From Anaerocolumna aminovalerica (GTDB lineage: Bacteria > Bacillota > Clostridia > Lachnospirales > Lachnospiraceae): a DNA stretch of 64,000 nucleotides. Below are positions 1 through 64,000 of this stretch, in pieces (the stretch's first letter is position 1; each line of letters begins with the position of its first letter). The notes under the pieces are model-generated. The model saw only the letters and a program-made list of their open reading frames with translations, was not told the DNA's origin and ran no database searches. The DNA is taken from the NCBI RefSeq assembly GCF_900115365.1, contig NZ_FOWD01000006.1, positions 1 through 64,000 on the forward strand, in the 5' to 3' direction. A program made the translations under genes and the position numbers.

Positions 1-219
1 TGGATAAAAACAGCCGAATCATCGGGTATTACCGAATTTGAGAAATGTGCATCTACATATCGAAATTGGTCAAAAGAGATATTGAATGCGTTTAAATATG
101 GGCTCACAAATGGACCAACAGAAGGATTTAATAACAAAATAAAGGTGCTTAAACGTAACTCATTTGGAATCAAAAATTTCAGAAGGTTCCGAACCAGAAT
201 TTTACATTGTACTAGATAA
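1..219 (+). CDS. ISL3-family transposase, C-terminal 72 residues (5' end outside window)
   Basis: Frame 1 is open from the first base to a TAA at 217-219. It reads through the block NGPTEGFNNKIKVLKR followed by SFGIKNF and RRFRTRIL, the conserved end of the DDE_Tnp_ISL3 domain; the Glu in TEG is the expected last residue of the DDE triad. The family catalyses cut-and-paste movement of the element. Whether the protein is intact upstream cannot be seen. The terminal repeat lies about 130 bases downstream, as expected for an ISL3 right end. Confidence 0.8.
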   Translation, partial: WIKTAESSGITEFEKCASTYRNWSKEILNAFKYGLTNGPTEGFNNKIKVLKRNSFGIKNFRRFRTRILHCTR

Positions 220-354
220 TTTTAAAGAGACTGACACGGAGGTTTATTTCGTGTACCCAAAAACAGATAATTATAAGTAGAATATCAAAAAGGCTCTAAT
301 ACCAGTTGTAAAGTGGGTTCCAAGGGAACCCACCCCAAAACTTGACAAAGAGCC
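1..354 (+). mobile_element. Right end of an ISL3-family insertion sequence
   Basis: The stretch carries the C-terminus of a transposase followed by about 130 bases of non-coding IS end. Read on the minus strand, the end is GGCTCTTTGTCAAGTTTTGG (outer edge near 354), the terminal inverted repeat type known for ISL3 elements. Just inside it lies a perfect 9-bp stem (313-321 with 325-333, 3-base loop). The left end is outside the window, so neither completeness nor the 8-bp target duplication usual for the family can be checked. Confidence 0.8.
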
Positions 355-367
355 CCTTTTTTATCAT

Positions 368-1429
368 TTATTTGAATAAGTGTATGGTGCCTTCATCATT
401 CATTTTCTTTAAGATAGTTACAATAATCGGAAACATAAATAATCCTATTATTCCAAGCAGCTGGACTCCTACGAACATACAGATTAATGTTACTACCGGA
501 TGGAGGCCAATTTGCTGTCCCACTACTCTTGGTTCTAAAGCCTGCCTTACTGCGGTTATAATCAGATACATGATTAACATTCCCACACCGATTTTGGTAT
601 TTCCCAGTACGAACCCTATAATTGACCATGGTATTAAGATGGCTCCGGTTCCTAATATAGGCATTATATCTACAATCGCAACAACAACACCTAGTAAGAT
701 TGCATTAGGTATACTTAAAATAGAAAATCCTAAGGATAATTCCACAAAAGTTATTGTTATTAGAGTAGCATATGCTTTAATAAATTTAATTAATGTTCCT
801 ACAATATTTTCCTTTATCCGAACTACCATGTTACGCTTTTCATCAGATAACTGTCTTAATACAAAGTCAACAATCTTGTGAAAGTCAATAGTAAAGAAGA
901 ATGAAGATACAATTGTAAAAATTAAGTTAATAATCATGGAGGGAATTTGAGTTGCTACTTTGGTAACTGCTCCAATTACCGATTCCGACGTGGACTTTAT
1001 GTAGCCAAAAATGGCATCATTAATGGTATCCAATCGTTCTTCTAAGAATGGTTCTATATTAGGGAACCTGGTTAGAAGATCATTATTGACTGAATTTAAT
1101 GCCGGTTCTAATTTTTCCGCATATAATCCAGGCAGTTTAGAAAATAGTTCAATAATAAAGGATACTACTTTTGCTCCAACCATTATTGCCAGTAATACAA
1201 TAATGCTATAAAAAACAAGCAGAATGAATATGGAAACAAAGGAACGTTGTATATGTGTTTTCTTTGATATTGAATCAATGGATTTGCGTAAAATTGCCGC
1301 AACCAGCATACCAATAACAAAAGGCATTAAAAGAGGCAGTAAATATTTAAAGCCTATAAAGATAATCCCCAGTGTCACTGCTATGAAAAGAAAATGTATC
1401 AGAAACGCTTTTTGTTTTTCTAAATTCAT
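368..1429 (-). CDS. AI-2E family transporter (PerM/YtvI-like membrane permease)
   Basis: A 353-residue polytopic membrane protein with paired N-terminal hydrophobic segments (about residues 10-45 and 60-90), a soluble amphipathic middle, and a C-terminal membrane block containing PRVVGQQIGLHPVVTL, the signature region of the AI-2E/PerM family. Members export small molecules or act in Na+/H+ exchange; the name is historical and no autoinducer role is implied. The ATG is preceded by AAAGGAGGAG. It follows ktrA by 17 bases, so it is probably the last gene of the ktrB-ktrA operon, which would suit an ion-homeostasis role (inference). The gene stops just beside the insertion-sequence end. Confidence 0.8.
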   Translation of the reverse strand: MNLEKQKAFLIHFLFIAVTLGIIFIGFKYLLPLLMPFVIGMLVAAILRKSIDSISKKTHIQRSFVSIFILLVFYSIIVLLAIMVGAKVVSFIIELFSKLPGLYAEKLEPALNSVNNDLLTRFPNIEPFLEERLDTINDAIFGYIKSTSESVIGAVTKVATQIPSMIINLIFTIVSSFFFTIDFHKIVDFVLRQLSDEKRNMVVRIKENIVGTLIKFIKAYATLITITFVELSLGFSILSIPNAILLGVVVAIVDIMPILGTGAILIPWSIIGFVLGNTKIGVGMLIMYLIITAVRQALEPRVVGQQIGLHPVVTLICMFVGVQLLGIIGLFMFPIIVTILKKMNDEGTIHLFK

Positions 1430-1446
1430 TCTGTGCTCCTCCTTTG

Positions 1447-2124
1447 TTAACGAAGACCTCTTAAAAATAATTCAAATTTCTTCAGTTCATCCTTTTTACC
1501 AACAACTACTACTTTATCGTCTTCTCTAAGAACATAATCCGGAGTGATTTCAGTAATGGTATCTCCTTCTCGTTCAATAGCAATAATATTTAGTTTATAT
1601 TTTTGACGTAAATTTGCCTCTAATACAGTTTGGCCTGCTATTTTATTAGTTAATTTTACTTCTGATATATTGATATCACCTTTTAACTCAATTGAATCCA
1701 CCGTACTGGATGATATCAGTCTGTTAGCAAGACGAATTGCCATATCATTTTCAGGATAAATGACCTCAGCACCGATTTTCTCTAAAATCAAACCTTGCTC
1801 ATAGCTAAAAGCTTTTGCTATTACTCTTGGCACTCCCATACTAATAACATTTAGAGTGGTTAAAATACTAACGTCAACCTTCTCACCAATACATACTATG
1901 ACAGTACCACAGTTTTGTATTCCAGCATCCTCTAAACTTTCTTTATCCAATGGGCCTACTACAAAGGCATTCTCTGTAATATTTCTTATTTGTTTAATTT
2001 TACTTTCATTATTGTCAATTACCAGTACTTCTTTTCCTGCATCTGCTAAAGTTTTTGCAAGTGCAAATCCAAATCTTCCAAGACCGATAATACCAAATTC
2101 TATAATTGCTTTATGCTGTAACAT
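1447..2124 (-). CDS. ktrA: KtrA/TrkA-type potassium uptake regulatory subunit
   Basis: A 225-residue soluble protein with an N-terminal RCK_N Rossmann domain (GLGRFGFALAKTL near residues 14-26, with the acidic residue of VIDNNE closing the nucleotide site) and a C-terminal RCK_C domain (about 140-225). Such proteins form an octameric ring under the KtrB channel, gate K+ uptake with ATP/ADP, and in Firmicutes often bind c-di-AMP through RCK_C. The SD AAGGAGG sits 7 bases before the ATG. It lies directly downstream of ktrB, the usual partner. KtrA and KtrC types cannot be told apart from sequence alone. Confidence 0.88.
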   Translation of the reverse strand: MLQHKAIIEFGIIGLGRFGFALAKTLADAGKEVLVIDNNESKIKQIRNITENAFVVGPLDKESLEDAGIQNCGTVIVCIGEKVDVSILTTLNVISMGVPRVIAKAFSYEQGLILEKIGAEVIYPENDMAIRLANRLISSSTVDSIELKGDINISEVKLTNKIAGQTVLEANLRQKYKLNIIAIEREGDTITEITPDYVLREDDKVVVVGKKDELKKFELFLRGLR

Positions 2125-2198
2125 TGCATATCCTCCTTAAGGTCTTTATTTCTGCTGCTAAAATAAATATTTGCAGCCTGCTTATAAAAGCTATAGGT

Positions 2199-3491
2199 TT
2201 ATCCGATTGTTATACTTTCTTCTGAATAAGTTACACTTGACAATGGTTTAAAGATCCATATAGTTGCTATGGTTAAAGGTCCTAAGCGCCCAATAAACAT
2301 GGTAAATATAATGATCAGTTTACTTATTACACTTAAATCAGGTGTAATTCCCGTTGACAGACCAACGGTACCAAATGCAGATACCACTTCAAAAAGTATT
2401 TGAATAAATGTATACTGCGGCTCCAGAATACTGATAATAAAGGAATCAATACATACTAAAACAACAGATAAAAAAGTAAGTATAAATGCTCTATAAATAA
2501 TCTCATTTGGCATCTTTCTCTTAAAAGCGGTACAATGTTTATTAGTTGCCACACTTATTGTACTCCTTATTAACGCAAAAAATGTAGTTGTTTTGATACC
2601 GCCACCGGTTGATGCCGGAGATGCACCGATGAACATTAATATAATTAAGGCAAATAAGCCAGCATTTGTAAAATCACCAACCGGGTAGGTACTAAAACCG
2701 GCTGTTCTTGCAGAGGTACTAAAGAAAAATGCACCTAGCCAGGTAATATCTTCTGTTAGCTTCATTGTTAAAGTACCAATAATTAACAATGCTGCTGTCA
2801 TGGTAATTACAACTTTTGAATGTAACGTAAATTTCTTGAAATTTCTCTTATGTATGATCTCTTTAATTACAAAAAAACCTAATCCGCCAAAAATAATTAA
2901 ACCACATGTAGTTAGGTTTAATAAGACGTTGTTTTGATATGGTATTAAGTTACGTAAACCTCCCAAAATATCAAAACCAGAGTTATTAAAAGCAGCTACA
3001 GAATGGAATAAACTGATTCCCAAAGCTTTTAGAGGCGGATAATCCTTGGAAAATACAATAAAGCTTAGGATTGTTCCGATTGTCTCAAAAAATAAGGTAA
3101 CATAAAGTATGGATTTAACCAGCTTTACTATACCTTTCATGGAATCCAGATTGTAAGCTTCCTTAACCAGTATACGATCTTTAAAGCTTACTTTTTTTCC
3201 GGCAAGTATAATTATGCCGACTCCCACTGAAGTAACACCTAAACCGCCGATTTGAATCAACATTCCTAAAACTGTTTGTCCAAATACGTTAAAGTGATCT
3301 GCCGTATCAATAGCAATTAACCCCGTAACACAAACTGCACTTGTTGAGGTAAATAATGCATCAATAAATGCCACTTCTGCTCCTTCATTCTGTGAGATAG
3401 GGAGGTATAATATTAAGGCTCCCAATAATATCACCGTCATAAATCCAATAGTAATAAATCTTCCCGGACTCATTTTCTTAAAAACAGCCAT
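2199..3491 (-). CDS. ktrB: KtrB/TrkH-type potassium uptake channel subunit
   Basis: A 430-residue membrane protein of the Trk/Ktr/HKT superfamily. The four pore loops are visible in order: AVCVTGL, AAFNNSGFD, ARTAGFST and AFGTVGLSTG, each with the selectivity-filter glycine. It moves K+, usually with Na+, across the cytoplasmic membrane together with the RCK subunit encoded downstream. An upstream in-frame ATG-type extension of 21 residues exists, but the start at MAVFKKMSPGRF has the better SD (GAAGGAAAT) and begins just before the first membrane segment, so it was chosen. It is the first gene of the ktrB-ktrA-permease operon. Confidence 0.88.
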   Translation of the reverse strand: MAVFKKMSPGRFITIGFMTVILLGALILYLPISQNEGAEVAFIDALFTSTSAVCVTGLIAIDTADHFNVFGQTVLGMLIQIGGLGVTSVGVGIIILAGKKVSFKDRILVKEAYNLDSMKGIVKLVKSILYVTLFFETIGTILSFIVFSKDYPPLKALGISLFHSVAAFNNSGFDILGGLRNLIPYQNNVLLNLTTCGLIIFGGLGFFVIKEIIHKRNFKKFTLHSKVVITMTAALLIIGTLTMKLTEDITWLGAFFFSTSARTAGFSTYPVGDFTNAGLFALIILMFIGASPASTGGGIKTTTFFALIRSTISVATNKHCTAFKRKMPNEIIYRAFILTFLSVVLVCIDSFIISILEPQYTFIQILFEVVSAFGTVGLSTGITPDLSVISKLIIIFTMFIGRLGPLTIATIWIFKPLSSVTYSEESITIG

Positions 3492-3636
3492 ATTTCCTTC
3501 TTTCTGCAATGTACAATATTGCTTACTATGAAATGTACTACTGCATAATAACACAATTAAATTATAATATCAATATGGTAAAATGTTAAATTTATCTCTA
3601 GAAAATATTGATGATAATTTCCTAATAAACTTAAAG

Positions 3637-3668
3637 AAAATGGCCATTAATTTGGTAATGGCCATTTT
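3637..3668 (-). terminator. Rho-independent terminator of the MarR/ABC operon
   Basis: A perfect 13-bp stem (3637-3649 with 3656-3668) has a 6-base loop and A/T runs at both edges, so it could act in either direction. It lies 22 bases past the stop of the second ABC gene and also faces the ktrB promoter region. Confidence 0.75.
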
Positions 3669-3690
3669 GTAAAAAACAATTTAAGCGGTA

Positions 3691-5604
3691 TTATGAAAGC
3701 TCAAATGCACCGGTATAAAGTTGATGATATTTTCCTTTTTTCTCAATAAGTTCTTTATGGCTTCCTCTTTCAATTACTCTTCCTTGTTCTAATACCATGA
3801 TCACATCAGAATTTTTAACCGTAGATAATCTGTGGGCAATAACGAATACCGTTCTTCCCTCCATCAGCTTATCCATACCTTCCTGTACGATTTTTTCTGT
3901 TCTTGTATCAATACTGGAGGTAGCTTCATCCAATATTAGAACCGGCGGATCTGCTATGGCCGCTCTGGCAATGGCAAGGAGCTGTCTTTGTCCCTGTGAC
4001 AGGTTCCCCCCGTCACCAGTGATCATAGTTTGATAGCCCTCAGGCAAATGCCTTATAAACATATCTGCATTGGCTAATTTAGCTGCTGCAACCACTTCTT
4101 CCTCAGTTGCATCAAGTTTACCGTACCGTATATTATCTGCAACGGTTCCGGTAAACAGGTGTGTATCCTGCAATACGATACCAAGGGATTTTCTTAAATC
4201 TGCTTTTTTAATTTTATTTATATTGATATCATCATACTTAATTTTACCGTCCTGAATATCATAAAAACGGTTTATTAAGTTAGTTATGGTTGTTTTACCG
4301 GCTCCGGTGGCACCAACAAAGGCAATCTTCTGCCCTTGTTTTGCATATAAAGAAATATTGTGTAACACTGTTTTTTCTTCTGAATATCCAAAATCTACAT
4401 TATCAAAAACTACTTCTCCAAGCATTTGCTTATAGGATACCCTTCCATCATTATGAGGATGCTTCCATGCCCATACTCCCGTACGTTCCGGCACTTCTTT
4501 AATCTCACCGTTGTCCTGTATTTTCGCATTTACTAACTTTACATATCCGTCGTCTGTTTCCGGTTCTTCATCCATCAGAATAAAGATTCGTTCAGCACCT
4601 GCTAAAGCCATAATAACCGCATTAATCTGATTGGAGATTTGTCCAACCGTACCGTTTAAGTTTCGTGACAATTGTAAAAAGGCTGCAATTCCTCCAAGGG
4701 TAAAACCACTTACATCATTAATGGCCAACAGTGAACCAACCACAGCCACCAGCACGAAATTCAAATAACCGATATTACCTAATATAGGCATTAAGGAATT
4801 GGCAAATTTATTTGCATGGTACGCACTCTGTCTAAGATTATTATTTAACTGTACAAATCTCTCCTTGGATTCTTCTTCATAATTAAATACTTTAACTACT
4901 TTTTGCCCCTCCATCATTTCTTCAATATATCCATTGAGAATACCCAGGTTCTTTTGCTGTTCCATAAAATGTTTCCCGCTTTTTCCTGCTACTTTTTTAG
5001 TAACCATTGTCATTAAAATAATCATTAGAATTTCTACAATAGTTAAAGGTATATTCATTACAATCATGGAAACAAATACACTGATTATAGTAATAATAGA
5101 AGCAAGCAGCTGAGGCAGACTCTGGCTGATCATCTCCCTTAAGGTATCTGTATCATTGGTATATAAACTCATGATATTGCCATGTGCATGGGTATCAAAG
5201 AACTTAATAGGCAGTGTCTGCATATGGGTGAACATATCATCTCTTATTTTCTTTAAAGTACCCTGGGATACTTTCATCATCATTCTGTTGTATATATAGG
5301 TAAATAGCACACCGCTGTAATAGATAAATGCAAGAGTCAGTATACCTTTTAGTAATGGTACAAAGCTGGTTTCTGTTTTATTTAGTAATGGAGTAATATA
5401 GTCATCAAATAATACTCTAAGAAATAAAATACCGCTTAAATTAGCAAGAGAACTTAATACAATTGCTATAACTACAAAGAATAAATAAAACTTGTATTCT
5501 TTTAATATAATATTTAGCAGTCGTTTGGTGGTTATTAGAGGGTTGGTTTTTGCAATTTTCATTTCCCCTGCTTTATCTGAAATAGCTGCTTTCCTATTCT
5601 TCAT
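3691..5604 (-). CDS. ABC exporter half-transporter, canonical-site subunit of a heterodimer
   Basis: A 637-residue protein: a six-segment ABC transmembrane domain (about residues 35-345) and a C-terminal ATPase. Walker A is GATGAGKTT, the signature is LSQGQRQ (second G replaced by Q), Walker B is VLILDEATS with the catalytic Glu, and the switch is AHRLST. Its partner upstream lacks the catalytic Glu, the asymmetric pattern known for heterodimeric multidrug exporters such as BmrCD, LmrCD and TM287/288. An insertion of about 35 residues (VPERTGVWAWKHPHNDG) precedes the ATPase core. The gene overlaps its partner by 11 bases, and both follow a marR gene. Drug or peptide export is inferred. Confidence 0.85.
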   Translation of the reverse strand: MKNRKAAISDKAGEMKIAKTNPLITTKRLLNIILKEYKFYLFFVVIAIVLSSLANLSGILFLRVLFDDYITPLLNKTETSFVPLLKGILTLAFIYYSGVLFTYIYNRMMMKVSQGTLKKIRDDMFTHMQTLPIKFFDTHAHGNIMSLYTNDTDTLREMISQSLPQLLASIITIISVFVSMIVMNIPLTIVEILMIILMTMVTKKVAGKSGKHFMEQQKNLGILNGYIEEMMEGQKVVKVFNYEEESKERFVQLNNNLRQSAYHANKFANSLMPILGNIGYLNFVLVAVVGSLLAINDVSGFTLGGIAAFLQLSRNLNGTVGQISNQINAVIMALAGAERIFILMDEEPETDDGYVKLVNAKIQDNGEIKEVPERTGVWAWKHPHNDGRVSYKQMLGEVVFDNVDFGYSEEKTVLHNISLYAKQGQKIAFVGATGAGKTTITNLINRFYDIQDGKIKYDDININKIKKADLRKSLGIVLQDTHLFTGTVADNIRYGKLDATEEEVVAAAKLANADMFIRHLPEGYQTMITGDGGNLSQGQRQLLAIARAAIADPPVLILDEATSSIDTRTEKIVQEGMDKLMEGRTVFVIAHRLSTVKNSDVIMVLEQGRVIERGSHKELIEKKGKYHQLYTGAFELS

Positions 5605-7330
5605 CCGTGTCAGCCCCCTTTACCTGCGATTCAAATACTTCTTTATAAATATCGTTGTTCTTTAATAATTCTTCGTGGGTTCCAAAACCATGGACTCTGC
5701 CGTCATCCAGTACTATAATCTTATCTGCCTCCTGAACAGATGAAATACGCTGAGCAATTATAATCTTGGTTGTATTCGGAATGGACTCTTTTAATGCTTT
5801 TTGTATTAAAGCATCTGTTTTTGTATCTACTGCACTGGTGGAATCATCCATAATTAAAATCTTGGGTTTCTTAAGTAAAGCTCTGGCAATGGTAAGTCTT
5901 TGTTTCTGTCCTCCGGATACATTGGTACCACCCTGCTCAATATAGGTGTCGTATTTTTGCGGAAATGTATCAATGAACTCACTGGCCTGTGCTAATTTAC
6001 AGGCTTCTATAATTTCTTCCTCAGAAGCATATTTATTTCCCCATCTTAGATTCTCTTTGATAGTACCGGAGAATAGGACATTTTTTTGAAGCACCATAGA
6101 AACCTGATCCCTTAATGTTTTAAGGTCATAGTCTCTTACGTCCACACCGCCAATCTTTACAGAACCCCCTGTTACATCGTAAAGTCTTGGTATCAATTGC
6201 ACCAAGGTAGTTTTCGCACTACCGGTACCGCCGATAATTCCAATGGTTTCTCCTGAACGGATAGTTAAATTAACATTTTCTAAGTTTAAATTATCTTCCT
6301 TGCCTGCATAACTAAAATTCACATGTTCAAAAACAATGGAACCATCTTTTACTTCATATACCGGATTTTCTCTATTGGTTAAATCACTTTTCTCAACCAA
6401 TACTTCCCCGATTCTTTCCATAGCGGGTCTGGCTATAATCATCATAACAAATATCATGGACAGCATCATTAAGCTATTTAGAATTATAGAAGAATAAGTA
6501 AATAAAGTCATAAGTTGACCGGTAGTCATGGTATCTGATACAATTTGCTTTGCACCCAGCCAGGACAGAAGAAGAACGGTGGTATACATAGCAAATTGCA
6601 TAACCGGTGCATTCAGTATTACGTAATTTAATGCCTTTAAAAAGTATTGGTATATAACTTCAGATGCTTTTTTAAATTTCTTTACTTCATGCTCTTCTCT
6701 TACATAGGCTTTTACAAAACGAATGCCTGTTAAGTTTTCCTGTACACTGGCATTTAAAATATCATATTTTTCAAAAACCTTTACAAAATTGGGGTGAGCA
6801 TGCATGATTATTGAATATAATGCAAAACCAAGAAAAGCAATGGTACCCAAGAATATAAGAGCCGCTTGACGGCTTATATAAAAACTCATAATCATAGCTG
6901 CAACTAACATGATAGGCGCTCTCACCGCTACCCGGATTATCATTTGGAAGGCATTCTGAACATTGGTAACATCAGTGGTTAATCTTGTTATTAAACCTGA
7001 TGTAGAGTATTTGTCCATATTGGCAAATGAAAATTCCTGAATGTTATAATAGATGCCTTTTCTTAGATTTCCCGCAAAACCGGAGGAAGCCCTTGCTGCA
7101 TACCTGCCGGACAGTACACCAAAAATTAAAGCCAACATAGAGACTCCTACCATAATAAGCCCGCTTTTATAGACATACTCCATGTCCCCCATTCCTACAC
7201 CAATATCAATCATATTCGCCATTAAGTAGGGGATGATAATATCTGCAATTACTTCTAGAATAATAAATACTGGCGATAATATGGCAGCTTTTTTATATTC
7301 TCCTACATATCCTGCTATTTTTTTTATCAT
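5594..7330 (-). CDS. ABC exporter half-transporter, degenerate-site subunit of a heterodimer
   Basis: A 578-residue membrane-ATPase fusion. The transmembrane domain covers about residues 1-300. The ATPase has Walker A GGTGSAKTT (Ala in place of the usual second Gly), an intact signature VSGGQKQR, Walker B ILIMDDSTS with Asp replacing the catalytic Glu, and AQRISS with Gln in place of the switch His. These losses mark the degenerate site of heterodimeric exporters, so it is expected to work only with the downstream subunit. The SD AAAGGAGAT precedes the ATG. It lies 33 bases behind marR in one operon. Confidence 0.86.
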   Translation of the reverse strand: MIKKIAGYVGEYKKAAILSPVFIILEVIADIIIPYLMANMIDIGVGMGDMEYVYKSGLIMVGVSMLALIFGVLSGRYAARASSGFAGNLRKGIYYNIQEFSFANMDKYSTSGLITRLTTDVTNVQNAFQMIIRVAVRAPIMLVAAMIMSFYISRQAALIFLGTIAFLGFALYSIIMHAHPNFVKVFEKYDILNASVQENLTGIRFVKAYVREEHEVKKFKKASEVIYQYFLKALNYVILNAPVMQFAMYTTVLLLSWLGAKQIVSDTMTTGQLMTLFTYSSIILNSLMMLSMIFVMMIIARPAMERIGEVLVEKSDLTNRENPVYEVKDGSIVFEHVNFSYAGKEDNLNLENVNLTIRSGETIGIIGGTGSAKTTLVQLIPRLYDVTGGSVKIGGVDVRDYDLKTLRDQVSMVLQKNVLFSGTIKENLRWGNKYASEEEIIEACKLAQASEFIDTFPQKYDTYIEQGGTNVSGGQKQRLTIARALLKKPKILIMDDSTSAVDTKTDALIQKALKESIPNTTKIIIAQRISSVQEADKIIVLDDGRVHGFGTHEELLKNNDIYKEVFESQVKGADTDEE

Positions 7331-7363
7331 GTAACTATCTCCTTTAAATTACTCACTAATTTC

Positions 7364-7801
7364 TTAACTAAATGAATCATCTACGGTTTTTGCTAATTTA
7401 TCCAGTAATTCCATCAGAATACTCTCTTCCTCCTTGGTTAACCCACTGGATAATAAGTTTTCCATATCAATTAATTCCTTATGAACTGCATCATAAAGTT
7501 CATTGCCTTTATCCATAAGAAGGATTTTTTTGCACCGGCCATCTTCCTCCGCACTGATACGTTTTAGAATTCCTCGGCTTTCCATTAAGTTTAGTACACT
7601 TGTTACAGACGAGCCCCTTATATTAAATCTTTCCTCAATATCTTTTTGAAAGATATCACCTTTGGGAGATTCCCTATATACAAAACTTATGATTCTTCCC
7701 TGAATGATCGATAAACCATATTGGGAAAAGTTCTTTCCTAATACTCTGTCAATTTTACGTGACAAATGAATAATTTTTTGCCCAATATATTCTTGTTTCA
7801 A
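7364..7801 (-). CDS. MarR-family transcriptional regulator of the ABC exporter
   Basis: A 145-residue winged-helix protein. The HTH/wing lies about residues 45-105 (KDIEERFNIRGSSVTSVLNLMESRGILKRI, then EEDGRCKKI for the wing). The start is TTG, 6 bases behind GAGGT; no ATG lies in a better place. The order marR-ABC-ABC is a well-known drug-responsive layout in Firmicutes. A palindrome TTAGACTTCTAA lies on its own promoter around the expected transcription start, so autorepression released by a transported or related compound is likely (inference). Confidence 0.88.
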   Translation of the reverse strand: MKQEYIGQKIIHLSRKIDRVLGKNFSQYGLSIIQGRIISFVYRESPKGDIFQKDIEERFNIRGSSVTSVLNLMESRGILKRISAEEDGRCKKILLMDKGNELYDAVHKELIDMENLLSSGLTKEEESILMELLDKLAKTVDDSFS

Positions 7802-7831
7802 TTCCCGACCTCACTTTTTCAATAAAATTAA

Positions 7832-7875
7832 TTAGACTTCTAACTAATTATAGATATGAAGAATATAAAAGTCAA
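7832..7875 (-). promoter_or_regulatory. Promoter of the marR-ABC operon with overlapping MarR operator
   Basis: On the minus strand the -35 is TTGACT (7870-7875), the spacer is 17 bases and the -10 is TATAAT (7847-7852). A perfect 5-2-5 palindrome TTAGACTTCTAA (7832-7843) begins 4 bases after the -10, covering the likely start of transcription. It fits the TTAGnnnnCTAA form bound by SlyA/MarR proteins. Confidence 0.7.
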
Positions 7876-8010
7876 TATGAATGCTGGTATGATTTTTTGT
7901 TTTTTTCATATGATTTTATAGGTATTATGAATGTAAATAAATTACTATCCGATTTTAATAGAAGTATATTTATATACTATTTTTTTGATTTGAGGAATTT
8001 CCTAATAATT

Positions 8011-8044
8011 AAAAAAGAGACTGTAAAAACAATTAACAGCCTCT
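8011..8044 (-). terminator. Terminator after the M20 amidohydrolase gene
   Basis: On the minus strand a 9-bp stem with one G-U pair (8036-8044 with 8016-8024) is followed by six T residues. It lies 20 bases past the stop codon and ends the 10244-to-8064 operon. Confidence 0.75.
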
Positions 8045-8063
8045 TCCTTATGTTATAAAAGAA

Positions 8064-9239
8064 TTATTCACCCATATTTTCATTCTGGGCAGTCAAAACA
8101 CTTTGTGCCAGTAGCATTGCACCATATTTCAGAGCATCATCGTCTGTAGCAAAGTCAGCATAATGCCAGGGAGCACTGCCCCCTTCTTTTCCTACTCCAA
8201 GCCAATAAAAAAAAGTAGGAACATATTCAGAATAAACTGCAAAATCTTCAGAACCAAGACAAGGTTTTGTACTTACTACTGCTGTTTCTCCCATAGCTTG
8301 TACTGCTGCTTTGTAAGCTAACTGGTACATAGCTTCAGAATTACTCAAAAGGGGAACCCCGCCGGATTCATAAGTAACTTTAGCTTTACAGTTGTAAGCA
8401 CTTGCGGTATTCGTAACAATCTCTTCCAATCTTTTCTTAGCCAATTCATGTCCTTTCTTAGATAAGGCACGAATGGATCCGGTCATATGAAGCTGGTCAA
8501 CTATCAGATTCTCCGGAGTTCCTCCATGTATGGAACAAATAGATACTACTGCTGAATCCAAAGGGTCCATATTACGGCTTACAATAGTTTGAAGGGCACT
8601 AATGATACCTGCACCGCATACAATTGGGTCAATGGTTTGATGAGGCATACCCCCATGACCACCTTTTCCGGTTATTTGGACTGAAAAGTTATCCTTGGCT
8701 GCCATAAGGCTTCCCTTCTTCACCGCAACTTTTCCCGTTACAATCTCAGGACGGTTATGAAGTCCAAATAAATAATCCATTTTTACTTTTTCAAATAAAC
8801 CATGTTCTATTAATGCAGCCGCTCCGGAGGTAGTTTCCTCTCCAGGCTGGAATATGAATACCACATCCCCGGTAAGTTCCTCCTTATTGTCTGTTAATAA
8901 TTTGGCGGCACCCAGTAAAGAAGTTGTGTGGAAGTCGTGTCCGCAGGCATGCATAAGTCCTTTAATCAAAGACTTTGCCTCAACTTCAGCTGTTTCCACA
9001 CATTTTATTCCATCAATATCCGCCCGTAGTCCTACAACCAATCCTTTTTTACCAGTTTTTAAAATTCCTACCACACCTGTATCCATTCCCAGGTCAATTA
9101 CTTCAATTCCCAGTGCAATAAGTTTTTCTTTTATGAATTTGGTTGTTTCGTACTCCTCCATGGAAGTCTCAGGATGCTGATGCAAATAGGTCTTTATCTG
9201 CTTTAATTCCTTTTCTTCCGATTCTGTAATATATAACAT
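8064..9239 (-). CDS. M20D-family metal-dependent amidohydrolase
   Basis: A 391-residue peptidase-M20-type enzyme. The metal site is visible as HACGHDFHTT (about residue 100), the catalytic Glu pair as PGEETTSGA (about 135) and the terminal metal ligand region as CLGSEDFAVY (about 345); the dimerisation domain lies between about 185 and 295. The family removes acyl groups from N-acyl amino acids or similar amides (hippurate or IAA-amino acid hydrolase type). The exact substrate is not visible. The ATG at 9239, 5 bases behind GGAGG, was preferred to a TTG four codons earlier. It lies 27 bases behind the reductase gene, in one operon. Confidence 0.85.
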   Translation of the reverse strand: MLYITESEEKELKQIKTYLHQHPETSMEEYETTKFIKEKLIALGIEVIDLGMDTGVVGILKTGKKGLVVGLRADIDGIKCVETAEVEAKSLIKGLMHACGHDFHTTSLLGAAKLLTDNKEELTGDVVFIFQPGEETTSGAAALIEHGLFEKVKMDYLFGLHNRPEIVTGKVAVKKGSLMAAKDNFSVQITGKGGHGGMPHQTIDPIVCGAGIISALQTIVSRNMDPLDSAVVSICSIHGGTPENLIVDQLHMTGSIRALSKKGHELAKKRLEEIVTNTASAYNCKAKVTYESGGVPLLSNSEAMYQLAYKAAVQAMGETAVVSTKPCLGSEDFAVYSEYVPTFFYWLGVGKEGGSAPWHYADFATDDDALKYGAMLLAQSVLTAQNENMGE

Positions 9240-9266
9240 GATATCCTCCAAAAATATAAGATTTCA

Positions 9267-10244
9267 TTATCTCCTTTTTAATTCCCTGTAGAAACGCTCT
9301 GTAACCGGCAGTCCTATACCATACTTTTTACCTTCCTCCAATAAATAACCGCTAAAGGTATCCAGTTCGTTTAGCCTGCCTGCATCCATATCTCTTCTAA
9401 GGGAGCTGGTTGCATCTTCTGTCTGTATATATAGCAAATGTCTCAATTGTTCTTCTTCCATATTATCGGGGATAGAAACACCTTTTGTCCTGCCCACCAG
9501 ACAAGCCTCGGCTAATAATTCCTTATATTCTTCCACTTTTTTCGGATCATTTCTTAATTCGCCGGTGGTAGCACTGTAATATGCAGTCAGCACATTATAT
9601 GCACAGTTAAGGACATATTTCTTCCATATGACAGCCTGGATATCCTCTTCCATTACACACTCTACTCCTGCCCCTTGTATTATCGCATGTACATCTTTAA
9701 TTGCTTTTTGTTCTTCTATATCCGGTGTATTAAGGCCAATATGAACGGAAGCATACTTGCCTTTTTGGGTAATGGTATAGTCCTCATTACTTCCAGAGAC
9801 AATATATATCAAAGCATCTAACACAATACCTTTTCCCAAATATTTTCTAACCCTTTCCCCAGGATTAGTGCCGTTCATAATGGGTATAATAACGGTTTTT
9901 TCTCCAACCATAGGTGCAATCTGGTTGCAAACTTGTTCTAAGGAGTAATTCTTCACACTGATAATAATATAATCCATAATGCCAAAATCTTCTGCCTTAT
10001 CAGATATTTTCTCCGGTCTCACCGTAAAATTTCCAATGTATTCACTTTCAATAGAAATCCCTTTTTTAAGGAGTGCATCTTTTCTGTCACCTCTGGCATA
10101 AAACATAACATGGGGATATTGTCTTGCTAAAGTTCCGCCAAGAAAGCCACCTACACCCCCAAGACCCACAATACATATCTTTTTATCTTTTATTAATGTA
10201 TAGTTCTCTTTTATAATTCCATCTGTATTTATTTCTCCGGACAT
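9267..10244 (-). CDS. Ketopantoate reductase family protein (ApbA/PanE-like)
   Basis: A 325-residue NAD(P)-dependent enzyme. An unusual 20-residue lead precedes the Rossmann motif GLGGVGGFLGGTLA (about residues 26-39). The C-terminal helical ApbA_C domain carries KKYVLNCAYNVLTAYY with the Lys and Asn expected at the active site. The family reduces 2-dehydropantoate to pantoate, but many clostridial paralogs act on other 2-oxo acids and no other pantothenate gene is nearby. The start at MSGEIN has GGGAGGT 9 bases upstream; a longer start 10 codons earlier is possible. It is coupled to the M20 gene. Confidence 0.75.
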   Translation of the reverse strand: MSGEINTDGIIKENYTLIKDKKICIVGLGGVGGFLGGTLARQYPHVMFYARGDRKDALLKKGISIESEYIGNFTVRPEKISDKAEDFGIMDYIIISVKNYSLEQVCNQIAPMVGEKTVIIPIMNGTNPGERVRKYLGKGIVLDALIYIVSGSNEDYTITQKGKYASVHIGLNTPDIEEQKAIKDVHAIIQGAGVECVMEEDIQAVIWKKYVLNCAYNVLTAYYSATTGELRNDPKKVEEYKELLAEACLVGRTKGVSIPDNMEEEQLRHLLYIQTEDATSSLRRDMDAGRLNELDTFSGYLLEEGKKYGIGLPVTERFYRELKRR

Positions 10245-10299
10245 ACTTTCTCTACCTCCCTTTTTCTGCTCCATATCTTTAGCTCACAGCTTAAATATT

Positions 10300-11085
10300 T
10301 TATTTGTTTTTATTTAATGTTTTTAAAACTTTACATATGGAATCAATTTCTTCATCGGATAAATTAGAAATATCATCCAGCCTATTTTTAATTGATGTAA
10401 TAGTTTCTTCTTTAAAATCCTTCTTTTCAAGCTTTAAGAAGTAACTGGTTATGGTACTGGTGATAGAACCAATTAAACCAATACCAAAAATCATCAAAAC
10501 TGCTGCGATCAGTCTTCCTAAATTAGTGCCTGGTGATAAATCACCATATCCCACTGTGGTTGCAGTTACGAATGCCCACCATAATGAATCCGCAATGGAC
10601 ATATGCTCTGTATACATAATTCCTACCGCTCCAAACAGAATAGCCAATACTGTAAAAAAAAGCATAGTCTTTAATCCATTGGTGTTTAGGAATATTTTAA
10701 CCTTTCGAAATGCTTTTCTGGGAAATGCCCCAATTATGCTTAGCTTAAACAGTTTTGTCAGTCTGGTAATCCGAAGGATTCTTAATGTAGAGCTATACGG
10801 AAAGATTGCAATTAAGTTAAATATATTTTCAATAAAAAATACTTTTTTATCTTTAGCTAATATAAATCTTACAAAGTAATCTGCCGTCAAAATAATTAAG
10901 ATACCCTGGTCTAACCACTTTTGCCACAAGGTTAAGCCCATATTAATATCAATTACTGCTAAAACGGTACCCATTAACGCCAGAACACAAATGCAATATT
11001 CATATATGAGTATATTTCTTTTTTTCTTTTTCTTCTTATTTCTTTCTTTAATAACCTCATCCTTATTCTTAGATGCTGTATTCAT
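10300..11085 (-). CDS. Voltage-gated-type potassium channel / ion transporter
   Basis: A 261-residue membrane protein of the 6TM ion_trans fold. A Lys-rich N-terminus (about residues 1-24) precedes the membrane segments, an S4-like stretch carries spaced arginines (LRILRITRLTKLFKLS, about 103-118), and the pore loop contains the K+ filter TATTVGYGDLSP (about 171-182). A C-terminal helix of about 50 charged residues may tetramerise. It would carry K+ across the cytoplasmic membrane. It lies 55 bases upstream of the reductase start and may begin that transcript, although there is no functional link. The SD is weak (GGGGAT). Confidence 0.85.
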   Translation of the reverse strand: MNTASKNKDEVIKERNKKKKKKRNILIYEYCICVLALMGTVLAVIDINMGLTLWQKWLDQGILIILTADYFVRFILAKDKKVFFIENIFNLIAIFPYSSTLRILRITRLTKLFKLSIIGAFPRKAFRKVKIFLNTNGLKTMLFFTVLAILFGAVGIMYTEHMSIADSLWWAFVTATTVGYGDLSPGTNLGRLIAAVLMIFGIGLIGSITSTITSYFLKLEKKDFKEETITSIKNRLDDISNLSDEEIDSICKVLKTLNKNK

Positions 11086-11120
11086 TGTTATTACATCCCC
11101 AATTCAACATAATAGATGAA

Positions 11121-11145
11121 AGGTTGATGCTATCTGCATCAACCT
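11121..11145 (-). terminator. Hairpin downstream of the esterase gene
   Basis: A perfect 10-bp stem (11121-11130 with 11136-11145) has a 5-base loop. On the minus strand it is followed only by TTTC, so termination would be weak. It lies between the esterase stop and the channel start. Confidence 0.45.
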
Positions 11146-11205
11146 ATGTTTGTATTATACAGCCAATTTTTTGCTTGTCAAGAAAAGCATTACTGTCCTA
11201 AAAAA

Positions 11206-11997
11206 CTAATTTATATTGCTTTTTAATGGAAGCCATTTTAGTACATCCTGTATCTTTTCATCCCAGTATTTCCACTGATGATCTCCAGCCGATTCTTCAT
11301 AGGTCAAATCAAAGCCTAAGTTCTCTAAATGTTCTTTCATGGCACGATTACCATTATATAAGAAGTCCTCCGTGCCGCACCACATATATAGTTTGGGAAG
11401 TGGTTTACCGGACTCTTTTAATTTAGTTGCTAAAGTAAATAAATCATTATCACTGCCTATTACCTTATCCAAAGGTCCAAATACATTTTCAAAGAAGTCT
11501 TTATTGGAAGTATCTATATTCGCTAAATCACTGCTATCTAAAGCACCGGATAGGGAAGCCGCCCCAAAAAAACGGTCAGAACATCCCAGTGCCAGCTTGA
11601 AAGCACCATAGCCGCCCATGGAAAGACCGGCTACAAAATTATCTTCTCTCTTTTCTGACATTCCTGGAAAGAATTCATGACAAATGGCTGGAAGCTCCTG
11701 AGAGATAAAAGTCCAATACTTATGACCATGATACATATCTGTATACCATCCCAGATGTGTAGTCGGCATTACTACTGCTATACCCATGTTATCTACGTAA
11801 CGTTCAATAGAAGACCTTCTTATCCATGATGTATTGTTGCCTCCCATACCGTGTAGAAGATAAAGGGTTGGATACTTATCATTTCCACTTTTTACATTAG
11901 TATCCATATATTTATCAACCTTTTGTGGTAAAATAACATCCATCTGCATACACATTCCAATTACATTAGAGTAGAAATCAACCTGTAATAAAGCCAT
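11206..11997 (-). CDS. Alpha/beta-hydrolase esterase (EstA/tributyrin-esterase-like)
   Basis: A 263-residue cytosolic protein of the esterase-D-like group. The nucleophile elbow is GLSMGGYGA (about residues 119-127), the catalytic Asp lies in CGTEDFLY and the His in GDHQWKYWDE near the end; LYLLHGMGGN forms the oxyanion-hole region. Relatives remove acetyl or feruloyl groups from sugars or hydrolyse short-chain esters. A signal peptide is absent, so it would act on imported esters. The start MALLQVDFYS has GTGAGG 7 bases upstream and was preferred over an ATG two codons earlier that is too close to the SD. It appears monocistronic. Confidence 0.82.
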   Translation of the reverse strand: MALLQVDFYSNVIGMCMQMDVILPQKVDKYMDTNVKSGNDKYPTLYLLHGMGGNNTSWIRRSSIERYVDNMGIAVVMPTTHLGWYTDMYHGHKYWTFISQELPAICHEFFPGMSEKREDNFVAGLSMGGYGAFKLALGCSDRFFGAASLSGALDSSDLANIDTSNKDFFENVFGPLDKVIGSDNDLFTLATKLKESGKPLPKLYMWCGTEDFLYNGNRAMKEHLENLGFDLTYEESAGDHQWKYWDEKIQDVLKWLPLKSNIN

Positions 11998-12206
11998 ATC
12001 CATACCTCACTATTCTTTTTATTTTTATTTACTTTCTTTATTATACAATAATTACTCTCTTATCACTTCAATAAGGATTCACATAATGATAATACACTCA
12101 TATGGACTTCCTTTGTTTATTTTATTCTAAATAAATCAAAAATGCAATGAAATACAATTTTTAAATTAACACTTCCACTATATACCGACAACCTTAAACT
12201 GACATT

Positions 12207-12230
12207 AAAAAAAGGAGTCTTATGACTCCT
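12207..12230 (-). terminator. Terminator of carD
   Basis: On the minus strand a 7-bp stem AGGAGTC/GACTCCT with a 4-base loop is followed by seven T residues (complement of 12207-12213). It lies 30 bases beyond the stop of the CarD gene. Confidence 0.75.
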
Positions 12231-12260
12231 GATTTCAATAACTATTCCCTACCCTTTTTC

Positions 12261-12767
12261 TTACCTGGCCTCATTCTCTAATAACATGTCCAATACTTTT
12301 TCTTTTACCTGGTCCATTTCTATATCCAAGCAGACTGATAATTCCGAATACAATAACTTTTCAGCCTGTTCCAGATATTTTTTATCTGTAATGGATATGT
12401 TTTTTCCTGCTTTACTTTTTTCATTTTTCTCTAACAGTAATGTAAGAATAATTTCTGCTATTTCAAAAGGATCTCCCTCTTTTAAGATTTTAGTATATGC
12501 TTTTTCCCTCTGTTTTCTGTCGGTTATCAAGTTCACGTTACCATTCATGATTACATTAAATATATTTTCCGCTTCCTCCAAAGGCATGATTTCCCTCATC
12601 TTAACCTTTTTGTTATTAATAGGAGTCATGATTCTGGTCTTGTCTTCATTTATAGGACGCATTATATAGAACAATTTTGTTTCATTCTCTATGGTTTTTT
12701 CCACAATATCATCTATGAAACATGCTCCATAATTAGAGTACATAATGTAGTCACCTTGTCTAAACAT
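12261..12767 (-). CDS. CarD/CdnL-family RNA-polymerase-binding regulator
   Basis: A 168-residue protein beginning MFRQGDYIMYSNYGACFIDDI, the Tudor-like RNAP-interaction domain of the CarD_CdnL_TRCF family (about residues 1-60), followed by a helical domain (about 70-168). Family members bind the RNAP beta subunit and tune open-complex stability at many promoters. The SD GGAGGTGAA lies 6 bases upstream of the ATG. Transcription diverges from a marR gene, and both promoters are covered by two nearly identical palindromes, so this copy appears to be conditionally expressed. That is unusual for a family often constitutive elsewhere. Target genes cannot be inferred. Confidence 0.85.
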   Translation of the reverse strand: MFRQGDYIMYSNYGACFIDDIVEKTIENETKLFYIMRPINEDKTRIMTPINNKKVKMREIMPLEEAENIFNVIMNGNVNLITDRKQREKAYTKILKEGDPFEIAEIILTLLLEKNEKSKAGKNISITDKKYLEQAEKLLYSELSVCLDIEMDQVKEKVLDMLLENEAR

Positions 12768-12784
12768 TCTTTCACCTCCAAAAC

Positions 12785-12799
12785 GTCAACCAAGTTGAC
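12785..12799. promoter_or_regulatory. MarR operator 1 (start site of carD)
   Basis: The perfect palindrome GTCAAC-CAA-GTTGAC covers the predicted transcription start of carD, 7 bases past its -10. A second copy lies at 12830-12844 and differs only in the central triplet. Confidence 0.75.
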
Positions 12800-12805
12800 A
12801 ATATA

Positions 12806-12834
12806 ATCATAACATATTTTTAATCTTTCGTCAA
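12806..12834 (-). promoter_or_regulatory. carD promoter
   Basis: On the minus strand the -35 is TTGACG (12829-12834), the spacer is exactly 17 bases and the -10 is TATGAT (12806-12811). The -35 lies inside operator 2 and the start site inside operator 1. Confidence 0.7.
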
Positions 12835-12844
12835 CCCAGTTGAC
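12830..12844. promoter_or_regulatory. MarR operator 2 (shared by both -35 elements)
   Basis: The perfect palindrome GTCAAC-CCA-GTTGAC contains the -35 hexamer of carD in its left arm and most of the -35 of the divergent marR in its right arm. One bound dimer could therefore block both promoters. Confidence 0.75.
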
Positions 12845-12868
12845 ATTACCCCCTATTCCGTGTATATT
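12840..12868 (+). promoter_or_regulatory. Promoter of the divergent marR gene
   Basis: The -35 is TTGACA (12840-12845), the spacer is 17 bases and the -10 is TATATT (12863-12868). The -35 overlaps operator 2, which predicts autorepression. Confidence 0.7.
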
Positions 12869-12888
12869 AGTGCAGAGGTGATTTGTAT

Positions 12889-13314
12889 ATGGAAAATGAA
12901 AGATATGACTATGGTTTATTAGACAATATAAGTGATAAATATCTTCAGCTAAGAAAGGCCATCGAAGAGATGTGGAATAGTGCTTATAATATTGCCATTA
13001 CCAATTCAGAATGGCAAATTTTATCGCTGATATATGGAAAAAAGCCTGCCATTGCGGAAATAACCAAAAAGGTTGATATAAGCAGGCAGGCCACACATAA
13101 AAATATTAAGTTGTTACATTCAAAAGGACTCATTGCCATTCATAATGTTGAAAATAACAATAAAAAAAAATATCTGGAATTAACCCCTTTTGGTGAAGCA
13201 TGTTATATGGATAGTAAATTAATGAAAGAATCCATTGAAAAGGAGATTATTACTAAAATCGGACCTGAAAATGCAGAGATTTTAAAAAATATACTTCAAA
13301 TGGATTGGAATTAA
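12889..13314 (+). CDS. MarR-family regulator, divergent from carD
   Basis: A 141-residue winged-helix protein. The HTH lies about residues 47-75 (IAEITKKVDISRQATHKNIKLLHSKGLI) and the wing in VENNNKKKYLEL. The start is the ATG 8 bases behind AGAGGTG; a TTG two codons earlier is too close to that SD. It is expected to bind the two GTCAAC/GTTGAC palindromes in the shared intergenic region and so control itself and carD (inference from position and symmetry). The signal it senses is unknown. Its 3' end overlaps the convergent MYG1-type gene by 4 bases. Confidence 0.86.
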   Translation: MENERYDYGLLDNISDKYLQLRKAIEEMWNSAYNIAITNSEWQILSLIYGKKPAIAEITKKVDISRQATHKNIKLLHSKGLIAIHNVENNNKKKYLELTPFGEACYMDSKLMKESIEKEIITKIGPENAEILKNILQMDWN

Positions 13315-14213
13315 GTGGGCTGTAATTCGTTGATTTTTTCTTTATCTCCCTCTAGTTCGTCGGTTAAAGACAAGTTATCAATATAGATTTCTTTTGCCAG
13401 TCGGCATGCCTTTATGGCATCTTCCAAAGTATCCGCAGATATTAAGAAACCGCTATTATGGCAGAAATGTAAAGTTCCTATGCCACTGATATCCTTTAGT
13501 TCCTCATCCCTTTTCCCCCTCCAGCTCTCTGGAAAGGATATCTTTAATTCATTGGTATCCCGGTCAATAGGAACTCCCTGCCCGGTATACCCTCCTCTAT
13601 CAGAAGGTGCTATGACAAATTCCATATCCGTTCCAATAATAAATCTTTTCCAAGGTACTCCTACTGAAAGTACTGCTATTTTATCCTCTGCATGTTCCAA
13701 AGCTTCATTTACAACCACTTCTGCTCTTTCCACACTCTCTATCCGCAAGAACTTCTTCTCTATAATGGTCTTTGCAAAGTTAACAGCTTCCTTAAAACAT
13801 GTATCAGGATCTTCTTTCGAATCCCAAACCGGATTAAATAAAGATATTACTTCGGATATTTCATTCCTGCTGCCTGTGTTATCGGATAAATCCAAGTGTT
13901 GGACAAAAGATTCGTCAAACTTTTCAGCTTCTTCTTCCTTTAAAATTAATGTACCGAATTTTTTCCACAGTAATCCAAAAGCTGCATATGGATTTCCGTT
14001 TTCTCGAACCGGGGCTCCTTGCTGATGGTGGTCAAATTCCCCGCCTCCAATGTCAAAGATAATACCCTCATACTCTTCCGGCACTTCAAAACCACGTTCT
14101 ATTGTTATATTGGGATTTAAATACGTTAACAACGCAGCGCAAAAAACATCGTCTGCATGAAATTTGCCGCTATGGGTAAAGGCCTTATCCGGCACTTTTT
14201 GTGATATTTCCAT
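13311..14213 (-). CDS. MYG1/UPF0160-family putative metal-dependent hydrolase
   Basis: A 300-residue protein of the MYG1 family, related to DHH phosphoesterases. The metal-site motifs are HSGKFHADDVFCAALL (about residues 13-28) and the DHHQ of GGEFDHHQQGAP (about 61-64). Eukaryotic MYG1 is a 3'-5' RNA exonuclease; bacterial members are uncharacterised. The ATG at 14213 has AAAGGA 9 bases upstream, preferred to an in-frame ATG six codons earlier with no SD. It is convergent with marR, with a 4-base overlap and no room for a separate terminator. Residues 86-96 (GTLILKEEEAE) read normally, with no sign of damage. Confidence 0.82.
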   Translation of the reverse strand: MEISQKVPDKAFTHSGKFHADDVFCAALLTYLNPNITIERGFEVPEEYEGIIFDIGGGEFDHHQQGAPVRENGNPYAAFGLLWKKFGTLILKEEEAEKFDESFVQHLDLSDNTGSRNEISEVISLFNPVWDSKEDPDTCFKEAVNFAKTIIEKKFLRIESVERAEVVVNEALEHAEDKIAVLSVGVPWKRFIIGTDMEFVIAPSDRGGYTGQGVPIDRDTNELKISFPESWRGKRDEELKDISGIGTLHFCHNSGFLISADTLEDAIKACRLAKEIYIDNLSLTDELEGDKEKINELQPT

Positions 14214-14284
14214 TCTACTATGTCCTTTCATTATCTGAAATCTTAAAAAGTGGTAAAACTTTAATATTAATATTAAAATTTTTA

Positions 14285-14360
14285 TTGAATTATTGTTTAC
14301 AAAGTGTTATAATCTTATTCGGTTCACTAATTGCTGACAATATTAGGCCGAACATATAAT
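14285..14360 (+). promoter_or_regulatory. Candidate promoters for tRNA-Leu(AAG)
   Basis: Two arrangements are visible. One is TTGAAT (14285-14290), a 17-base spacer and TATAAT (14308-14313). The other is TTGCTG (14331-14336), an 18-base spacer and TATAAT (14355-14360). The second leaves a shorter leader of about 32 bases before the tRNA. Sequence alone cannot decide between them. Confidence 0.5.
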
Positions 14361-14398
14361 ATCATAACATAACCAATCAAGTTATGAAATTAATATAA

Positions 14399-14483
14399 GC
14401 AGTCGTGGCGGAATTGGCATACGCGCTAGACTAAGGATCTAGTCCATATTGCTTGGGTACGGGTTCAAGTCCCGTCGACTGCA
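14399..14483 (+). tRNA. tRNA-Leu (anticodon AAG)
   Basis: The acceptor arms GCAGTCG (14399-14405) and CGACTGC (14476-14482) pair perfectly, with discriminator A. The D arm is GGCGGAATTGGCATACGC. The anticodon stem CTAGA/TCTAG encloses the loop CTAAGGA, giving anticodon AAG for CTT codons. A long variable arm and the T arm GGGTTCAAGTCCC follow, as expected for class II tRNA-Leu. CCA is not encoded. It is near-identical in its acceptor and D arms to the tRNA-Leu at 33714. Confidence 0.95.
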
Positions 14484-14505
14484 TTTACTAATTGAAACAT
14501 GTATA

Positions 14506-14546
14506 TTGGGACTTGAACTGTTCAACTGTCCCGTCAACTGCATTAT
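14506..14546 (+). repeat. Inverted plus direct partial copies of the tRNA-Leu T arm and 3' end
   Basis: About 25 bases after the tRNA, GGGACTTGAAC is the reverse complement of its T-arm GTTCAAGTCCC. It is followed at once by a direct copy, TTCAACTGTCCCGTCAACTG, that matches the T-arm/acceptor end apart from a 2-base insertion and one substitution. Together they form a hairpin. This looks like a scar from tRNA-targeted integration or slippage duplication. Confidence 0.6.
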
Positions 14547-14555
14547 ACAATAAAG

Positions 14556-14591
14556 TGGGAAACCTTTTACAATAGGGGTTTCCCATTTTTT
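14556..14591 (+). terminator. Terminator of tRNA-Leu(AAG)
   Basis: The stem TGGGAAACC (14556-14564) pairs with GGTTTCCCA (14577-14585) and is followed by six T residues. Confidence 0.8.
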
Positions 14592-14740
14592 ATTGTTATA
14601 TATGGGAGTAAAAGAAAACAATCAACAAAACCTTATTTATCTTAAACAAACTTGTGCTTGAGTATTTAATATAACAATACTATAATTAGTAAGAAAAGGA
14701 AAAAGCAATAGATTCTTAATTCATTATGAGAGGTGTACTT

Positions 14741-16947
14741 ATGATAAATAAATTAACGAAGAAAATAATTATTGGGTTAATCAGTATCGTATTACTTGGA
14801 TGTAGTTTACATCCCGTAGCAGTAACAGCTGCTACATCAGGGAAAGATTTGACATGGACAAAGGTAACAAAAGAATCCGAAAGCAGTAATTTATATGATA
14901 TTGCCTATAACAAAGACAACGTTTATATTACTGTAGGAGATGATGGGGCTGTCATCAGATCAACCAATGGAAGAAACTGGTCCAACATACGTTTGCAGAC
15001 AGTAGATAATTTAAAAGCCATAACAACCAATGGAAAAGATTTTGTAGCAGTAGGCAGCAATGGAGCTATTATAAAATCAAAAGATGGTATAACATGGACA
15101 AAGGGCAGCATTAGTTTTAGTAAGGAGCTTACCTATGAAAAAATTACAGGTAAAATGAGAAGTTATATAGAGAAGGATTACAAAGTTAATTGGGGTGCTC
15201 TTCCAAAACAATCACAAATCGAATTAAGAGATGTGCTTTGGGATGGTAAGCAATATGTGGCCATTGGTCATTGGGAAGTGCAGACTGGAAACTTAAAGCA
15301 AGGCAGTTATTCTACAAATGCACAGGTACGCTTATATAGCGATTTTATCATAACTTCAAAAGATGGGAGAACCTGGGAAGCTAAATATATCGATATTCCA
15401 GACATAGAAAAAATCATTTATACAGGAGCAAAATACGTAACCACCTCTGGAGAAAAAATCGCCTTTTCACAAGATTTAAAAAAGTGGAAAGTTACAGCAC
15501 CAGACGTAAGAGGTGATATTTCAGATATTATTTTTGAGAATGGAAAATATATGATAATCGGCTGGGATGGAAGCCTGAATTCTATAGCTGGAACTATCCA
15601 TACTTCAACAAACGGGATTGATTGGAAAGAAGTCATTAATAAGGAGAACATAGGCTCTCTCACTCATACCATAGATGATACTTATAAGAAATATGGAAAA
15701 GCAAATGGATTTTCAAATCTAAGTATGAAAAGTGTATTATGGGATGGCAGCCAATATGTAATAGCCGGATATAAAGGTATGGTATTAACCTCAAAAAGCG
15801 GGACAAATTGGAAGAAGCTAAATCAATTGTGGGATGTTACAGTAGTGCCTCTTGGATATAGTGATAGTACAGCAGCAAAAGCAAACATCCAAAAAATAAT
15901 TTTTGATGGCAAACAATATATTCAGGTCGGTAATAATGGAACCATACTTGTATCTGAAAATTTAGAGAAGGGCATTGTTGCCCGTGCCCGTCCCTCAGTG
16001 GACTATGATAATATTGTTTACGACGGGAAAAACAGATACATTGCTTCCGGAAACGAAGGAGGACTATGGGAATCCAGCAATGGATATAACTGGAGCAAGG
16101 TATCTCTGGGAAGTGGTGACGAAGAACTATCCTGGGAAGGCGTTGCAGCTTATAACGGTACTATAATAGCTGTCTGCCGTGAAAAGACTGGATTGGTAGG
16201 TTACGGAGATTGCTTTTATTATTATTCAGATAAACCCGGTAGTTGGTCAAAAATGAGCTTTCCAGATAATTTTATGTACACATATGGAGCGAAATACCTG
16301 CAAGGTAAATTTCATCTATTTACCAGAAATGGCCTGATTACTTCAAAAGACGGGAAAATTGGAGCGGATACACTTTAAAGAACACTATGCTAAAAGATAT
16401 TATTTATAACAACAAAATATATGTTGGACGAAAAGCAATAAATGATAGAGATATCAGTGCTGATACATTATATACTTCCACTGACTATAAAAAATGGTCT
16501 CGAGTATGGGTTGAAAAAGACGGTAAGAAATATTATCTGTCAGCAGCAAATGTTGTATGGAATGGTAAGCAATTTGTGACCATTGGAGGGAAACTCCATA
16601 AAAATAGTATATTTAGTGATGAAACGGTGGTTGCCTTATCAAGTGATGGTATCAAGTGGGAAATTAAAGAGACCGAGGATGATTTCGAATATGGGATATA
16701 TGGAAACAAAACCTATATTGCTTTTGATTATTTTGGGGATATCTATACTTCCACAAACGGGATTCATTATAATAAAAGTACCAAAGTGACCAGCCAGTCA
16801 TTGAGGACTGCATTATGGGACGGAAAGAAATTTTTAGTTGCCGGTGAAATGGGAGTTATTCTATCCTCTACAAAAGATAAGAATGCAGTGCTGCCAAAAC
16901 AAGATAAATGGCAGGGTGATAATTACCCTTATTCCATAGTATATTGA
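14741..16947 (+). pseudogene. Exported BNR/sortilin-like repeat protein, split by a frameshift near 16360
   Basis: The first part (to a stop at 16376-16378) starts at MINKLTKK behind GAGGTG and has a signal peptide with a hydrophobic core over about residues 8-20, containing LLGCS and ending near AVTAA. It then has many short Asp-box-like repeats such as TSKDGITWTK, STNGRNWS and TSKSGTNWKK, which are seven-blade-propeller-type motifs. A one-base change near 16358-16361 (AAAATTGG) shifts the frame. In the other frame the repeat continues as TSKDGKI-WSGYTLKNTMLKDIIY through to 16947. Restored, the protein would be about 735 residues. It is probably secreted or cell-surface associated with unknown ligand. 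It may be a true pseudogene, a phase-variable site or a sequencing error. Confidence 0.75.
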
Positions 16948-16966
16948 TGTTATAATGCAATAAAAC

Positions 16967-17013
16967 AATACTCACTAAGATTCTATAGTTTACTATGGAA
17001 TCTAGTGAGTATT
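16967..17013. terminator. Bidirectional terminator between the BNR gene and the phosphorylase gene
   Basis: A long stem starts with AATACTCACTA (16967-16977) pairing with TAGTGAGTATT (17003-17013). It continues inward with one unpaired base and a G-U pair to a TTTA loop. It separates two convergent genes. Confidence 0.7.
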
Positions 17014-17093
17014 TGCATTTATATGGTATATTTAGGTGCATATGAAATGTCTTCAACGAAAATGCGAATCTATTCGCTGTTGCGTTATTAAAA

Positions 17094-20000
17094 TTACTCT
17101 AGAATAACAGTAATATTGCTTATTTTACCCTCTCTTACCTTCTCTGCCAATTCCCCGGAAAGAGCATTATTATGAACTGCCTTTCCACAATCCTCCAGTA
17201 GGATTTTTACTGCCTTAACTCCATTTTTACCATAGGTATCTCTTCGTTTCTCATTCCTGTATTTTACTGTACATCCGGATAATAAGGTAAAGGAAGTTTC
17301 ATTCTTCTCATCAAACATCCAGCCAGGTAATTTAGGCTCAAAATGTAACTTTAATTCTCCATTGTCATAAGTAAATATCCTTCCGCCCATAAACATTCGG
17401 ATCCACATAGATATCATCTCTGTGGTAGAACCGCTAAGACGGGCTACAAAGCCCCTTCCATGCACCTTGGGATCCGGATTCTCGCTGGAAGCTAAGAAAG
17501 AGGAATTCTCCAATATACTTCTTCCATACACTTCCGGTGAAAGAAATGGAATTAATGTGGTTTGCATTTCTTTATAAAACTGTTCATATAATCCTGCTTT
17601 CATCATGGAGAGCAGGTATTTGTATTCCATATGTAAAAATATACTTTCTCTCTCCAGCCATCCCGGGGTAAAGGCACGTATTCTGCCGTTTTCCATGGAT
17701 AACTGCTCAATAGGGACAGAGGTTTTATACATTTTTAACTTTCTATCATATAATTCACTGTTCTTAATATTGGAGCATAATCCGGCAGCCGTTTCTTCAT
17801 CTTCTATAGTACTAAGCATTTTGGTGGGCCCTTCCAGAAAAGAGGGTAAGGGCTGTACCGTAAATTTCTTTACGATGGCTTTTGGCAGTCCATAGTGGCT
17901 GATAACCGGATTGCCTTCCTTGTCAACCACCTGATCAAAGTCTGAAACTTGATATGTAAAATAGGTTGGCACAATACCATTTCCATAATGGACTGCTTTC
18001 TTAATTCCATCCTCTATTTTTTCGGCAAAGTTACAGAAGATGCTGTATATCTCCCAGGTGTTTATTATACGATTTGTTCCACTTAATTCAAATCTTGTGT
18101 TCTCGCGATATTCTTCCCTAATTGCTGCAACTCTGTCCCAATAGGTAAAATCATCCCAATTTTCTTCCCTTGCAGATTTTAATGTCTCTGAAACCTTTAT
18201 TAAGCAGTCACCTATTTCCATAGGAATTATAATTTCGCTGCTGCCTCTTACCACATTACAAATAAATTGAATCATACGCTTTAATTCAAAAGTTTCCGCC
18301 ATTCCGCTTCCGAATAGTCCGGGAAGTCCATTCATGGCATCATTCCAACCCGGTTTGCCCCCTTCCATCTCAACTCCCATACCATATGGATCCAGAGTAG
18401 AAAACTTATTTAATGCCAATGAAATAAGTTTTACCATCAAAGATGTTTCTACGTATTCACCTGATTTGGTCTTTAACCAGTTGGAACCTTCCTTCTGAAA
18501 ACCAGGTCTGTTTAATTTTTCTTCATCATGTACAAGAGCTCCATATTGCCTTACACCATTTTTACTGATAACATATTTCTCACTCCGTGGCAATACTCTT
18601 GCGGGGCTGTCATAGAAGCGGTAACTGATGTCCTGAAATAATAATTCCTGTTCTTTGTCGGGAAATATACTTAAATAGTTTTCTATCAAGTCCATATTAT
18701 AATCCCAATGATCACTCCAGTATCCTTCCCCGAATCCTGCTTCCATGTTCTGGTTACAACATGCCAGAATCTCTGTTAATAATTCATCTTCACTGCCCTT
18801 AATAGCAATGTTGTACCGGGCAATACAATTAGCTATCTGTCCAGGAGTAAAATTCCTGTCAATTACTTTTTGCAGTTTTACACTTTCTCTTCCTGCCATC
18901 TCTTGTAATAGTTCCTTTACTTTCTCATTGCAATCTCTTTTAACTGTAAATGTGGAGGGTCTTACTTCCAGCGGATTGTAACCATCAATTTGTATCAATT
19001 GAAAGAAAGTCTTAATATTAAAGTCTCCTACATCTTTATTAAAGAATAAATCATTTCTGCGGTTCTGATTCACATCCCTGAAGTTTCCGTTACCTTGTGA
19101 ATAATATTCACCGGCAATGGAAAAGAAGTTATAATCTCTTTCCGGATCTCCATGTTTACGACTAAAAAGATGCACTACCGATTTATTCTTATCTTTACCA
19201 AAGACAAACGGGTATCCTCCCCGTAGAAAGTTGTCCAGATAGCATTGTTCTATATATTGATCAAATACAGGATTGGAAGTATGGGTTTTCACATCTTTTG
19301 TTAAGTCATCCACTATCTCGTCAGCAAGATGTTCTATTCTGTCTTTGTATTCCTCTTTGCTGAACTCTTCTAATTTTTCGTTTACCTGTCCGGGAGAACC
19401 TGCATAACCAATAAAACTTGTTATCTCTTGTGTTTTAAGGGGCTGCAATTTCATTTTCAGTGGTGTAAAGCCACAGGGCACTTTGTTTACATAATATTGT
19501 GGCAGATTCATTAATTTATCTATATCATGCTCCATAAAACCTACTGGATTTACCAGTGACGTATCATAGCTAAATACTGTATCGGGATCATAAATTATAG
19601 GAATGACCTGCCCATTTATCACAGAAGCGTAGAAGTATCCTCCATGAATCTCAGTAACCTCCGCCGAATCATCACTGGAAGCACCCATAGTATAATAAGG
19701 TACATGATTTTCTGTATTTTTAACTTCCGTCCAGCTCTTTAGCAGATTGGACATTTCCTTAAAGGCTCCGTTATGTATGCCGTAAGGAATTATTTTAGGC
19801 ATTCCATCCAGCAGTTCCATATCTTTTTCCTGCTTATCCCTATTCTTTATCTCAACTTTTCTTACTAAAGCCCCTATCCTTTCTTTTGGTAATATAAAAT
19901 ACTTTACAGTGATATGTAATCCTATATCTTTATTTATTTCTTCAATTTTAATACTATTTCTGCGTATATACAGATTACGTTCTATTTGCTTTCCCATTGT

Positions 20001-20279
20001 CCGAAATGGTTCGTAATACTTACCATCCAGCTTTATAAAGGTTCGAAATCCCTTTAAAGGTGTATTTTCATAGGCGGTATTAGCAGGATTAAATTCCATA
20101 ATTGCATTATCTTTATTATGAATTCCAAAACTATTAATTCCTTGACCGCGGTTGGTGTAAAATACCCATAGAGGAATTCCCTTTACACCTGCCAGACCTG
20201 ATAAAAAGCTGGAAAACGGCGGCAGCTTATCATAATTCTTTATAACATAGGTATTACTTTGCAAACTATAATTTTTCAT
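17094..20279 (-). CDS. GH94-type beta-glucan/oligosaccharide phosphorylase (1,2-beta-oligoglucan phosphorylase-like)
   Basis: A 1061-residue cytosolic protein. An N-terminal glycosyltransferase-36-type beta domain (about residues 20-330, beginning PPFSSFLSGLAGVKGIPLWVFY with NRGQGINSFG) is followed by an (alpha/alpha)6 catalytic barrel (about 480-960). The loop GKPGWNDAMNGLPG near 645 matches the DWND loop that carries the catalytic Asp in GH94 enzymes. Cellobiose and chitobiose phosphorylases are about 800 residues; this length fits the longer 1,2-beta-oligoglucan phosphorylase group. It would phosphorolyse imported oligosaccharides to sugar 1-phosphate. The SD GGAGGGGAAAT precedes the ATG. 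It lies 47 bases behind a lacI gene in one operon. Substrate assignment is an inference. Confidence 0.75.
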   Translation of the reverse strand: MKNYSLQSNTYVIKNYDKLPPFSSFLSGLAGVKGIPLWVFYTNRGQGINSFGIHNKDNAIMEFNPANTAYENTPLKGFRTFIKLDGKYYEPFRTMGKQIERNLYIRRNSIKIEEINKDIGLHITVKYFILPKERIGALVRKVEIKNRDKQEKDMELLDGMPKIIPYGIHNGAFKEMSNLLKSWTEVKNTENHVPYYTMGASSDDSAEVTEIHGGYFYASVINGQVIPIIYDPDTVFSYDTSLVNPVGFMEHDIDKLMNLPQYYVNKVPCGFTPLKMKLQPLKTQEITSFIGYAGSPGQVNEKLEEFSKEEYKDRIEHLADEIVDDLTKDVKTHTSNPVFDQYIEQCYLDNFLRGGYPFVFGKDKNKSVVHLFSRKHGDPERDYNFFSIAGEYYSQGNGNFRDVNQNRRNDLFFNKDVGDFNIKTFFQLIQIDGYNPLEVRPSTFTVKRDCNEKVKELLQEMAGRESVKLQKVIDRNFTPGQIANCIARYNIAIKGSEDELLTEILACCNQNMEAGFGEGYWSDHWDYNMDLIENYLSIFPDKEQELLFQDISYRFYDSPARVLPRSEKYVISKNGVRQYGALVHDEEKLNRPGFQKEGSNWLKTKSGEYVETSLMVKLISLALNKFSTLDPYGMGVEMEGGKPGWNDAMNGLPGLFGSGMAETFELKRMIQFICNVVRGSSEIIIPMEIGDCLIKVSETLKSAREENWDDFTYWDRVAAIREEYRENTRFELSGTNRIINTWEIYSIFCNFAEKIEDGIKKAVHYGNGIVPTYFTYQVSDFDQVVDKEGNPVISHYGLPKAIVKKFTVQPLPSFLEGPTKMLSTIEDEETAAGLCSNIKNSELYDRKLKMYKTSVPIEQLSMENGRIRAFTPGWLERESIFLHMEYKYLLSMMKAGLYEQFYKEMQTTLIPFLSPEVYGRSILENSSFLASSENPDPKVHGRGFVARLSGSTTEMISMWIRMFMGGRIFTYDNGELKLHFEPKLPGWMFDEKNETSFTLLSGCTVKYRNEKRRDTYGKNGVKAVKILLEDCGKAVHNNALSGELAEKVREGKISNITVILE

Positions 20280-20326
20280 ATTTCCCCTCCATTTTGCAAT
20301 ACATTTACAGAAATGATACTGCTTTT

Positions 20327-21325
20327 CTATATTTTCACTTTACAGGACTCCCTGATTATCAGTTCGGGAGACAAACTGGAAATAATTCCTTCCGTAGGCT
20401 CATCATTCTCCACCAACCGCATTAATTCCAAAGCACTTCTGCTGCCAAGCTCCGTCACCGGACTGTGAATGGTAGTTAATGGGGGAGAATAATAAGATGC
20501 TAATGTATTATCATCAAATCCCACTATGCTTACCTGATCCGGAACTTTCACTCCGGCTTCTGTCAATGCACGGATACAGCCCCAGGCCATTTCATCATTA
20601 CCACAAAAAAATGCATCGGGCATCTTTATACCTTTCATTAATAATACTCTCATCTCACTGTAAGCAATGGCTTCTTCAAAATAGCCTCTCAGGATTATGT
20701 CTTCGTCCAAGGGCAACTGATATTTATTCATAACATTACAGAAAGACTGATATCTTTTACAATCATCGGAATTATCAATGCCATGAATATATCCGATTCG
20801 GCGGTGCCCTTGTTTTATCAGATATTCCGTTGCTAAAGCTGCTCCTTTTCCATTGTCAATCAGTATACTGGACATATGGTCTCCGGAGATTTCTCTGTCA
20901 ATAAAGACAATTGGCATCTTTGACTTGGCTATCCGATGGATATATTCATCAGACAAATATTCATTAAAGACAATAGCTCCCTGTACACCGGAAGAAATGA
21001 TCATTCCATAGATTTCTTCGCTGGTATTCCCATTGCTTACATAGATATTCAGCATATATCCCTTTCTCATAAATTGTAAATGAATGGACTGCATCAGCAT
21101 TTTGTAGAAATCACCCTGCACACTGGGTAAAAACAAGCCCAGGGTATTTTTCTTATTGGATTTTAGAAATTTAGCATTCATATTAGGCACATATTTCAGC
21201 TTTTCAACTGCATCTATTACCTTTTGGCGCGTTTCCGGTGCCACCACGTCTACATTGTTTAATACATTTGATACTGTTGATATAGCCACGCCGGATTCTT
21301 TTGCCACATCTTTAATCGTTATCAT
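20327..21325 (-). CDS. LacI-family regulator of the phosphorylase operon
   Basis: A 332-residue repressor. The N-terminal HTH is TIKDVAKESGVAISTVSNVLNN (hinge to about residue 60), followed by a periplasmic-binding-like sugar domain (about 62-332) with the family motifs GYIHGI and PDAFFCGNDEMAWG. The SD GGAGAGGT lies before the ATG. It is transcribed ahead of the phosphorylase gene. Two CG-centred palindromes in its upstream region are the likely binding sites, so it probably represses itself and the phosphorylase until an oligosaccharide or sugar phosphate binds (inference). Confidence 0.88.
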   Translation of the reverse strand: MITIKDVAKESGVAISTVSNVLNNVDVVAPETRQKVIDAVEKLKYVPNMNAKFLKSNKKNTLGLFLPSVQGDFYKMLMQSIHLQFMRKGYMLNIYVSNGNTSEEIYGMIISSGVQGAIVFNEYLSDEYIHRIAKSKMPIVFIDREISGDHMSSILIDNGKGAALATEYLIKQGHRRIGYIHGIDNSDDCKRYQSFCNVMNKYQLPLDEDIILRGYFEEAIAYSEMRVLLMKGIKMPDAFFCGNDEMAWGCIRALTEAGVKVPDQVSIVGFDDNTLASYYSPPLTTIHSPVTELGSRSALELMRLVENDEPTEGIISSLSPELIIRESCKVKI

Positions 21326-21418
21326 AATACCTCTCCGTTCTTTATAAGCAGATTCATCGCATTAAATTAAGCCAAATGGCAAATAGTGAAAGAACTAACA
21401 AATTTTTGCTATAATTGC

Positions 21419-21447
21419 ATTATAAATGATGATATTTATAAGTGCAA
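21419..21447 (-). promoter_or_regulatory. Promoter of lacI-phosphorylase operon
   Basis: On the minus strand the -35 is TTGCAC (21442-21447), the spacer is 17 bases and the -10 is TATAAT (21419-21424). A perfect LacI-type palindrome abuts the upstream edge of the -35. Confidence 0.65.
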
Positions 21448-21467
21448 TAATAAAAACGTTTTTATTA
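21448..21467. promoter_or_regulatory. LacI-type operator, proximal
   Basis: This is a perfect 20-base palindrome centred on CG with arms of the form TAATAAAAAC/GTTTTTATTA. It starts one base upstream of the lacI -35. A related core lies about 154 bases away at 21611, which would permit looping. Confidence 0.6.
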
Positions 21468-21603
21468 CATATTATATAGTCAAAATATACATATTATATC
21501 TAATTTATATAGATATGATTGTATTTTATTTTAAGCTGGCTTGTTTTTTTAACTAATGCAAAGAAATTTTCGCCTTATAACCTCCTATTTGTTTTCATTA
21601 ATT

Positions 21604-21620
21604 TATAAAACGTTTTTATA
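21604..21620. promoter_or_regulatory. LacI-type operator, distal
   Basis: The core AAAACGTTTT (21607-21616), flanked by TAT-like arms, matches the central decamer of the palindrome at 21448-21467. Symmetry outside the core is imperfect. The rest of the 515-base gap between the divergent genes at 21325 and 21840 is AT-rich, with no other clear gene or RNA. Confidence 0.45.
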
Positions 21621-21839
21621 TTGGTTTAACCTTTATTTCCTCCAAAGCCATACTTACTAAAATATGTATAAATACAGCTGGGAATTAAAAGTAAAGACTC
21701 TCCCAATAAGGAGTTCTAATTACTGAAAAATTCACAGTACTGCCTCAGCAAAGATTTTTTGTGTTCATTTATTCTATTAAACGAACATCTTTTAAAGATT
21801 CACTTATAATAATAAATAGCATATTTTTTGGGTGTTTAC

Positions 21840-22922
21840 ATGGGAAAGAAATTATATCCGACTATGTTACGTTACCATTACAATCAAATATCAGGCCAGC
21901 CTTTTCAAGAATTTCCTTATGAAATAGATATAATAGCTGTGGATTTATATGTTCCCTGGGCATTAGACTTAAGCCCAGATGGAAACATCTATTTTACAGA
22001 GCGGGATGGAAATGTTAGAAAAATTCAAAATGGCATGCCTCTTGATCAACCTCTTATTACCCTCCCACCTCCTTTTTCAAGTCAGGGAGAAGGGGGGTTA
22101 ATGGGTATTGCACTGGATCCTGATTTTTCACAAAATCATTATCTGTACATTATGTATACCTATATAGAAAGCAATGAAATATTTAACCGGGTAGCTCGTT
22201 TAGTTGAAGAAAATAATAAAGCAACTCTTAATCAGGTCATTCTGGATAGAATTCCGGGAGGACGAATTCATAATGGGGGAAGAATAAAGATTGGTCCGGA
22301 TCAAAGATTGTATATAACTACAGGAGATGTAGGAAACCCTTCATTAGCCCAAGATTTATCAAGTTTGGCAGGCAAAATTCTCCGTATTAATTTAGACGGC
22401 AGCATTCCGGAAGATAATCCTTTTATAGATTCTCCTATATATAGTTATGGGCATAGAAATCCCCAAGGTCTAACCTGGAGCGATAAAGGTATATTATATA
22501 GTACAGAACATGGGGAAACTGCTCATGATGAAGTAAACATTATTTTTCCCGGAGCCAATTACGGATGGCCGCTGGTGGAAGGGTATGATGTATTAAGTGA
22601 TTTACAGATACAAAGACCGCTTATCCAAAGCGGAGATGTAACATGGGCACCTTCCGGGATTGCTTATATTAATCAAGGACCTTGGGCAGGAAAATTGCTT
22701 ATTGCATGCCTTCGGGGCGAACAGCTGCTCCTCCTGTCTCTGGATGAAAACGGAACCTCGGTAACAGCAGTAGAACCATTGCTGGAAAATGAGTATGGGC
22801 GTTTACGTGAAGTTGTACAATGGATAGATGGTTCTGTTTATGTTACTACCAGTAATATGGATGGCAGAGGAATTCTTCGTCCGGGTGATGATAAAATCTT
22901 GTGTTTTACTCCAAAACTGTAA
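21840..22922 (+). CDS. Soluble sugar (glucose/sorbosone) dehydrogenase-like beta-propeller protein
   Basis: A 360-residue protein of the GSDH family related to YliI/Asd. It shows blade motifs PWALDLSPDGNIYFTERDGNVR (about residues 35-55), GEGGLMGIALDPDF, RIHNGGRIKIGPD, the HRNPQGLTW His motif and YGWPLVEG. Relatives oxidise aldoses with PQQ in the periplasm. Here no signal peptide is visible (MGKKLYPTMLRYHYN), so the protein should be cytosolic, and PQQ use in an anaerobe is doubtful. The ATG at 21840 was preferred to an upstream TTG; the SD is weak. It lies just upstream of a YiaK-type reductase that has its own promoter. Confidence 0.7.
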   Translation: MGKKLYPTMLRYHYNQISGQPFQEFPYEIDIIAVDLYVPWALDLSPDGNIYFTERDGNVRKIQNGMPLDQPLITLPPPFSSQGEGGLMGIALDPDFSQNHYLYIMYTYIESNEIFNRVARLVEENNKATLNQVILDRIPGGRIHNGGRIKIGPDQRLYITTGDVGNPSLAQDLSSLAGKILRINLDGSIPEDNPFIDSPIYSYGHRNPQGLTWSDKGILYSTEHGETAHDEVNIIFPGANYGWPLVEGYDVLSDLQIQRPLIQSGDVTWAPSGIAYINQGPWAGKLLIACLRGEQLLLLSLDENGTSVTAVEPLLENEYGRLREVVQWIDGSVYVTTSNMDGRGILRPGDDKILCFTPKL

Positions 22923-22954
22923 AGCTAATGATAGATGTGGAGCTTATACACCCC

Positions 22955-22982
22955 TTGACATCATCTTTTCCAATGTTATAAT
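22955..22982 (+). promoter_or_regulatory. Promoter upstream of yiaK-like gene
   Basis: The -35 is TTGACA (22955-22960), the spacer is 16 bases and the -10 is TATAAT (22977-22982), about 40 bases before the start codon. The reductase can therefore be expressed apart from the upstream dehydrogenase-like gene. Confidence 0.7.
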
Positions 22983-23024
22983 TAAATAACTCGATAAAAG
23001 ACAACAGTGTAAAAGGAAAAAACT

Positions 23025-24035
23025 ATGAGAATAAAATTTGAGGATTTACTAACTAAGTTTGAAAAGCTTTTAATAAGCAGAGGTTTTTCACAGGAAAATG
23101 CACATAAAGCTGCTACCGTATTTGCACAGTCAAGTGCTGATGGTATTTACTCACATGGAGTAAATCGTTTTCCACGAGTAATCTCCTACTTAGATAAAGG
23201 ATTGATTCAGCCTAATGCTTTATGCGAAAAAGTCTCCTCCTTTGGTTCATTTGAACGTTGGGACGGAAAACTAGGATTAGGGCCTTTAAATGCTTCCATT
23301 TGTATGGACAGAGCTTGTGAGTTAGCAACGGAAAATGGCATTGGTATCGTAGCTCTTAGCAATACCAACCATTGGATGAGAGGCGGCAGTTATGGATGGC
23401 AGGCTGCTAACAATGGTTGTATCGGCATATGTTGGACCAACACCACTCCAAATATGCCTGCTTGGGGAGGAAAAGATCCTAGGATAGGTAATAATCCATT
23501 TATTATCGCTATTCCAAGGTCCAATGGAGCCCATATTGTTTTAGACTGTGCCATGTCACAATTTGCCTACGGCAAGATTGAAGAAGCCAGAATGAAAGGA
23601 GAAAAACTTCCTGTACCAGGGGGATATGATACGATGGGTAATATGACTGCCGATCCTGCCGAAATTGAGAAAACAGGCCGGGTACTTCCTATGGGTTACT
23701 GGAAAGGTTCCGGTATGTCTATCCTATTAGATTTGGCCGCTGCTGTTCTATCCGGTGGTAATTCTTGTACCGAGATAGGAAAAAAATACGAAGAAGAGAT
23801 TGCTATATCTCAAATTATGATTGCAATTGATCCAAGTAAAATGGATACCAAAGAAATTTCTGATTCCATAATTAATACAGTAATTGAGGACATCAAGCAA
23901 TCAGAACCTATTAATGAAGGCGGTAAAATTTTCTATCCAGGGGAAAGAGAATATTTGACAAGACAAGATAATATGGAAAATGGTATCCCTGTATTAGATG
24001 AAGTTTGGGAAAAGATAAATGCATTGGAAAAATAA
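23025..24035 (+). CDS. yiaK: 2,3-diketo-L-gulonate reductase (YiaK/DlgD), Ldh2 family
   Basis: A 336-residue enzyme of the malate/L-lactate dehydrogenase-like (Ldh2) family with close resemblance to E. coli YiaK: YSHGVNRFPR (about residues 43-52), NHWMRGGSYGWQAA with the active-site His, GICWTNT, and PMGYWKGSGMSI. YiaK reduces 2,3-diketo-L-gulonate to 3-dehydro-L-gulonate with NAD(P)H in L-gulonate/ascorbate-type catabolism. No other yia genes are present here, so the physiological route is open. The SD AAAGGAAAA precedes the ATG. The 3' end overlaps the HAD gene by 17 bases, which suggests coupling. Confidence 0.86.
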   Translation: MRIKFEDLLTKFEKLLISRGFSQENAHKAATVFAQSSADGIYSHGVNRFPRVISYLDKGLIQPNALCEKVSSFGSFERWDGKLGLGPLNASICMDRACELATENGIGIVALSNTNHWMRGGSYGWQAANNGCIGICWTNTTPNMPAWGGKDPRIGNNPFIIAIPRSNGAHIVLDCAMSQFAYGKIEEARMKGEKLPVPGGYDTMGNMTADPAEIEKTGRVLPMGYWKGSGMSILLDLAAAVLSGGNSCTEIGKKYEEEIAISQIMIAIDPSKMDTKEISDSIINTVIEDIKQSEPINEGGKIFYPGEREYLTRQDNMENGIPVLDEVWEKINALEK

Positions 24036-24717
24036 TGAGAATAAGAATTTAAACTTAAATTATAAAGCAGTTATATTTGACATGGACGGTACCATGTTTG
24101 ATACCGAATACCTGGCTTCCTTAGCATGGAAAAGGGCTGGTGAAGAACTTAATTATTCAATTACGGAAGATATACTTTCTCAAGTCCGGGGAAGAAATAT
24201 AACAGATGCTATTCGAATATTTTCAGAGATTTTTGGAACTGACCAAGTCTATAAAAATGCCAAAGTTTTAAGAGACGGATATGTTGCCGATATGATAAAG
24301 CAAAATGGTATTCCCATTAAAAAAGGGCTTTTCGAACTTCTAGCGTTTTTAAGAGAGACCAATACAAAAATGGCAGTTGCAACTTCTTCGTACTGCGAGA
24401 GAGCCAAAAAGTATTTAATAGACGCCGGTGTCTATGATTACTTTGAGGCACATATCTATGGTGACATGGTAACCGAAAGTAAGCCAAATCCGGAGATATT
24501 TTTAATGGCAGCCCGTCAGCTTAATGTAAAAGCAGGGGAGTGTCTGGTATTGGAAGACAGTAAGTCTGGAATAAGGGCAGGTAAAAATGCTGGAATGTAT
24601 CCTATTCTAATTCCTGATTTAACCCCTCCGGATAAGGAAATGACAGAAAATGCTTCTCTGATTTGTAAAGACCTAATGGAAGTATTAGAGGTTTTAAAAA
24701 ACTCTATTCAGCAATAA
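24019..24717 (+). CDS. HAD-superfamily sugar-phosphatase / beta-phosphoglucomutase-like
   Basis: A 232-residue HAD subfamily I protein. Motif I is DMDGTMFDTE (about residues 21-30) with the nucleophile Asp and the acid/base Asp, motif II is VATSS, and motifs III/IV are KPNPEIFLMA and VLEDSKSGIRAG. The cap domain lies about residues 35-95. Relatives dephosphorylate sugar phosphates or interconvert beta-glucose phosphates. The start ATG lies inside the reductase gene. No clear SD is seen, in line with translational coupling. Association with a diketogulonate reductase suggests a role on a sugar-acid or sugar phosphate (inference). Confidence 0.8.
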   Translation: MHWKNNENKNLNLNYKAVIFDMDGTMFDTEYLASLAWKRAGEELNYSITEDILSQVRGRNITDAIRIFSEIFGTDQVYKNAKVLRDGYVADMIKQNGIPIKKGLFELLAFLRETNTKMAVATSSYCERAKKYLIDAGVYDYFEAHIYGDMVTESKPNPEIFLMAARQLNVKAGECLVLEDSKSGIRAGKNAGMYPILIPDLTPPDKEMTENASLICKDLMEVLEVLKNSIQQ

Positions 24718-24737
24718 TTCATACTAAAAACACAATT

Positions 24738-24792
24738 CAAGCCACCAACTTATAATCTGACCCAAAAGTTAAATTATAGTTGGTGGCTTATT
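24738..24792 (+). terminator. Terminator of the yiaK-HAD transcript
   Basis: The arms GCCACCAACT and AGTTGGTGGC with adjoining A/T pairs form a long stem, followed by TTATTCTT. It lies about 20 bases past the HAD stop. Confidence 0.6.
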
Positions 24793-24808
24793 CTTATATT
24801 AATTCAAT

Positions 24809-24860
24809 AAAATCTGCAATTTATAATCGGACACTTCAGTCCTATATAAATTGCAGATTC
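24809..24860 (-). terminator. Terminator-like long hairpin after the FAD/Rieske gene
   Basis: A 15-bp stem AATCTGCAATTTATA/TATAAATTGCAGATT encloses about 20 bases. On the minus strand it is followed by TTTATTG. It lies about 55 bases past the stop of the oxidoreductase gene. Confidence 0.55.
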
Positions 24861-24914
24861 TTCATATAAGAATATATTATAGGCTTATTTAGAATCTTCA
24901 GCCAGCAGCCACTC

Positions 24915-26537
24915 CTATTTTTTAATTAGCTTCCTTTGGCAAGAATCGAAGGCATCTCTCATTGAGGGATTATTAATCAATCTGCCCCGATAATCGAACC
25001 TTGAACCATGACAAGGACAATCCCATGTAAGTTCATTTTGGTTCCACTCTAAGCTGCATCCAAGATGAGGGCATTTGGTTGTTACAAAAAAATATCTATT
25101 TTCTTTATCTCTATATACACCGTATTTCTTTCCATTATAATTGATGATACCTGCTTGATTAGGCTGTATATCTTCCAATTTGTCCTGTGGTATTCTCAGG
25201 CGCTCCGATAATTGGCTTTTTGCAATGATACCTGTATCTTTTAATAACACTTTACTGCCGGAGAACATCAGCCTTCTTGGATAGAATACCTTTTCATCTT
25301 CATTTTTCTTTTTAAGAATCATATCACTAATAATACGGGCAGCTGCCATAGAGCTAGTCATACCCCATTTATTAAATCCGGTAGCAATGTAAATATTAGG
25401 TGTTTTTGCGGAGTACCTGCCAATATAAGGTATACCGTCCGGTGTAATACAGTCCTGATTCGACCATTTATACTGGATACTAGCATCCGGATACCACTTT
25501 CTCGCAGCCGTTTCTATCTTTTCGTAAGCATCAAGTGGATTACTATCTCCTGTTCTATGATATCCTCCTCCAAGTATAAGATAATCTTTGTAAGTTCGAA
25601 AGCTGAAACCATATTTATCTTCGTCTAAATACATTCCCTTCCATGTATTATCCTCTTTTTTCCACCCTTGTAGTGCAGTCACATAACTTCTTTCCTGATG
25701 AAGTCTTAAAAAATAATATCCGGGAGTATTTATAAAGGGATAATGGGTTGCAATTACAATGGACTTTGCTTTTATATTTCCCTGTTCCGTTATAATAAGA
25801 CCGTTCTTTTTTAATTCTATAATATTTGTATTCTCATAAATAGTAAGTTCCTTCGCTACTCCCTCCAAAAACCTTATTGGGTGAAATTGGGCCTGATTCT
25901 CTAACCGGATTGCCGCCTTTACCTGAAATGGTAAAGTAGTTTCTTTGGTATAAAGAGCTGGCAGCCCAATTCTTTTTGCCGCTTCTACTTCTCTTCTTAT
26001 TTTTTCTTCCCCTTTTAAAGAATATATATAATTGGGTAAGATTTCGTAATCACAATCAATGTGAAGACGGCTGGATATTTCTTCGAATTTTTGAATAGCT
26101 ATTTGATTTGCCCTTACATATTCTCTGGCTCTTTCTTCACCCTTATATCTTAATAATTTTTGAAATATGAGTCCATGTTGGGATGTTATTTTTGCCGTAG
26201 TATTCTTGGTTATTCCACATCCAACTTGGTCTTTTTCTATTACAACAACAGATATTCCTTGTTCCTGTAACATGTATGCAGTTAAAATGCCTGCCAGTCC
26301 GGCACCTATAACTGCTACCTCTGTGTTAATATCACCCTTTAGCGAACTTGAAGGGGCTATATTCCTATCTGCTGCACTTTCCTCTTCCTCCTTAGAAAAC
26401 TTCGGCTCTTTTTCCTCTTTTTCTTGAAGGTCATTGCTCTCCTTTGTGTTCCTGTATTCCTTCTGTATCCATATAGATTCGCCCTTTTCTTTTCCGCTAT
26501 TATGAGAAACGCTTTTTGCTTTCCATAAAGTATCCAT
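24915..26537 (-). CDS. FAD-dependent oxidoreductase with C-terminal Rieske [2Fe-2S] domain
   Basis: A 540-residue protein. After a charged, low-complexity lead of about 70 residues (KEEEESAADR region) comes a DAO-type FAD domain with VAVIGAGLAGILTAYML (about 77-93), ending with TGFNKWGMTSSMAAA near 400. A Rieske domain closes the protein: CPHLGC (about 496-501) and CPCHGSRFD (about 516-524) hold the Cys-x-His and Cys-x-x-His ligands. This DadA/Rieske fusion is widespread in Firmicutes and uncharacterised; amine or aldehyde oxidation is guessed. The start MDTLW has AGAGGTG 6 bases upstream. The acidic lead is not usual for the family. Confidence 0.82.
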   Translation of the reverse strand: MDTLWKAKSVSHNSGKEKGESIWIQKEYRNTKESNDLQEKEEKEPKFSKEEEESAADRNIAPSSSLKGDINTEVAVIGAGLAGILTAYMLQEQGISVVVIEKDQVGCGITKNTTAKITSQHGLIFQKLLRYKGEERAREYVRANQIAIQKFEEISSRLHIDCDYEILPNYIYSLKGEEKIRREVEAAKRIGLPALYTKETTLPFQVKAAIRLENQAQFHPIRFLEGVAKELTIYENTNIIELKKNGLIITEQGNIKAKSIVIATHYPFINTPGYYFLRLHQERSYVTALQGWKKEDNTWKGMYLDEDKYGFSFRTYKDYLILGGGYHRTGDSNPLDAYEKIETAARKWYPDASIQYKWSNQDCITPDGIPYIGRYSAKTPNIYIATGFNKWGMTSSMAAARIISDMILKKKNEDEKVFYPRRLMFSGSKVLLKDTGIIAKSQLSERLRIPQDKLEDIQPNQAGIINYNGKKYGVYRDKENRYFFVTTKCPHLGCSLEWNQNELTWDCPCHGSRFDYRGRLINNPSMRDAFDSCQRKLIKK

Positions 26538-26846
26538 CTCATTCACCTCTAGGTTATATTTCCCATATGTGGCATGGAATATTCACACAGTAAATTTATA
26601 GCCTTAAAGTTGTAATATATTTAATGTAGTTACCAGCTAATATTAATAAATTAAAATACCTTGTTCATACTGAACCAACTGACACTAAAGGGAGAAATAG
26701 CTATTATCATAGATGTTCATTTAAAGTTTTTATATTACATATTCAGAATGTCATATTTCTTAGATTACAAATCTACCCAAATATTTTATTCATAATCAAA
26801 TATAAATCCATCTAAATATTTCCCCTTTATATAACTTATATTTCAC

Positions 26847-26866
26847 AATTAGATATTTATCTAATT
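26847..26866. promoter_or_regulatory. Palindromic operator upstream of the MFS-ArsR operon
   Basis: A perfect 8-4-8 palindrome AATTAGAT-ATTT-ATCTAATT lies 6 bases upstream of the -35. Its left half, ATTAGATATT, recurs directly at 26878-26887 inside the promoter spacer, giving a second half-site. It is the likely target of the co-transcribed ArsR-type protein. Confidence 0.6.
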
Positions 26867-26872
26867 AATTGC

Positions 26873-26901
26873 TTGACATTAGATATTCGTTTTTATATAA
26901 T
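26873..26901 (+). promoter_or_regulatory. Promoter of the MFS-ArsR operon
   Basis: The -35 is TTGACA (26873-26878), the spacer is 17 bases and the -10 is TATAAT (26896-26901), about 35 bases before the MFS start. The other 325 bases back to the divergent oxidoreductase hold AT-rich sequence with no gene I can recognise. Confidence 0.8.
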
Positions 26902-26936
26902 TGAATTACAATATATACCAATAGGGGGATTTTTAT

Positions 26937-28298
26937 ATGGATATGAAATTATTTAAACGCAAAAATTTTTCTCTCTTAATGGCAGGCAAATTCATATCAC
27001 TGCTGGGAAGCAATATGCTTCAATTTGCCTTGTCCTTATATGTTCTTGCAGTAACGGGATCTGCTGCTATCTTTGCATCCATGTTATCCATATTAATTAT
27101 TCCAAGACTTCTGCTTTCACCAATAGCCGGAGTATTTGGGGACTGGTTTGACAGAAGAAAAATTATCATTATACTTGATTTAGCAAATGCTGTTATTATT
27201 GGAATGTATGCTATCCTTATGATTATAAATGGCAGCATTAGCGTTGCACTACTTTATTTATTTGTAGTACTTTTAGAAACTACTGAGATATTTTTTCATT
27301 CCTCCATGTCAGCAATCCTGCCAAGCATTGTTTCCAAGGATGAATTAATAGATGCGAATTCAACTAACTCCTTAATTATGAACATAGGACAGCTGCTGGC
27401 TCCAGTCATAGCTTCTATTATCTATGCTGCCTTCGGATTAAGGATCATACTGATTGTAAGTTCCATAAGTTTCTTATTGTCGGCACTAAGTAAAATCTTC
27501 TTACATTTTCCTGCCACAAATAAAATGCCGGAAAAAATTACTATAAAAAACTTTAAAAGTGATTTAATGGAAGGCTTTCGGGTTATAAAAGATAATAAAA
27601 TTATATCTTCTATCATGGGAATTGGAACAATTATTAACTTTTCCGTAAGCCCCCTGTTTGCTATCGGTGTCATTTATATCATAAAAGAGGTTTTAAAAAG
27701 TACCGATTTTCAATTCGGTTTATTTCAGTCAATATTTTCCTTATCTATGATTGTATCACCCCTTTTGTTCTCCGGTTATATAAAAAAGAATAAAATAGGA
27801 AAGTTATGTTTTAACAGTTTCATGGTAACTGCTCTTTTAATCTTCCTCATGGCATTTGTTCCAGCACCTTTTGTCTTAAATTTGTTTGATACAAATATAG
27901 TTCCTTTTATCCTTTTGCTTGTCATATCTTTTGTTATTGGTATGTTTGCTACCGTTGTTAATATTGTTCTAGGAACATTGTTCAATCAAGTGGTTCCTTT
28001 GGAATTAATGGGAAGAACATCTACCGTTTTTAATCTACTTGTAACCGTGTTTATTCCAATTGGACAGATGCTTTTTGGTTATCTTTATGATATAATATCT
28101 CCAAGTTATGTAATTTTGTTAAATGGTATTATTATTGTTCTTGCTTTAATAAAATACAGATCAATACTTATAGAAATAGATAACCAAGATGATAATAAGA
28201 CAACAGAACAGGAAGAAGTACAATCAATTCAAGTTGAAGAGGAGGAGCAACCTGAGTTGTTATATATCCTGCCAGGAGATGAAACCAATGAAATTTAA
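26937..28298 (+). CDS. MFS exporter (macrolide-efflux-like)
   Basis: A 453-residue protein with twelve predicted membrane segments. It shows the MFS loop motif GVFGDWFDRRKIII (about residues 62-75) between helices 2 and 3, NSLIMNIGQLLAPVIAS in the family-typical helix 5 area, and an acidic C-terminal tail (TTEQEEVQSIQVEEEEQPE, about 421-439). It resembles the MFS_3/MefA-like drug-efflux group; the substrate is not visible. The ATG follows GGGGG by 8 bases. The 3' end overlaps the regulator gene by 11 bases, so translation of the two is probably coupled. Confidence 0.82.
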   Translation: MDMKLFKRKNFSLLMAGKFISLLGSNMLQFALSLYVLAVTGSAAIFASMLSILIIPRLLLSPIAGVFGDWFDRRKIIIILDLANAVIIGMYAILMIINGSISVALLYLFVVLLETTEIFFHSSMSAILPSIVSKDELIDANSTNSLIMNIGQLLAPVIASIIYAAFGLRIILIVSSISFLLSALSKIFLHFPATNKMPEKITIKNFKSDLMEGFRVIKDNKIISSIMGIGTIINFSVSPLFAIGVIYIIKEVLKSTDFQFGLFQSIFSLSMIVSPLLFSGYIKKNKIGKLCFNSFMVTALLIFLMAFVPAPFVLNLFDTNIVPFILLLVISFVIGMFATVVNIVLGTLFNQVVPLELMGRTSTVFNLLVTVFIPIGQMLFGYLYDIISPSYVILLNGIIIVLALIKYRSILIEIDNQDDNKTTEQEEVQSIQVEEEEQPELLYILPGDETNEI

Positions 28299-29370
28299 TT
28301 TTTTTCCAAAAGAAAGTAAAATAAATGACTTTCTTGAATTTCCAAGATTATTATTTGAAAGTCAGTCAGACTTAAAAGACCTTGAAGATGATTTAAAAGA
28401 AATTAATTCAGATGAATATATAGAATTTATAAAACGTGCAAGACTGCAACTACAGCCATATGAAAAAGAAATTGCACTGTTTTATCCGAAGGAGTCATCA
28501 GATTTCTATACATTTTCTGATTTCATGACTAAAGCAAACCCTTTTTTTGGCTATGAAAGCATAGAAAGTTACCTTGATTTTTTATTGTCAATGAATGAAC
28601 ATCAAATTAAAAAAAGCATTCTTTATACTTTATTATTAATGCAAGATATAAGCGGCGAAACTATATCTGACATTGAGAATATAAGCACCGACAGCCAGCA
28701 AATTATGTCATACATTAAAGATTTGCGCATAGACGCCGGTGCTAAGTGGAATTTGTTTTTGATTATTGAAGAACCCGTCAAATATATGAATAAGTTTGTT
28801 GATTTGATGCGGCAGTTGCTGCCTTTGTTCAATAAGATATATTCTTCTTATGAAGAAAAAATCATAACCTATGGAAGATATTTGGAAGACTTCTTAAACA
28901 AAAATGGAAAAAAAGGATTAGCAGACAAGACTTATTCTATTTTTGACCCAGATATTATTGAAAATGAAACAAAAGAATATTTGGTATCCGTAATTAATCC
29001 TTACACCCTTACTATTGTAACCTCTACCCTTCCTCAATATTTCATTTGGGGCCTGAATGTGGAGGAAATCTTTAAATCTATAAAGGAGAAAAAAGAAAAC
29101 AAGCTAAATGACCGAATTCAAATCTTTAAGAATCTTGGAGATAAAACACGGTATGAGGTATTAAAACTGATTGCTTCCGGAGAATACTCTAATAAGAAAA
29201 TTGCTGCCGCTCTTGATGTATCCGGTGCAACCATTTCCTACCACTTAAACGCATTATTTACTGCTAAGATTATCAGGATGGAGAAAAATAACAACCGTAT
29301 TGAATATGTAATAGATAAAGACTTATTAATGGAAGCCATCGAAGATTTAAAAAAAGATTTAGAGGGTTAA
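28288..29370 (+). CDS. Large ArsR-type regulator with a novel N-terminal domain
   Basis: A 360-residue protein. The C-terminal 75 residues form an ArsR winged helix: RIQIFKNLGDKTRYEVLKLI, then SNKKIAAALDVSGATISYHLNAL and IRMEKNNNRIEYV. The first 280 or so residues are mostly helical, rich in Glu/Lys, and match no domain I can name, although similar long ArsR-type proteins are found in Clostridia. The start ATG at 28288 has AGGAG 9 bases upstream; an ATG at 28279 is too close to it. It overlaps the MFS gene and probably represses the operon via the 26847 palindrome. The N-terminal part may sense the exported compound (inference). Confidence 0.75.
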   Translation: MKFNFFPKESKINDFLEFPRLLFESQSDLKDLEDDLKEINSDEYIEFIKRARLQLQPYEKEIALFYPKESSDFYTFSDFMTKANPFFGYESIESYLDFLLSMNEHQIKKSILYTLLLMQDISGETISDIENISTDSQQIMSYIKDLRIDAGAKWNLFLIIEEPVKYMNKFVDLMRQLLPLFNKIYSSYEEKIITYGRYLEDFLNKNGKKGLADKTYSIFDPDIIENETKEYLVSVINPYTLTIVTSTLPQYFIWGLNVEEIFKSIKEKKENKLNDRIQIFKNLGDKTRYEVLKLIASGEYSNKKIAAALDVSGATISYHLNALFTAKIIRMEKNNNRIEYVIDKDLLMEAIEDLKKDLEG

Positions 29371-29410
29371 TCTGAAATTTATGAAATATTGAATTATTAA
29401 CAAATAAATT

Positions 29411-29510
29411 GGAAAACTGTCGTTCAAAGCCTATTAAGAGATGACTCTCTATAATGGTAGATTCTTCTCCTGGGGGCTAGAATGACAGTTTCCAGTTTCT
29501 TTTTTTACAA
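29411..29510 (+). terminator. Terminator region between arsR-like gene and nrdB
   Basis: AACTGTCGTTC and GAATGACAGTT form a long-range stem around an inner AGAGA/TCTCT hairpin. A T-rich run follows near 29499. It separates convergent genes. Confidence 0.5.
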
Positions 29511-29586
29511 GTTTCTAATTTACAGTTCCATATTTTACGATGATTCTTTTTCTTTGCTTTTTTAATTCTAATTTTAAAAAATTCTA

Positions 29587-30615
29587 CTACTCTAAGTCAT
29601 CAAAATCAAAAGCAGCCGCTTTGGTATAATTGGTTACTTTCGCTTCAAAAAAGTCTGTTTTCGTACTATTTAAGTTGGAGAATCCTTCAATCCAGGCCAT
29701 TGGATTCTCTGTTATTTCAGGATATAGCTCCTCTAATCCAATTGCCCTTAATCTTAAGTTTCCTAAATACTTAATATATTTATCGATTAACTCATTGTTC
29801 ATCCCCAATATCTCATTATTGGTAACATATTGTCCCCATGCGATTTCATGCTCTACACCGGTACCCATCATTTCCCTGATTTCCTCTAGCATCTCTTTTG
29901 TAAATAACTGTGGGTTTTCATTTCTAAGTTCTTTCAATATATTCTGAAATAGAACCAGATGGGTAATTTCATCTCTATTGATATATTTAAAAATAGTACT
30001 TGTAGCAGTCATCTTACCCTGTCTGGCTAAGGTATAGAAGAAACTAAAGCCGGAGTAAAAATAAATTCCTTCTAATATGTAGTTGGCAACTACTGCCCTA
30101 AGAAAATTCTCTGTACTTGGTTCTTCATTGAACCTCTGATATATGTTGGCAATGTACTGATTTCTTCTTAGAAGATACTTATCTTCCCTCCATTCATCAT
30201 AAATTTTATCCCTTGTAACAGGGTTTGTTACGGTATCCAGAATATAGGAATAACTCTGGGCATGAATCTCCTCCTGAAAAGCCTGTATATTAAGAAGGGA
30301 AGAGACCTCCGGAGCCGTTATATATCTTGATAAATTCGGCAGGTTTTCACTTTGAACGGAATCAAGGAAATTTAAAAAGGAAATTATCTTATCAAAAGCA
30401 TTTCTTTCTCCATTGGTCAATAACGGGAATTGCTTAATATCTTCATTCAAAGATATTTCTTCCGGTATCCAGAAATTATTTAACATGGTTCTGTAAAATA
30501 GATTAGCCCAATCATACTTGATCCGGTTCCATTCTCTTAAATTAGTTGTATTTCCATTGATTAATGATTCTGTACCCCGTAATCCCTGTTCATTAAAAAT
30601 CTTTTTCTTATTCAT
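29587..30615 (-). CDS. nrdB: Class I ribonucleotide reductase, beta subunit
   Basis: A 342-residue ferritin-like protein. Diiron ligands appear as Asp85 (FLDSVQ), Glu115 and His118 (QEEIHAQSY), the Glu of LEGIYFYSGF near 190, and the Glu/His of RDEITHL near 222-226. Tyr122 in HAQSYSY stands at the tyrosyl-radical position of the E. coli enzyme. It makes the radical used by NrdA for deoxyribonucleotide synthesis and needs oxygen or an activated oxidant for assembly in known class Ia enzymes. It lies 224 bases downstream of nrdA and is presumably co-transcribed. The SD AAAGGG precedes the ATG. Confidence 0.92.
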   Translation of the reverse strand: MNKKKIFNEQGLRGTESLINGNTTNLREWNRIKYDWANLFYRTMLNNFWIPEEISLNEDIKQFPLLTNGERNAFDKIISFLNFLDSVQSENLPNLSRYITAPEVSSLLNIQAFQEEIHAQSYSYILDTVTNPVTRDKIYDEWREDKYLLRRNQYIANIYQRFNEEPSTENFLRAVVANYILEGIYFYSGFSFFYTLARQGKMTATSTIFKYINRDEITHLVLFQNILKELRNENPQLFTKEMLEEIREMMGTGVEHEIAWGQYVTNNEILGMNNELIDKYIKYLGNLRLRAIGLEELYPEITENPMAWIEGFSNLNSTKTDFFEAKVTNYTKAAAFDFDDLE

Positions 30616-30839
30616 TTTTACACCCTTTGTATATCACATCTGTAAACAGGTGTAATACTCTGCCTGCAGATACGATACTGCCATAAAAAATCAAGTTGAA
30701 AGAATAATTTTGCGGCAGCCTTCCTTCTATATATTTTCTTTCAACCTTCCAGTCACAATGCTTGTGTTTTCCAACAAACGGAGAATTCCAATATAGGAAA
30801 TTCCAAATATAGTCTTACGAAACTCATCTATTATTTCAT
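30616..30839 (-). other. nrdA-nrdB intergenic spacer
   Basis: These 224 bases hold no supported gene. On the minus strand a TTTCGTAAGACTATATTTGGAA-type AT-rich stretch and several weak dyads are visible. No promoter or terminator is clear enough to call, so read-through from nrdA is assumed. Confidence 0.4.
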
Positions 30840-33131
30840 TCAGCTGGAGCAGCTTGTACACTCATCCATTTCAAGTGACTGGTTTCTAACATAATAGATA
30901 GTTTTAACACCATTCTTCCAAGATTCTATATATAGGTTCAATATATCCTTTGCACTTAAATTTGGCGTAATATAAAGGTTAAAGGATTGTGCCTGATCAA
31001 TGTGCCTTTGACGAATACCGCAGGCTTTTATGCTATAAATCTGATTAATATAATGTGCTTCTTTATAAAGCCAGAAATTTTTCTCACTTAGGTCTGGTGC
31101 CGCCTTGGGCGTAAAACTGCCTTTCTTTTCCTCAATAAAAAATTTCTGAAAGATTGGGTCAATTCCTGCTGAGGTTCCTGCAATATTAGAAGTACTTCCT
31201 GTAGGAGCAACTGCCATAATATAACCGTTTCTTAACCCATATTTCTTTACCTCTTCTTTTAATTTCAGCCAACGGGGAGAATTGTAACCTCGTCTCTCGA
31301 AATATTTACCCGATTGCCATTCAGAACCTTCAAACTCCGGATAAGCACCCTTTTCCTTAGCAAGTTCCATAGAGGCTTTAATTGCTTCATATGCTATTTC
31401 TTCAAATAAAAGGTCAGCCTCCTTAAAATGTGCTTCGCTCTCCCATGTTATTCCCCTGTTTACAAGATAATGATGATACCCGCTGGTTCCCAAGCCGATT
31501 GCTCTGTATTTATCACTGGTAATTTTCGCTTCCGCCACCGGTGATTGATTTAAAGTTATTACATTGTCTAACATACGAATCTGAAGTGGAACGGTTTCTT
31601 TCAATTCATCTATATGAACGCGCCCAAGATTAATGGAATTCAAATTACATGTTACCATATCACCAGACTTTACCCTTGTTACTACATGACTTTCATTTGG
31701 ATCCCCTACAATGCTTTCCTCAATTAGAATGGACTCACTTACATTTTGGGCAATCTCATGACAAAGGTTGGAGGCATAAACCATTCCGGCATGTTTGTTG
31801 GGGTTGGCCTGATTTACAGTATCCCTGAAGAAAATAAACGGAGTTCCAGTTTCAACTGCACTTTTCATGATCTTTTTCATAATATCTAAGGCTGTTACTG
31901 TAATGCGTTCCAGATTTTGATTATTTTCACAGGCAAGATAATGTGCTGTAAATGCTTTGTTGTCTTTATCATCATAAAAGTTTTCCAGGTAAAATCCCAT
32001 TTCTTTGTATACCTGATATGGATCAAATAAAGACCAGCTTCCTCTTTCCTCCAATCTTTCCATAAATAGATCGGGAATACTTAAAGCTGGGAAAATGTCA
32101 TGAGCTTTTCTTCTATCGTCCCCATTATTGGTCCTTAGTTCCATAAATTCATAAAGATCTCTATGCCATATGTCCAGTGTAATGGAGGCTCCTCCCTTTC
32201 TTCTGCCAAGCTGATCTACCGCTACAGCAGTGTCATTATATAAACGAACCCATGGAATTACTCCACCGGAAGCATTTTTATACCCTCTTATTTCACTATT
32301 TAGTGCCCTGATTTTTCCTAGATAGATACCTAATGCACCACCATGTTTGGATACATTTGCAAACTTACTATTTACATCATAAATAGACCACAGATTATCT
32401 CCCACTACAGAAATAAAGCAGCTGCTTAATTGATGATATGGAGTGCCTGCGCTGGCAAGGGTTGGTGTGGCTACTGTCATCTTAAGTAAACTAAGCAGAT
32501 CATAAAACTTTTTGGCATACTCCATCTTTCTGCTGCCTTCCGGTATGGCAAGATGCATTGCAATGGCCAGAAAACGTTCCTGAGGCAACTCCAGAACTTC
32601 CTTATTAAAACCTTTAATTAAATATCTGTCAGCCAATAGCTTTAAACCCTCATAATTAAAAAGCAGATCTCTTTCCGGCTTTATATAAGCACCTAATTCC
32701 TTTATCTCTTCTTCCTTATATTCCGTTATTAAATATTCCCCGTAATATTTTTGTTCCACCAGCTTATGTACTAATGCAGAAAAATCTCCATAGCCAAAAT
32801 AATCATATCCTCTATTAATTGCAGCCTCTTTATACAAATCAGACATTAATAATCTTGCCGCTGCATATTGCCAGTTAATATTTGTGGTTTTTACCATATT
32901 GCCGTGGGCATCTTTTGTAGTCTGAATCATCTTTTCAATAGCTGTCTGAATAAGGACTTTTTGTATTTCCTTTGTGCTCATACCATCCCTAAACTGGATG
33001 TTGGAGTCCATTTCAAGTTCAATTGGATCGCAGCCGTTCAGACCCTCACATGCAAAAGCTACCATTTTCTTTGTTTTTTCAACGTAAAGAGGTTCATAAC
33101 TACCATTCCTCTTTTTTATTTTTATTTCCAT
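30840..33131 (-). CDS. nrdA: Class Ia ribonucleotide reductase, alpha subunit
   Basis: A 763-residue protein, close to the usual length of NrdA. It has an N-terminal ATP-cone (about residues 3-90) for allosteric activity control, the active-site Cys in QLSSCFIS (about 235), the NLCHE block with its Cys and Glu (about 450), a third Cys in VTCNLNS, the radical-transfer pair YY in KTIYYVRNQ, and the C-terminal redox pair CTSC. It reduces ribonucleoside diphosphates with NrdB. The ATP-cone argues for NrdA rather than NrdE. The SD AAGGAAGGG lies before the ATG. Its leader holds a cobalamin riboswitch and terminator, so expression should fall when B12 is plentiful. Confidence 0.93.
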   Translation of the reverse strand: MEIKIKKRNGSYEPLYVEKTKKMVAFACEGLNGCDPIELEMDSNIQFRDGMSTKEIQKVLIQTAIEKMIQTTKDAHGNMVKTTNINWQYAAARLLMSDLYKEAAINRGYDYFGYGDFSALVHKLVEQKYYGEYLITEYKEEEIKELGAYIKPERDLLFNYEGLKLLADRYLIKGFNKEVLELPQERFLAIAMHLAIPEGSRKMEYAKKFYDLLSLLKMTVATPTLASAGTPYHQLSSCFISVVGDNLWSIYDVNSKFANVSKHGGALGIYLGKIRALNSEIRGYKNASGGVIPWVRLYNDTAVAVDQLGRRKGGASITLDIWHRDLYEFMELRTNNGDDRRKAHDIFPALSIPDLFMERLEERGSWSLFDPYQVYKEMGFYLENFYDDKDNKAFTAHYLACENNQNLERITVTALDIMKKIMKSAVETGTPFIFFRDTVNQANPNKHAGMVYASNLCHEIAQNVSESILIEESIVGDPNESHVVTRVKSGDMVTCNLNSINLGRVHIDELKETVPLQIRMLDNVITLNQSPVAEAKITSDKYRAIGLGTSGYHHYLVNRGITWESEAHFKEADLLFEEIAYEAIKASMELAKEKGAYPEFEGSEWQSGKYFERRGYNSPRWLKLKEEVKKYGLRNGYIMAVAPTGSTSNIAGTSAGIDPIFQKFFIEEKKGSFTPKAAPDLSEKNFWLYKEAHYINQIYSIKACGIRQRHIDQAQSFNLYITPNLSAKDILNLYIESWKNGVKTIYYVRNQSLEMDECTSCSS

Positions 33132-33203
33132 GACACCCTTCCTTTCTCTCTTTAATTAATCATTAAAGAATTTCAATCCGCCAAACGTCTACACTTTTAG
33201 TTA

Positions 33204-33244
33204 AAAAGAAAAAGCCTCATAGTCAGAATGCAACTATAAGGCTT
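33204..33244 (-). terminator. Riboswitch-controlled intrinsic terminator upstream of nrdA
   Basis: On the minus strand GCCTTATAGT (33242-33233) pairs with ACTATGAGGC (33223-33214), with one G-U pair, followed by TTTTTCTTTTT. It stands between the cobalamin aptamer and the nrdA start, where an expression platform is expected. Confidence 0.8.
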
Positions 33245-33299
33245 AAATTATATCTATATTTATTATGAATACTAGGTACAAAATAAAACTCATTTACAT

Positions 33300-33562
33300 G
33301 AGCTTACCCTAATAAATATAGCATGTCCTGTCCTCACAGAATTGCTATTCTACAAACTTAGGCAGGTATTCTGACTTATACTTCAACATACATTCTCGCC
33401 TTCCCAGATATTCCAGTGGCTGATTTTAAATCCAGAAAATGTACTCTGTAAATACAGCAATGGGATTGTGCAGGATTCTCACCTGTCTTCCCTATTAATT
33501 CCACAACCCAAGGAATCGCCACAAGGCTTATCCTAAGGGATTGGAAACCTAAATTCTTGGTC
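33300..33562 (-). ncRNA. Cobalamin (adenosylcobalamin-type) riboswitch of nrdAB
   Basis: On the minus strand the conserved cobalamin-aptamer blocks occur in order: GGGAAGACAGGTGAGAATCC (complement of about 33501-33482), then CCCATTGCTGT, then the B12-box-like AGCCACTG with GGGAAGGC, then GTCAGAATACCTGCC closing the core. A further hairpin (ATAGCA/TGCTAT arms with an ACAGGA inner stem) sits downstream like the P13 element. Such RNAs bind coenzyme B12 and turn off the downstream gene. The 5' limit near 33562 and the 3' limit are approximate. Confidence 0.92.
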
Positions 33563-33592
33563 ATTATTAAAATATACTATTCATATTTGATT

Positions 33593-33621
33593 ATTATAAT
33601 ATATAAATATTATCATTGCAA
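33593..33621 (-). promoter_or_regulatory. Promoter of the riboswitch-nrdAB transcript
   Basis: On the minus strand the -35 is TTGCAA (33616-33621), the spacer is 17 bases and the -10 is TATAAT (33593-33598). This places the transcript start some 25 bases before the aptamer. Confidence 0.7.
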
Positions 33622-33666
33622 GGAAAATGCTCCTGGTATTATATTTAAAAATTCCAAACCTTACAC

Positions 33667-33694
33667 TTGACATAACCGAAAAAAGTAGTACAAT
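33667..33694 (+). promoter_or_regulatory. Promoter of tRNA-Leu(CAG)
   Basis: The -35 is TTGACA (33667-33672), the spacer is 16 bases and the -10 is TACAAT (33689-33694), 19 bases before the tRNA. Confidence 0.7.
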
Positions 33695-33713
33695 AATTAC
33701 GTTACTATTATTT

Positions 33714-33797
33714 GCAGTCGTGGCGGAATTGGCATACGCGCTAGATTCAGGTTCTAGTGGTCGCAAGACCGTGAGGGTTCAAGTCCCTTCGACTGCA
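33714..33797 (+). tRNA. tRNA-Leu (anticodon CAG)
   Basis: The acceptor arms GCAGTCG and CGACTGC (33790-33796) pair fully, with discriminator A. The anticodon stem CTAGA/TCTAG encloses TTCAGGT, giving anticodon CAG for CTG codons. The long variable arm (GGTCGCAAGACC) and T arm GGGTTCAAGTCCC fit class II tRNA-Leu. CCA is not encoded. Confidence 0.95.
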
Positions 33798-33826
33798 TGA
33801 CATAACAACACTGAACATACCGTAGA

Positions 33827-33858
33827 TAGGAGTAACCGAAAGGTTACTCTATTTTTAT
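33827..33858 (+). terminator. Terminator of tRNA-Leu(CAG)
   Basis: The stem GAGTAACC (33830-33837) pairs with GGTTACTC (33842-33849) across a GAAA tetraloop, followed by TATTTTTATT. Confidence 0.85.
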
Positions 33859-34035
33859 TGCACTCTCCTGAAATGGTGGTATAATTTAACATATATTTAA
33901 TCACTTATAAGAAATAAGGAAATTTCTTATAAGCATTTTTAGAAATTTTTCTTCCAATGACACAGCTATTCAAAGGTGGCTGTTCGTATACAAATGAGTA
34001 ACATCCATAATGAATAATAGGAGGATGCAGTAAGA

Positions 34036-34551
34036 ATGAAAAGAGCTAAGGTTATAATGATTCTGTTAATATCAGCTTTGCTTTTTAGCGCATGTAACGG
34101 CGGAGGAAAATCATCAAAATCAGCAGAAAAAATGCCTGATGATTTTGGATTTGTTTGTACTTATAATTTTATAGAAGTTGACACTTTTAATTCCACAATA
34201 AAAAATACATTTAGTTTTGACGCAGGAGACCCAGATTCAGTAACAGACTTCTCTTTTTCTGACGAGCACCTACAGGAGATTTATGAAGCCTTTATAAAAT
34301 ATGACATCCAGAACCTGCCTGAAGAAATCGACCCGGATAAGGGGTATATGGCCATACCTCCATCACATTATGAACTACTATATACCACGGATGGGGAAAC
34401 CAAAAACATATCCTGTGGTACAGGTGCTTATATTGACCAAAAGGGAATATCAAAAAATAACAATAAATTTTTAAAATTCATGGAGGTAGTATGGAATTGC
34501 GTTGATGAAACTGATTATGAACCTCTTCCAGCCGGTCCAGGAATAGAATAA
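34036..34551 (+). CDS. Small lipoprotein of unknown function
   Basis: A 171-residue protein with a lipoprotein signal: KR-charged start, hydrophobic ILLISALLF and lipobox FSAC (Cys about 20), followed by a Gly/Ser/Lys linker. The mature part (about 35-171) is acidic and contains two further Cys (about residues 128 and 154). I do not recognise a named domain. It should be anchored to the outer face of the membrane. The SD AGGAGG lies 12 bases before the ATG. It is convergent with a second lipoprotein gene across a terminator, and no functional partner is evident. Confidence 0.8.
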   Translation: MKRAKVIMILLISALLFSACNGGGKSSKSAEKMPDDFGFVCTYNFIEVDTFNSTIKNTFSFDAGDPDSVTDFSFSDEHLQEIYEAFIKYDIQNLPEEIDPDKGYMAIPPSHYELLYTTDGETKNISCGTGAYIDQKGISKNNNKFLKFMEVVWNCVDETDYEPLPAGPGIE

Positions 34552-34619
34552 ATAAAGATTAAACTACCATAATTTTAAATCAATCGTTATTGGTGGTTCT
34601 TCTCATAATTTAAAAAGAT

Positions 34620-34649
34620 CCGCTGTTCATTACAGAACAGCGGTTTTTT
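34620..34649. terminator. Terminator between convergent lipoprotein genes
   Basis: CCGCTGTTC (34620-34628) pairs with GAACAGCGG (34635-34643) and is followed by six T residues on the plus strand. Confidence 0.8.
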
Positions 34650-34674
34650 CAGGGCTTATCAAAGCACTCCTGTT

Positions 34675-35886
34675 TTATTCTTTTTCCAGCACACCAAAAC
34701 AAATTTGTATTGGTGTGTCGGAAGCATGGTAGGAATAAGTATATTTACTGGTCTTTTCTAAATACTTTTCTGCATTCTCCGGTGTGTCAAAGTTTTTACT
34801 GTCATAAGATGGTACCACCGGTGTGATCCAGGACATATCCGGCTCCAACTCCAGTAGCACAAAGTCCTTGCCAAACTGAGCCTCTGGATTTTCAGCAAGA
34901 TAATCCTTGAGAACAACAGGCAAATCAAAATCCAAAACGATTGTTGCATCTTGTATGTTTTCCACACTATAAACAGGGCTGATAATCCGGTATGCTTCAC
35001 CAAATAAATAACTGATTGGTTCTTCTGGGGGAGCAGCCGCTGTCAGCACATAGTTTTCATCTACTGCAGATTCTTCATTCTGATAAATATAGCATTCAGC
35101 ACCCTCTCCCTGGCTGGGCAGAACCGACGGCCTGCTGAAATCGTGGCCTCCCCCTTTTCTAAGATTGTCAAGTAAAATCCCAGGATTCTCTATTATATAT
35201 TCCGTATTTAATGCCCCTAATGCATCCACAGGTAAAGAAGGCGGTACAACAAGAACCGACAGGAACATATTTTCATTTTTGTATCTCAAACTTGTGACAT
35301 ACTCATCAAATGCCTCATAGTTTTTGCTGTAATCAGCAACGCTGTCAGGCCGGATGGTCACATAAAAGTTTGGTTTACTATCCCAAGATTCGTATTGAAA
35401 TACAGTACGAAAGCGGCCTTCATGCTTAAGCAAAAAATCTTGTAAATCACCGTTCCACTTTTCATGAAAAGCCCATTTGAGACTATCCCACAACTCTTCT
35501 TTACTAGCATCATTAATTAGGTTTACCTCTACAAGATAATTATCCGACAGGGGGTTATCTGCAAAAGCAAGTTTCATTGCCTCTGCAACTTCCGGATATT
35601 CTTTCGTGTCTAAACAGTCAAACTTTTTAGATTTGTTTCCCTCTGTAAAGACATTCATACGTATGTAGTAACCTTCCGTAGTTTTGGCGTAATAACCTTG
35701 TGAATATCCCTTCTTTTTAAACCAGCGAACCCACTCAAAAGCAGGGGTGCTGCCGTATTTTTCCTGAATATACTCTGTCATAATCCCTTCAGCTTGCTTT
35801 TTAGAATACCCTCTGTTTCCACATTGTGTAAGAAATATCAAAACCACTAACAACAATAAAACTAAACCATAATGAATTTTCCGCAT
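34675..35886 (-). CDS. Lipoprotein of unknown function
   Basis: A 403-residue protein. The start MRKIHYGLV, with GAAGGA 5 bases upstream, opens a lipoprotein signal (LVLLLLVVLIFLTQC, Cys about 22). A start 15 codons earlier would put a charged stretch before the signal and was rejected. The mature protein is acidic, about 380 residues, with no motif I recognise; the early block KKQAEGIMTEYIQEKYG resembles a short PepSY-like or DUF-type helix region, which is not certain. It is monocistronic. A surface role is inferred from the lipobox alone. Confidence 0.75.
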   Translation of the reverse strand: MRKIHYGLVLLLLVVLIFLTQCGNRGYSKKQAEGIMTEYIQEKYGSTPAFEWVRWFKKKGYSQGYYAKTTEGYYIRMNVFTEGNKSKKFDCLDTKEYPEVAEAMKLAFADNPLSDNYLVEVNLINDASKEELWDSLKWAFHEKWNGDLQDFLLKHEGRFRTVFQYESWDSKPNFYVTIRPDSVADYSKNYEAFDEYVTSLRYKNENMFLSVLVVPPSLPVDALGALNTEYIIENPGILLDNLRKGGGHDFSRPSVLPSQGEGAECYIYQNEESAVDENYVLTAAAPPEEPISYLFGEAYRIISPVYSVENIQDATIVLDFDLPVVLKDYLAENPEAQFGKDFVLLELEPDMSWITPVVPSYDSKNFDTPENAEKYLEKTSKYTYSYHASDTPIQICFGVLEKE

Positions 35887-36106
35887 TAAATTCCTTCTTT
35901 CGTATTCTTTTTGTTCCTCCGCGTGTTTCATGGACTTATGGGAAAAGGCGGTTTTGCTGCTACATTAAAATAGGTGCAAGTGAGAGTATATCCATTATCT
36001 TTTCGTCATTTTCACCATGCAATTAAGGAGTTTAATCAATAATACCATACAGAAATAACATTTGTGAATATACTAAAAATAATTTTTCAAATTCTCTTAC
36101 TAATAT

Positions 36107-36199
36107 GCTTATGTTGAAAGCAATCCTAAAAACGGCACAGTTGAAGTTCCGGTAAAAGAAGTTTGGGAAAGACTTTGTAAAAGGATAAAAATTTTGTGA
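36107..36199 (+). pseudogene. Possible gene remnant (about 30 codons)
   Basis: Plus frame AYVESNPKNGTVEVPVKEVW followed by ERLCKRIKIL and a stop has protein-like composition, lacks a start codon and is preceded by an in-frame stop at 36101. It may be the tail of a lost gene. I cannot name the family. The surrounding 330 bases between 35886 and 36222 otherwise hold no gene. Confidence 0.3.
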
Positions 36200-36221
36200 T
36201 ATGTTCTTATATAAAAGAAAA

Positions 36222-36248
36222 CACCTATGTTTTTACTCCCCATAGGTG
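36222..36248 (-). terminator. Terminator of the second ABC exporter operon
   Basis: CACCTATG (36222-36229) pairs with CATAGGTG (36241-36248). On the minus strand the stem is followed by TTTTCTTTT. It lies 15 bases past the stop codon. Confidence 0.7.
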
Positions 36249-36262
36249 CATTTTTTAAAATA

Positions 36263-38056
36263 TTATTCAAATTGGGACTGATACAACTTATAGTAGAACC
36301 CTTTCCTCTCCATCAATTCTTTATGCTTTCCCTGCTCCACTACTTTCCCCTCATTCACTACTAATATGGTATCGGCACCTTGAATGGTGGATAGACGGTG
36401 GGCAATAACGAAGCAAGTTTTATTTTCCATAAGTTTAACCATTGCTCTTTGTATCTTTACTTCCGTTCTTGTATCTACATTAGAAGTTGCCTCATCCAGG
36501 ATCAACATTTTGGCATCCAGCAGCATGGCCCTGGCAATAGTAAGCAGCTGTTTCTGCCCCTTTGATATATTAAAGCCATCCTCACTGATTATGGTATGAT
36601 ACCCTTCAGGAAGACGTTTAATAAAAGAATGAATTCCTGCCATTTGGGCCGCCTTAACTACTTCTTCCATGGTGGCATTTTCTTTACCGTAAGCTATATT
36701 ATCAAAGATAGTTCCCCGAAATAGCCAGGTATCCTGTAATACCATGGCAAAAGACTTTCGAAGGCTTTTTCTTGTCAGGTCTCTTGTTTCATTTTCATCA
36801 ATCAGAATCTTTCCATCCCATATATCATAAAAACGCATAAGAAGATTTATAACCGTAGTTTTTCCAGCTCCCGTAGGTCCTACAATGGCTGTCAAACTAC
36901 CAGGTTTTGCTGTGAGATTTAGTTTTTCAAAGATAACCTTCTCGGGTATATAACCAAAGGTAACATCTTTCAAATCCACTTCTCCCTCTACTTTTTCTAA
37001 TTCTTTCGCTCCCTCCTTATCCAACACTTCCGGTGCTTCATCCATAAGCTTAAATACTCTCTCTGCAGCAGCTGCCGCAGACTGAAGTTCACTGATAATA
37101 TTGGCTGTTTCACTAATAGGGCCGGAGAACTTACGGCTGTATTGTATAAAAGAAGATATATTACCAAGTGACATATTTCCCTTAAGATAAAATATTGCAC
37201 CAACCACAGTAATAAAAGATAAGGAAATATTATTAATAAAGTTAACTGTCGGTCCCATGGTACTGCCGTAAAATTCAGCTTGATAATATGCTTCTGTAGT
37301 TTCCTCATTTATAGCATCAAAACCTTCCATAACAGCATCTTCGGAAGCATAAGCTTCTATGGTCTTTAATCCGGATACCATTTCCTCTGTAAAGCCATTC
37401 AGCTCTCCTAATTTAGCCGAGCGCTTTCGGAAAAGGGGACGTACCTTTTTGGACATAAACCTGGTATATAACAGAGATAGAGGTATGGTAATCAACATTA
37501 CCCATACCAGCACCGGCGATATAATTAACATCATAATAAAAGAGCCTATTACAATCATTATACTGGCAACTATTTGTACAATGTCTGTAGAAAGGGAAGT
37601 ATTAATGGTATCAATATCGTAAGATATTCTACTGATAATATCTCCCGCCTGATTCCTGTCAAAATATCCAATTGGTAATTCTATCAATTTGGTAAATACA
37701 TCTTCTCTCATCTTATAGATAATTTTTTGGCTTAAATGAATCATCAATATGGAACGCAGATATGCAAAGAAAGAGGAAATAATGTAAAACCCAATCATCC
37801 ATCCTGCAAAATATAAAACCTTATTTATAGCTACCCTTCCTTTGCCCAGCTCAATGGCATCAATTGCATAACCGGATAACATAGGTCCTAAGAGGGCAAA
37901 CACATTGCCGGCAAGAGTTAAGATAATTGCCAGGGCTAATAACCATTTATAATGATATATATAAGGCCAGAGACGTTTTAAAACATATTTGGTATCCCTT
38001 GGTCTATCATTTTTTGTGCTGACTCCCCTTTTTGACGGTCCTGGATTTACAGCCAT
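36263..38056 (-). CDS. ABC exporter half-transporter, canonical-site subunit (second pair)
   Basis: A 597-residue fusion of a six-segment transmembrane domain (about residues 30-330) and an ATPase. Walker A is GPTGAGKTT, the signature is altered to ISKGQKQ, Walker B ILDEATS keeps the Glu and the switch is AHRLST. It complements the partner encoded just upstream, whose Walker B and switch are degenerate. It closely parallels the 3691-5604 subunit in layout, so the two operons look like ancient paralogs. The ATG at 38056, 8 bases after AAAGGTGG, was chosen over a GTG four codons earlier. No regulator is adjacent. Confidence 0.85.
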   Translation of the reverse strand: MAVNPGPSKRGVSTKNDRPRDTKYVLKRLWPYIYHYKWLLALAIILTLAGNVFALLGPMLSGYAIDAIELGKGRVAINKVLYFAGWMIGFYIISSFFAYLRSILMIHLSQKIIYKMREDVFTKLIELPIGYFDRNQAGDIISRISYDIDTINTSLSTDIVQIVASIMIVIGSFIMMLIISPVLVWVMLITIPLSLLYTRFMSKKVRPLFRKRSAKLGELNGFTEEMVSGLKTIEAYASEDAVMEGFDAINEETTEAYYQAEFYGSTMGPTVNFINNISLSFITVVGAIFYLKGNMSLGNISSFIQYSRKFSGPISETANIISELQSAAAAAERVFKLMDEAPEVLDKEGAKELEKVEGEVDLKDVTFGYIPEKVIFEKLNLTAKPGSLTAIVGPTGAGKTTVINLLMRFYDIWDGKILIDENETRDLTRKSLRKSFAMVLQDTWLFRGTIFDNIAYGKENATMEEVVKAAQMAGIHSFIKRLPEGYHTIISEDGFNISKGQKQLLTIARAMLLDAKMLILDEATSNVDTRTEVKIQRAMVKLMENKTCFVIAHRLSTIQGADTILVVNEGKVVEQGKHKELMERKGFYYKLYQSQFE

Positions 38057-38073
38057 GTTTATTCCCACCTTTC

Positions 38074-39771
38074 TTACATCATTTGTGAATGATAGATTTC
38101 CTGATATACCTCACAGGTTTCTAACAAGGTTTCATGTGTTCCATAGCCAGCCATCTTCCCCTCCTCAACCACAAGAATATGATCCAGTTTCATAATGGAA
38201 CTGATTCTCTGGGCAATAATAATGCTGGTTGTATCATGATACTGTTCTCTGATTGCTTTTCGAAGCAGTGAATCTGTTTTATAATCCAATGCACTGGAGG
38301 AATCATCTAAAATTAATATCTCCGGATTTCCGGCTAATGCTCTTGCAATCAATAATCTTTGTTTTTGACCGCCACTTAAATTACTTCCCTTAATGGACAA
38401 TTTAAAGTCAAGTTTTCCCTCCAGTTCCTGAATAAAAGAGTCAGCCTGAGCATGTGTAAGAGCAGTCTTTACCTGTTCCCTGGACAGATTTCTTCCCAGC
38501 TTTATGTTTTCATAGATGGTGTCTGCAAATAATACATCATTTTGAAAGGCTACACCAAACTTTTTACGAAGTTCCTGCTTGTTATAGTTTCTTACATCTC
38601 TTCCATTTATAAGAATACTTCCCTCCGAAACGTCATAAAAGCGCATTAACAGGTTAATCAATGTAGTTTTTCCGGAACCGGTTGAGCCTATGATACCAAG
38701 GGTCTCTCCCCGTTTTAGGGCAAAGCTGATGTCTTCTATACAAGGTTCTCTCGTATAAGTGAAAGATACCCCACGAAATTCAATATGATACTCTGTCTGA
38801 ACCGGCTCTATATTCATTTCCTTTAAGTCATCTTCTATAACTAACACTTCCTCTATACGGGCTGCGGAAGCACTGGCCTTAGAGTAGATTACAAATATTC
38901 TGGTGATACCAATAACGCCATTTAGCATTAGTGTAAAATAAGATAAGAAAGCAACTATCTTACCCGGTTCTGAACTACCGCTGTTTACCCGGTAAGCGCC
39001 GATAACAATCACCAGGGTAAGTCCTAAATTCAAAAGCAGATTCATTATGGGGTCAGTAACAGCCATAGTAATACCAGCTTTCAATTCTTTGTTGACAACC
39101 TCCCTGTTCACCTTTTTAAAACGTTCTTTTTCATAGGGAGTTTTAGATAATGCTTTAATCACACGAATACCGCTGATATTCTCTCTTACTACCCGTACCA
39201 AACGGTCTGCGGAGGATTGTACCTGAATATAAAGAGGAATGCCTTTTTTGGATATGTAGAATACAACTAAAATAAGAAAGGGAAAAATACCCGCAAGAAC
39301 TAATGTCAATACAGGTTCTAAGGTACTGGTGATCACGATTCCTCCAAGTAGTAAAATAGGTGATCTCACTCCAAGCCTCTGCATCATACTAATCATACTG
39401 TGAATATTATAAGTATCCGTTGTTAATCTGGATCCTAAAGAAGGTATTGTAAAATAATCGATTTGAGCACCGGATAAGCTTTGAATTTTTTTATACAGAT
39501 CATGTCTTAAAGTTTTTACGGTATCTTTAGCTACTTTGGAAGCATTGCGGTTTGCTTTGATATTAAAGGTTCTTGCCCCAACAGAAAGCAGTATCATAAC
39601 AACTCCCCATAGCAAAATATAAGAAATTTTCTTAAACGGAATTACTTCGTCTATAATATATGCTAGCACCCATGGAAGTCCTAGATCCAAAAATGTTCCA
39701 ATAACTTTAATAAAAAGCCCATATAACATAGAATTCCTATAGGGTTTTAAATATGCAATCACTTTGTTCAA
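38074..39771 (-). CDS. ABC exporter half-transporter, degenerate-site subunit (second pair)
   Basis: A 565-residue transmembrane-ATPase fusion. Walker A GSTGSGKTT and signature LSGGQKQR are intact, but Walker B reads ILDDSSS with Asp for Glu and the switch reads AQRISS with Gln for His. These are the marks of the degenerate half of a heterodimer. The best start is a TTG (39769-39771) giving (M)NKVIAYLKPYR, 8 bases after GGGAGG; the longer reading from 39804 has no SD. It precedes its partner by 17 bases. Export of a drug, peptide or lipid is inferred from family. Confidence 0.84.
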   Translation of the reverse strand: MNKVIAYLKPYRNSMLYGLFIKVIGTFLDLGLPWVLAYIIDEVIPFKKISYILLWGVVMILLSVGARTFNIKANRNASKVAKDTVKTLRHDLYKKIQSLSGAQIDYFTIPSLGSRLTTDTYNIHSMISMMQRLGVRSPILLLGGIVITSTLEPVLTLVLAGIFPFLILVVFYISKKGIPLYIQVQSSADRLVRVVRENISGIRVIKALSKTPYEKERFKKVNREVVNKELKAGITMAVTDPIMNLLLNLGLTLVIVIGAYRVNSGSSEPGKIVAFLSYFTLMLNGVIGITRIFVIYSKASASAARIEEVLVIEDDLKEMNIEPVQTEYHIEFRGVSFTYTREPCIEDISFALKRGETLGIIGSTGSGKTTLINLLMRFYDVSEGSILINGRDVRNYNKQELRKKFGVAFQNDVLFADTIYENIKLGRNLSREQVKTALTHAQADSFIQELEGKLDFKLSIKGSNLSGGQKQRLLIARALAGNPEILILDDSSSALDYKTDSLLRKAIREQYHDTTSIIIAQRISSIMKLDHILVVEEGKMAGYGTHETLLETCEVYQEIYHSQMM

Positions 39772-40053
39772 AGCAAAAACCTCCCAGACCTGGCTTTTCA
39801 CCAATTTAATTTTTCGAAACCTACATTAAAACTTAAAGCAGTGAGATTTTAAAAACTCTTATTTACAATGAACCTTAATAAAATACCATAATTATTCTAT
39901 CATTGGTAAAAGTAACCGTCAAGTTTAGCAAGCCAGAGCTCTGTTATATTATCTGATCCTATATACAGGTATTCCTGTACGAATCACGCCGAAGCTCAAG
40001 GAACTGTATGGACGGGGACTGTATGCAGTTCACTATTTTCTTATAGATATATA

Positions 40054-40081
40054 TTGACACATTAAGCATAAATAGTATAAT
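40054..40081 (+). promoter_or_regulatory. Promoter of the SPFH gene
   Basis: The -35 is TTGACA (40054-40059), the spacer is 16 bases and the -10 is TATAAT (40076-40081), leaving a leader of about 90 bases. Farther upstream, 39985-40030 holds a short direct repeat of the form GACTGTATG within GAACTG/CAGTTC arms. The rest of the gap is AT-rich with no gene. Confidence 0.65.
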
Positions 40082-40179
40082 ATGGTATTGATATCATTTT
40101 GATATCTCTTTAATATTTAATACTATTTAAAACTATAGTGGTATTAAATATTAGTTCATACAAGAAAGGGGTCTTAAAT

Positions 40180-41223
40180 ATGTCAAACAACTATAAAAAT
40201 TTAGAAAACTCAATGAATTACGAAGAGATTCATTTAAAGGCGAAAAGCGGACTATCCGCACTGATAGTAAACAGTTTACTGATACTGTTAGGAATTGCAG
40301 GATTCATCTATGGTATCGTTCTGTTATCCAATGGCGGTGGAAATGTGTTTCTTGGAGCATTACTTATGACTGGAGGAATTCTTTATTCCTTTATAATTGG
40401 CCCTGTTTTATATGCCGGACTAAAAGTACTAAAGCCAAATGAAGCTCTTGTCTTAACTTTATTCGGTAAATATCACGGAACACTAAGGGGCGAAGGCTTC
40501 TTCTTCGTAAATCCATTCTGTGTTGCCGTAAATCCTGCTTCCAAAACCGCATCCTCCGGTTCCTTTGGCTCAGCAAATGATGCAGCAGCAAAAGATAAAA
40601 TCTCTGTTAATATTTCCACAGTACAATTTACAAGCAAGAAAATATCCTTAAAAGCAATGACTCTAAATAACGAAAAGCAAAAGATCAATGATCAGCTAGG
40701 GAATCCAATTATAATTGGAGTAGTCGTAATATGGAAGATTGTAAATACAGCAAAAGCAGTCTTTAATGTAGACAATTACAATGAATTCTTATCCATACAA
40801 ACGGATTCTGCTCTTCGGGATATCGTTCGCTTATATCCTTATGATTCTTTTGATAATGACGAAGAAAAATCCTTAAGAGGAAGCAGCTTGGAAGTTGCTG
40901 AAAGATTAAAAGAAGAAATTCAGTCCAGAGTCAACATTGCAGGACTTGAAATTGCAGAAGCAAGAATCACAAATCTGTCCTATGCACCTGAGATTGCATC
41001 TGCAATGTTGCAGAAACAGCAGGCATCTGCCATTGTTGCTGCAAGACAATTAATTGTGGAAGGTGCCGTAGGTATGGTGGATATGGCATTAGAACAGTTA
41101 AATCAAAAGCATATTGTAGATTTGGATGAGGAACGTAAGGCTGCCATGGTTAGTAATTTACTGGTTGTACTTTGCGGAAATAAAGATCCTCAGCCCGTAG
41201 TAAACAGCGGTTCCTTGTATTAG
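40180..41223 (+). CDS. SPFH/Band-7 domain membrane protein
   Basis: A 347-residue protein. Two hydrophobic segments near the N-terminus (about residues 31-56 and 59-86) are followed by an SPFH domain (about 95-275, with KPNEALVLTLFGKYHGTL at its start). A helical C-terminal part rich in Ala/Gln (ASAMLQKQQASAIVAARQ) is typical of stomatin-like oligomerising regions. Such proteins organise membrane microdomains. The start MSNNYKN follows AAAGGGG by 9 bases; a start 14 codons earlier has no SD. The next gene encodes a short ribbon-helix-helix protein, a pairing that recurs in related bacteria (from memory). Confidence 0.85.
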   Translation: MSNNYKNLENSMNYEEIHLKAKSGLSALIVNSLLILLGIAGFIYGIVLLSNGGGNVFLGALLMTGGILYSFIIGPVLYAGLKVLKPNEALVLTLFGKYHGTLRGEGFFFVNPFCVAVNPASKTASSGSFGSANDAAAKDKISVNISTVQFTSKKISLKAMTLNNEKQKINDQLGNPIIIGVVVIWKIVNTAKAVFNVDNYNEFLSIQTDSALRDIVRLYPYDSFDNDEEKSLRGSSLEVAERLKEEIQSRVNIAGLEIAEARITNLSYAPEIASAMLQKQQASAIVAARQLIVEGAVGMVDMALEQLNQKHIVDLDEERKAAMVSNLLVVLCGNKDPQPVVNSGSLY

Positions 41224-41322
41224 ATAATATAAATATTGCAACAATATCAAAAAGACAGGAATAAAAGATAATCGTAAAAAATAAATGCTTTGTACAATAT
41301 ATGAAGATTGGGATGATGATAA

Positions 41323-41496
41323 ATGGAAAATAAAGAAAAGGATAAGGAAAAAAAGCAGCTCTTATTACGATTATCATCTTCCTTATGGCAGGAATTAGCC
41401 GCTTGGGCGGAGGATGATTTTCGTTCCATTAACGGGCAGATTGAGTACTTATTAAATGAATGCGTAAAACAACGCAAAAAAAATAAAAAAGATTAA
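41323..41496 (+). CDS. Arc-like ribbon-helix-helix small protein (57 aa)
   Basis: This short open frame reads from MENKEKDKEKKQ to KQRKKNKKD. Its centre, LLLRLSSSLWQELAAWAEDD followed by FRSINGQIEYLLNEC, fits the Arc/MetJ ribbon-helix-helix fold: a beta strand of alternating residues, then two helices with the turn at RSIN and the conserved Gln-Ile-Glu. Arc-type dimers bind DNA, though charged tails at both ends may suggest another partner. It lies 99 bases behind the SPFH gene and before a shared terminator, so it is co-transcribed. The SD is GGATGATGAT. Confidence 0.75.
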   Translation: MENKEKDKEKKQLLLRLSSSLWQELAAWAEDDFRSINGQIEYLLNECVKQRKKNKKD

Positions 41497-41498
41497 AT

Positions 41499-41535
41499 AA
41501 TAATCCCTGTTCCTCTATTCGGAACAGGGATTATT
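41499..41535. terminator. Terminator after the SPFH-RHH operon
   Basis: A perfect 15-bp stem (41499-41513 with 41521-41535) has a 7-base loop. It may serve the convergent sugar operon as well. Confidence 0.75.
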
Positions 41536-41569
41536 TACACGTTATGCCTTAATAAATACTTTTCGTCTT

Positions 41570-43033
41570 TTACTTTTTATTAGCTAAGTATTCATCTAAC
41601 TGACGCTGTACTTCTGCTACATATTCATCAATACCTGCATCTTTTAATTTTTTAATTGCCTTTGGATATTCCGTTTCAAAATCTACAAAACCGGAACGGA
41701 CAGCAGCTAAATCTTTACCAGCTACTTCTCTAAGGGCAGTTTCTATTTCTTTTACATTCTCATTATTAAAACGGAAACCTAAAGAATCTGATACAATAGC
41801 TTCATTATCCCATTTTGTATAACTATCAATGTTTTCCTGTTCTACATCCGGAGCAAATAATTGATAATTTTGATTTCTGAACATCCATTCATAGAAGAAC
41901 TCATTTGAGGAAATCTTATTAATTCTTCCATCAACAATTTCGTAATCTCTTCCTTCAACCCCATATAATGCGAATAAATAATTTTCTTGTGAAGAATAAA
42001 GCCAATTAATGAACTTCATTGCCCCTTCCGGATTAGGTGCAGTTACAGGGATACATAATACCTCTCCCCCTGTTGATGTAATATAACGGGGCTTTTCCGG
42101 TGCCAGAAGGTAACTTTTTAATTTGGCATCCGGAGCATTGGCTTTAACAGTATTAATGATTTCCATTTCCTTACCTAAAGAGCCCTCTACCCATAGATAT
42201 AAGCCGGTCTGCATGCGGGAGTCTCTTTCATTGTATTTGATTGTTAAATCCTCCGTATACAATCCTTCATCATACATACTTTGGTTATACTTAGAAAGTT
42301 TCTGAAATGCTTCTGTCTCAAAATAACTATATGCCTTTTTCGTATCTTCACCAAATACCACTAAGTCTTCTGCAGCAATCCAGTTATATTGCTCCTCTGT
42401 AAAGTATCTGGTTAAAGGCTTAAAGATTACGTCAGCTGGCCCTTTCATTTCAGGAAATTGTTCCTTAACCTTTTTTGCAAATTCTTTTAAATCCTCAGCA
42501 GTTTTGATTTCTGTCATTCCAACTGCTTCTAATATATCCTGACGGACACATACTAATTGGAACATAGCAGAGGATGGTGCATAGGCAGATGGAATACCAT
42601 ATATTTTACCGTCAATGGTTGCACCTTGAAGCTGTTGTTCCGGTAAAACCTTAAGCATATCTTTTCCATATTCATTAATCAAATCATCCAATGCCATACT
42701 TTGTTTCTTATTTACCATTGCTGCAAGATCAGGAAGTCCATCCCAATAAAGGTCTATTGGTTCATTAGCAGCTAACATAATATCTTTTTGCTCCCAATAC
42801 TGAGCCCAAGGCACAAAGGTAACTTCAACCTTTAACCCAAGATCTGCTGCCATCTTTTCAGCGAATTCATTTTTAAGGAATTCAGACATCCTGTCACTTG
42901 TTTCTCCGGGATATAAAATAGTAAGAGTTTCCAGGTCTCCTTTTGCATTTCCCCCTTTTTTGCCACAGCCTGCTAACAGCGAAGCCGCTAACATCATTAC
43001 TGCTAATAAAATAAGTAATTTTTTTAATTTCAT
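41570..43033 (-). CDS. ABC sugar-importer solute-binding lipoprotein (LplA-like)
   Basis: A 487-residue lipoprotein: MKLKKLLIL start, lipobox LLAGC (Cys about 23), then a two-lobe binding domain of the SBP_bac_1/LplA kind. The start ATG follows AAAGGAGG by 8 bases; the longer reading from 43087 runs through the intergenic region. It captures an oligosaccharide or related solute for the two permeases encoded upstream. It is the last gene of the nine-gene LacI-linked operon. No ATPase gene is present, so a shared MsmX-type ATPase from elsewhere is expected. Confidence 0.87.
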   Translation of the reverse strand: MKLKKLLILLAVMMLAASLLAGCGKKGGNAKGDLETLTILYPGETSDRMSEFLKNEFAEKMAADLGLKVEVTFVPWAQYWEQKDIMLAANEPIDLYWDGLPDLAAMVNKKQSMALDDLINEYGKDMLKVLPEQQLQGATIDGKIYGIPSAYAPSSAMFQLVCVRQDILEAVGMTEIKTAEDLKEFAKKVKEQFPEMKGPADVIFKPLTRYFTEEQYNWIAAEDLVVFGEDTKKAYSYFETEAFQKLSKYNQSMYDEGLYTEDLTIKYNERDSRMQTGLYLWVEGSLGKEMEIINTVKANAPDAKLKSYLLAPEKPRYITSTGGEVLCIPVTAPNPEGAMKFINWLYSSQENYLFALYGVEGRDYEIVDGRINKISSNEFFYEWMFRNQNYQLFAPDVEQENIDSYTKWDNEAIVSDSLGFRFNNENVKEIETALREVAGKDLAAVRSGFVDFETEYPKAIKKLKDAGIDEYVAEVQRQLDEYLANKK

Positions 43034-43089
43034 AAAAATATCCTCCTTTATATTTTTTATAAAATGCCTTTGCGGCATAATACACAAGG

Positions 43090-43983
43090 TTATTCCTTCA
43101 CGGCCCCTGTCATAACACCATGAACAAAGTACTTTTGAACAAAGGGGTATAGAAAGATGATAGGTCCTATGGTTATTACCGTTACGGCCATCTTAACGGT
43201 TTCTGCCGGTAACGTTATTCCCCCTGCTGCCCCGGCCGGTACACGTCCGGAACTAATTGCATTAACATTGGACAATATGCTGTATAGATAATACTGTAAT
43301 GGGAACAGATTTTTATCATTAATAAAGATCAAAGAATGCCACCAATCATTCCAATATTGTAATGCATACATTAAGCCCACTGTTAATATGGCGGTCTTAC
43401 TTAGAGGCATTGCCATCTTTATAAATATGGTAAAATAATTCGCTCCATCAATTTCTGCTGCCTCATAAAGGGACGATGGTATACTGGAAAAGTATGTACG
43501 CATTAAAAACATATTCCAGACACTAAAAATAGAAGGCAGGATTAATGCCAAAATATTGTTCTTCAATCCGTAGAAATTAACGCACACCATATACCAGGGT
43601 ATAAGCCCCGCAGAAAAAATAATTGTAAAATTACAAATAAATGCAATAACATTTCTATATTTTAATTTCTTTATTGAGATAGCAAATGCCAGCATACTGG
43701 TAATCAGCATAGCTCCTACTGTACCTACTACCGTAATAAATATAGTCACTCCATAAGACTTTAAAATTTTAGTACCGCTGTTGATAAATATGTACTTATA
43801 GGTATCAAAAGTAAAGCCTAAGGGAAGAATGGAATAACCCTTTCTTGCTATTTCCTGTTCTGATGAAAAGGAAACACTTATGGTTAAGATTAACGGATAT
43901 AAGCATATAACTGCGAACAATCCAATAAAGCAATACGCGATAATCGTCACTAATTTATCTGTAAACAGTTTATTTTTATTCAT
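43090..43983 (-). CDS. ABC sugar-importer permease (YtcP/LplC-like)
   Basis: A 297-residue protein with six membrane segments and the permease-ATPase contact loop EAAEIDGANYFTIFIKMAMP (EAA motif, about residues 188-207). It pairs with the permease encoded just upstream, with which it overlaps by one base (TAATG), which points to coupled translation. The N-terminal block TVSVSFSSEQE belongs to the group that handles complex oligosaccharides in Firmicutes. The particular cargo is not visible. Confidence 0.88.
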   Translation of the reverse strand: MNKNKLFTDKLVTIIAYCFIGLFAVICLYPLILTISVSFSSEQEIARKGYSILPLGFTFDTYKYIFINSGTKILKSYGVTIFITVVGTVGAMLITSMLAFAISIKKLKYRNVIAFICNFTIIFSAGLIPWYMVCVNFYGLKNNILALILPSIFSVWNMFLMRTYFSSIPSSLYEAAEIDGANYFTIFIKMAMPLSKTAILTVGLMYALQYWNDWWHSLIFINDKNLFPLQYYLYSILSNVNAISSGRVPAGAAGGITLPAETVKMAVTVITIGPIIFLYPFVQKYFVHGVMTGAVKE

Positions 43984-44945
43984 TAGAACAGCCCCTCTCC
44001 TTCATTTACTTTCTTAGCGGCCTTGTTTGCAAATGTTACTAGTATTAAGCCCATTAAAGACTGGAACAATCCTATTGCTGTAGAATACGAGAATCCTAAA
44101 GTTCTCATTGTCTGATAAACATAGGTATCAATTACGGTAACCTCATCAATTAAAACCGGATTGTTGCCAACAATACCATAGATCATTCCGAAATCACCAT
44201 AGAAAATTCGCCCGATACTCATTAGTGTAAGAACTACAACGGTAGGTTTTAACATAGGAATTGTTAAATAAAAGATACGCTGGAACTTATTGGCACCGTC
44301 AACTTTAGCTGCTTCATACAAGCTTCCATCAAAACTAGACATTGCAGCCATATAAATAATGGAATTATAGCCGCTCCATTTCCATACGTTAGCTATAATA
44401 ATGATTGCTTTCCAGTACTTAGGTTCTGCATACCAGCTTACAGAGTTCTTACCAAAAAAACTTAATAAATTATTAGCAACACCCACATCTGTAGAGAATA
44501 TTCCGTATATAATTGCACCTACTACCACCCAGGAAAGAAAATAAGGAAAAAACATCATACTTTGGGTAATCTTTTTGTAAGACTTATTTCTAATCTCATT
44601 TAGAAAAATAGCTATAGTAATGGGGACGATAGTTCCAAGTATAATACCAAAAAAGTTAATTACCAAAGTATTATAAGTAACTCTCCAACCCATACTGTTT
44701 TTTGAGAAGAAAAATTTAAAATTCTCCAGCCCAACAAATTTACTTCCAAAGATACCATCCACTACATTAAAATCTGTAAATGCCATCCAAACTCCGCCAA
44801 AAGGTATGTAGCAAAATAGAATTAATACGATTAAAGCAGGTACACACATTAAATACAAAATTCTGTTTTTCTTTAACTCATAGAGAAGTCCGTCTTTTCT
44901 TCTATTTCGGCCTCCATTCAATGACTTTTCAGCAGCCAAATTCAT
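43983..44945 (-). CDS. ABC sugar-importer permease (LplB-like)
   Basis: A 320-residue six-segment permease with the cytoplasmic contact loop EAAKVDGANKFQRIFYLTIP (about residues 214-233) and the typical early stretch YIPFGGVWMAFTDFN. Its SD, CGAGGTTA, belongs to a repeated hairpin module (44947-44984) that lies directly before its ATG. The partner permease gene follows with a one-base overlap. A 161-base spacer separates it from the upstream oxidoreductase gene, which is unusual in this otherwise tight operon and is filled by repeats. Confidence 0.88.
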   Translation of the reverse strand: MNLAAEKSLNGGRNRRKDGLLYELKKNRILYLMCVPALIVLILFCYIPFGGVWMAFTDFNVVDGIFGSKFVGLENFKFFFSKNSMGWRVTYNTLVINFFGIILGTIVPITIAIFLNEIRNKSYKKITQSMMFFPYFLSWVVVGAIIYGIFSTDVGVANNLLSFFGKNSVSWYAEPKYWKAIIIIANVWKWSGYNSIIYMAAMSSFDGSLYEAAKVDGANKFQRIFYLTIPMLKPTVVVLTLMSIGRIFYGDFGMIYGIVGNNPVLIDEVTVIDTYVYQTMRTLGFSYSTAIGLFQSLMGLILVTFANKAAKKVNEGEGLF

Positions 44946-44946
44946 A

Positions 44947-44984
44947 TTAACCTCGATTCCGGTGCTTTAGCACCATTTAATAAC
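44947..44984 (-). repeat. Hairpin-SD module, copy A
   Basis: On the minus strand it reads GTTATTAAAT, the hairpin GGTGC-TAAA-GCACC, then GGAATCGAGGTTAA, one base before an ATG. The SD of the permease gene is part of the repeat. Near-identical copy at 45034-45070; variants at 46374-46401 and 62357-62396. Confidence 0.8.
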
Positions 44985-44986
44985 AA

Positions 44987-45033
44987 GCAATTTGTGCCCG
45001 CAAATTGCCGGTTGAAAAATTTGTTTTTCAACC
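44987..45033. repeat. Two hairpins between module copies A and B
   Basis: GCAATTTG/CAAATTGC (44987-44994 with 45001-45008) and the perfect GGTTGAAAAA/TTTTTCAACC (45010-45019 with 45024-45033) stand back to back. With the module hairpins the 161-base gap contains four stems in a row. Confidence 0.8.
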
Positions 45034-45070
45034 TAACCTCGATTCCGGTGCTTTGCACCATTTAATAACC
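45034..45070 (-). repeat. Hairpin-SD module, copy B
   Basis: The same unit as copy A, one base shorter in the loop (GGTGC-AAA-GCACC), but with no start codon behind its SD-like GAGGTTA. It appears to be a tandem duplicate. Confidence 0.8.
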
Positions 45071-45106
45071 ATAAAACCTATTACCACCCTATTATTTTGC
45101 TTCCTC

Positions 45107-46372
45107 TTATTTTAAAACAGCATCTTTCAGTTGTTCTTTAAATCCTTGTATTTCAATGGTTTTGCCGGTAACTCTTGCTTCTTCCGCTGCATATGCCATA
45201 ATGTGGCTCTCTACGGATCTGTCAATGGATGACCTGCTGTCCTCACCCTTACTTTCCAGCATATCTAAAAAGTCCTCCATCAAACCGGTATCACCGCCTC
45301 CATGTCCACCTTCCACTGAGCCCGGATGAATGACCCTTTGTTCATAACCTCCTACTGCATTGGGGGCAAAATGAGTCACTTCAATAATATTTAGTCCATC
45401 ATCCCCTCTTATTTCTCCATTCTCACACATTATTTTGATGGTCCGGCACATCCTGTTAGTAAATCCACTTAAGTTAAAGCTTACAGTTACACCATTTTCA
45501 AATTCAATAAGGGATACCTGGTTATCGCATACATCATTATCACAGCGGTATACACAACGTCCGTAAGGACTGGTCTCCAATGCCTTTAACAGTCCTTCCT
45601 CTGTCTGATCCTGACTTATTACCGTAGCCGGCCATTGTCCTATTACCGGCAGATAAGCTTTTCTCACATCAAAACGGCATTCTTTTGCTGCTTTACAGGT
45701 CAGGCATCTGTCCGAACTATCCTTTGGCGCATTTTCTTCTTTAAAATACCTCAAATCTCCATAAGATGAAATTCGTTTTGCATTACTGTTCACCAGCCAA
45801 GTTAGAATATCCATATCATGACATGACTTTTGCATAATCAAAGGGCTGGCCAGGTCGCTTCTTCTCCAGTTTCCTCTTACAAAAGAATGGGCAATGTGGT
45901 AATTACCAACATTTTCATTATGCTGAATGGTTACTACCTTACCTAATTCATTGCTGTCTATAATCTTCTTAATTTCTGCAAAAAAGTTTGTGTAACGAAG
46001 TACATGGCAAACTATAACATGGCATTTCTTTTCATGGGCTTTTTCCTGTATTTTTACACATTCCAAAGGACTTGGGGAAATTGGCTTTTCTAAAAGAATA
46101 TCATAGCCCAGCTCCAATCCGTCCATAGTCTGTTCATAATGGTCTCTATCCATAGATGCAATAATAATTGCATCACATATTTTCCCTAATTGATAAAATT
46201 CTTTTACTGATTTAAACTGTCTTTCTAATGGTATATTAAACTTATCTGCTGCCGCCTTTCTTCTCTTATCATCCGGTTCTACTACTGCAATAATGTCCGC
46301 TCTTTTACTGTTATAGGCATACTCTGCATAAATCATGCCTCTTTGTCCTGCACCTATTAAACCTAATTTCAC
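45107..46372 (-). CDS. Gfo/Idh/MocA-family oxidoreductase
   Basis: A 421-residue NAD(P)-dependent dehydrogenase. The Rossmann motif GLIGAGQRGMIYA (about residues 3-15) and the EKPISPSP block (about 95-102, Lys as catalytic base region) are typical. The C-terminal alpha/beta domain contains a Cys cluster CLTCKAAKEC (about 218-227) and further Cys pairs near CVYRCDNDVC, which could hold a metal and are shared by a subset of the family. It would oxidise a sugar or derivative imported by this operon. Start is GTG, its SD supplied by the repeat at 46374-46401. Confidence 0.83.
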   Translation of the reverse strand: MKLGLIGAGQRGMIYAEYAYNSKRADIIAVVEPDDKRRKAAADKFNIPLERQFKSVKEFYQLGKICDAIIIASMDRDHYEQTMDGLELGYDILLEKPISPSPLECVKIQEKAHEKKCHVIVCHVLRYTNFFAEIKKIIDSNELGKVVTIQHNENVGNYHIAHSFVRGNWRRSDLASPLIMQKSCHDMDILTWLVNSNAKRISSYGDLRYFKEENAPKDSSDRCLTCKAAKECRFDVRKAYLPVIGQWPATVISQDQTEEGLLKALETSPYGRCVYRCDNDVCDNQVSLIEFENGVTVSFNLSGFTNRMCRTIKIMCENGEIRGDDGLNIIEVTHFAPNAVGGYEQRVIHPGSVEGGHGGGDTGLMEDFLDMLESKGEDSRSSIDRSVESHIMAYAAEEARVTGKTIEIQGFKEQLKDAVLK

Positions 46373-46373
46373 T

Positions 46374-46401
46374 TTAACCTCGATTCCGGCGTTTTAGCGC
46401 C
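46374..46401 (-). repeat. Hairpin-SD module variant before the oxidoreductase
   Basis: On the minus strand GGCGC-TAAA-ACGCC then GGAATCGAGGTTAA leads straight to the GTG start. Compared with copy A, one stem pair has changed from T-A to C-G on both sides, consistent with selection for pairing. It fills most of the gap to the MFS stop. Confidence 0.75.
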
Positions 46402-46407
46402 TGCGTT

Positions 46408-47712
46408 TTATTTCTTTATCTTAATACTTCCTAATGCTGTAAATAAAATAAGACTTGTAATTAAAAATAATATTTGTATGTTTCCTATGGAAACTACCTT
46501 CCACTCTATTCTAAGATTCTTAAGTAGTTGAGAAGCAGCTGCCCCCAAAATTCCTCCAAAAAATCCGGTAACATAAGCGATAGATTGGGTCACTCCTAAA
46601 TATGCGGTTTTACCCGACTCCGGCCCATAGGCATACTGAATATTAACCGCTGCCATGTTAAATGCTCCATTACTTCCTGTTAATAGTATTTGAAAAACAG
46701 GAACTAAAATCAAAGCATTGTTTACGGTAACAAAAGCCCAACCCATATAGCAAAATGCAATTATAATTCCACTGGTTTTTAATAAAAAATTCCATGAGGT
46801 TTTATCTGCCAAACTCCCCCACAAATAAATAGATACCATTCCAAAAATATTCCCTAATACTCCAACCACTGAGATAAAAGAGTAACTTAATTCAAGAGAA
46901 TTAACCATATATATAGAAATAAATGAAACCGAAAAATGGACTGCAAAATACCATATGCTCAAAAAAAAGATAACTTTACGAAAATGTAGATCCTTTAAGG
47001 GTCTGCTAATCATTTGAAATAAGGAACTATTATGTACCTGCTGTATATTAATCGGTTCCCCTATACCGGATAGGAGCATAAAATCCAGTATGGATATTAC
47101 TAATGCAAGAAGAAATATAATAGTAAAACCTGTTAAATATTTATTATTTACCTTATAGTAATCCAACATCCGGCCTATCATTAACGAAGCTGCTGCAACT
47201 CCAAACATAGATGTAATATCTTTGATTGCAAGAAACCTGCCTCTTCCCCGTACAGGAGTTATACTCATATTCCAGTTGTTAAGCCCTGGTGTAACAAAAC
47301 CTGCCGCCAGATATGCAAAAGAATAAATTATCATGATCACCATAAGCTGAGAAACTTTTTTGTGTAATACATAAGGTACAAAGATGATGGTTCCCACTGA
47401 AAACCGAAACAGAAAGCAGCAAATACAAATTAGCAGTTTTCTATGTTTTAATTTCTCAAAAATATAAGGCGAAAACATCTGTAATATACAACCTAACTGG
47501 GGAATTGCACCTATTATGGCAATGTATCTTTCCGATGCTCCTAAATAACTTAAATAACCCACTAAAAAGGTTCCTGTTGTTAATAAGCTAATCATGTTAG
47601 CTGTTAACCCGGAAAGAATTAACTTCTTCTGTCCCCTTTTATATTCCTCTTCTGTTAGTTCATTACTGTTAAAATATATCTGCCTAAATATCCTTTTTAA
47701 TTTAGTATACAT
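46408..47712 (-). CDS. MFS transporter in the LacI-linked operon
   Basis: A 434-residue protein with about twelve membrane segments. A soluble N-terminal lead (about residues 1-28, FNSNELTEEEYKRGQKK) precedes the first helix, and loop blocks such as FEKLKHRKLLI and RGRGRFLAIKD are visible in the first half. It resembles sugar- or solute-type MFS proteins found beside glycan genes, but no substrate motif is clear. Having both this and an ABC importer in one operon suggests either two substrates or uptake plus export of a by-product (inference). The SD AAAGGA lies before the ATG. Confidence 0.78.
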   Translation of the reverse strand: MYTKLKRIFRQIYFNSNELTEEEYKRGQKKLILSGLTANMISLLTTGTFLVGYLSYLGASERYIAIIGAIPQLGCILQMFSPYIFEKLKHRKLLICICCFLFRFSVGTIIFVPYVLHKKVSQLMVIMIIYSFAYLAAGFVTPGLNNWNMSITPVRGRGRFLAIKDITSMFGVAAASLMIGRMLDYYKVNNKYLTGFTIIFLLALVISILDFMLLSGIGEPINIQQVHNSSLFQMISRPLKDLHFRKVIFFLSIWYFAVHFSVSFISIYMVNSLELSYSFISVVGVLGNIFGMVSIYLWGSLADKTSWNFLLKTSGIIIAFCYMGWAFVTVNNALILVPVFQILLTGSNGAFNMAAVNIQYAYGPESGKTAYLGVTQSIAYVTGFFGGILGAAASQLLKNLRIEWKVVSIGNIQILFLITSLILFTALGSIKIKK

Positions 47713-47736
47713 AAGTGTCCTTTAATATCCTGGGAT

Positions 47737-48849
47737 TTATTCTTCTTCCGGAACCTGGGGATCCTCTAAGGGATAATATCCTTCCGGATAATAGGTATCC
47801 CAGATGTTAAAAAGCTCATTTCGCTTCTTATCATCAATACAAACCGTCCCAATCTGGTAAAATCCATTCAATGGAGTATTTTCATTATTAAGTTGTATAG
47901 GAGTGTTATCTAATAAAAAAAGTCCTATGGATATGGTATAAACCCCAGATTCAATATCCGGTAATTGGAGAACCTCATTATGAGTAATATCACCTACCGA
48001 CCATGATTCTGTACTGCCTTTCAAGGTCAATTCATAAGAATTCTTTTCACTGTACAGCTGTAGGTCCTGGGGTTTTATTAGTAATTTTATTATAAAGGGC
48101 TGATAAATCCTTGCAGTTCCCATATTCACAAGCCAAAGCCGAATGGGTAATGCGCCCTTGCTTGAAACTGCCTCCGGATAAGTAACCCTTCTTATAGTTA
48201 CGTTATATCCCAAATCTAATTGTTTATTTGAGAGTCCTCCATGCCATCTATAGATTTCTCTGCTTATATTAGGTCCACAAACATCATCCGTTATATGTAT
48301 CAACACCGGGTTCTTCTTCCATACATGTTGAAGGTTTTGTTTTGCAAATCCTTCGCAGCATTCTATCCAATTCTTTTCATTGCACTTTACCAATAATCCA
48401 AAGTCTTTATTATTATCTTTTAAATAACTGATCAACTCCTTGTTATCTAAATCAGCGAAAATCGTTGTTTTATCAAAAGATTCTATATACCCATCCCATT
48501 CTGCCTGGCTGTTATTTATTGTTGAAATCACAACACCAACCAATTTCCTATCTCCTCCTATGAAACTTCCAACCCTTCTTATAAAGGAGGTAAAGGAATC
48601 TGACTTATGGTTATCTACCCATAAGGGAATATCAGGAATCAGCACCAGAATCGGATTCTTTACATTCTCCATTTCTCTATTAATTAATTCTAAATTAAAT
48701 TCACCCCGGTGTGGTTCTAAGGAAGCCCATGGAAGTTTTACATAATGAATCTGGCCCGTTCCAAAATTAGATGGTGCCTTACTTTCTGGCTTTAAACGAA
48801 TTGTTTTGGTTTTATACTTCTCATAATTCTCAAGTGAATAAATTCCCAT
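47737..48849 (-). CDS. Unknown protein with C-terminal beta domain shared with the 50149-51483 product
   Basis: A 370-residue protein. The first half has barrel-like features (IHYVKLPWASLEPHRGEFNL, about residues 34-53, resembles the substrate-side strand of GH42/GH-A-type barrels) but is short for a full barrel, and no catalytic acid pair can be assigned. The C-terminal part (about 215-360) has NMGTARIYQPFIIKLLI and ends GFYQIGTVCIDD. The product of 50149-51483 has parallel blocks NVGVAPVYNPYTLVVRL and GYYQMGKILIERD. Both thus share a terminal beta domain. No signal peptide is seen. The SD AGGAGGGGAT precedes the ATG. Function is not known. Confidence 0.65.
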   Translation of the reverse strand: MGIYSLENYEKYKTKTIRLKPESKAPSNFGTGQIHYVKLPWASLEPHRGEFNLELINREMENVKNPILVLIPDIPLWVDNHKSDSFTSFIRRVGSFIGGDRKLVGVVISTINNSQAEWDGYIESFDKTTIFADLDNKELISYLKDNNKDFGLLVKCNEKNWIECCEGFAKQNLQHVWKKNPVLIHITDDVCGPNISREIYRWHGGLSNKQLDLGYNVTIRRVTYPEAVSSKGALPIRLWLVNMGTARIYQPFIIKLLIKPQDLQLYSEKNSYELTLKGSTESWSVGDITHNEVLQLPDIESGVYTISIGLFLLDNTPIQLNNENTPLNGFYQIGTVCIDDKKRNELFNIWDTYYPEGYYPLEDPQVPEEE

Positions 48850-48857
48850 ATCCCCTC

Positions 48858-50144
48858 CTATTGCAGATGACTGTCTACTATTTCTTTAAATCGTCTCATG
48901 TCTTCATTGGTTATATATGGCATACTTCCTACTTTGTTAGCATCTTCTTTTAGAACTACCATACTTAAGGTATTGAATCTTCTTCCGCTTTTTATGTATT
49001 CCGCGGCTGCTTTTTGCAAGGATGTCTTTAACAAAATACTGTCAGGATCTGCCTTCCAGTCTCCAAAGGTTTCATACCTGAGCATGCTGTCTCCTTCAAA
49101 AATAGGATAATTATAAAATTGTCTTTGTACCTGAACAATATTGCTGCTTTCATTTAGTATTAATGACAATCTGGTATCATACAACCAGCTTTCACTCCAA
49201 AATCCCTTTATAGTTAGTTCCGGAAAATACTCTTGATAAAACTCAATTGCCAGTTCCATTGAGTTTCTTACCCTGTCCGGCGTGTAACCGGGTCCTGAAG
49301 GAATATGAAAAGCTAAAACCGTATCTCCCTTTTCCAGTACCGTATCCCATTCACTTTTATTAATTGTAGTTGTTTCCTTTTCTACAAATCCCATTGGGTT
49401 AATTCTATTTGCGGTAATAAAGTCCTCATTTTCATCCCATATGGTAGCAAACTTACCCTTCTTGTCAAATACATCATTAATTCCATCTCTTTGTCCGTCC
49501 CTGCGGAATTCTTCCCCAGCATGTCTTAAGGCAATTACTCTTTGTGAAATCTTATTACGAAACATAGTGAAATTATCTTCAAAACGGTATGGTATAAAGA
49601 AAAACCGGTCAAGCAAGAATATAGAGCAAGTATAAAAATTCATGTCCCATGGAAAATCACTTACTTTAGTATCATTGCTCTTTACCAATTTCTCTAATTG
49701 ATTCTTTAAAGGTTGATGAGGTATCTTCTCATAATACTCTTTTGGTATTCCTCTGTTCTCCATTTGTTTTATAGAAGGTACTACACAGGAAAGCAACAAC
49801 AAGAAGGAATATAAGTCACCATGCTTTTTCATACAACCGGGAGTAAGATTGGTATAAAAATCTTCATCACAACGGTTACGTGCAGAGCACATATCATCTA
49901 CCAAAAATTTAGTAAAATAGAATAGCACAGAATCCTTTTCTATTTCTTCCAAGGCAGATAACAGAAGTTCTCTCTTGTCTTCAGGAATATTATACTGATT
50001 CCATATTCCATATAAAAAGTCCCTGTGAATTAAGATTTCACTGTTATCTGGTTCATAGGTTGCATACTTTTCTTCAATTCCTTTTGGCAATTGATCAAAC
50101 TTACAATAATCGATACAAGCCTTATACTCTAATTTTTGATTCAT
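48858..50144 (-). CDS. NAT_N/GNAT_C-type acyltransferase-like protein
   Basis: A 428-residue cytosolic protein. The N-terminal helical part (about residues 1-230) matches the style of the NAT_N domain. The C-terminal part (about 270-425) contains LAFHIPSGPGYTPDRVRNS, YFPELTIKGFWSESWLYDTR and SSNIVQVQRQF, the HIP-G, FPE and SWL-L/SNI blocks of the GNAT-like C-terminal domain as I remember it. Members are annotated as putative acyltransferases, with no proven substrate. Placed between two related proteins in a sugar operon, it might act on or remove acyl groups on a sugar (inference). It lies 8 bases upstream of the next gene. Confidence 0.65.
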   Translation of the reverse strand: MNQKLEYKACIDYCKFDQLPKGIEEKYATYEPDNSEILIHRDFLYGIWNQYNIPEDKRELLLSALEEIEKDSVLFYFTKFLVDDMCSARNRCDEDFYTNLTPGCMKKHGDLYSFLLLLSCVVPSIKQMENRGIPKEYYEKIPHQPLKNQLEKLVKSNDTKVSDFPWDMNFYTCSIFLLDRFFFIPYRFEDNFTMFRNKISQRVIALRHAGEEFRRDGQRDGINDVFDKKGKFATIWDENEDFITANRINPMGFVEKETTTINKSEWDTVLEKGDTVLAFHIPSGPGYTPDRVRNSMELAIEFYQEYFPELTIKGFWSESWLYDTRLSLILNESSNIVQVQRQFYNYPIFEGDSMLRYETFGDWKADPDSILLKTSLQKAAAEYIKSGRRFNTLSMVVLKEDANKVGSMPYITNEDMRRFKEIVDSHLQ

Positions 50145-50148
50145 GGTG

Positions 50149-51483
50149 TTAGTCCCTTTCTATTAAAATTTTACCCATTTGGTAATAACCGTTCTTTTCT
50201 CCTGCAATGGCAAGTTTTATATTTCCTATTTTATCTACACCTGTTTCAATTCCAATTTCTAAATTATAGGTACCTTCCAATACATTATCGGGAATTAAAA
50301 AGCTTTCTTCCCAGAGAATGTCCATGTCCGGCAGCCACCCACGAATATCTTCCCTGCTTTTAAAAGTATGTACTCCCTTCTCCCCAACCAGCCTGACTAC
50401 AAGAGTATAGGGATTATAAACAGGTGCAACTCCTACATTAGCCCATAAGCCGCTGATATGAATATATTGTCCTTTTTTTATCAGGCTGTCATAAGTAAAC
50501 TTCCTAAGTTCAAAACGGTACCCCATTTTCTGAATCCAGCCCTCTACTTTTTCTTTCCAAGGTTCCGGAACGGTAGTGCCTTTGCTGTTAAATGAGGATA
50601 TATGCCATTTTAACGATTCCTTAATAATATAATCAATATCCCATCCCTGATAATACCAATCATTCATATGCCAGCATGCTTCAAATAAAACAGGTGCCTT
50701 TTCCCAGGCAGAACCCATATTAAAGTTTTGAATATTCTGAGGGTAAAAGTCCAGCATATGAGACCACTTCTCACCATGGAATCCACCCATATCCCCCAGA
50801 CAGTCTACTCGAAAACCAACCTTTGCTTTACGTTCCTTAATAATCTTAACAGATAAGGGATCATGTAAAAGTGCTTGAAGAGGTGTAATTTTAAATCCAT
50901 CCAAATAGGCATCTGTAACCTTTTTAATTGCCTCCTCATCTAAGAATTCCGTTCCTCCTCCTTCTCCCCATGCTCCTACGATTGTCATGTCAACGGAACT
51001 GATAATTGGATTCCCATCGAAATGTTTTGCAAAGTCTCTAATAAAATTTGACCAATATTCTATGTAGGGAGTAGTGTTAGGATCCACCCTCCAAAAAGGG
51101 AATTCCGGTTCGTGGGGGCATTCTTTTCGAAACCAGCCAGGTATATCCTCTTCTTCATTTAAGGCATAAGGAGAACATCTAACCACTGCTGTACACCCTA
51201 AAGATTTTGCATATTCTAATTTATCTTCTAGCAGCTTCCAATCATATAAACCTTTTTCACGCTCTATCTGCCTCCAGCCCACGCTGCAAAAATATACTTT
51301 ACTGTCCGGGTGATTATAAGTTCTACTATCCTCTGTAAACTTATATTTTTCAACCTCATTGCCCCGATTGTCGTAAACTTTTTCCTTACTTCCCATCAAT
51401 TCAGGGGCAGCTATAAAGCCAATGCCCGGATTTATAATTGCCGTATCAATTATCGTTGGGTATATGGTATTTTTCTTATTCAT
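50149..51483 (-). CDS. DUF4832-type glycoside-hydrolase-like protein
   Basis: A 444-residue protein. The N-terminal two thirds look like a (beta/alpha)8 barrel: VYFCSVGWRQIEREKGLYDW (about residues 76-95), VRCSPYA, VDMTIVGAWGEGGGTEF (about 173) with a Glu at a strand end, and FRVDCLGDMGG. The C-terminal DUF4832-like beta domain (about 320-440) contains LWANVGVAPVYNPY. No signal peptide is present, so it would act on imported material. Relatives are annotated as beta-galactosidase-like or hypothetical; the substrate is not established. The start at MNKKN has GGAG 6 bases upstream and follows the CxxC gene by 14 bases. Confidence 0.7.
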   Translation of the reverse strand: MNKKNTIYPTIIDTAIINPGIGFIAAPELMGSKEKVYDNRGNEVEKYKFTEDSRTYNHPDSKVYFCSVGWRQIEREKGLYDWKLLEDKLEYAKSLGCTAVVRCSPYALNEEEDIPGWFRKECPHEPEFPFWRVDPNTTPYIEYWSNFIRDFAKHFDGNPIISSVDMTIVGAWGEGGGTEFLDEEAIKKVTDAYLDGFKITPLQALLHDPLSVKIIKERKAKVGFRVDCLGDMGGFHGEKWSHMLDFYPQNIQNFNMGSAWEKAPVLFEACWHMNDWYYQGWDIDYIIKESLKWHISSFNSKGTTVPEPWKEKVEGWIQKMGYRFELRKFTYDSLIKKGQYIHISGLWANVGVAPVYNPYTLVVRLVGEKGVHTFKSREDIRGWLPDMDILWEESFLIPDNVLEGTYNLEIGIETGVDKIGNIKLAIAGEKNGYYQMGKILIERD

Positions 51484-51497
51484 AATCTTCTCCATCC

Positions 51498-51710
51498 TTA
51501 CTGCAGGTAATTTACTTTAAAAAGATTGCATCCTGAACTTTTATAGTATTCAGATAGTTCTGTCAGCTTAGCCGTACTGCAGTTCATCACGGCAGCCAGA
51601 CAATCATAACAGCGTATGATACCAATTTGCTTTCCAAGTACTTTTAAGTTCATAGCAACTTCATCATTTATTACTTTTTTGCTGCATATAGCACAATGAA
51701 CCTCTTTCAT
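51498..51710 (-). CDS. Small CxxC/CxxC protein, first gene of the sugar operon
   Basis: A 70-residue protein with Cys6-x2-Cys9 (HCAICSKK) and Cys34-x2-Cys37 (RCYDCLA), 24 residues apart, fitting a zinc ribbon or small treble clef. Further Cys residues stand at about 44 and 61. The second half is helical (STAKLTELSEYYKS). I do not recognise a named family. The SD AAGGAAAG precedes the ATG. As leader gene of a nine-gene operon facing a LacI gene it might be a regulator or adaptor (speculative). Confidence 0.7.
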   Translation of the reverse strand: MKEVHCAICSKKVINDEVAMNLKVLGKQIGIIRCYDCLAAVMNCSTAKLTELSEYYKSSGCNLFKVNYLQ

Positions 51711-51910
51711 GACTTTCCTTTCCTAAAACTATATTAGTACATTTTTTAGAAAATAGATGGTTTACGCATAATTTTTTATTGTTTACGTTGATTTGTTACG
51801 TTTGTTTACTAAAATTTATAGTTATTATAGCATTGAATATTTCATTTGTAAATAATAATCCGTATATTTTTCACAATATATTTTTTATTTCAATATATTA
51901 TTAGTTATTC

Positions 51911-51957
51911 TTGACATGTAATGATTTAAATTGTATTATATATATTACGTAAATATC
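51911..51957 (+). promoter_or_regulatory. Promoter and candidate operator of lacI (52002)
   Basis: The -35 is TTGACA (51911-51916), the spacer is 17 bases and the -10 is TATTAT (51934-51939). A near-palindrome around TTACGTAA (51945-51952) stands at the expected start site. Related TTACG words occur at 51762-51766, 51782-51787 and 51796-51801 near the divergent operon, so the 290-base gap likely holds several binding sites. Confidence 0.55.
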
Positions 51958-52001
51958 GCGAAACAAAAGATATTAAATTAAATAAGGAGGGGATCCTTTC
52001 T

Positions 52002-53015
52002 ATGAGTACTATAAGAGATGTTGCAAAATTAGCTAACGTTTCTATTGCATCAGTATCCAGAGTAATCAACAATGACACCACTTATAAAATGACAGATGAA
52101 ACCCGGGCCAGAGTCTGGAAAGCCATTCATCAATTGAATTATAAAGTGAATACCAGCGGGAAAAATCAGACATCAAATACTGACAACAAAACCAATATTA
52201 AAATCGGCTGCATTCTAAGTGTTACAAAGAAAAAATTTAACGACCCCTATTTTATGTCCATATTATCTGGAATTGAAGACAGATTGTCCAGTAAAGGATA
52301 TGACATAGCATTTATTAGAACAGGAGCTGAATTAGAAGATAAGAAGACTTTATTCGGCACTTTTAATGAATCTATAAGCGGTTTAATACTAATGGAAACA
52401 TTAGATGAAGAAACCTATGAATTTATCCGTAATCAGGTTCCTAATATTGTTGGTATTGACACTGAGAGGGAAGAAATTGATAATGTGGGGTATGACCATT
52501 ACAACATCGCAACTTTGGCTGTTAAACACTTAATTGAAAGAGGTCATAAGAAGATTGGATTTATTGGTGGAAGCGGTAGAAAAGGTAATATTAAAGAAAG
52601 TCAACGTTATAAAGGTTACTACGCTACCATGCATGCAGAAGGATTGTCTGTAAATCCTGACTGGATTATCGATTGTATGTGGGATGAAGATATTTGTACA
52701 GAGAAAGTAAATCATTTATGTGAGACTGGTAATTATCCCGATGCTTTTTTTGCTGCAAGTGATTTAATGGCAATGGCCGCCCTTAATTGTTTATACAATA
52801 ACAAAATATCCGTTCCGGACCAAGTTGCTATAATCGGACTCTCAAATATTGAAGTTTCTAAATATTCAAATCCACCCTTAACAACTATGGAAGTTCCTAC
52901 ATTTGAAATAGGAATGGTGGCCGTTGATTTATTATTAGACCGAATAAATGGCAATGAGCTTCTTCCCAAAAAGGTAATTTTACCAACCAAATTAATAGTT
53001 AGAAGCTCTACATAA
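52002..53015 (+). CDS. LacI-family regulator, divergent from the nine-gene operon
   Basis: A 337-residue repressor. The HTH is TIRDVAKLANVSIASVSRVIN (about residues 3-23) with hinge to about 60, followed by a sugar-binding domain with GFIGG, YPDAFFAASDLMAMA and NPPLTTMEVP. The SD AAGGAGGGG lies before the ATG. Its divergent placement and shared upstream region suggest control of the 51710-41570 operon, with induction by an imported sugar or a breakdown product (inference). A strong hairpin follows the stop. Confidence 0.88.
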   Translation: MSTIRDVAKLANVSIASVSRVINNDTTYKMTDETRARVWKAIHQLNYKVNTSGKNQTSNTDNKTNIKIGCILSVTKKKFNDPYFMSILSGIEDRLSSKGYDIAFIRTGAELEDKKTLFGTFNESISGLILMETLDEETYEFIRNQVPNIVGIDTEREEIDNVGYDHYNIATLAVKHLIERGHKKIGFIGGSGRKGNIKESQRYKGYYATMHAEGLSVNPDWIIDCMWDEDICTEKVNHLCETGNYPDAFFAASDLMAMAALNCLYNNKISVPDQVAIIGLSNIEVSKYSNPPLTTMEVPTFEIGMVAVDLLLDRINGNELLPKKVILPTKLIVRSST

Positions 53016-53021
53016 CAAGAA

Positions 53022-53069
53022 AGGCTTACTTCAGGGAAACTATAAATAGTTTATTCATGAAGTAAGCCT
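53022..53069. terminator. Terminator between lacI and rplT
   Basis: AGGCTTACTTCA (53022-53033) pairs with TGAAGTAAGCCT (53058-53069), with an inner AAACTAT/ATAGTTT stem, followed by AATATTTT. It serves the convergent lacI and infC operons. Confidence 0.7.
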
Positions 53070-53136
53070 AATATTTTAACTGCAACCGATTACAAATCCA
53101 TTGCACTATTTTATTTTAATCTATTGGAACAACCAA

Positions 53137-53493
53137 TTAAGCTATCTTAGATTTTGCAACCTCAGCTAAAGAAGCGAAGCCTGCAGGATCGTTAATAGCC
53201 ATGTCAGATAACATTTTTCTGTTCACTTCTACTCCAGCAACTTTTAAACCGTACATAAATTTGCTGTATGAAAGTCCGTTCATTCTGGCAGCAGCATTGA
53301 TTCTTGCGATCCATAATTGTCTGAATTGTCTCTTTCTTTCTTTTCTACCAGAGAAAGAAGTTGCTAATGCTCTCATTACGGATTGTTTTGCTACTCTATA
53401 TTGTTTGGATCTGGCTCCTCTATAGCCTTTAGCCAGCTTTAATACTTTATTATGTTTTTTCTTTGCGTTCATTCCGCCTTTAATTCTTGCCAT
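53137..53493 (-). CDS. rplT: 50S ribosomal protein L20
   Basis: A 118-residue basic protein of normal length. The N-terminal extension [19 protein letters not shown] and the block [20 protein letters not shown] (about 55-74) are diagnostic. L20 starts 23S rRNA assembly and, in Firmicutes, represses its own operon by binding the infC leader. It is the last gene of infC-rpmI-rplT, 29 bases behind rpmI. The SD AAGGAGGGAAA precedes the ATG. Confidence 0.97.
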
Positions 53494-53522
53494 GTTCTAT
53501 TTCCCTCCTTATCACCAATATC

Positions 53523-53720
53523 TTATAGATATGGCATAATCTTCTTCATGTTCTTTACTTTTGTTGCCCCAACTAAAGTTGCCTTTCTAAGATTTCTCTT
53601 TCTCTTAGTAGATTTTTTAGTTAAGATATGGCTTTTATAAGCTTTCATTCTCTTTAATTGTCCTGTACCTGTTTTTTTGAAACGCTTTGCTGCTGATCTG
53701 TTTGTTTTAATCTTAGGCAT
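53523..53720 (-). CDS. rpmI: 50S ribosomal protein L35
   Basis: A 65-residue, very basic protein with the family pattern [20 protein letters not shown] and [14 protein letters not shown]. It stands in the conserved order infC-rpmI-rplT. The SD AAGGAGGAC lies before the ATG. A 142-base gap to infC contains no gene. Confidence 0.97.
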
Positions 53721-53862
53721 AATATGTCCTCCTTAATCATGATACAATTAAATCTCCCCATATGCGGATTCCGCCAGGTTGTCCAATTGTCTTATTTATA
53801 TTATTTATGACATTTTTCAATACAAATCATAGAGTCACTATGATTGAGATTGCGAAATGTTA

Positions 53863-54369
53863 CTAACGTTTTTCAGTTAAAAACATAATCATGTTTCTAC
53901 CTTCTAATTTTGCTGGCTTCTCAACGACTGCAACATCCTCAAGCTTTGAATAGAAATCGTCTAAAATCTGTCTACTGGATGTTATATGTGCCATTTCTCT
54001 ACCACGGAAACGAAGAGCAACTTTAACTTTATCACCTTTTGTGATAAACTTTCTAGCTTGGTTAGCTTTCGTATTAAGATCGTTTGCATCGATATTCGGA
54101 GACAGACGAATCTCTTTTACATCTGTAACCTTTTGCTTCTTCTTAGCCTCTTTTTCTTTTCTGGCTACTTCATATCTGTACTTACCGTAGTCAATAATTT
54201 TGCACACTGGTGGTTTTGCTGTGGGAGCAATCTTTACTAAATCAAGATTTGCGTCTTTTGCAAGTTTTAGGGCGTCTTTGGATGACATAATTCCTAATTG
54301 CTCGCCGTCTTCTCCAATTAAACGGATTTCTTTGTCTCTAATCTGCTCATTAATCATTAAATCGCTAAT
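53863..54369 (-). CDS. infC: Translation initiation factor IF-3 (AUU start)
   Basis: A 168-residue protein with the N-domain (INEQIRDKEIRLIGEDGEQLG), the linker KEKEAKKKQKV and the C-domain (KEIRLSPNIDANDL, then VALRFRGREMAH). GGAGGTG lies 9 bases upstream of ATT (54367-54369), which gives (M)SDLMINEQ. The ATG four codons later has no SD of its own, so the ATT is chosen. IF3 rejects non-canonical starts, and AUU allows autorepression, as known in other bacteria. A terminator-bearing leader precedes the gene. Confidence 0.93.
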   Translation of the reverse strand: MSDLMINEQIRDKEIRLIGEDGEQLGIMSSKDALKLAKDANLDLVKIAPTAKPPVCKIIDYGKYRYEVARKEKEAKKKQKVTDVKEIRLSPNIDANDLNTKANQARKFITKGDKVKVALRFRGREMAHITSSRQILDDFYSKLEDVAVVEKPAKLEGRNMIMFLTEKR

Positions 54370-54420
54370 AGTTGTACACCTCCATAGGTTTGAATCTTAA
54401 ATCATTATGTTACTTGGCAT

Positions 54421-54640
54421 AAAAAAAGTGGATAGCAAAGTCCATCCACGTTTCAACCGGATCAATCTTACCGAATTCATCAGTAAGCGCTCACGAAATT
54501 CAGCGGCACACAAACATGCCATGTTTGCAGCTTAAATTCCATAATCCAGAAATATTAACCAAAGTCACAACTAAGTGCTGAGGTGAGAGTGGATACTCTG
54601 CTTTGTTGTTATCGTTCATCCTTAATTATTCAACTAAGGA
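54421..54640 (-). promoter_or_regulatory. infC operon leader with attenuator (L20-leader-like)
   Basis: On the minus strand the terminator is GTGGATGG/CTATCCAC (54449-54442 with 54435-54428) followed by seven T residues. An identical TATCCAC stands 160 bases earlier in the RNA (complement of 54589-54595) and could compete for GTGGATGG. The hairpin CAAACATG/CATGTTTG lies between. Firmicute infC-rpmI-rplT operons are known to be attenuated through L20 binding. This leader has the right place and logic; match to the Rfam family is not checked. Confidence 0.7.
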
Positions 54641-54746
54641 TTTACAAGCTTTTATAGTCTATCATATAATAAGTTAAATGTCAATAAAAACTTTTAACTT
54701 ATTATACGTTTCTCTCAGTCAGAATCGGAAGAGAGGAAGTAGCTTC

Positions 54747-56336
54747 CTACTCTCTTCCGAATTCAGATAATTTCAATTCTTTATTTCTATCTAAAACCGT
54801 CTGTATGCTCCAGCTGTGAACAAATAGTAACAGCGGATTACCTTTCATATCCCTTACCTTCTTAGTATCAGATGTAACACTTAGCTTACTTACGTCAATT
54901 CCTTTATTTTCAATCCACCTGATATGCTCAAAAGCAAGATTCTCTAAGCGGATTTCCACTCCATATTCGGATTCCAGCCTAAATTTTAATACGTCAAATT
55001 GAAGAACACCAACTACTCCAACTATGATTTCTTCCATACCTGTATTAAATTCCTGAAAAATCTGAATAGCACCTTCCTGAGCAATCTGGGTGATACCTTT
55101 TAAGAATTGCTTTCTTTTCATGGTATCTACCTGGCGTACTTTTGCAAAATGTTCTGGTGAGAAAGTTGGAATACCTTCATACGCAAACTTTTGATCCGGC
55201 ATACAGATAGTATCACCAATTGAGAATATACCGGGATCAAATACACCAATAATATCTCCTGCATAGGCTTCTTCTATGATTTTTCTCTCCTGGGCCATTA
55301 ACTGCTGAGGCTGAGATAACCGCATCTTCTTTCCGCCCTGAATATGATTTACTTCCATTCCTGCTTCAAATTTACCGGAGCAAATTCTCATAAATGCAAC
55401 ACGGTCTCTATGGGCTTTGTTCATGTTTGCCTGAATTTTGAATACAAAAGCAGAAAACTCATTCTTAACCGGGTCAATCAGGCCTTCATTGGACCTTCTG
55501 GACAGTGGTGTGGTAGTCATATTGAGAAAATGCTTTAAAAATGTTTCTACACCAAAATTAGTTAAGGCAGAACCAAAAAACACCGGCGATAATTTGCCTT
55601 CACGCACTAAGCCCAAATCAAATTCACTGCTGGCACCGTCAAGTAATTCAATTTCATCTGCAAGAATTGCATGATTTTCTTTTCCAATGAGAGTATCCAG
55701 CTCTTCATCTCCTAATTCAACCTCTATGGTATCTACCGTTTTTTGTCCATTATTAGCTGCAAAAAACCGGGAGATATGTTTGGTTTCTCTGTCATAGACA
55801 CCTTTAAAATTCTTACCGGATCCAATAGGCCAATTGATTGGGCAGGTCTGAATACCAAGAACTGTTTCTATTTCATCTAATAATTCAAAGGTGTCTCTTG
55901 CTTCACGGTCCATCTTATTAATAAACGTAAATATTGGGATATTACGCATTACGCATACTTTAAATAATTTCTTTGTTTGTGCTTCAACACCTTTAGAAGC
56001 ATCAATAACCATCACTGCAGAATCCGCTGCCATTAAAGTACGGTAAGTATCTTCCGAGAAATCCTGGTGTCCCGGGGTATCCAGTATGTTAATACAATAA
56101 TCTCCATAATTAAATTGCATAACGGAAGAAGTAACCGAAATACCACGTTGTTTTTCTATTTCCATCCAGTCAGAAACAGCATGTTTTGCCGTCTTCTTCG
56201 CTTTTACAGAACCTGCAAGGTTTATAGCTCCGCCATAAAGTAACAGTTTTTCAGTTAAGGTCGTCTTACCGGCATCCGGGTGAGATATAATTGCAAATGT
56301 CCTTCTTTTTTCTATTTCCTTCGTATAATCAGCCAA
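54747..56336 (-). CDS. prfC: Peptide chain release factor 3 (RF3)
   Basis: A 529-residue translational GTPase. G1 is AIISHPDAGKTTLTEKLL (about residues 14-31), G2 RGISVTSSVMQF, G3 DTPGHQDFSEDTYR, G4 FINKMDRE. The RF3 C-terminal domain contains VGVLQFDVLKFRLESEYGVE. It recycles RF1/RF2 from terminated ribosomes. The start is TTG (56334-56336), 7 bases after GGAGG; no ATG is nearby. It stands alone, between the infC leader and thrS. Confidence 0.95.
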   Translation of the reverse strand: MADYTKEIEKRRTFAIISHPDAGKTTLTEKLLLYGGAINLAGSVKAKKTAKHAVSDWMEIEKQRGISVTSSVMQFNYGDYCINILDTPGHQDFSEDTYRTLMAADSAVMVIDASKGVEAQTKKLFKVCVMRNIPIFTFINKMDREARDTFELLDEIETVLGIQTCPINWPIGSGKNFKGVYDRETKHISRFFAANNGQKTVDTIEVELGDEELDTLIGKENHAILADEIELLDGASSEFDLGLVREGKLSPVFFGSALTNFGVETFLKHFLNMTTTPLSRRSNEGLIDPVKNEFSAFVFKIQANMNKAHRDRVAFMRICSGKFEAGMEVNHIQGGKKMRLSQPQQLMAQERKIIEEAYAGDIIGVFDPGIFSIGDTICMPDQKFAYEGIPTFSPEHFAKVRQVDTMKRKQFLKGITQIAQEGAIQIFQEFNTGMEEIIVGVVGVLQFDVLKFRLESEYGVEIRLENLAFEHIRWIENKGIDVSKLSVTSDTKKVRDMKGNPLLLFVHSWSIQTVLDRNKELKLSEFGRE

Positions 56337-56532
56337 AATGAATCCTCCAAACTAAATCTGTCACAAGGGATAATATACTGCCGGTATAATCTTTCCCATA
56401 GAATGCCTTGGTATATTACTTGTGAAATTAATCTATATTCTAACCAATATTATTTTTTTCAAAACTACTTAATCATATAATATATACATGATATTTGTCA
56501 AGGATTTGTAATTGTATATTATGACTTAAAAA

Positions 56533-56563
56533 GGGATATTGTAAAATCACTTTACAATATCCC
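56533..56563 (-). terminator. Terminator of thrS
   Basis: A perfect 13-bp stem (56533-56545 with 56551-56563) has a 5-base loop, flanked by A and T runs on both sides, just past the thrS stop. Confidence 0.85.
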
Positions 56564-56576
56564 TTTTCATAAGTCA

Positions 56577-58529
56577 TTATTGTTCTACTTCAATTTTTTT
56601 AATCTCTTTTGTTCTTATTTCTTTGCAGATATCATTTATGAAAGTATCTAAAGGTTTTTGTCCTTCATCTCCAAGGTAACGGCTTCTTACAGATACTAAG
56701 CCCTCTTCCTCTTCTTTTTGTCCTACTACTAACATATAAGGAACTCGGTCAAGTCTTGTTTCACGGATTTTATACCCGATTTTTTCTGCACGTTCATCAA
56801 CACTGCAATGAATTCCGTTATCTTTTAGCTGGCTCTCTATTTTCTTCGCATAATCATGATATTTCTCAGAAATAGGAAGTACTCTTACCTGTTCAGGGCA
56901 TAGCCAGGTTGGGAATAATCCGGCATATTTTTCAATTAACCAGGCAAGGGTTCTTTCATAGCAGCCCATACTGGTTCTATGAATAACATAAGGGCGGACT
57001 TTATCACCATTCTGGTCAATGTAATACATATCAAACTGTTCTGCAATTAATGCATCCCATTGAATGGTAATCATGGTATCTTCTTTTCCATATACATTCT
57101 TAGCCTGTATATCTACTTTAGGGCCATAAAAGGCAGCTTCCCCTTCTTCTTCTGTAAAAGGAATCTCAAGGTCTATTAATATTTTTCTGATTCTTCCCTG
57201 AGTTTCTTCCCATACTTCTTCGGTACCGATATATTTTTCTTTATTGTTTGGATCCCATTTGGATAAACGGTAAGTTACATCTTCTTCAAGGCCTAATGTC
57301 TTTAAGCAATATCTGGCAAGGTCAAGACAACCTTTAAATTCTTCATCCATTTGATCCGGTCTTACAATTAAGTGGCCTTCAGAAATAGTAAACTGGCGTA
57401 CACGAGTTAATCCGTGCATTTCGCCGGAATCTTCATTTCTAAAAAGTGTAGAAGTTTCACCATAGCGAAGAGGCAGATCTCTGTAGGATCTTTGGGCTGA
57501 TTTATATACATAGTATTGGAAAGGACAAGTCATAGGGCGAAGAGCAAATACTTCCTTATCCACTTCTTCATCACCAAGTACAAACATGCCTTCCTTATAA
57601 TGATCCCAGTGTCCGGAGATTTTATATAAGTCACTTTTGGCCATAAACGGAGTCTTTGTTCTTACATAACCTCTTTTTTCTTCCTCATCCTCAATCCATC
57701 TTTGCAGAGTTTGGAGAATCTTTGTACCATTTGGCATAATAAGAGGTAAGCCCTGGCCTATTACATCTACAGTTGTAAAAATCTCCATCTCACGCCCAAG
57801 TTTATTATGGTCACGCTTTTTAACATCTTCCAAATGAGCTAAATAGGCATCCAAATCTGCATTCTTAGTAAAGGCAGTACCATATACTCTGGTAAGCATC
57901 TTATTCTTTTCGCTTCCTCTCCAGTAAGCACCGGAGGAAGATATTAATTTTATGGCTTTAATATTCTTTGTGCTCATTAGGTGAGGACCGGCACATAAGT
58001 CAACAAAATCCCCTTGTTTGTAGAAAGAAATAACAGAATCTTCCGGTAGGTCTTCAATTAATTCAACCTTGTATGGTTCATCTCTATCTTTCATAAATTG
58101 AATCGCTTCTGCTCTAGGAAGAGTAAATTTCTCCAGTTCAGCGCCTTCTTTGATAATCTTTTTCATTTCTTTTTCCAGTTTATCAAGTGCCTCTCTGTCA
58201 AATGGTTCTACATCAAAATCATAGTAGAAACCGGTATCAATAGATGGCCCGATTGCCAGTTTGGCATGGGGATACAATCTTTTTACTGCCTCTGCCAATA
58301 CATGTGAAGCAGTATGTCTATATGCCCCTTTACCTGCGTCCTCATTAAAGGTTAATATATTTAATTCACAATCTTTATCAACTACGGTTCTTAAATCCAC
58401 CACTTCACCGTTTACTTCACCGGCACATGCCATTCTTGCAAGACCTTCACTAATGTCCTTTGCTATATCTATAACGGACATACTGTTTGCATACTCTTTT
58501 ACTGATCCATCTTTTAATGTAATCTTCAT
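56577..58529 (-). CDS. thrS: Threonyl-tRNA synthetase
   Basis: A 650-residue class II synthetase of usual length: TGS domain (about residues 1-62), editing domain with the HTASHVLAEAV zinc/active-site motif (about 72-82) and DLCAGPHL, catalytic core with motif 2 FRNEDSGEMHGLTRVRQF, MTCPFQYYVY, and motif 3 IHRTSMGCYERTLAWLIE. The C-terminal anticodon-binding domain starts near 545. It charges tRNA-Thr in the cytosol. A T-box leader controls it, so it is induced when tRNA-Thr is uncharged. Confidence 0.97.
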   Translation of the reverse strand: MKITLKDGSVKEYANSMSVIDIAKDISEGLARMACAGEVNGEVVDLRTVVDKDCELNILTFNEDAGKGAYRHTASHVLAEAVKRLYPHAKLAIGPSIDTGFYYDFDVEPFDREALDKLEKEMKKIIKEGAELEKFTLPRAEAIQFMKDRDEPYKVELIEDLPEDSVISFYKQGDFVDLCAGPHLMSTKNIKAIKLISSSGAYWRGSEKNKMLTRVYGTAFTKNADLDAYLAHLEDVKKRDHNKLGREMEIFTTVDVIGQGLPLIMPNGTKILQTLQRWIEDEEEKRGYVRTKTPFMAKSDLYKISGHWDHYKEGMFVLGDEEVDKEVFALRPMTCPFQYYVYKSAQRSYRDLPLRYGETSTLFRNEDSGEMHGLTRVRQFTISEGHLIVRPDQMDEEFKGCLDLARYCLKTLGLEEDVTYRLSKWDPNNKEKYIGTEEVWEETQGRIRKILIDLEIPFTEEEGEAAFYGPKVDIQAKNVYGKEDTMITIQWDALIAEQFDMYYIDQNGDKVRPYVIHRTSMGCYERTLAWLIEKYAGLFPTWLCPEQVRVLPISEKYHDYAKKIESQLKDNGIHCSVDERAEKIGYKIRETRLDRVPYMLVVGQKEEEEGLVSVRSRYLGDEGQKPLDTFINDICKEIRTKEIKKIEVEQ

Positions 58530-58557
58530 AATATAACCATTCTCCTTTCAAATTCTG

Positions 58558-58582
58558 GAGATTTGTGGGTAGCACAAATCTC
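58558..58582 (-). repeat. Hairpin beside the thrS SD
   Basis: A perfect 10-bp stem GAGATTTGTG/CACAAATCTC with a 5-base loop stands between the T-box terminator and the thrS SD (GAAAGGAG). It shares the ATTTGTGC word with hairpins at 61540-61580 and 44987-45008. Confidence 0.55.
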
Positions 58583-58645
58583 TGGTTGTAAGAATTTCAT
58601 TCTAACAACTGTTCTCATTTTCTGGATTCATTCGAAAAAAAAGAT

Positions 58646-58890
58646 AAAAAAAACGTCTCTTTCGAATTACTATCCAGTAAATCGAAAGGGACGAGTACTA
58701 TTCACTCGCGGTTCCACCCTCATTGGTAATGTATCATTACCCGCTTCTTTCTGATTGTAACGTAATCAACGGACCGGATTAGGGCCACTCAGAGGTAGTC
58801 TTCAGATGATTCCTATTAAGATATTCTCAGCTAACATATCTCTCTCTGTAATATTCCACATCTTACTCGTCTCTTCAACGTATTAGGTGT
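58646..58890 (-). ncRNA. T-box riboswitch (Thr) with terminator
   Basis: On the minus strand the conserved T-box AGGGTGGAACCGCG occurs at 58720-58707. The terminator CGTCCCTTTCGA/TCGAAAGAGACG (58693-58682 with 58665-58654, one G-U) follows and ends in at least seven T residues. A plausible specifier ACC (Thr) stands in GACTACCTCTG at 58796-58794. Uncharged tRNA-Thr would stabilise the antiterminator and allow thrS expression. The 5' edge is approximate. Confidence 0.93.
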
Positions 58891-58973
58891 TTAGAATTTT
58901 ATTTAATTTTTATTATAGCATTGCAAAATTCTTTGTCAAGAGTAAAATAACTGTAGTATTGTAAAATTATTCA

Positions 58974-59726
58974 TTATATATTTCCAATCAACCTGTCTTT
59001 TACCACTGCAAAAAATTCTCTTATATAATAATTCAGTACCAAAACCTGATCCGACGGCGCCCCAAGCCCCTGAACCTTCAGTCCTTGTCTTTTAGCAATG
59101 CCCATTGCCCGGTATACATGGAAACTGCTTGTTATTAGAATAACAAGTGCCGTTTCTTCTTTTAGAAACTTTTTGCTATATTTAATATTCTCATAAGTGT
59201 TAACAGATTGATCTTCTTTTATAATACGGTATGACTCAATCCCTTGTTTCACAAGGTAATTACTCATAGCTTCCGCTTCCGATATATCTTCTCCATCTCC
59301 TTGTCCTCCGGACACAATTACTTTTGCATCTTTATTCCCCTTAAGATACTTACAGGCGGTATCCATACGGCTTTTTAATGTTTTGGATAATACCTTTCCC
59401 TTTACCTGGGCGCCTAATACTATTACATACTCTGCCGATAGGCTTACTTTTTTGCTTCCCGATGATAGGATTCGTATCTCAGTCACAATAAAGATGATTG
59501 CACCAAAGAATAAAAGAATACCTGCTGCATGCTTAATATATTTCAAAGTAGCTATTGTATCGGTTTCTATCAAAGGATAAAGGAATGCTGCAAGAATAAG
59601 GAGCATTCCCGTCACTATCCAAAACTGCAAAAAGGAGGCTTTGGGTCCTGCATATAGTATGATTACTACAAAATATAATATACATAATATGCCCATTCCT
59701 AAAAGTGAAATTGTAAGTAAATTCAT
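58974..59726 (-). CDS. YdcF/DUF218 membrane protein
   Basis: A 250-residue protein. Three N-terminal hydrophobic segments (about residues 3-23, 30-50, 62-83) precede the DUF218 domain (about 98-235): YVIVLGAQVKGKVLSKTLKSR, VSGGQGDGEDISEAEAM, and ITSSFHVYRAMGIAKRQGL with the conserved Ser-His. Relatives such as SanA and ElyC act in envelope maintenance; the reaction is not known. It follows the glycosyltransferase gene by 9 bases, so the pair is probably co-transcribed and concerned with envelope lipids or polymers (inference). Confidence 0.85.
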   Translation of the reverse strand: MNLLTISLLGMGILCILYFVVIILYAGPKASFLQFWIVTGMLLILAAFLYPLIETDTIATLKYIKHAAGILLFFGAIIFIVTEIRILSSGSKKVSLSAEYVIVLGAQVKGKVLSKTLKSRMDTACKYLKGNKDAKVIVSGGQGDGEDISEAEAMSNYLVKQGIESYRIIKEDQSVNTYENIKYSKKFLKEETALVILITSSFHVYRAMGIAKRQGLKVQGLGAPSDQVLVLNYYIREFFAVVKDRLIGNI

Positions 59727-59735
59727 GAACTACCC

Positions 59736-60956
59736 CTATCTACGGAATAAACGCCTTATTTTTCTTGATTCATATTCCTCACGCTTCTTCGATATGGCAT
59801 CCCGTTTCATAACTTCTTCATAAACTTTTTCCACGTTTCTGGCAAATGCTTCCGTAGATAGTTTTTGTACATTCTTTCTTGCATTTTCACCATATGCAAT
59901 ACCAGAACTGCTAAATAACACCGCATCAAGTCCTTCTAGCAAACCTTTCCGATCCGTAAAATCATATCCGTTCCAGCCCGGAACCAAAATGTCATCTAAA
60001 CATCTGTCCCGTCTGGCTACAATCGGAAGCCCAGCTGCCATAGCCTCAATATATGTTAGTCCTTGTGTTTCGCTGGTAGAGCCGCTTACAAATACGTCAC
60101 CCATTCGATAAAATAATCCAATATTGTCCCAGGGCTGTGCTCCGGTAAACAGAATTCTTCCGTCCAAATTTCGTTCTGTCACCATCTGCTTTAAGTTTTC
60201 CATTTCAGGTCCGCTGCCTACAATAACAAACTTCACATTCTCTCTCTCCCTCATATATTGAGGCATTGATTCAATGATTTCACCAATATTTTTTTCCTTG
60301 GAAACACGTCCCAGATAAAGCATTATTTTATCCTGTTCCTGAATATTATATTGCTTTTTTAACTCCATTACATCTTCCTGAGAATAAAGAGCAGGATTAA
60401 ATTTTTTAAGATTCACCCCTGTAGGGACTATACTAATCTCCTTATGGACACTGTAGGTCAATAATAAATCTTTAACTTTCTGAGTGGGCACGATAACCTG
60501 CTCTACTGTATTACAACAAACTTTAGTAAAGACTCTGGCAAATGCCTTGGCTCTTTTATCCAGAGTCTTAAAATTAGTTAAATAATGAGTATAATCTTCA
60601 TATATAGTATGATAGGTATGCACCATAGGTAATTTTAATTCCTTTGCCATAATTCGGCCAAATATGCCTAAAGAGAACTCTGTATGGGTATGGATAAGAT
60701 CCAGATCTAACTTTTTAATAATAGAAGCCAGCCTAGGCTGATAAAAAATACCTACTCTTCTTTCTGTAATTAAAGCAAAGGGCATACTGGGTACTCGAAA
60801 TACGTTATGTTCATACTCCGGCGAACCTGGTGTTGTTGTTGTAAAAACATATACTGTATGTCCAATTTGCTCCAATTCATTCTTTAGTATATAAACAGAA
60901 TTTGCAACTCCATTAATTTCCGGATAATACGTATCTGTAAATAAAGCTATGTTCAA
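59736..60956 (-). CDS. GT4-family glycosyltransferase (diacylglycerol glucosyltransferase-like)
   Basis: A 406-residue GT-B enzyme. The N-domain starts NIALFTDTYYPEINGVANSVY, the donor-side domain contains MLYLGRVSKEKNIGEII (about 210-226) and the EX7E-type block SETQGLTYIEAMAAGLPIVA (about 302-321). This N-terminal pattern is shared with enzymes that add glucose to diacylglycerol in Firmicutes, so a membrane glycolipid role is likely but not proven. The start is taken as TTG (60954-60956), 7 bases after GGGAG, giving (M)NIALF; a GTG 7 codons earlier lacks a well-placed SD. Confidence 0.82.
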   Translation of the reverse strand: MNIALFTDTYYPEINGVANSVYILKNELEQIGHTVYVFTTTTPGSPEYEHNVFRVPSMPFALITERRVGIFYQPRLASIIKKLDLDLIHTHTEFSLGIFGRIMAKELKLPMVHTYHTIYEDYTHYLTNFKTLDKRAKAFARVFTKVCCNTVEQVIVPTQKVKDLLLTYSVHKEISIVPTGVNLKKFNPALYSQEDVMELKKQYNIQEQDKIMLYLGRVSKEKNIGEIIESMPQYMRERENVKFVIVGSGPEMENLKQMVTERNLDGRILFTGAQPWDNIGLFYRMGDVFVSGSTSETQGLTYIEAMAAGLPIVARRDRCLDDILVPGWNGYDFTDRKGLLEGLDAVLFSSSGIAYGENARKNVQKLSTEAFARNVEKVYEEVMKRDAISKKREEYESRKIRRLFRR

Positions 60957-61130
60957 TTTATCTCTCCCTTTCCCCACCTAATTCACTATGATACATCTAA
61001 TATTTACTAAATCCCAACTATTATACTATTATTTTTTACATATTACAACTTGCATAATTTATAATCTTCCTATGTTTATATGATTTTTATATGCAAGTTT
61101 TATAATATACTTTCTTATTGAACCTGCATA

Positions 61131-61523
61131 TTATTTTTCACCGATCAATTTATCCTTCTCCAGTATATGTTGACTAAGCCAGTCCCCAATAAATGAGAGA
61201 ATATCTAATAACATTTCTGTCTGATTCCTGTCCACCTGTTCAAAGTCAATACTATTTACCTTCTCCATAAATTGTTCATGATCAACAATCTGGCTGAACA
61301 GCTTTTTGTACCCAATTTTTTTCATATACGCTTCTTCACTTGCAAAATGAAATTTTGCATAATCTTTTAACTCATTGATTATGGTTACAATGTTATCAAA
61401 CTTATCCGGAATAAATTCGTCTGCAAAGACATCATATGCGGATTGTGCAATTCGAAACAGTTCTTTGTGCTCATCATCAATTTGCTTAATACCGGTATAG
61501 TATTCTTCTTTCATTACAAACAT
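61131..61523 (-). CDS. Bacteriohemerythrin
   Basis: A 130-residue four-helix protein. Diiron ligands can be read as His20 in IDDEHKELF, His57 and Glu61 in FHFASEE, His in VDHEQF, and His/Asp in QHILEKD near the end. The N-terminal His found in many homologs is replaced (EYYTGIKQ), so one ligand may differ. The family binds O2 and in anaerobes is linked to oxygen sensing or protection. The start MFVMKEE follows AAAGGAG by 6 bases; a reading from 61571 would run through an upstream hairpin and was rejected. It appears to be a single-gene unit. Confidence 0.88.
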   Translation of the reverse strand: MFVMKEEYYTGIKQIDDEHKELFRIAQSAYDVFADEFIPDKFDNIVTIINELKDYAKFHFASEEAYMKKIGYKKLFSQIVDHEQFMEKVNSIDFEQVDRNQTEMLLDILSFIGDWLSQHILEKDKLIGEK

Positions 61524-61539
61524 AATAATCTCCTTTCTG

Positions 61540-61580
61540 CCGAAGCACCCCGAATTTGGGCGCCAGCACAAATTTTGTCC
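61540..61580 (-). repeat. Dyad-rich repeat before the hemerythrin gene
   Basis: On the minus strand AATTTGTGCTGGCGCCCAAATT is a hairpin (AATTTG/CAAATT arms around GGCGCC), followed by CGGGGTGCTTCGGC. It resembles the hairpin pair of the 44987-45070 region and lies at the same place, just upstream of an SD. Confidence 0.5.
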
Positions 61581-61671
61581 TGTGAAAAATCAAGATTTTT
61601 TATATTCTATATATAATGGGGATACATGTTTCGACGCCCATATACTAGATTTGGTTGACTGTATCAAATTA

Positions 61672-62355
61672 TTATTGTAATTTGACCATTACATTTTTTC
61701 GAATATTCAATTGATCCACTTCCACATCACAATCTACGGCAAGAATATGAACACCTTTTTCCTCAGCTTCCTTCAGTGCTTGTCCAAATGCAGGATGAGT
61801 GATGTTATTAGGTTCAAAATATTTAACACCCTTCATTTGTACTACAAAAATGATGTATGCTTCATAGCCTTCTTCCACACAGGCAATAAGTTCTCTGACA
61901 TGCTTTACGCCTCTTTCCGTAGGGGCATCCGGGAATCTGACTATCCCTTCTTCTTCAAGTGTAACACCCTTTACTTCTATGTAAATCTGCCTGTTCTCTG
62001 CCTCTACATACAGATCAAATCTGGAATTACCATATGTTTTTTCTGTTTTAACTAATTTAATATCAGAAAATAATCCACCTGACTTAATCCATTCATAAAC
62101 TACTTTATTCGGTGCCTGGGAGTCCATATTAATCATTCGATTACCTTTTTGAACACCAATCAGGTCATATTTTGTCTTTCGATTCGGGTTGTCCTGTTCT
62201 TCCAAATAGACTGTAACCCCCGGTATTAGCAATTCCTTGCATCGCCCGGTATTTTTCACATGACAGGTTTTTACTTCACCATCCACCTCTGCATAAGCAA
62301 TAAATCGATTGGGACGGGACCTGAATATTCCTGTTTTAACTTTGTTATATTTCAT
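61672..62355 (-). CDS. sfsA: SfsA-family DNA/RNA nuclease
   Basis: A 227-residue protein of the SfsA family (E. coli SfsA 234). An N-terminal OB-like domain contains HVKNTGRCKELLIPG (about residues 33-47), and the C-terminal restriction-endonuclease-like fold contains SRFDLYVEAENRQIYIEVKGVTL (about 110-132), whose Asp/Glu/Lys form a PD-(D/E)xK-type site, and FPDAPTERGVKH. SfsA binds and may cleave DNA; its older name refers to sugar fermentation stimulation. The SD of the ATG belongs to the repeated module at 62357-62396. Confidence 0.92.
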   Translation of the reverse strand: MKYNKVKTGIFRSRPNRFIAYAEVDGEVKTCHVKNTGRCKELLIPGVTVYLEEQDNPNRKTKYDLIGVQKGNRMINMDSQAPNKVVYEWIKSGGLFSDIKLVKTEKTYGNSRFDLYVEAENRQIYIEVKGVTLEEEGIVRFPDAPTERGVKHVRELIACVEEGYEAYIIFVVQMKGVKYFEPNNITHPAFGQALKEAEEKGVHILAVDCDVEVDQLNIRKNVMVKLQ

Positions 62356-62356
62356 A

Positions 62357-62396
62357 ATAACCTCGATTCTGGCGATTTAACGCTTCTTAATAACCA
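62357..62396 (-). repeat. Hairpin-SD module variant before sfsA
   Basis: On the minus strand GGTTATTAAG, then AGCGTTAAATCGCC, then AGAATCGAGGTTAT leads straight to the sfsA ATG. The stem is shorter than in copy A (GCG/CGC core) but the flanks ATTAA and GAATCGAGGTTA are kept. Upstream, 62400-62440 holds a GTGCCGGCAC palindrome like the second hairpin of the 44987 region. Confidence 0.7.
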
Positions 62397-62547
62397 CAGC
62401 AGCTTTGTGTGCCGGCACATATTGCCTGAGCTCCAATCTATGTACTCTTTCACGCTAAAATCAGTAGGTCTTCTTTCCCATTGTATATTGAGTCTACAAA
62501 CATTTTTAGTTTTTGTCAATTAGTTCATAATAATTTTACACTTTTTT

Positions 62548-62579
62548 AACTTCCCTTTTACAGGAAGTTGGCTTATAAT
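62548..62579 (+). promoter_or_regulatory. Dyad and -10 upstream of the 84-residue protein gene
   Basis: AACTTCC (62548-62554) and GGAAGTT (62563-62569) form an inverted repeat just before a TATAAT (62574-62579). No convincing -35 is seen, so the dyad may be an activator site or a hairpin. The rest of the 316-base gap from 62355 holds the sfsA repeat and AT-rich sequence. Confidence 0.4.
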
Positions 62580-62670
62580 GGATTATAATTAAGGAAAGAT
62601 TCCTAGTTAAAAGAGTATAATTATTGTTAGTAATTGCATATACTGATAAGACGAAAGGAAGTATGATAGT

Positions 62671-62925
62671 ATGAAGAAATTCGGTAAATTCTTGTTTGGA
62701 ACTGTTTCCCTTGCAACTTTAGCATGCGGAGCTTACTATGTTTACAAAAATTTAATTAACAAAGACTCTTCTGATGAATTTGATGAGTTTGAAGATGAAT
62801 TTGAAGATTTTGATGATGAAGATGAGGATGCTCCGGAAGTAGAAAAAAAAGATACTCGTGAATATGTGTCCATCAATTTTACCTCTGACGAAGCTGCTTC
62901 CACCGAATCGGAAGAAGAACAATAA
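62671..62925 (+). CDS. Small membrane-anchored acidic protein (84 aa)
   Basis: MKKFGKFLFGTVSLATLACG forms one hydrophobic segment (about residues 7-27). It is followed by an extremely acidic stretch (residues 34-60, mostly Asp/Glu/Phe) and a Ser/Glu-rich end. No named domain. It probably sits at the membrane with its acidic tail inside, where it could bind cations or a basic partner (speculative). The SD is AAAGGAAG. A bidirectional terminator separates it from the convergent ZIP transporter gene. Confidence 0.7.
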   Translation: MKKFGKFLFGTVSLATLACGAYYVYKNLINKDSSDEFDEFEDEFEDFDDEDEDAPEVEKKDTREYVSINFTSDEAASTESEEEQ

Positions 62926-62939
62926 AGCCTGAATTTAAG

Positions 62940-62979
62940 AATAACCGACTATTTCAATAAAAGAAAATAGCCGGTTATT
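62940..62979. terminator. Bidirectional terminator before the ZIP gene
   Basis: AATAACCG (62940-62947) pairs with CGGTTATT (62972-62979), and the stem continues inward with CTATTT/AAATAG after one mismatch. T and A runs flank it. Confidence 0.75.
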
Positions 62980-62984
62980 TTTTC

Positions 62985-63785
62985 TTATCCTAAGGCAATA
63001 TCTAATGTTGTCATTACCATAAATCCTAACATAGTTCCGATAGTTGCCGCATGTCCGTAAAGGTGAGAGTCATTTTGTGATTCCGGAATTAACTCTTCCA
63101 CTACTACGAAAACCATAGCACCTGCTGCAAAGGATAATGCATAAGGCAAAATAGATCTGACACTGCTTGCAAGCATGGCTCCAAACACTGCTGCAATTGG
63201 CTCAACAATTCCTGATGCCTGCCCATACATAAAACTTTTTAACCTTGAATGTCCGTCTCTTCGTAAAGGTATGGATACTGCTGCTCCTTCCGGAAAGTTT
63301 TGAAGTGCTATACCCACGACCAGAATAATAGCTCCTGCTGTGGTGGCCTTTTCCACAGTTCCTACAGAACCAAATGCGATACCAAAGGACAATCCTTCCG
63401 GAATATTATGAAGTGTTATTGCCGTAACTAATAATACACTACGGCGTATGCTGTTTCTCGATACCTTACTTATTCCACCTCTGGGCTCATCTTCTACATG
63501 ATGAACATGAGGAATTAATTTATCTGCACCGAATAAGAATAATCCTCCAAAGCCAAATCCTACAACTACAGGAAGCCAGGGAAGGGGAGAATCCTCCGAT
63601 AATTCCAATGCCGGTAACAACAAGGACCAAAAGGAAGCTGCTAACATAATACCGGATGCAAAACCTAACATAAGGTTTAAAACTTTTGGTTTTATTTCTT
63701 TAAAAAAGAATACCATGGCCGCACCGGCTGCTGTTACGCCCCAAGTTACAAGTCCCCCTAGAAAAGCCATTAAAATTGGATTCAT
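62985..63785 (-). CDS. ZIP-family metal transporter (GufA/ZupT-like)
   Basis: A 266-residue protein with eight predicted membrane segments. The metal-binding helices 4 and 5 show TLHNIPEGLSFGIAFGS (about residues 123-139) and ALQNFPEGAAVSIPLRRDG (about 161-179), the HNxPEG and NxPEG motifs of ZIP carriers. A cytoplasmic His-rich loop (HVHHVEDEPRGG, about 90-101) lies between helices 3 and 4. It imports Zn2+ or other divalent metals. The SD AGGAGGATAT precedes the ATG. No metal-responsive operator is evident in the 106 bases upstream. Confidence 0.9.
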   Translation of the reverse strand: MNPILMAFLGGLVTWGVTAAGAAMVFFFKEIKPKVLNLMLGFASGIMLAASFWSLLLPALELSEDSPLPWLPVVVGFGFGGLFLFGADKLIPHVHHVEDEPRGGISKVSRNSIRRSVLLVTAITLHNIPEGLSFGIAFGSVGTVEKATTAGAIILVVGIALQNFPEGAAVSIPLRRDGHSRLKSFMYGQASGIVEPIAAVFGAMLASSVRSILPYALSFAAGAMVFVVVEELIPESQNDSHLYGHAATIGTMLGFMVMTTLDIALG

Positions 63786-63891
63786 ATTATATCCTCCTAG
63801 TTACTTACTTTATTCTAGGGTTGTAGATTCCTCTTCTAAAAAGCCTTTCATGAAATTCTTTATTCATCAAAACCATAGGCTTTTGAATTAA

Positions 63892-64000
63892 TTACCTATA
63901 TTCACTTATTTTGCTCTTTAATTGTTCTACATCCCCTATAATGGTATATCTTATTATATCACGATTATTATCATCTGTCTTTAACAGAATTTCATTTTCA
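63892..64000 (-). CDS. C-terminal end of an unidentified protein (start outside window)
   Basis: On the minus strand a frame open from the window edge ends NNRDIIRYTIIGDVEQLKSK followed by ISEYR and a TAA at 63894-63892. Only 35 residues are visible. The composition is protein-like, but no family can be named. It lies 106 bases upstream of the ZIP gene on the same strand and may belong to the same transcript. Confidence 0.5.
   Translation of the reverse strand, partial: ENEILLKTDDNNRDIIRYTIIGDVEQLKSKISEYR

Follow-up and report, generated by a model that had tools for sequence, protein, structure and literature searches.

In Streptomyces, control of the nrdABS genes by B12 through a riboswitch has been reported (Borovok 2006, as cited in PMC4342826 and PMC4991794). 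Propionibacterium acnes carries a riboswitch at nrdAB, and RNA-seq shows much transcription stopping before the first gene (PMC3848588). For Bacillus methanolicus MGA3, RNA-seq work annotates an AdoCbl riboswitch at nrdAB (PMC4342826), and in the delta-proteobacteria D. vulgaris and Desulfuromonas B12-elements are placed at nrdDG (PMC545781).

The locus described here lies in a stretch of 64,000 nucleotides from Anaerocolumna aminovalerica (the window), in which a leader, nrdA and nrdB follow one another on the minus strand between 33592 and 29587 (Table 1). A B12-sensing RNA switch very likely precedes nrdAB. We consider it highly probable that this element is a cobalamin riboswitch that acts by terminating transcription and silences nrdAB under ample B12, a class II reductase then serving; the ligand, most likely adenosylcobalamin, the direction of control and the physiological role are what we infer from the model set out below.

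Table 1. Features of the nrdAB locus and its leader (window coordinates)
Feature	Position	Strand	Description
nrdA	30840..33131	-	Class I ribonucleotide reductase large subunit with ATP cone, 763 aa
nrdB	29587..30615	-	Class I small subunit, 342 aa
Intrinsic terminator	33204..33244	-	Stem 33244-33212 followed by a T tail reaching about 33204
AU-rich hairpin	33254..33321	-	Lies between P13 and terminator; in truncated foldings the antiterminator helix closes around it
P13 hairpin UUCUGUGAGGACAGGA	33326..33341	-	Loop UG(A)GGA able to pair with L5
Antiterminator strand GCAA-UU-CUGUGAGG	33332..33345	-	Overlaps P13
Cobalamin riboswitch aptamer (RF00174)	33344..33538	-	Rfam match over full model
L5 loop UCCCA	33461..33465	-	Taken from RF00174 alignment
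Candidate sigma-70 promoter TTGCAA-17-TATAAT	33593..33621	-	10/12 consensus letters matched

Both reductase genes are intact, with NrdA scoring 1387 bits against the equivalog model NF005483 (cut-off 1214) and NrdB 479 bits against NF007184 (cut-off 310). The original prediction that NrdB retains Tyr122 and the metal ligands is borne out: residues D85, E115, H118, Y122, E182, E216 and H219, which we take to be E. coli D84, E115, H118, Y122, E204, E238 and H241, respectively, are invariant across 12 aligned NrdB rows, a pattern that does not distinguish Fe from Mn. Among proteins of solved structure the closest in sequence is 6zjk chain C (646 bits), presumably a class I enzyme of Clostridium botulinum. 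The gene after nrdB lies on the opposite strand, and no nrdS is found there.

In agreement with the core cobalamin-aptamer blocks predicted in the minus-strand leader ahead of nrdA-nrdB, RF00174 matches 33538-33344 over model positions 1-189 of 189 with 89.4 bits (E 8.9e-21), far over the gathering cut-off of 31.5 bits. A scanning model built from 24 riboswitches (R1), whose training set included the window row, scores the same aptamer at 129.5 bits. The genome holds four cobalamin riboswitches including this one, and by-eye reading of the neighbouring proteins places the other three beside apparent cobalamin synthesis, btuFCD-like uptake and ECF-like transporter genes. A close duplicate of the leader was sought and rejected: the best-scoring of the 29 aptamers compared equals it at only 130 of 184 aligned letters, so no source of the leader was found.

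Between aptamer and nrdA, the predicted intrinsic terminator is present as a stem-loop at 33244-33212 plus a T tail, with a folding energy of -16.4 kcal/mol (z -5.2); the terminator scan as a whole returned 7 sites against 3.0 expected. The link from aptamer to terminator is a folding model whose controls are mixed. Its central element is an antiterminator, in which 33345-33332 could pair with CCUUAUAG-UUGC at 33241-33230, a segment of the terminator 5' arm and loop, through 12 pairs worth about -14 kcal/mol. When folded from P13 on, transcripts that stop short of the terminator 3' arm adopt the antiterminator form (-31.7 kcal/mol), and longer transcripts form P13 together with the terminator (-34.2 then -40.4 kcal/mol). 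Shuffling the P13 strand gives pairing with the terminator arm as good in 31 of 2000 cases; when the entire linker is shuffled instead, 65 of 500 sequences do as well, and the antiterminator does not stand out. Without ligand, the equilibrium fold of the full-length leader is the terminator state, and an ON state would accordingly have to arise kinetically.

A kissing interaction between L5 and the P13 loop (L13) would connect ligand binding to this fold. In the window it comprises 5 pairs with one bulged base, which 59 of 300 shuffles match, and is not significant alone. By a pattern that is our own, an L5-complementary loop follows nine of the ten aptamers examined; the single miss is L047, where L5 was mis-picked and on whose wrong choice the control value of 180 in 300 rests. 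The corresponding counts per 300 shuffles are 0 for L002, 3 for L046, 7 for L117, 8 for L042, 12 for L044, 16 each for L001 and L003, and 42 for L048, and a one-base bulge occurs in the picked L13 of five of nine aptamers (window, L002, L042, L044 and L046). Relative to the pair UCCCG/CGGGA of L117, both loops of the window differ, and they do so matchingly, G to A in L5 and C to U in L13. This apparently compensatory change, seen between two sequences of distant lineages, is in our view the strongest individual indication for use of the kissing loop.

We propose that with B12 bound the aptamer L5 would kiss the P13 loop and P13 would thereby withhold its strand from the antiterminator, allowing the terminator at 33244-33212 to form, so that nrdAB would not be made and the class II enzyme encoded on contig C37 would supply deoxynucleotides. 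With no B12, 33345-33332 would pair with the terminator 5' arm while the 3' arm has yet to be made, letting RNA polymerase continue into nrdAB. Transcription may start from a promoter at 33621-33593, which is plausible: the 17-spaced motif foreseen in the original prediction is there, but promoter-like sites number 20 in the scan against 20.4 expected from shuffles, so the match by itself is no evidence.

The assembled genome (4,624,179 bases, 83 contigs, 99.86% complete) encodes one class I ribonucleotide reductase, that of the window, together with one class II enzyme and one class III NrdD, both of which had been proposed as genes to look for. The class II enzyme is of the monomeric, adenosylcobalamin-dependent triphosphate type, has 799 aa with an N-terminal ATP-cone-like stretch, and is encoded at C37:10574-12970; its match to TIGR02505 (387.6 bits, cut-off 340) rules out that class II is absent. 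Of the refuting outcomes named with the original prediction, the two within reach of computation, a missing RF00174 hit and a missing class II nrdJ, thus did not occur. Since a riboswitch precedes class I and class II is encoded in the same genome, the logic known from Streptomyces nrdABS, by which B12 shuts off class I when class II can work, fits here, as had been suggested. No RF00174 match was found in the 574 bases that precede nrdD on its contig, where the gene starts at base 575.

The reading of the organism as an apparent anaerobe agrees with the genome, in which neither cytochrome bd nor heme-copper oxidase families were found. A fallback on an O2-requiring enzyme once B12 runs out, as first proposed, is not forced, however, because NrdD is present and B12 loss alone need not compel O2 use. 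On our model nrdAB would serve the state of no B12 and some O2, and without O2 class III could serve. Nor is it supported that the arrangement is odd for an anaerobe: the anaerobe P. acnes has the same one, class I enzymes occur in this class of bacteria (PF00268 over its cut-off in 34 of 393 genomes, at least 90% completeness having been requested), and the same NrdB group occurs in the anaerobes Veillonella, Cellulosilyticum and Catonella, among others.

The riboswitch-nrdAB arrangement, of a known kind, looks rare among the relatives of this bacterium. NrdB was matched in 14 of 80 relative genomes, its own included, and RF00174 matched at none of the 13 relatives' nrdB loci fetched, 12 of which have nrdA (L041 has no nrdA match). 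From at least 561 confirmed relatives among named genomes, the 80 best loci were retained and 79 scanned, L070 being omitted as the same locus as L034; 78 have nrdA, which is missing from the stretch of L069. Among these 78 best loci of the same NrdB group one has a riboswitch before nrdA, L117, a metagenome-assembled genome (MAG) titled Bacilli bacterium RYN_352, a count to be read with the sequence-heavy nature of R1 (19 base pairs), which a very diverged riboswitch could escape. Rfam itself finds no riboswitch in 12 of these named loci. Class-wide, none of the 33 other class I genomes has RF00174 in the roughly 5 kb upstream of nrdB by coordinates; G460, under the PF00268 cut-off, lay outside this follow-up. 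Adjacency of riboswitch and nrdB was judged by eye from coordinates, and the stricter filter of one 80-genome scan drops weak matches. The riboswitch of G357 was rejected as nrdAB-linked: its end is some 7 kb upstream of the class I genes, ahead of an apparent btuFCD, with an opposite-strand gene intervening. As the relative, named-genome and class-wide sets may overlap, the counts are not summed.

This scarcity, with nearly all related loci scanned lacking a riboswitch, would suit a different reading, in which an intact aptamer belongs to a switch that is vestigial or weak and nrdAB is run mainly at the promoter, by NrdR or a metal/redox regulator, as maybe in short-leader relatives. It would also be consistent with the poor pairing of P1, where the Rfam alignment shows several non-standard pairs, with the NrdR encoded in the genome, and with an NrdR-like box 42-45 bases before nrdA in five same-genus genomes (14-16 of 16 letters allowed, by what we take to be the NrdR consensus). 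Against it, the same crude scan finds no good box at the window promoter (12/16 letters at most; the best, 13/16, lies inside the leader), and the core is conserved, with the concerted L5/L13 change, the antiterminator and the terminator all present; we judge this reading unlikely. Still more improbable is a riboswitch that answers mainly to another corrinoid or switches the genes on: corrinoid selectivity does vary among cobalamin riboswitches (PMC9600662), but OFF switches are the kind laid out with a downstream terminator and an antiterminator overlapping P13.

The occurrence of the riboswitch was also compared with that of class II. Among the genome under study and 26 others, class II occurs in both genomes with the riboswitch (own and G102) versus 5 of the 25 without, an association that is only suggestive, and PF02867 sees the monomeric type weakly, so some class II enzymes may be missed. 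The second enzymes of G102, G083, G096, G092 and G080 pass the class II models TIGR02504 or TIGR02505, that of G008 matches the genome's own NrdJ at 46%, and G011, G012 and G014 are further class II genomes without the riboswitch. The same-genus G008, G011, G012 and G014 thus all combine nrdAB and class II with no riboswitch at nrdAB, so a genome with both enzymes does not require the coupling.

A phylogeny built on concatenated NrdA and NrdB sequences from 40 loci puts the window in a group of 11 rows, supported at 99/96, that also takes in Konateibacter, Lachnotalea, Galacturonibacter, the MAGs L049 and L052, and five same-genus genomes. None of the ten other rows of this group has the riboswitch, and L117 is placed apart, with Paenibacillus rows, at support that is not strong (85/91). 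The simplest reading is that the riboswitch was gained on the window's branch, repeated loss being the alternative. A shared gene neighbourhood was also considered and rejected: when six neighbours of the window nrdAB were sought in 93 loci, only an ABC transporter matched (9 loci, 24-34% identity), a test limited by loci that span only some kilobases around nrdAB. The chances seem to us evenly balanced that this nrdAB lineage recently acquired a cobalamin riboswitch in place of a short leader controlled at its promoter, that the L117 lineage did so independently, and that the switch divides the roles of the three reductases in an anaerobe by B12, through the riboswitch, and by O2, through enzyme chemistry. 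Close relatives that carry the same nrdAB, some with class II, and differ in the riboswitch offer a clean natural comparison, which lets one ask what favours, in an anaerobe, a B12 sensor linked to an enzyme that needs O2, and how riboswitches reach new genes.

Streptomyces coelicolor is an aerobe, unlike the apparent anaerobe described here. It likewise has a cobalamin riboswitch before class I nrdAB and class II in the genome; unlike it, the window has no nrdS after nrdB, and its genome also has class III. P. acnes shares with this genome classes I, II and III and a riboswitch at nrdAB, but its nrdDG also has a cobalamin riboswitch (PMC3848588), and here none was found near nrdD. B. methanolicus MGA3 is likewise a member of the Bacillota with a riboswitch at nrdAB, but a methylotrophic Bacillus of a lineage other than that of the window (PMC4342826). 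For D. vulgaris and Desulfuromonas, the source proposes, as we do, that a B12-independent reductase is repressed when the B12-dependent NrdJ can work, the switched enzyme being class III there versus class I here (PMC545781). In the open-licence literature, searched with queries not specific to the family, we met no Lachnospiraceae report of an nrd B12 switch. Given the precedents in Streptomyces, P. acnes, B. methanolicus and the delta-proteobacteria, the window case belongs to a known type: the idea that B12 represses a reductase able to work without it is established, and this locus is a new instance with an unusual distribution.

In the leader of nrdA-nrdB, folding predicts a stable AU-rich hairpin between the cobalamin riboswitch and the terminator; this hairpin could be an inserted palindromic element. 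Its coordinates are listed below together with those of a T-box leader.

Positions of individual features, with match score where one was obtained
Feature	Sequence	Position	Strand	Score (bits)
AU-rich hairpin	window	33254-33321	-	
T-box leader	window	58684-58887	-	107.7
Class II enzyme	L006	178-2577		

Matches to the cobalamin riboswitch model are most numerous in two whole genomes of the same class, each smaller than 2 Mb: G297 holds 15 RF00174 matches (13 above the cut-off) and G433 holds 12 (10 above it), compared with 0-5 in each of the remaining 33 genomes of the scan. The B12-dependent class II reductase occurs in two kinds within one genus (locus L006, genomes G004 and G002). One form, of about 800 residues, has an ATP-cone-like start and is 87% alike in G004; ten further genomes of the genus carry the other, of about 700 residues and 44-47% identity, one copy being cut by a contig end.

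Upstream of nrdA, a crude scan located NrdR-like boxes at 42-45 bases in the congeneric loci L029-L032 and L034, and at 346-379 bases in L117, from the metagenome-assembled Bacilli bacterium RYN_352. The L117 boxes seem to be two, at and just upstream of the start of its riboswitch match. The nrdA of L058 (genome G089) spans two frames, with stops within the matched frames, and is either a broken gene or an assembly error.

Imperfect palindromes lie about 30-50 bases upstream of nrdA in the nrdAB promoters of the riboswitch-less relatives L050, L051 and L053 (GATAATAATAGTTATCATTATC in L050). These palindromes look like Fur or PerR boxes, which suggests metal or peroxide control of nrdAB in these relatives.
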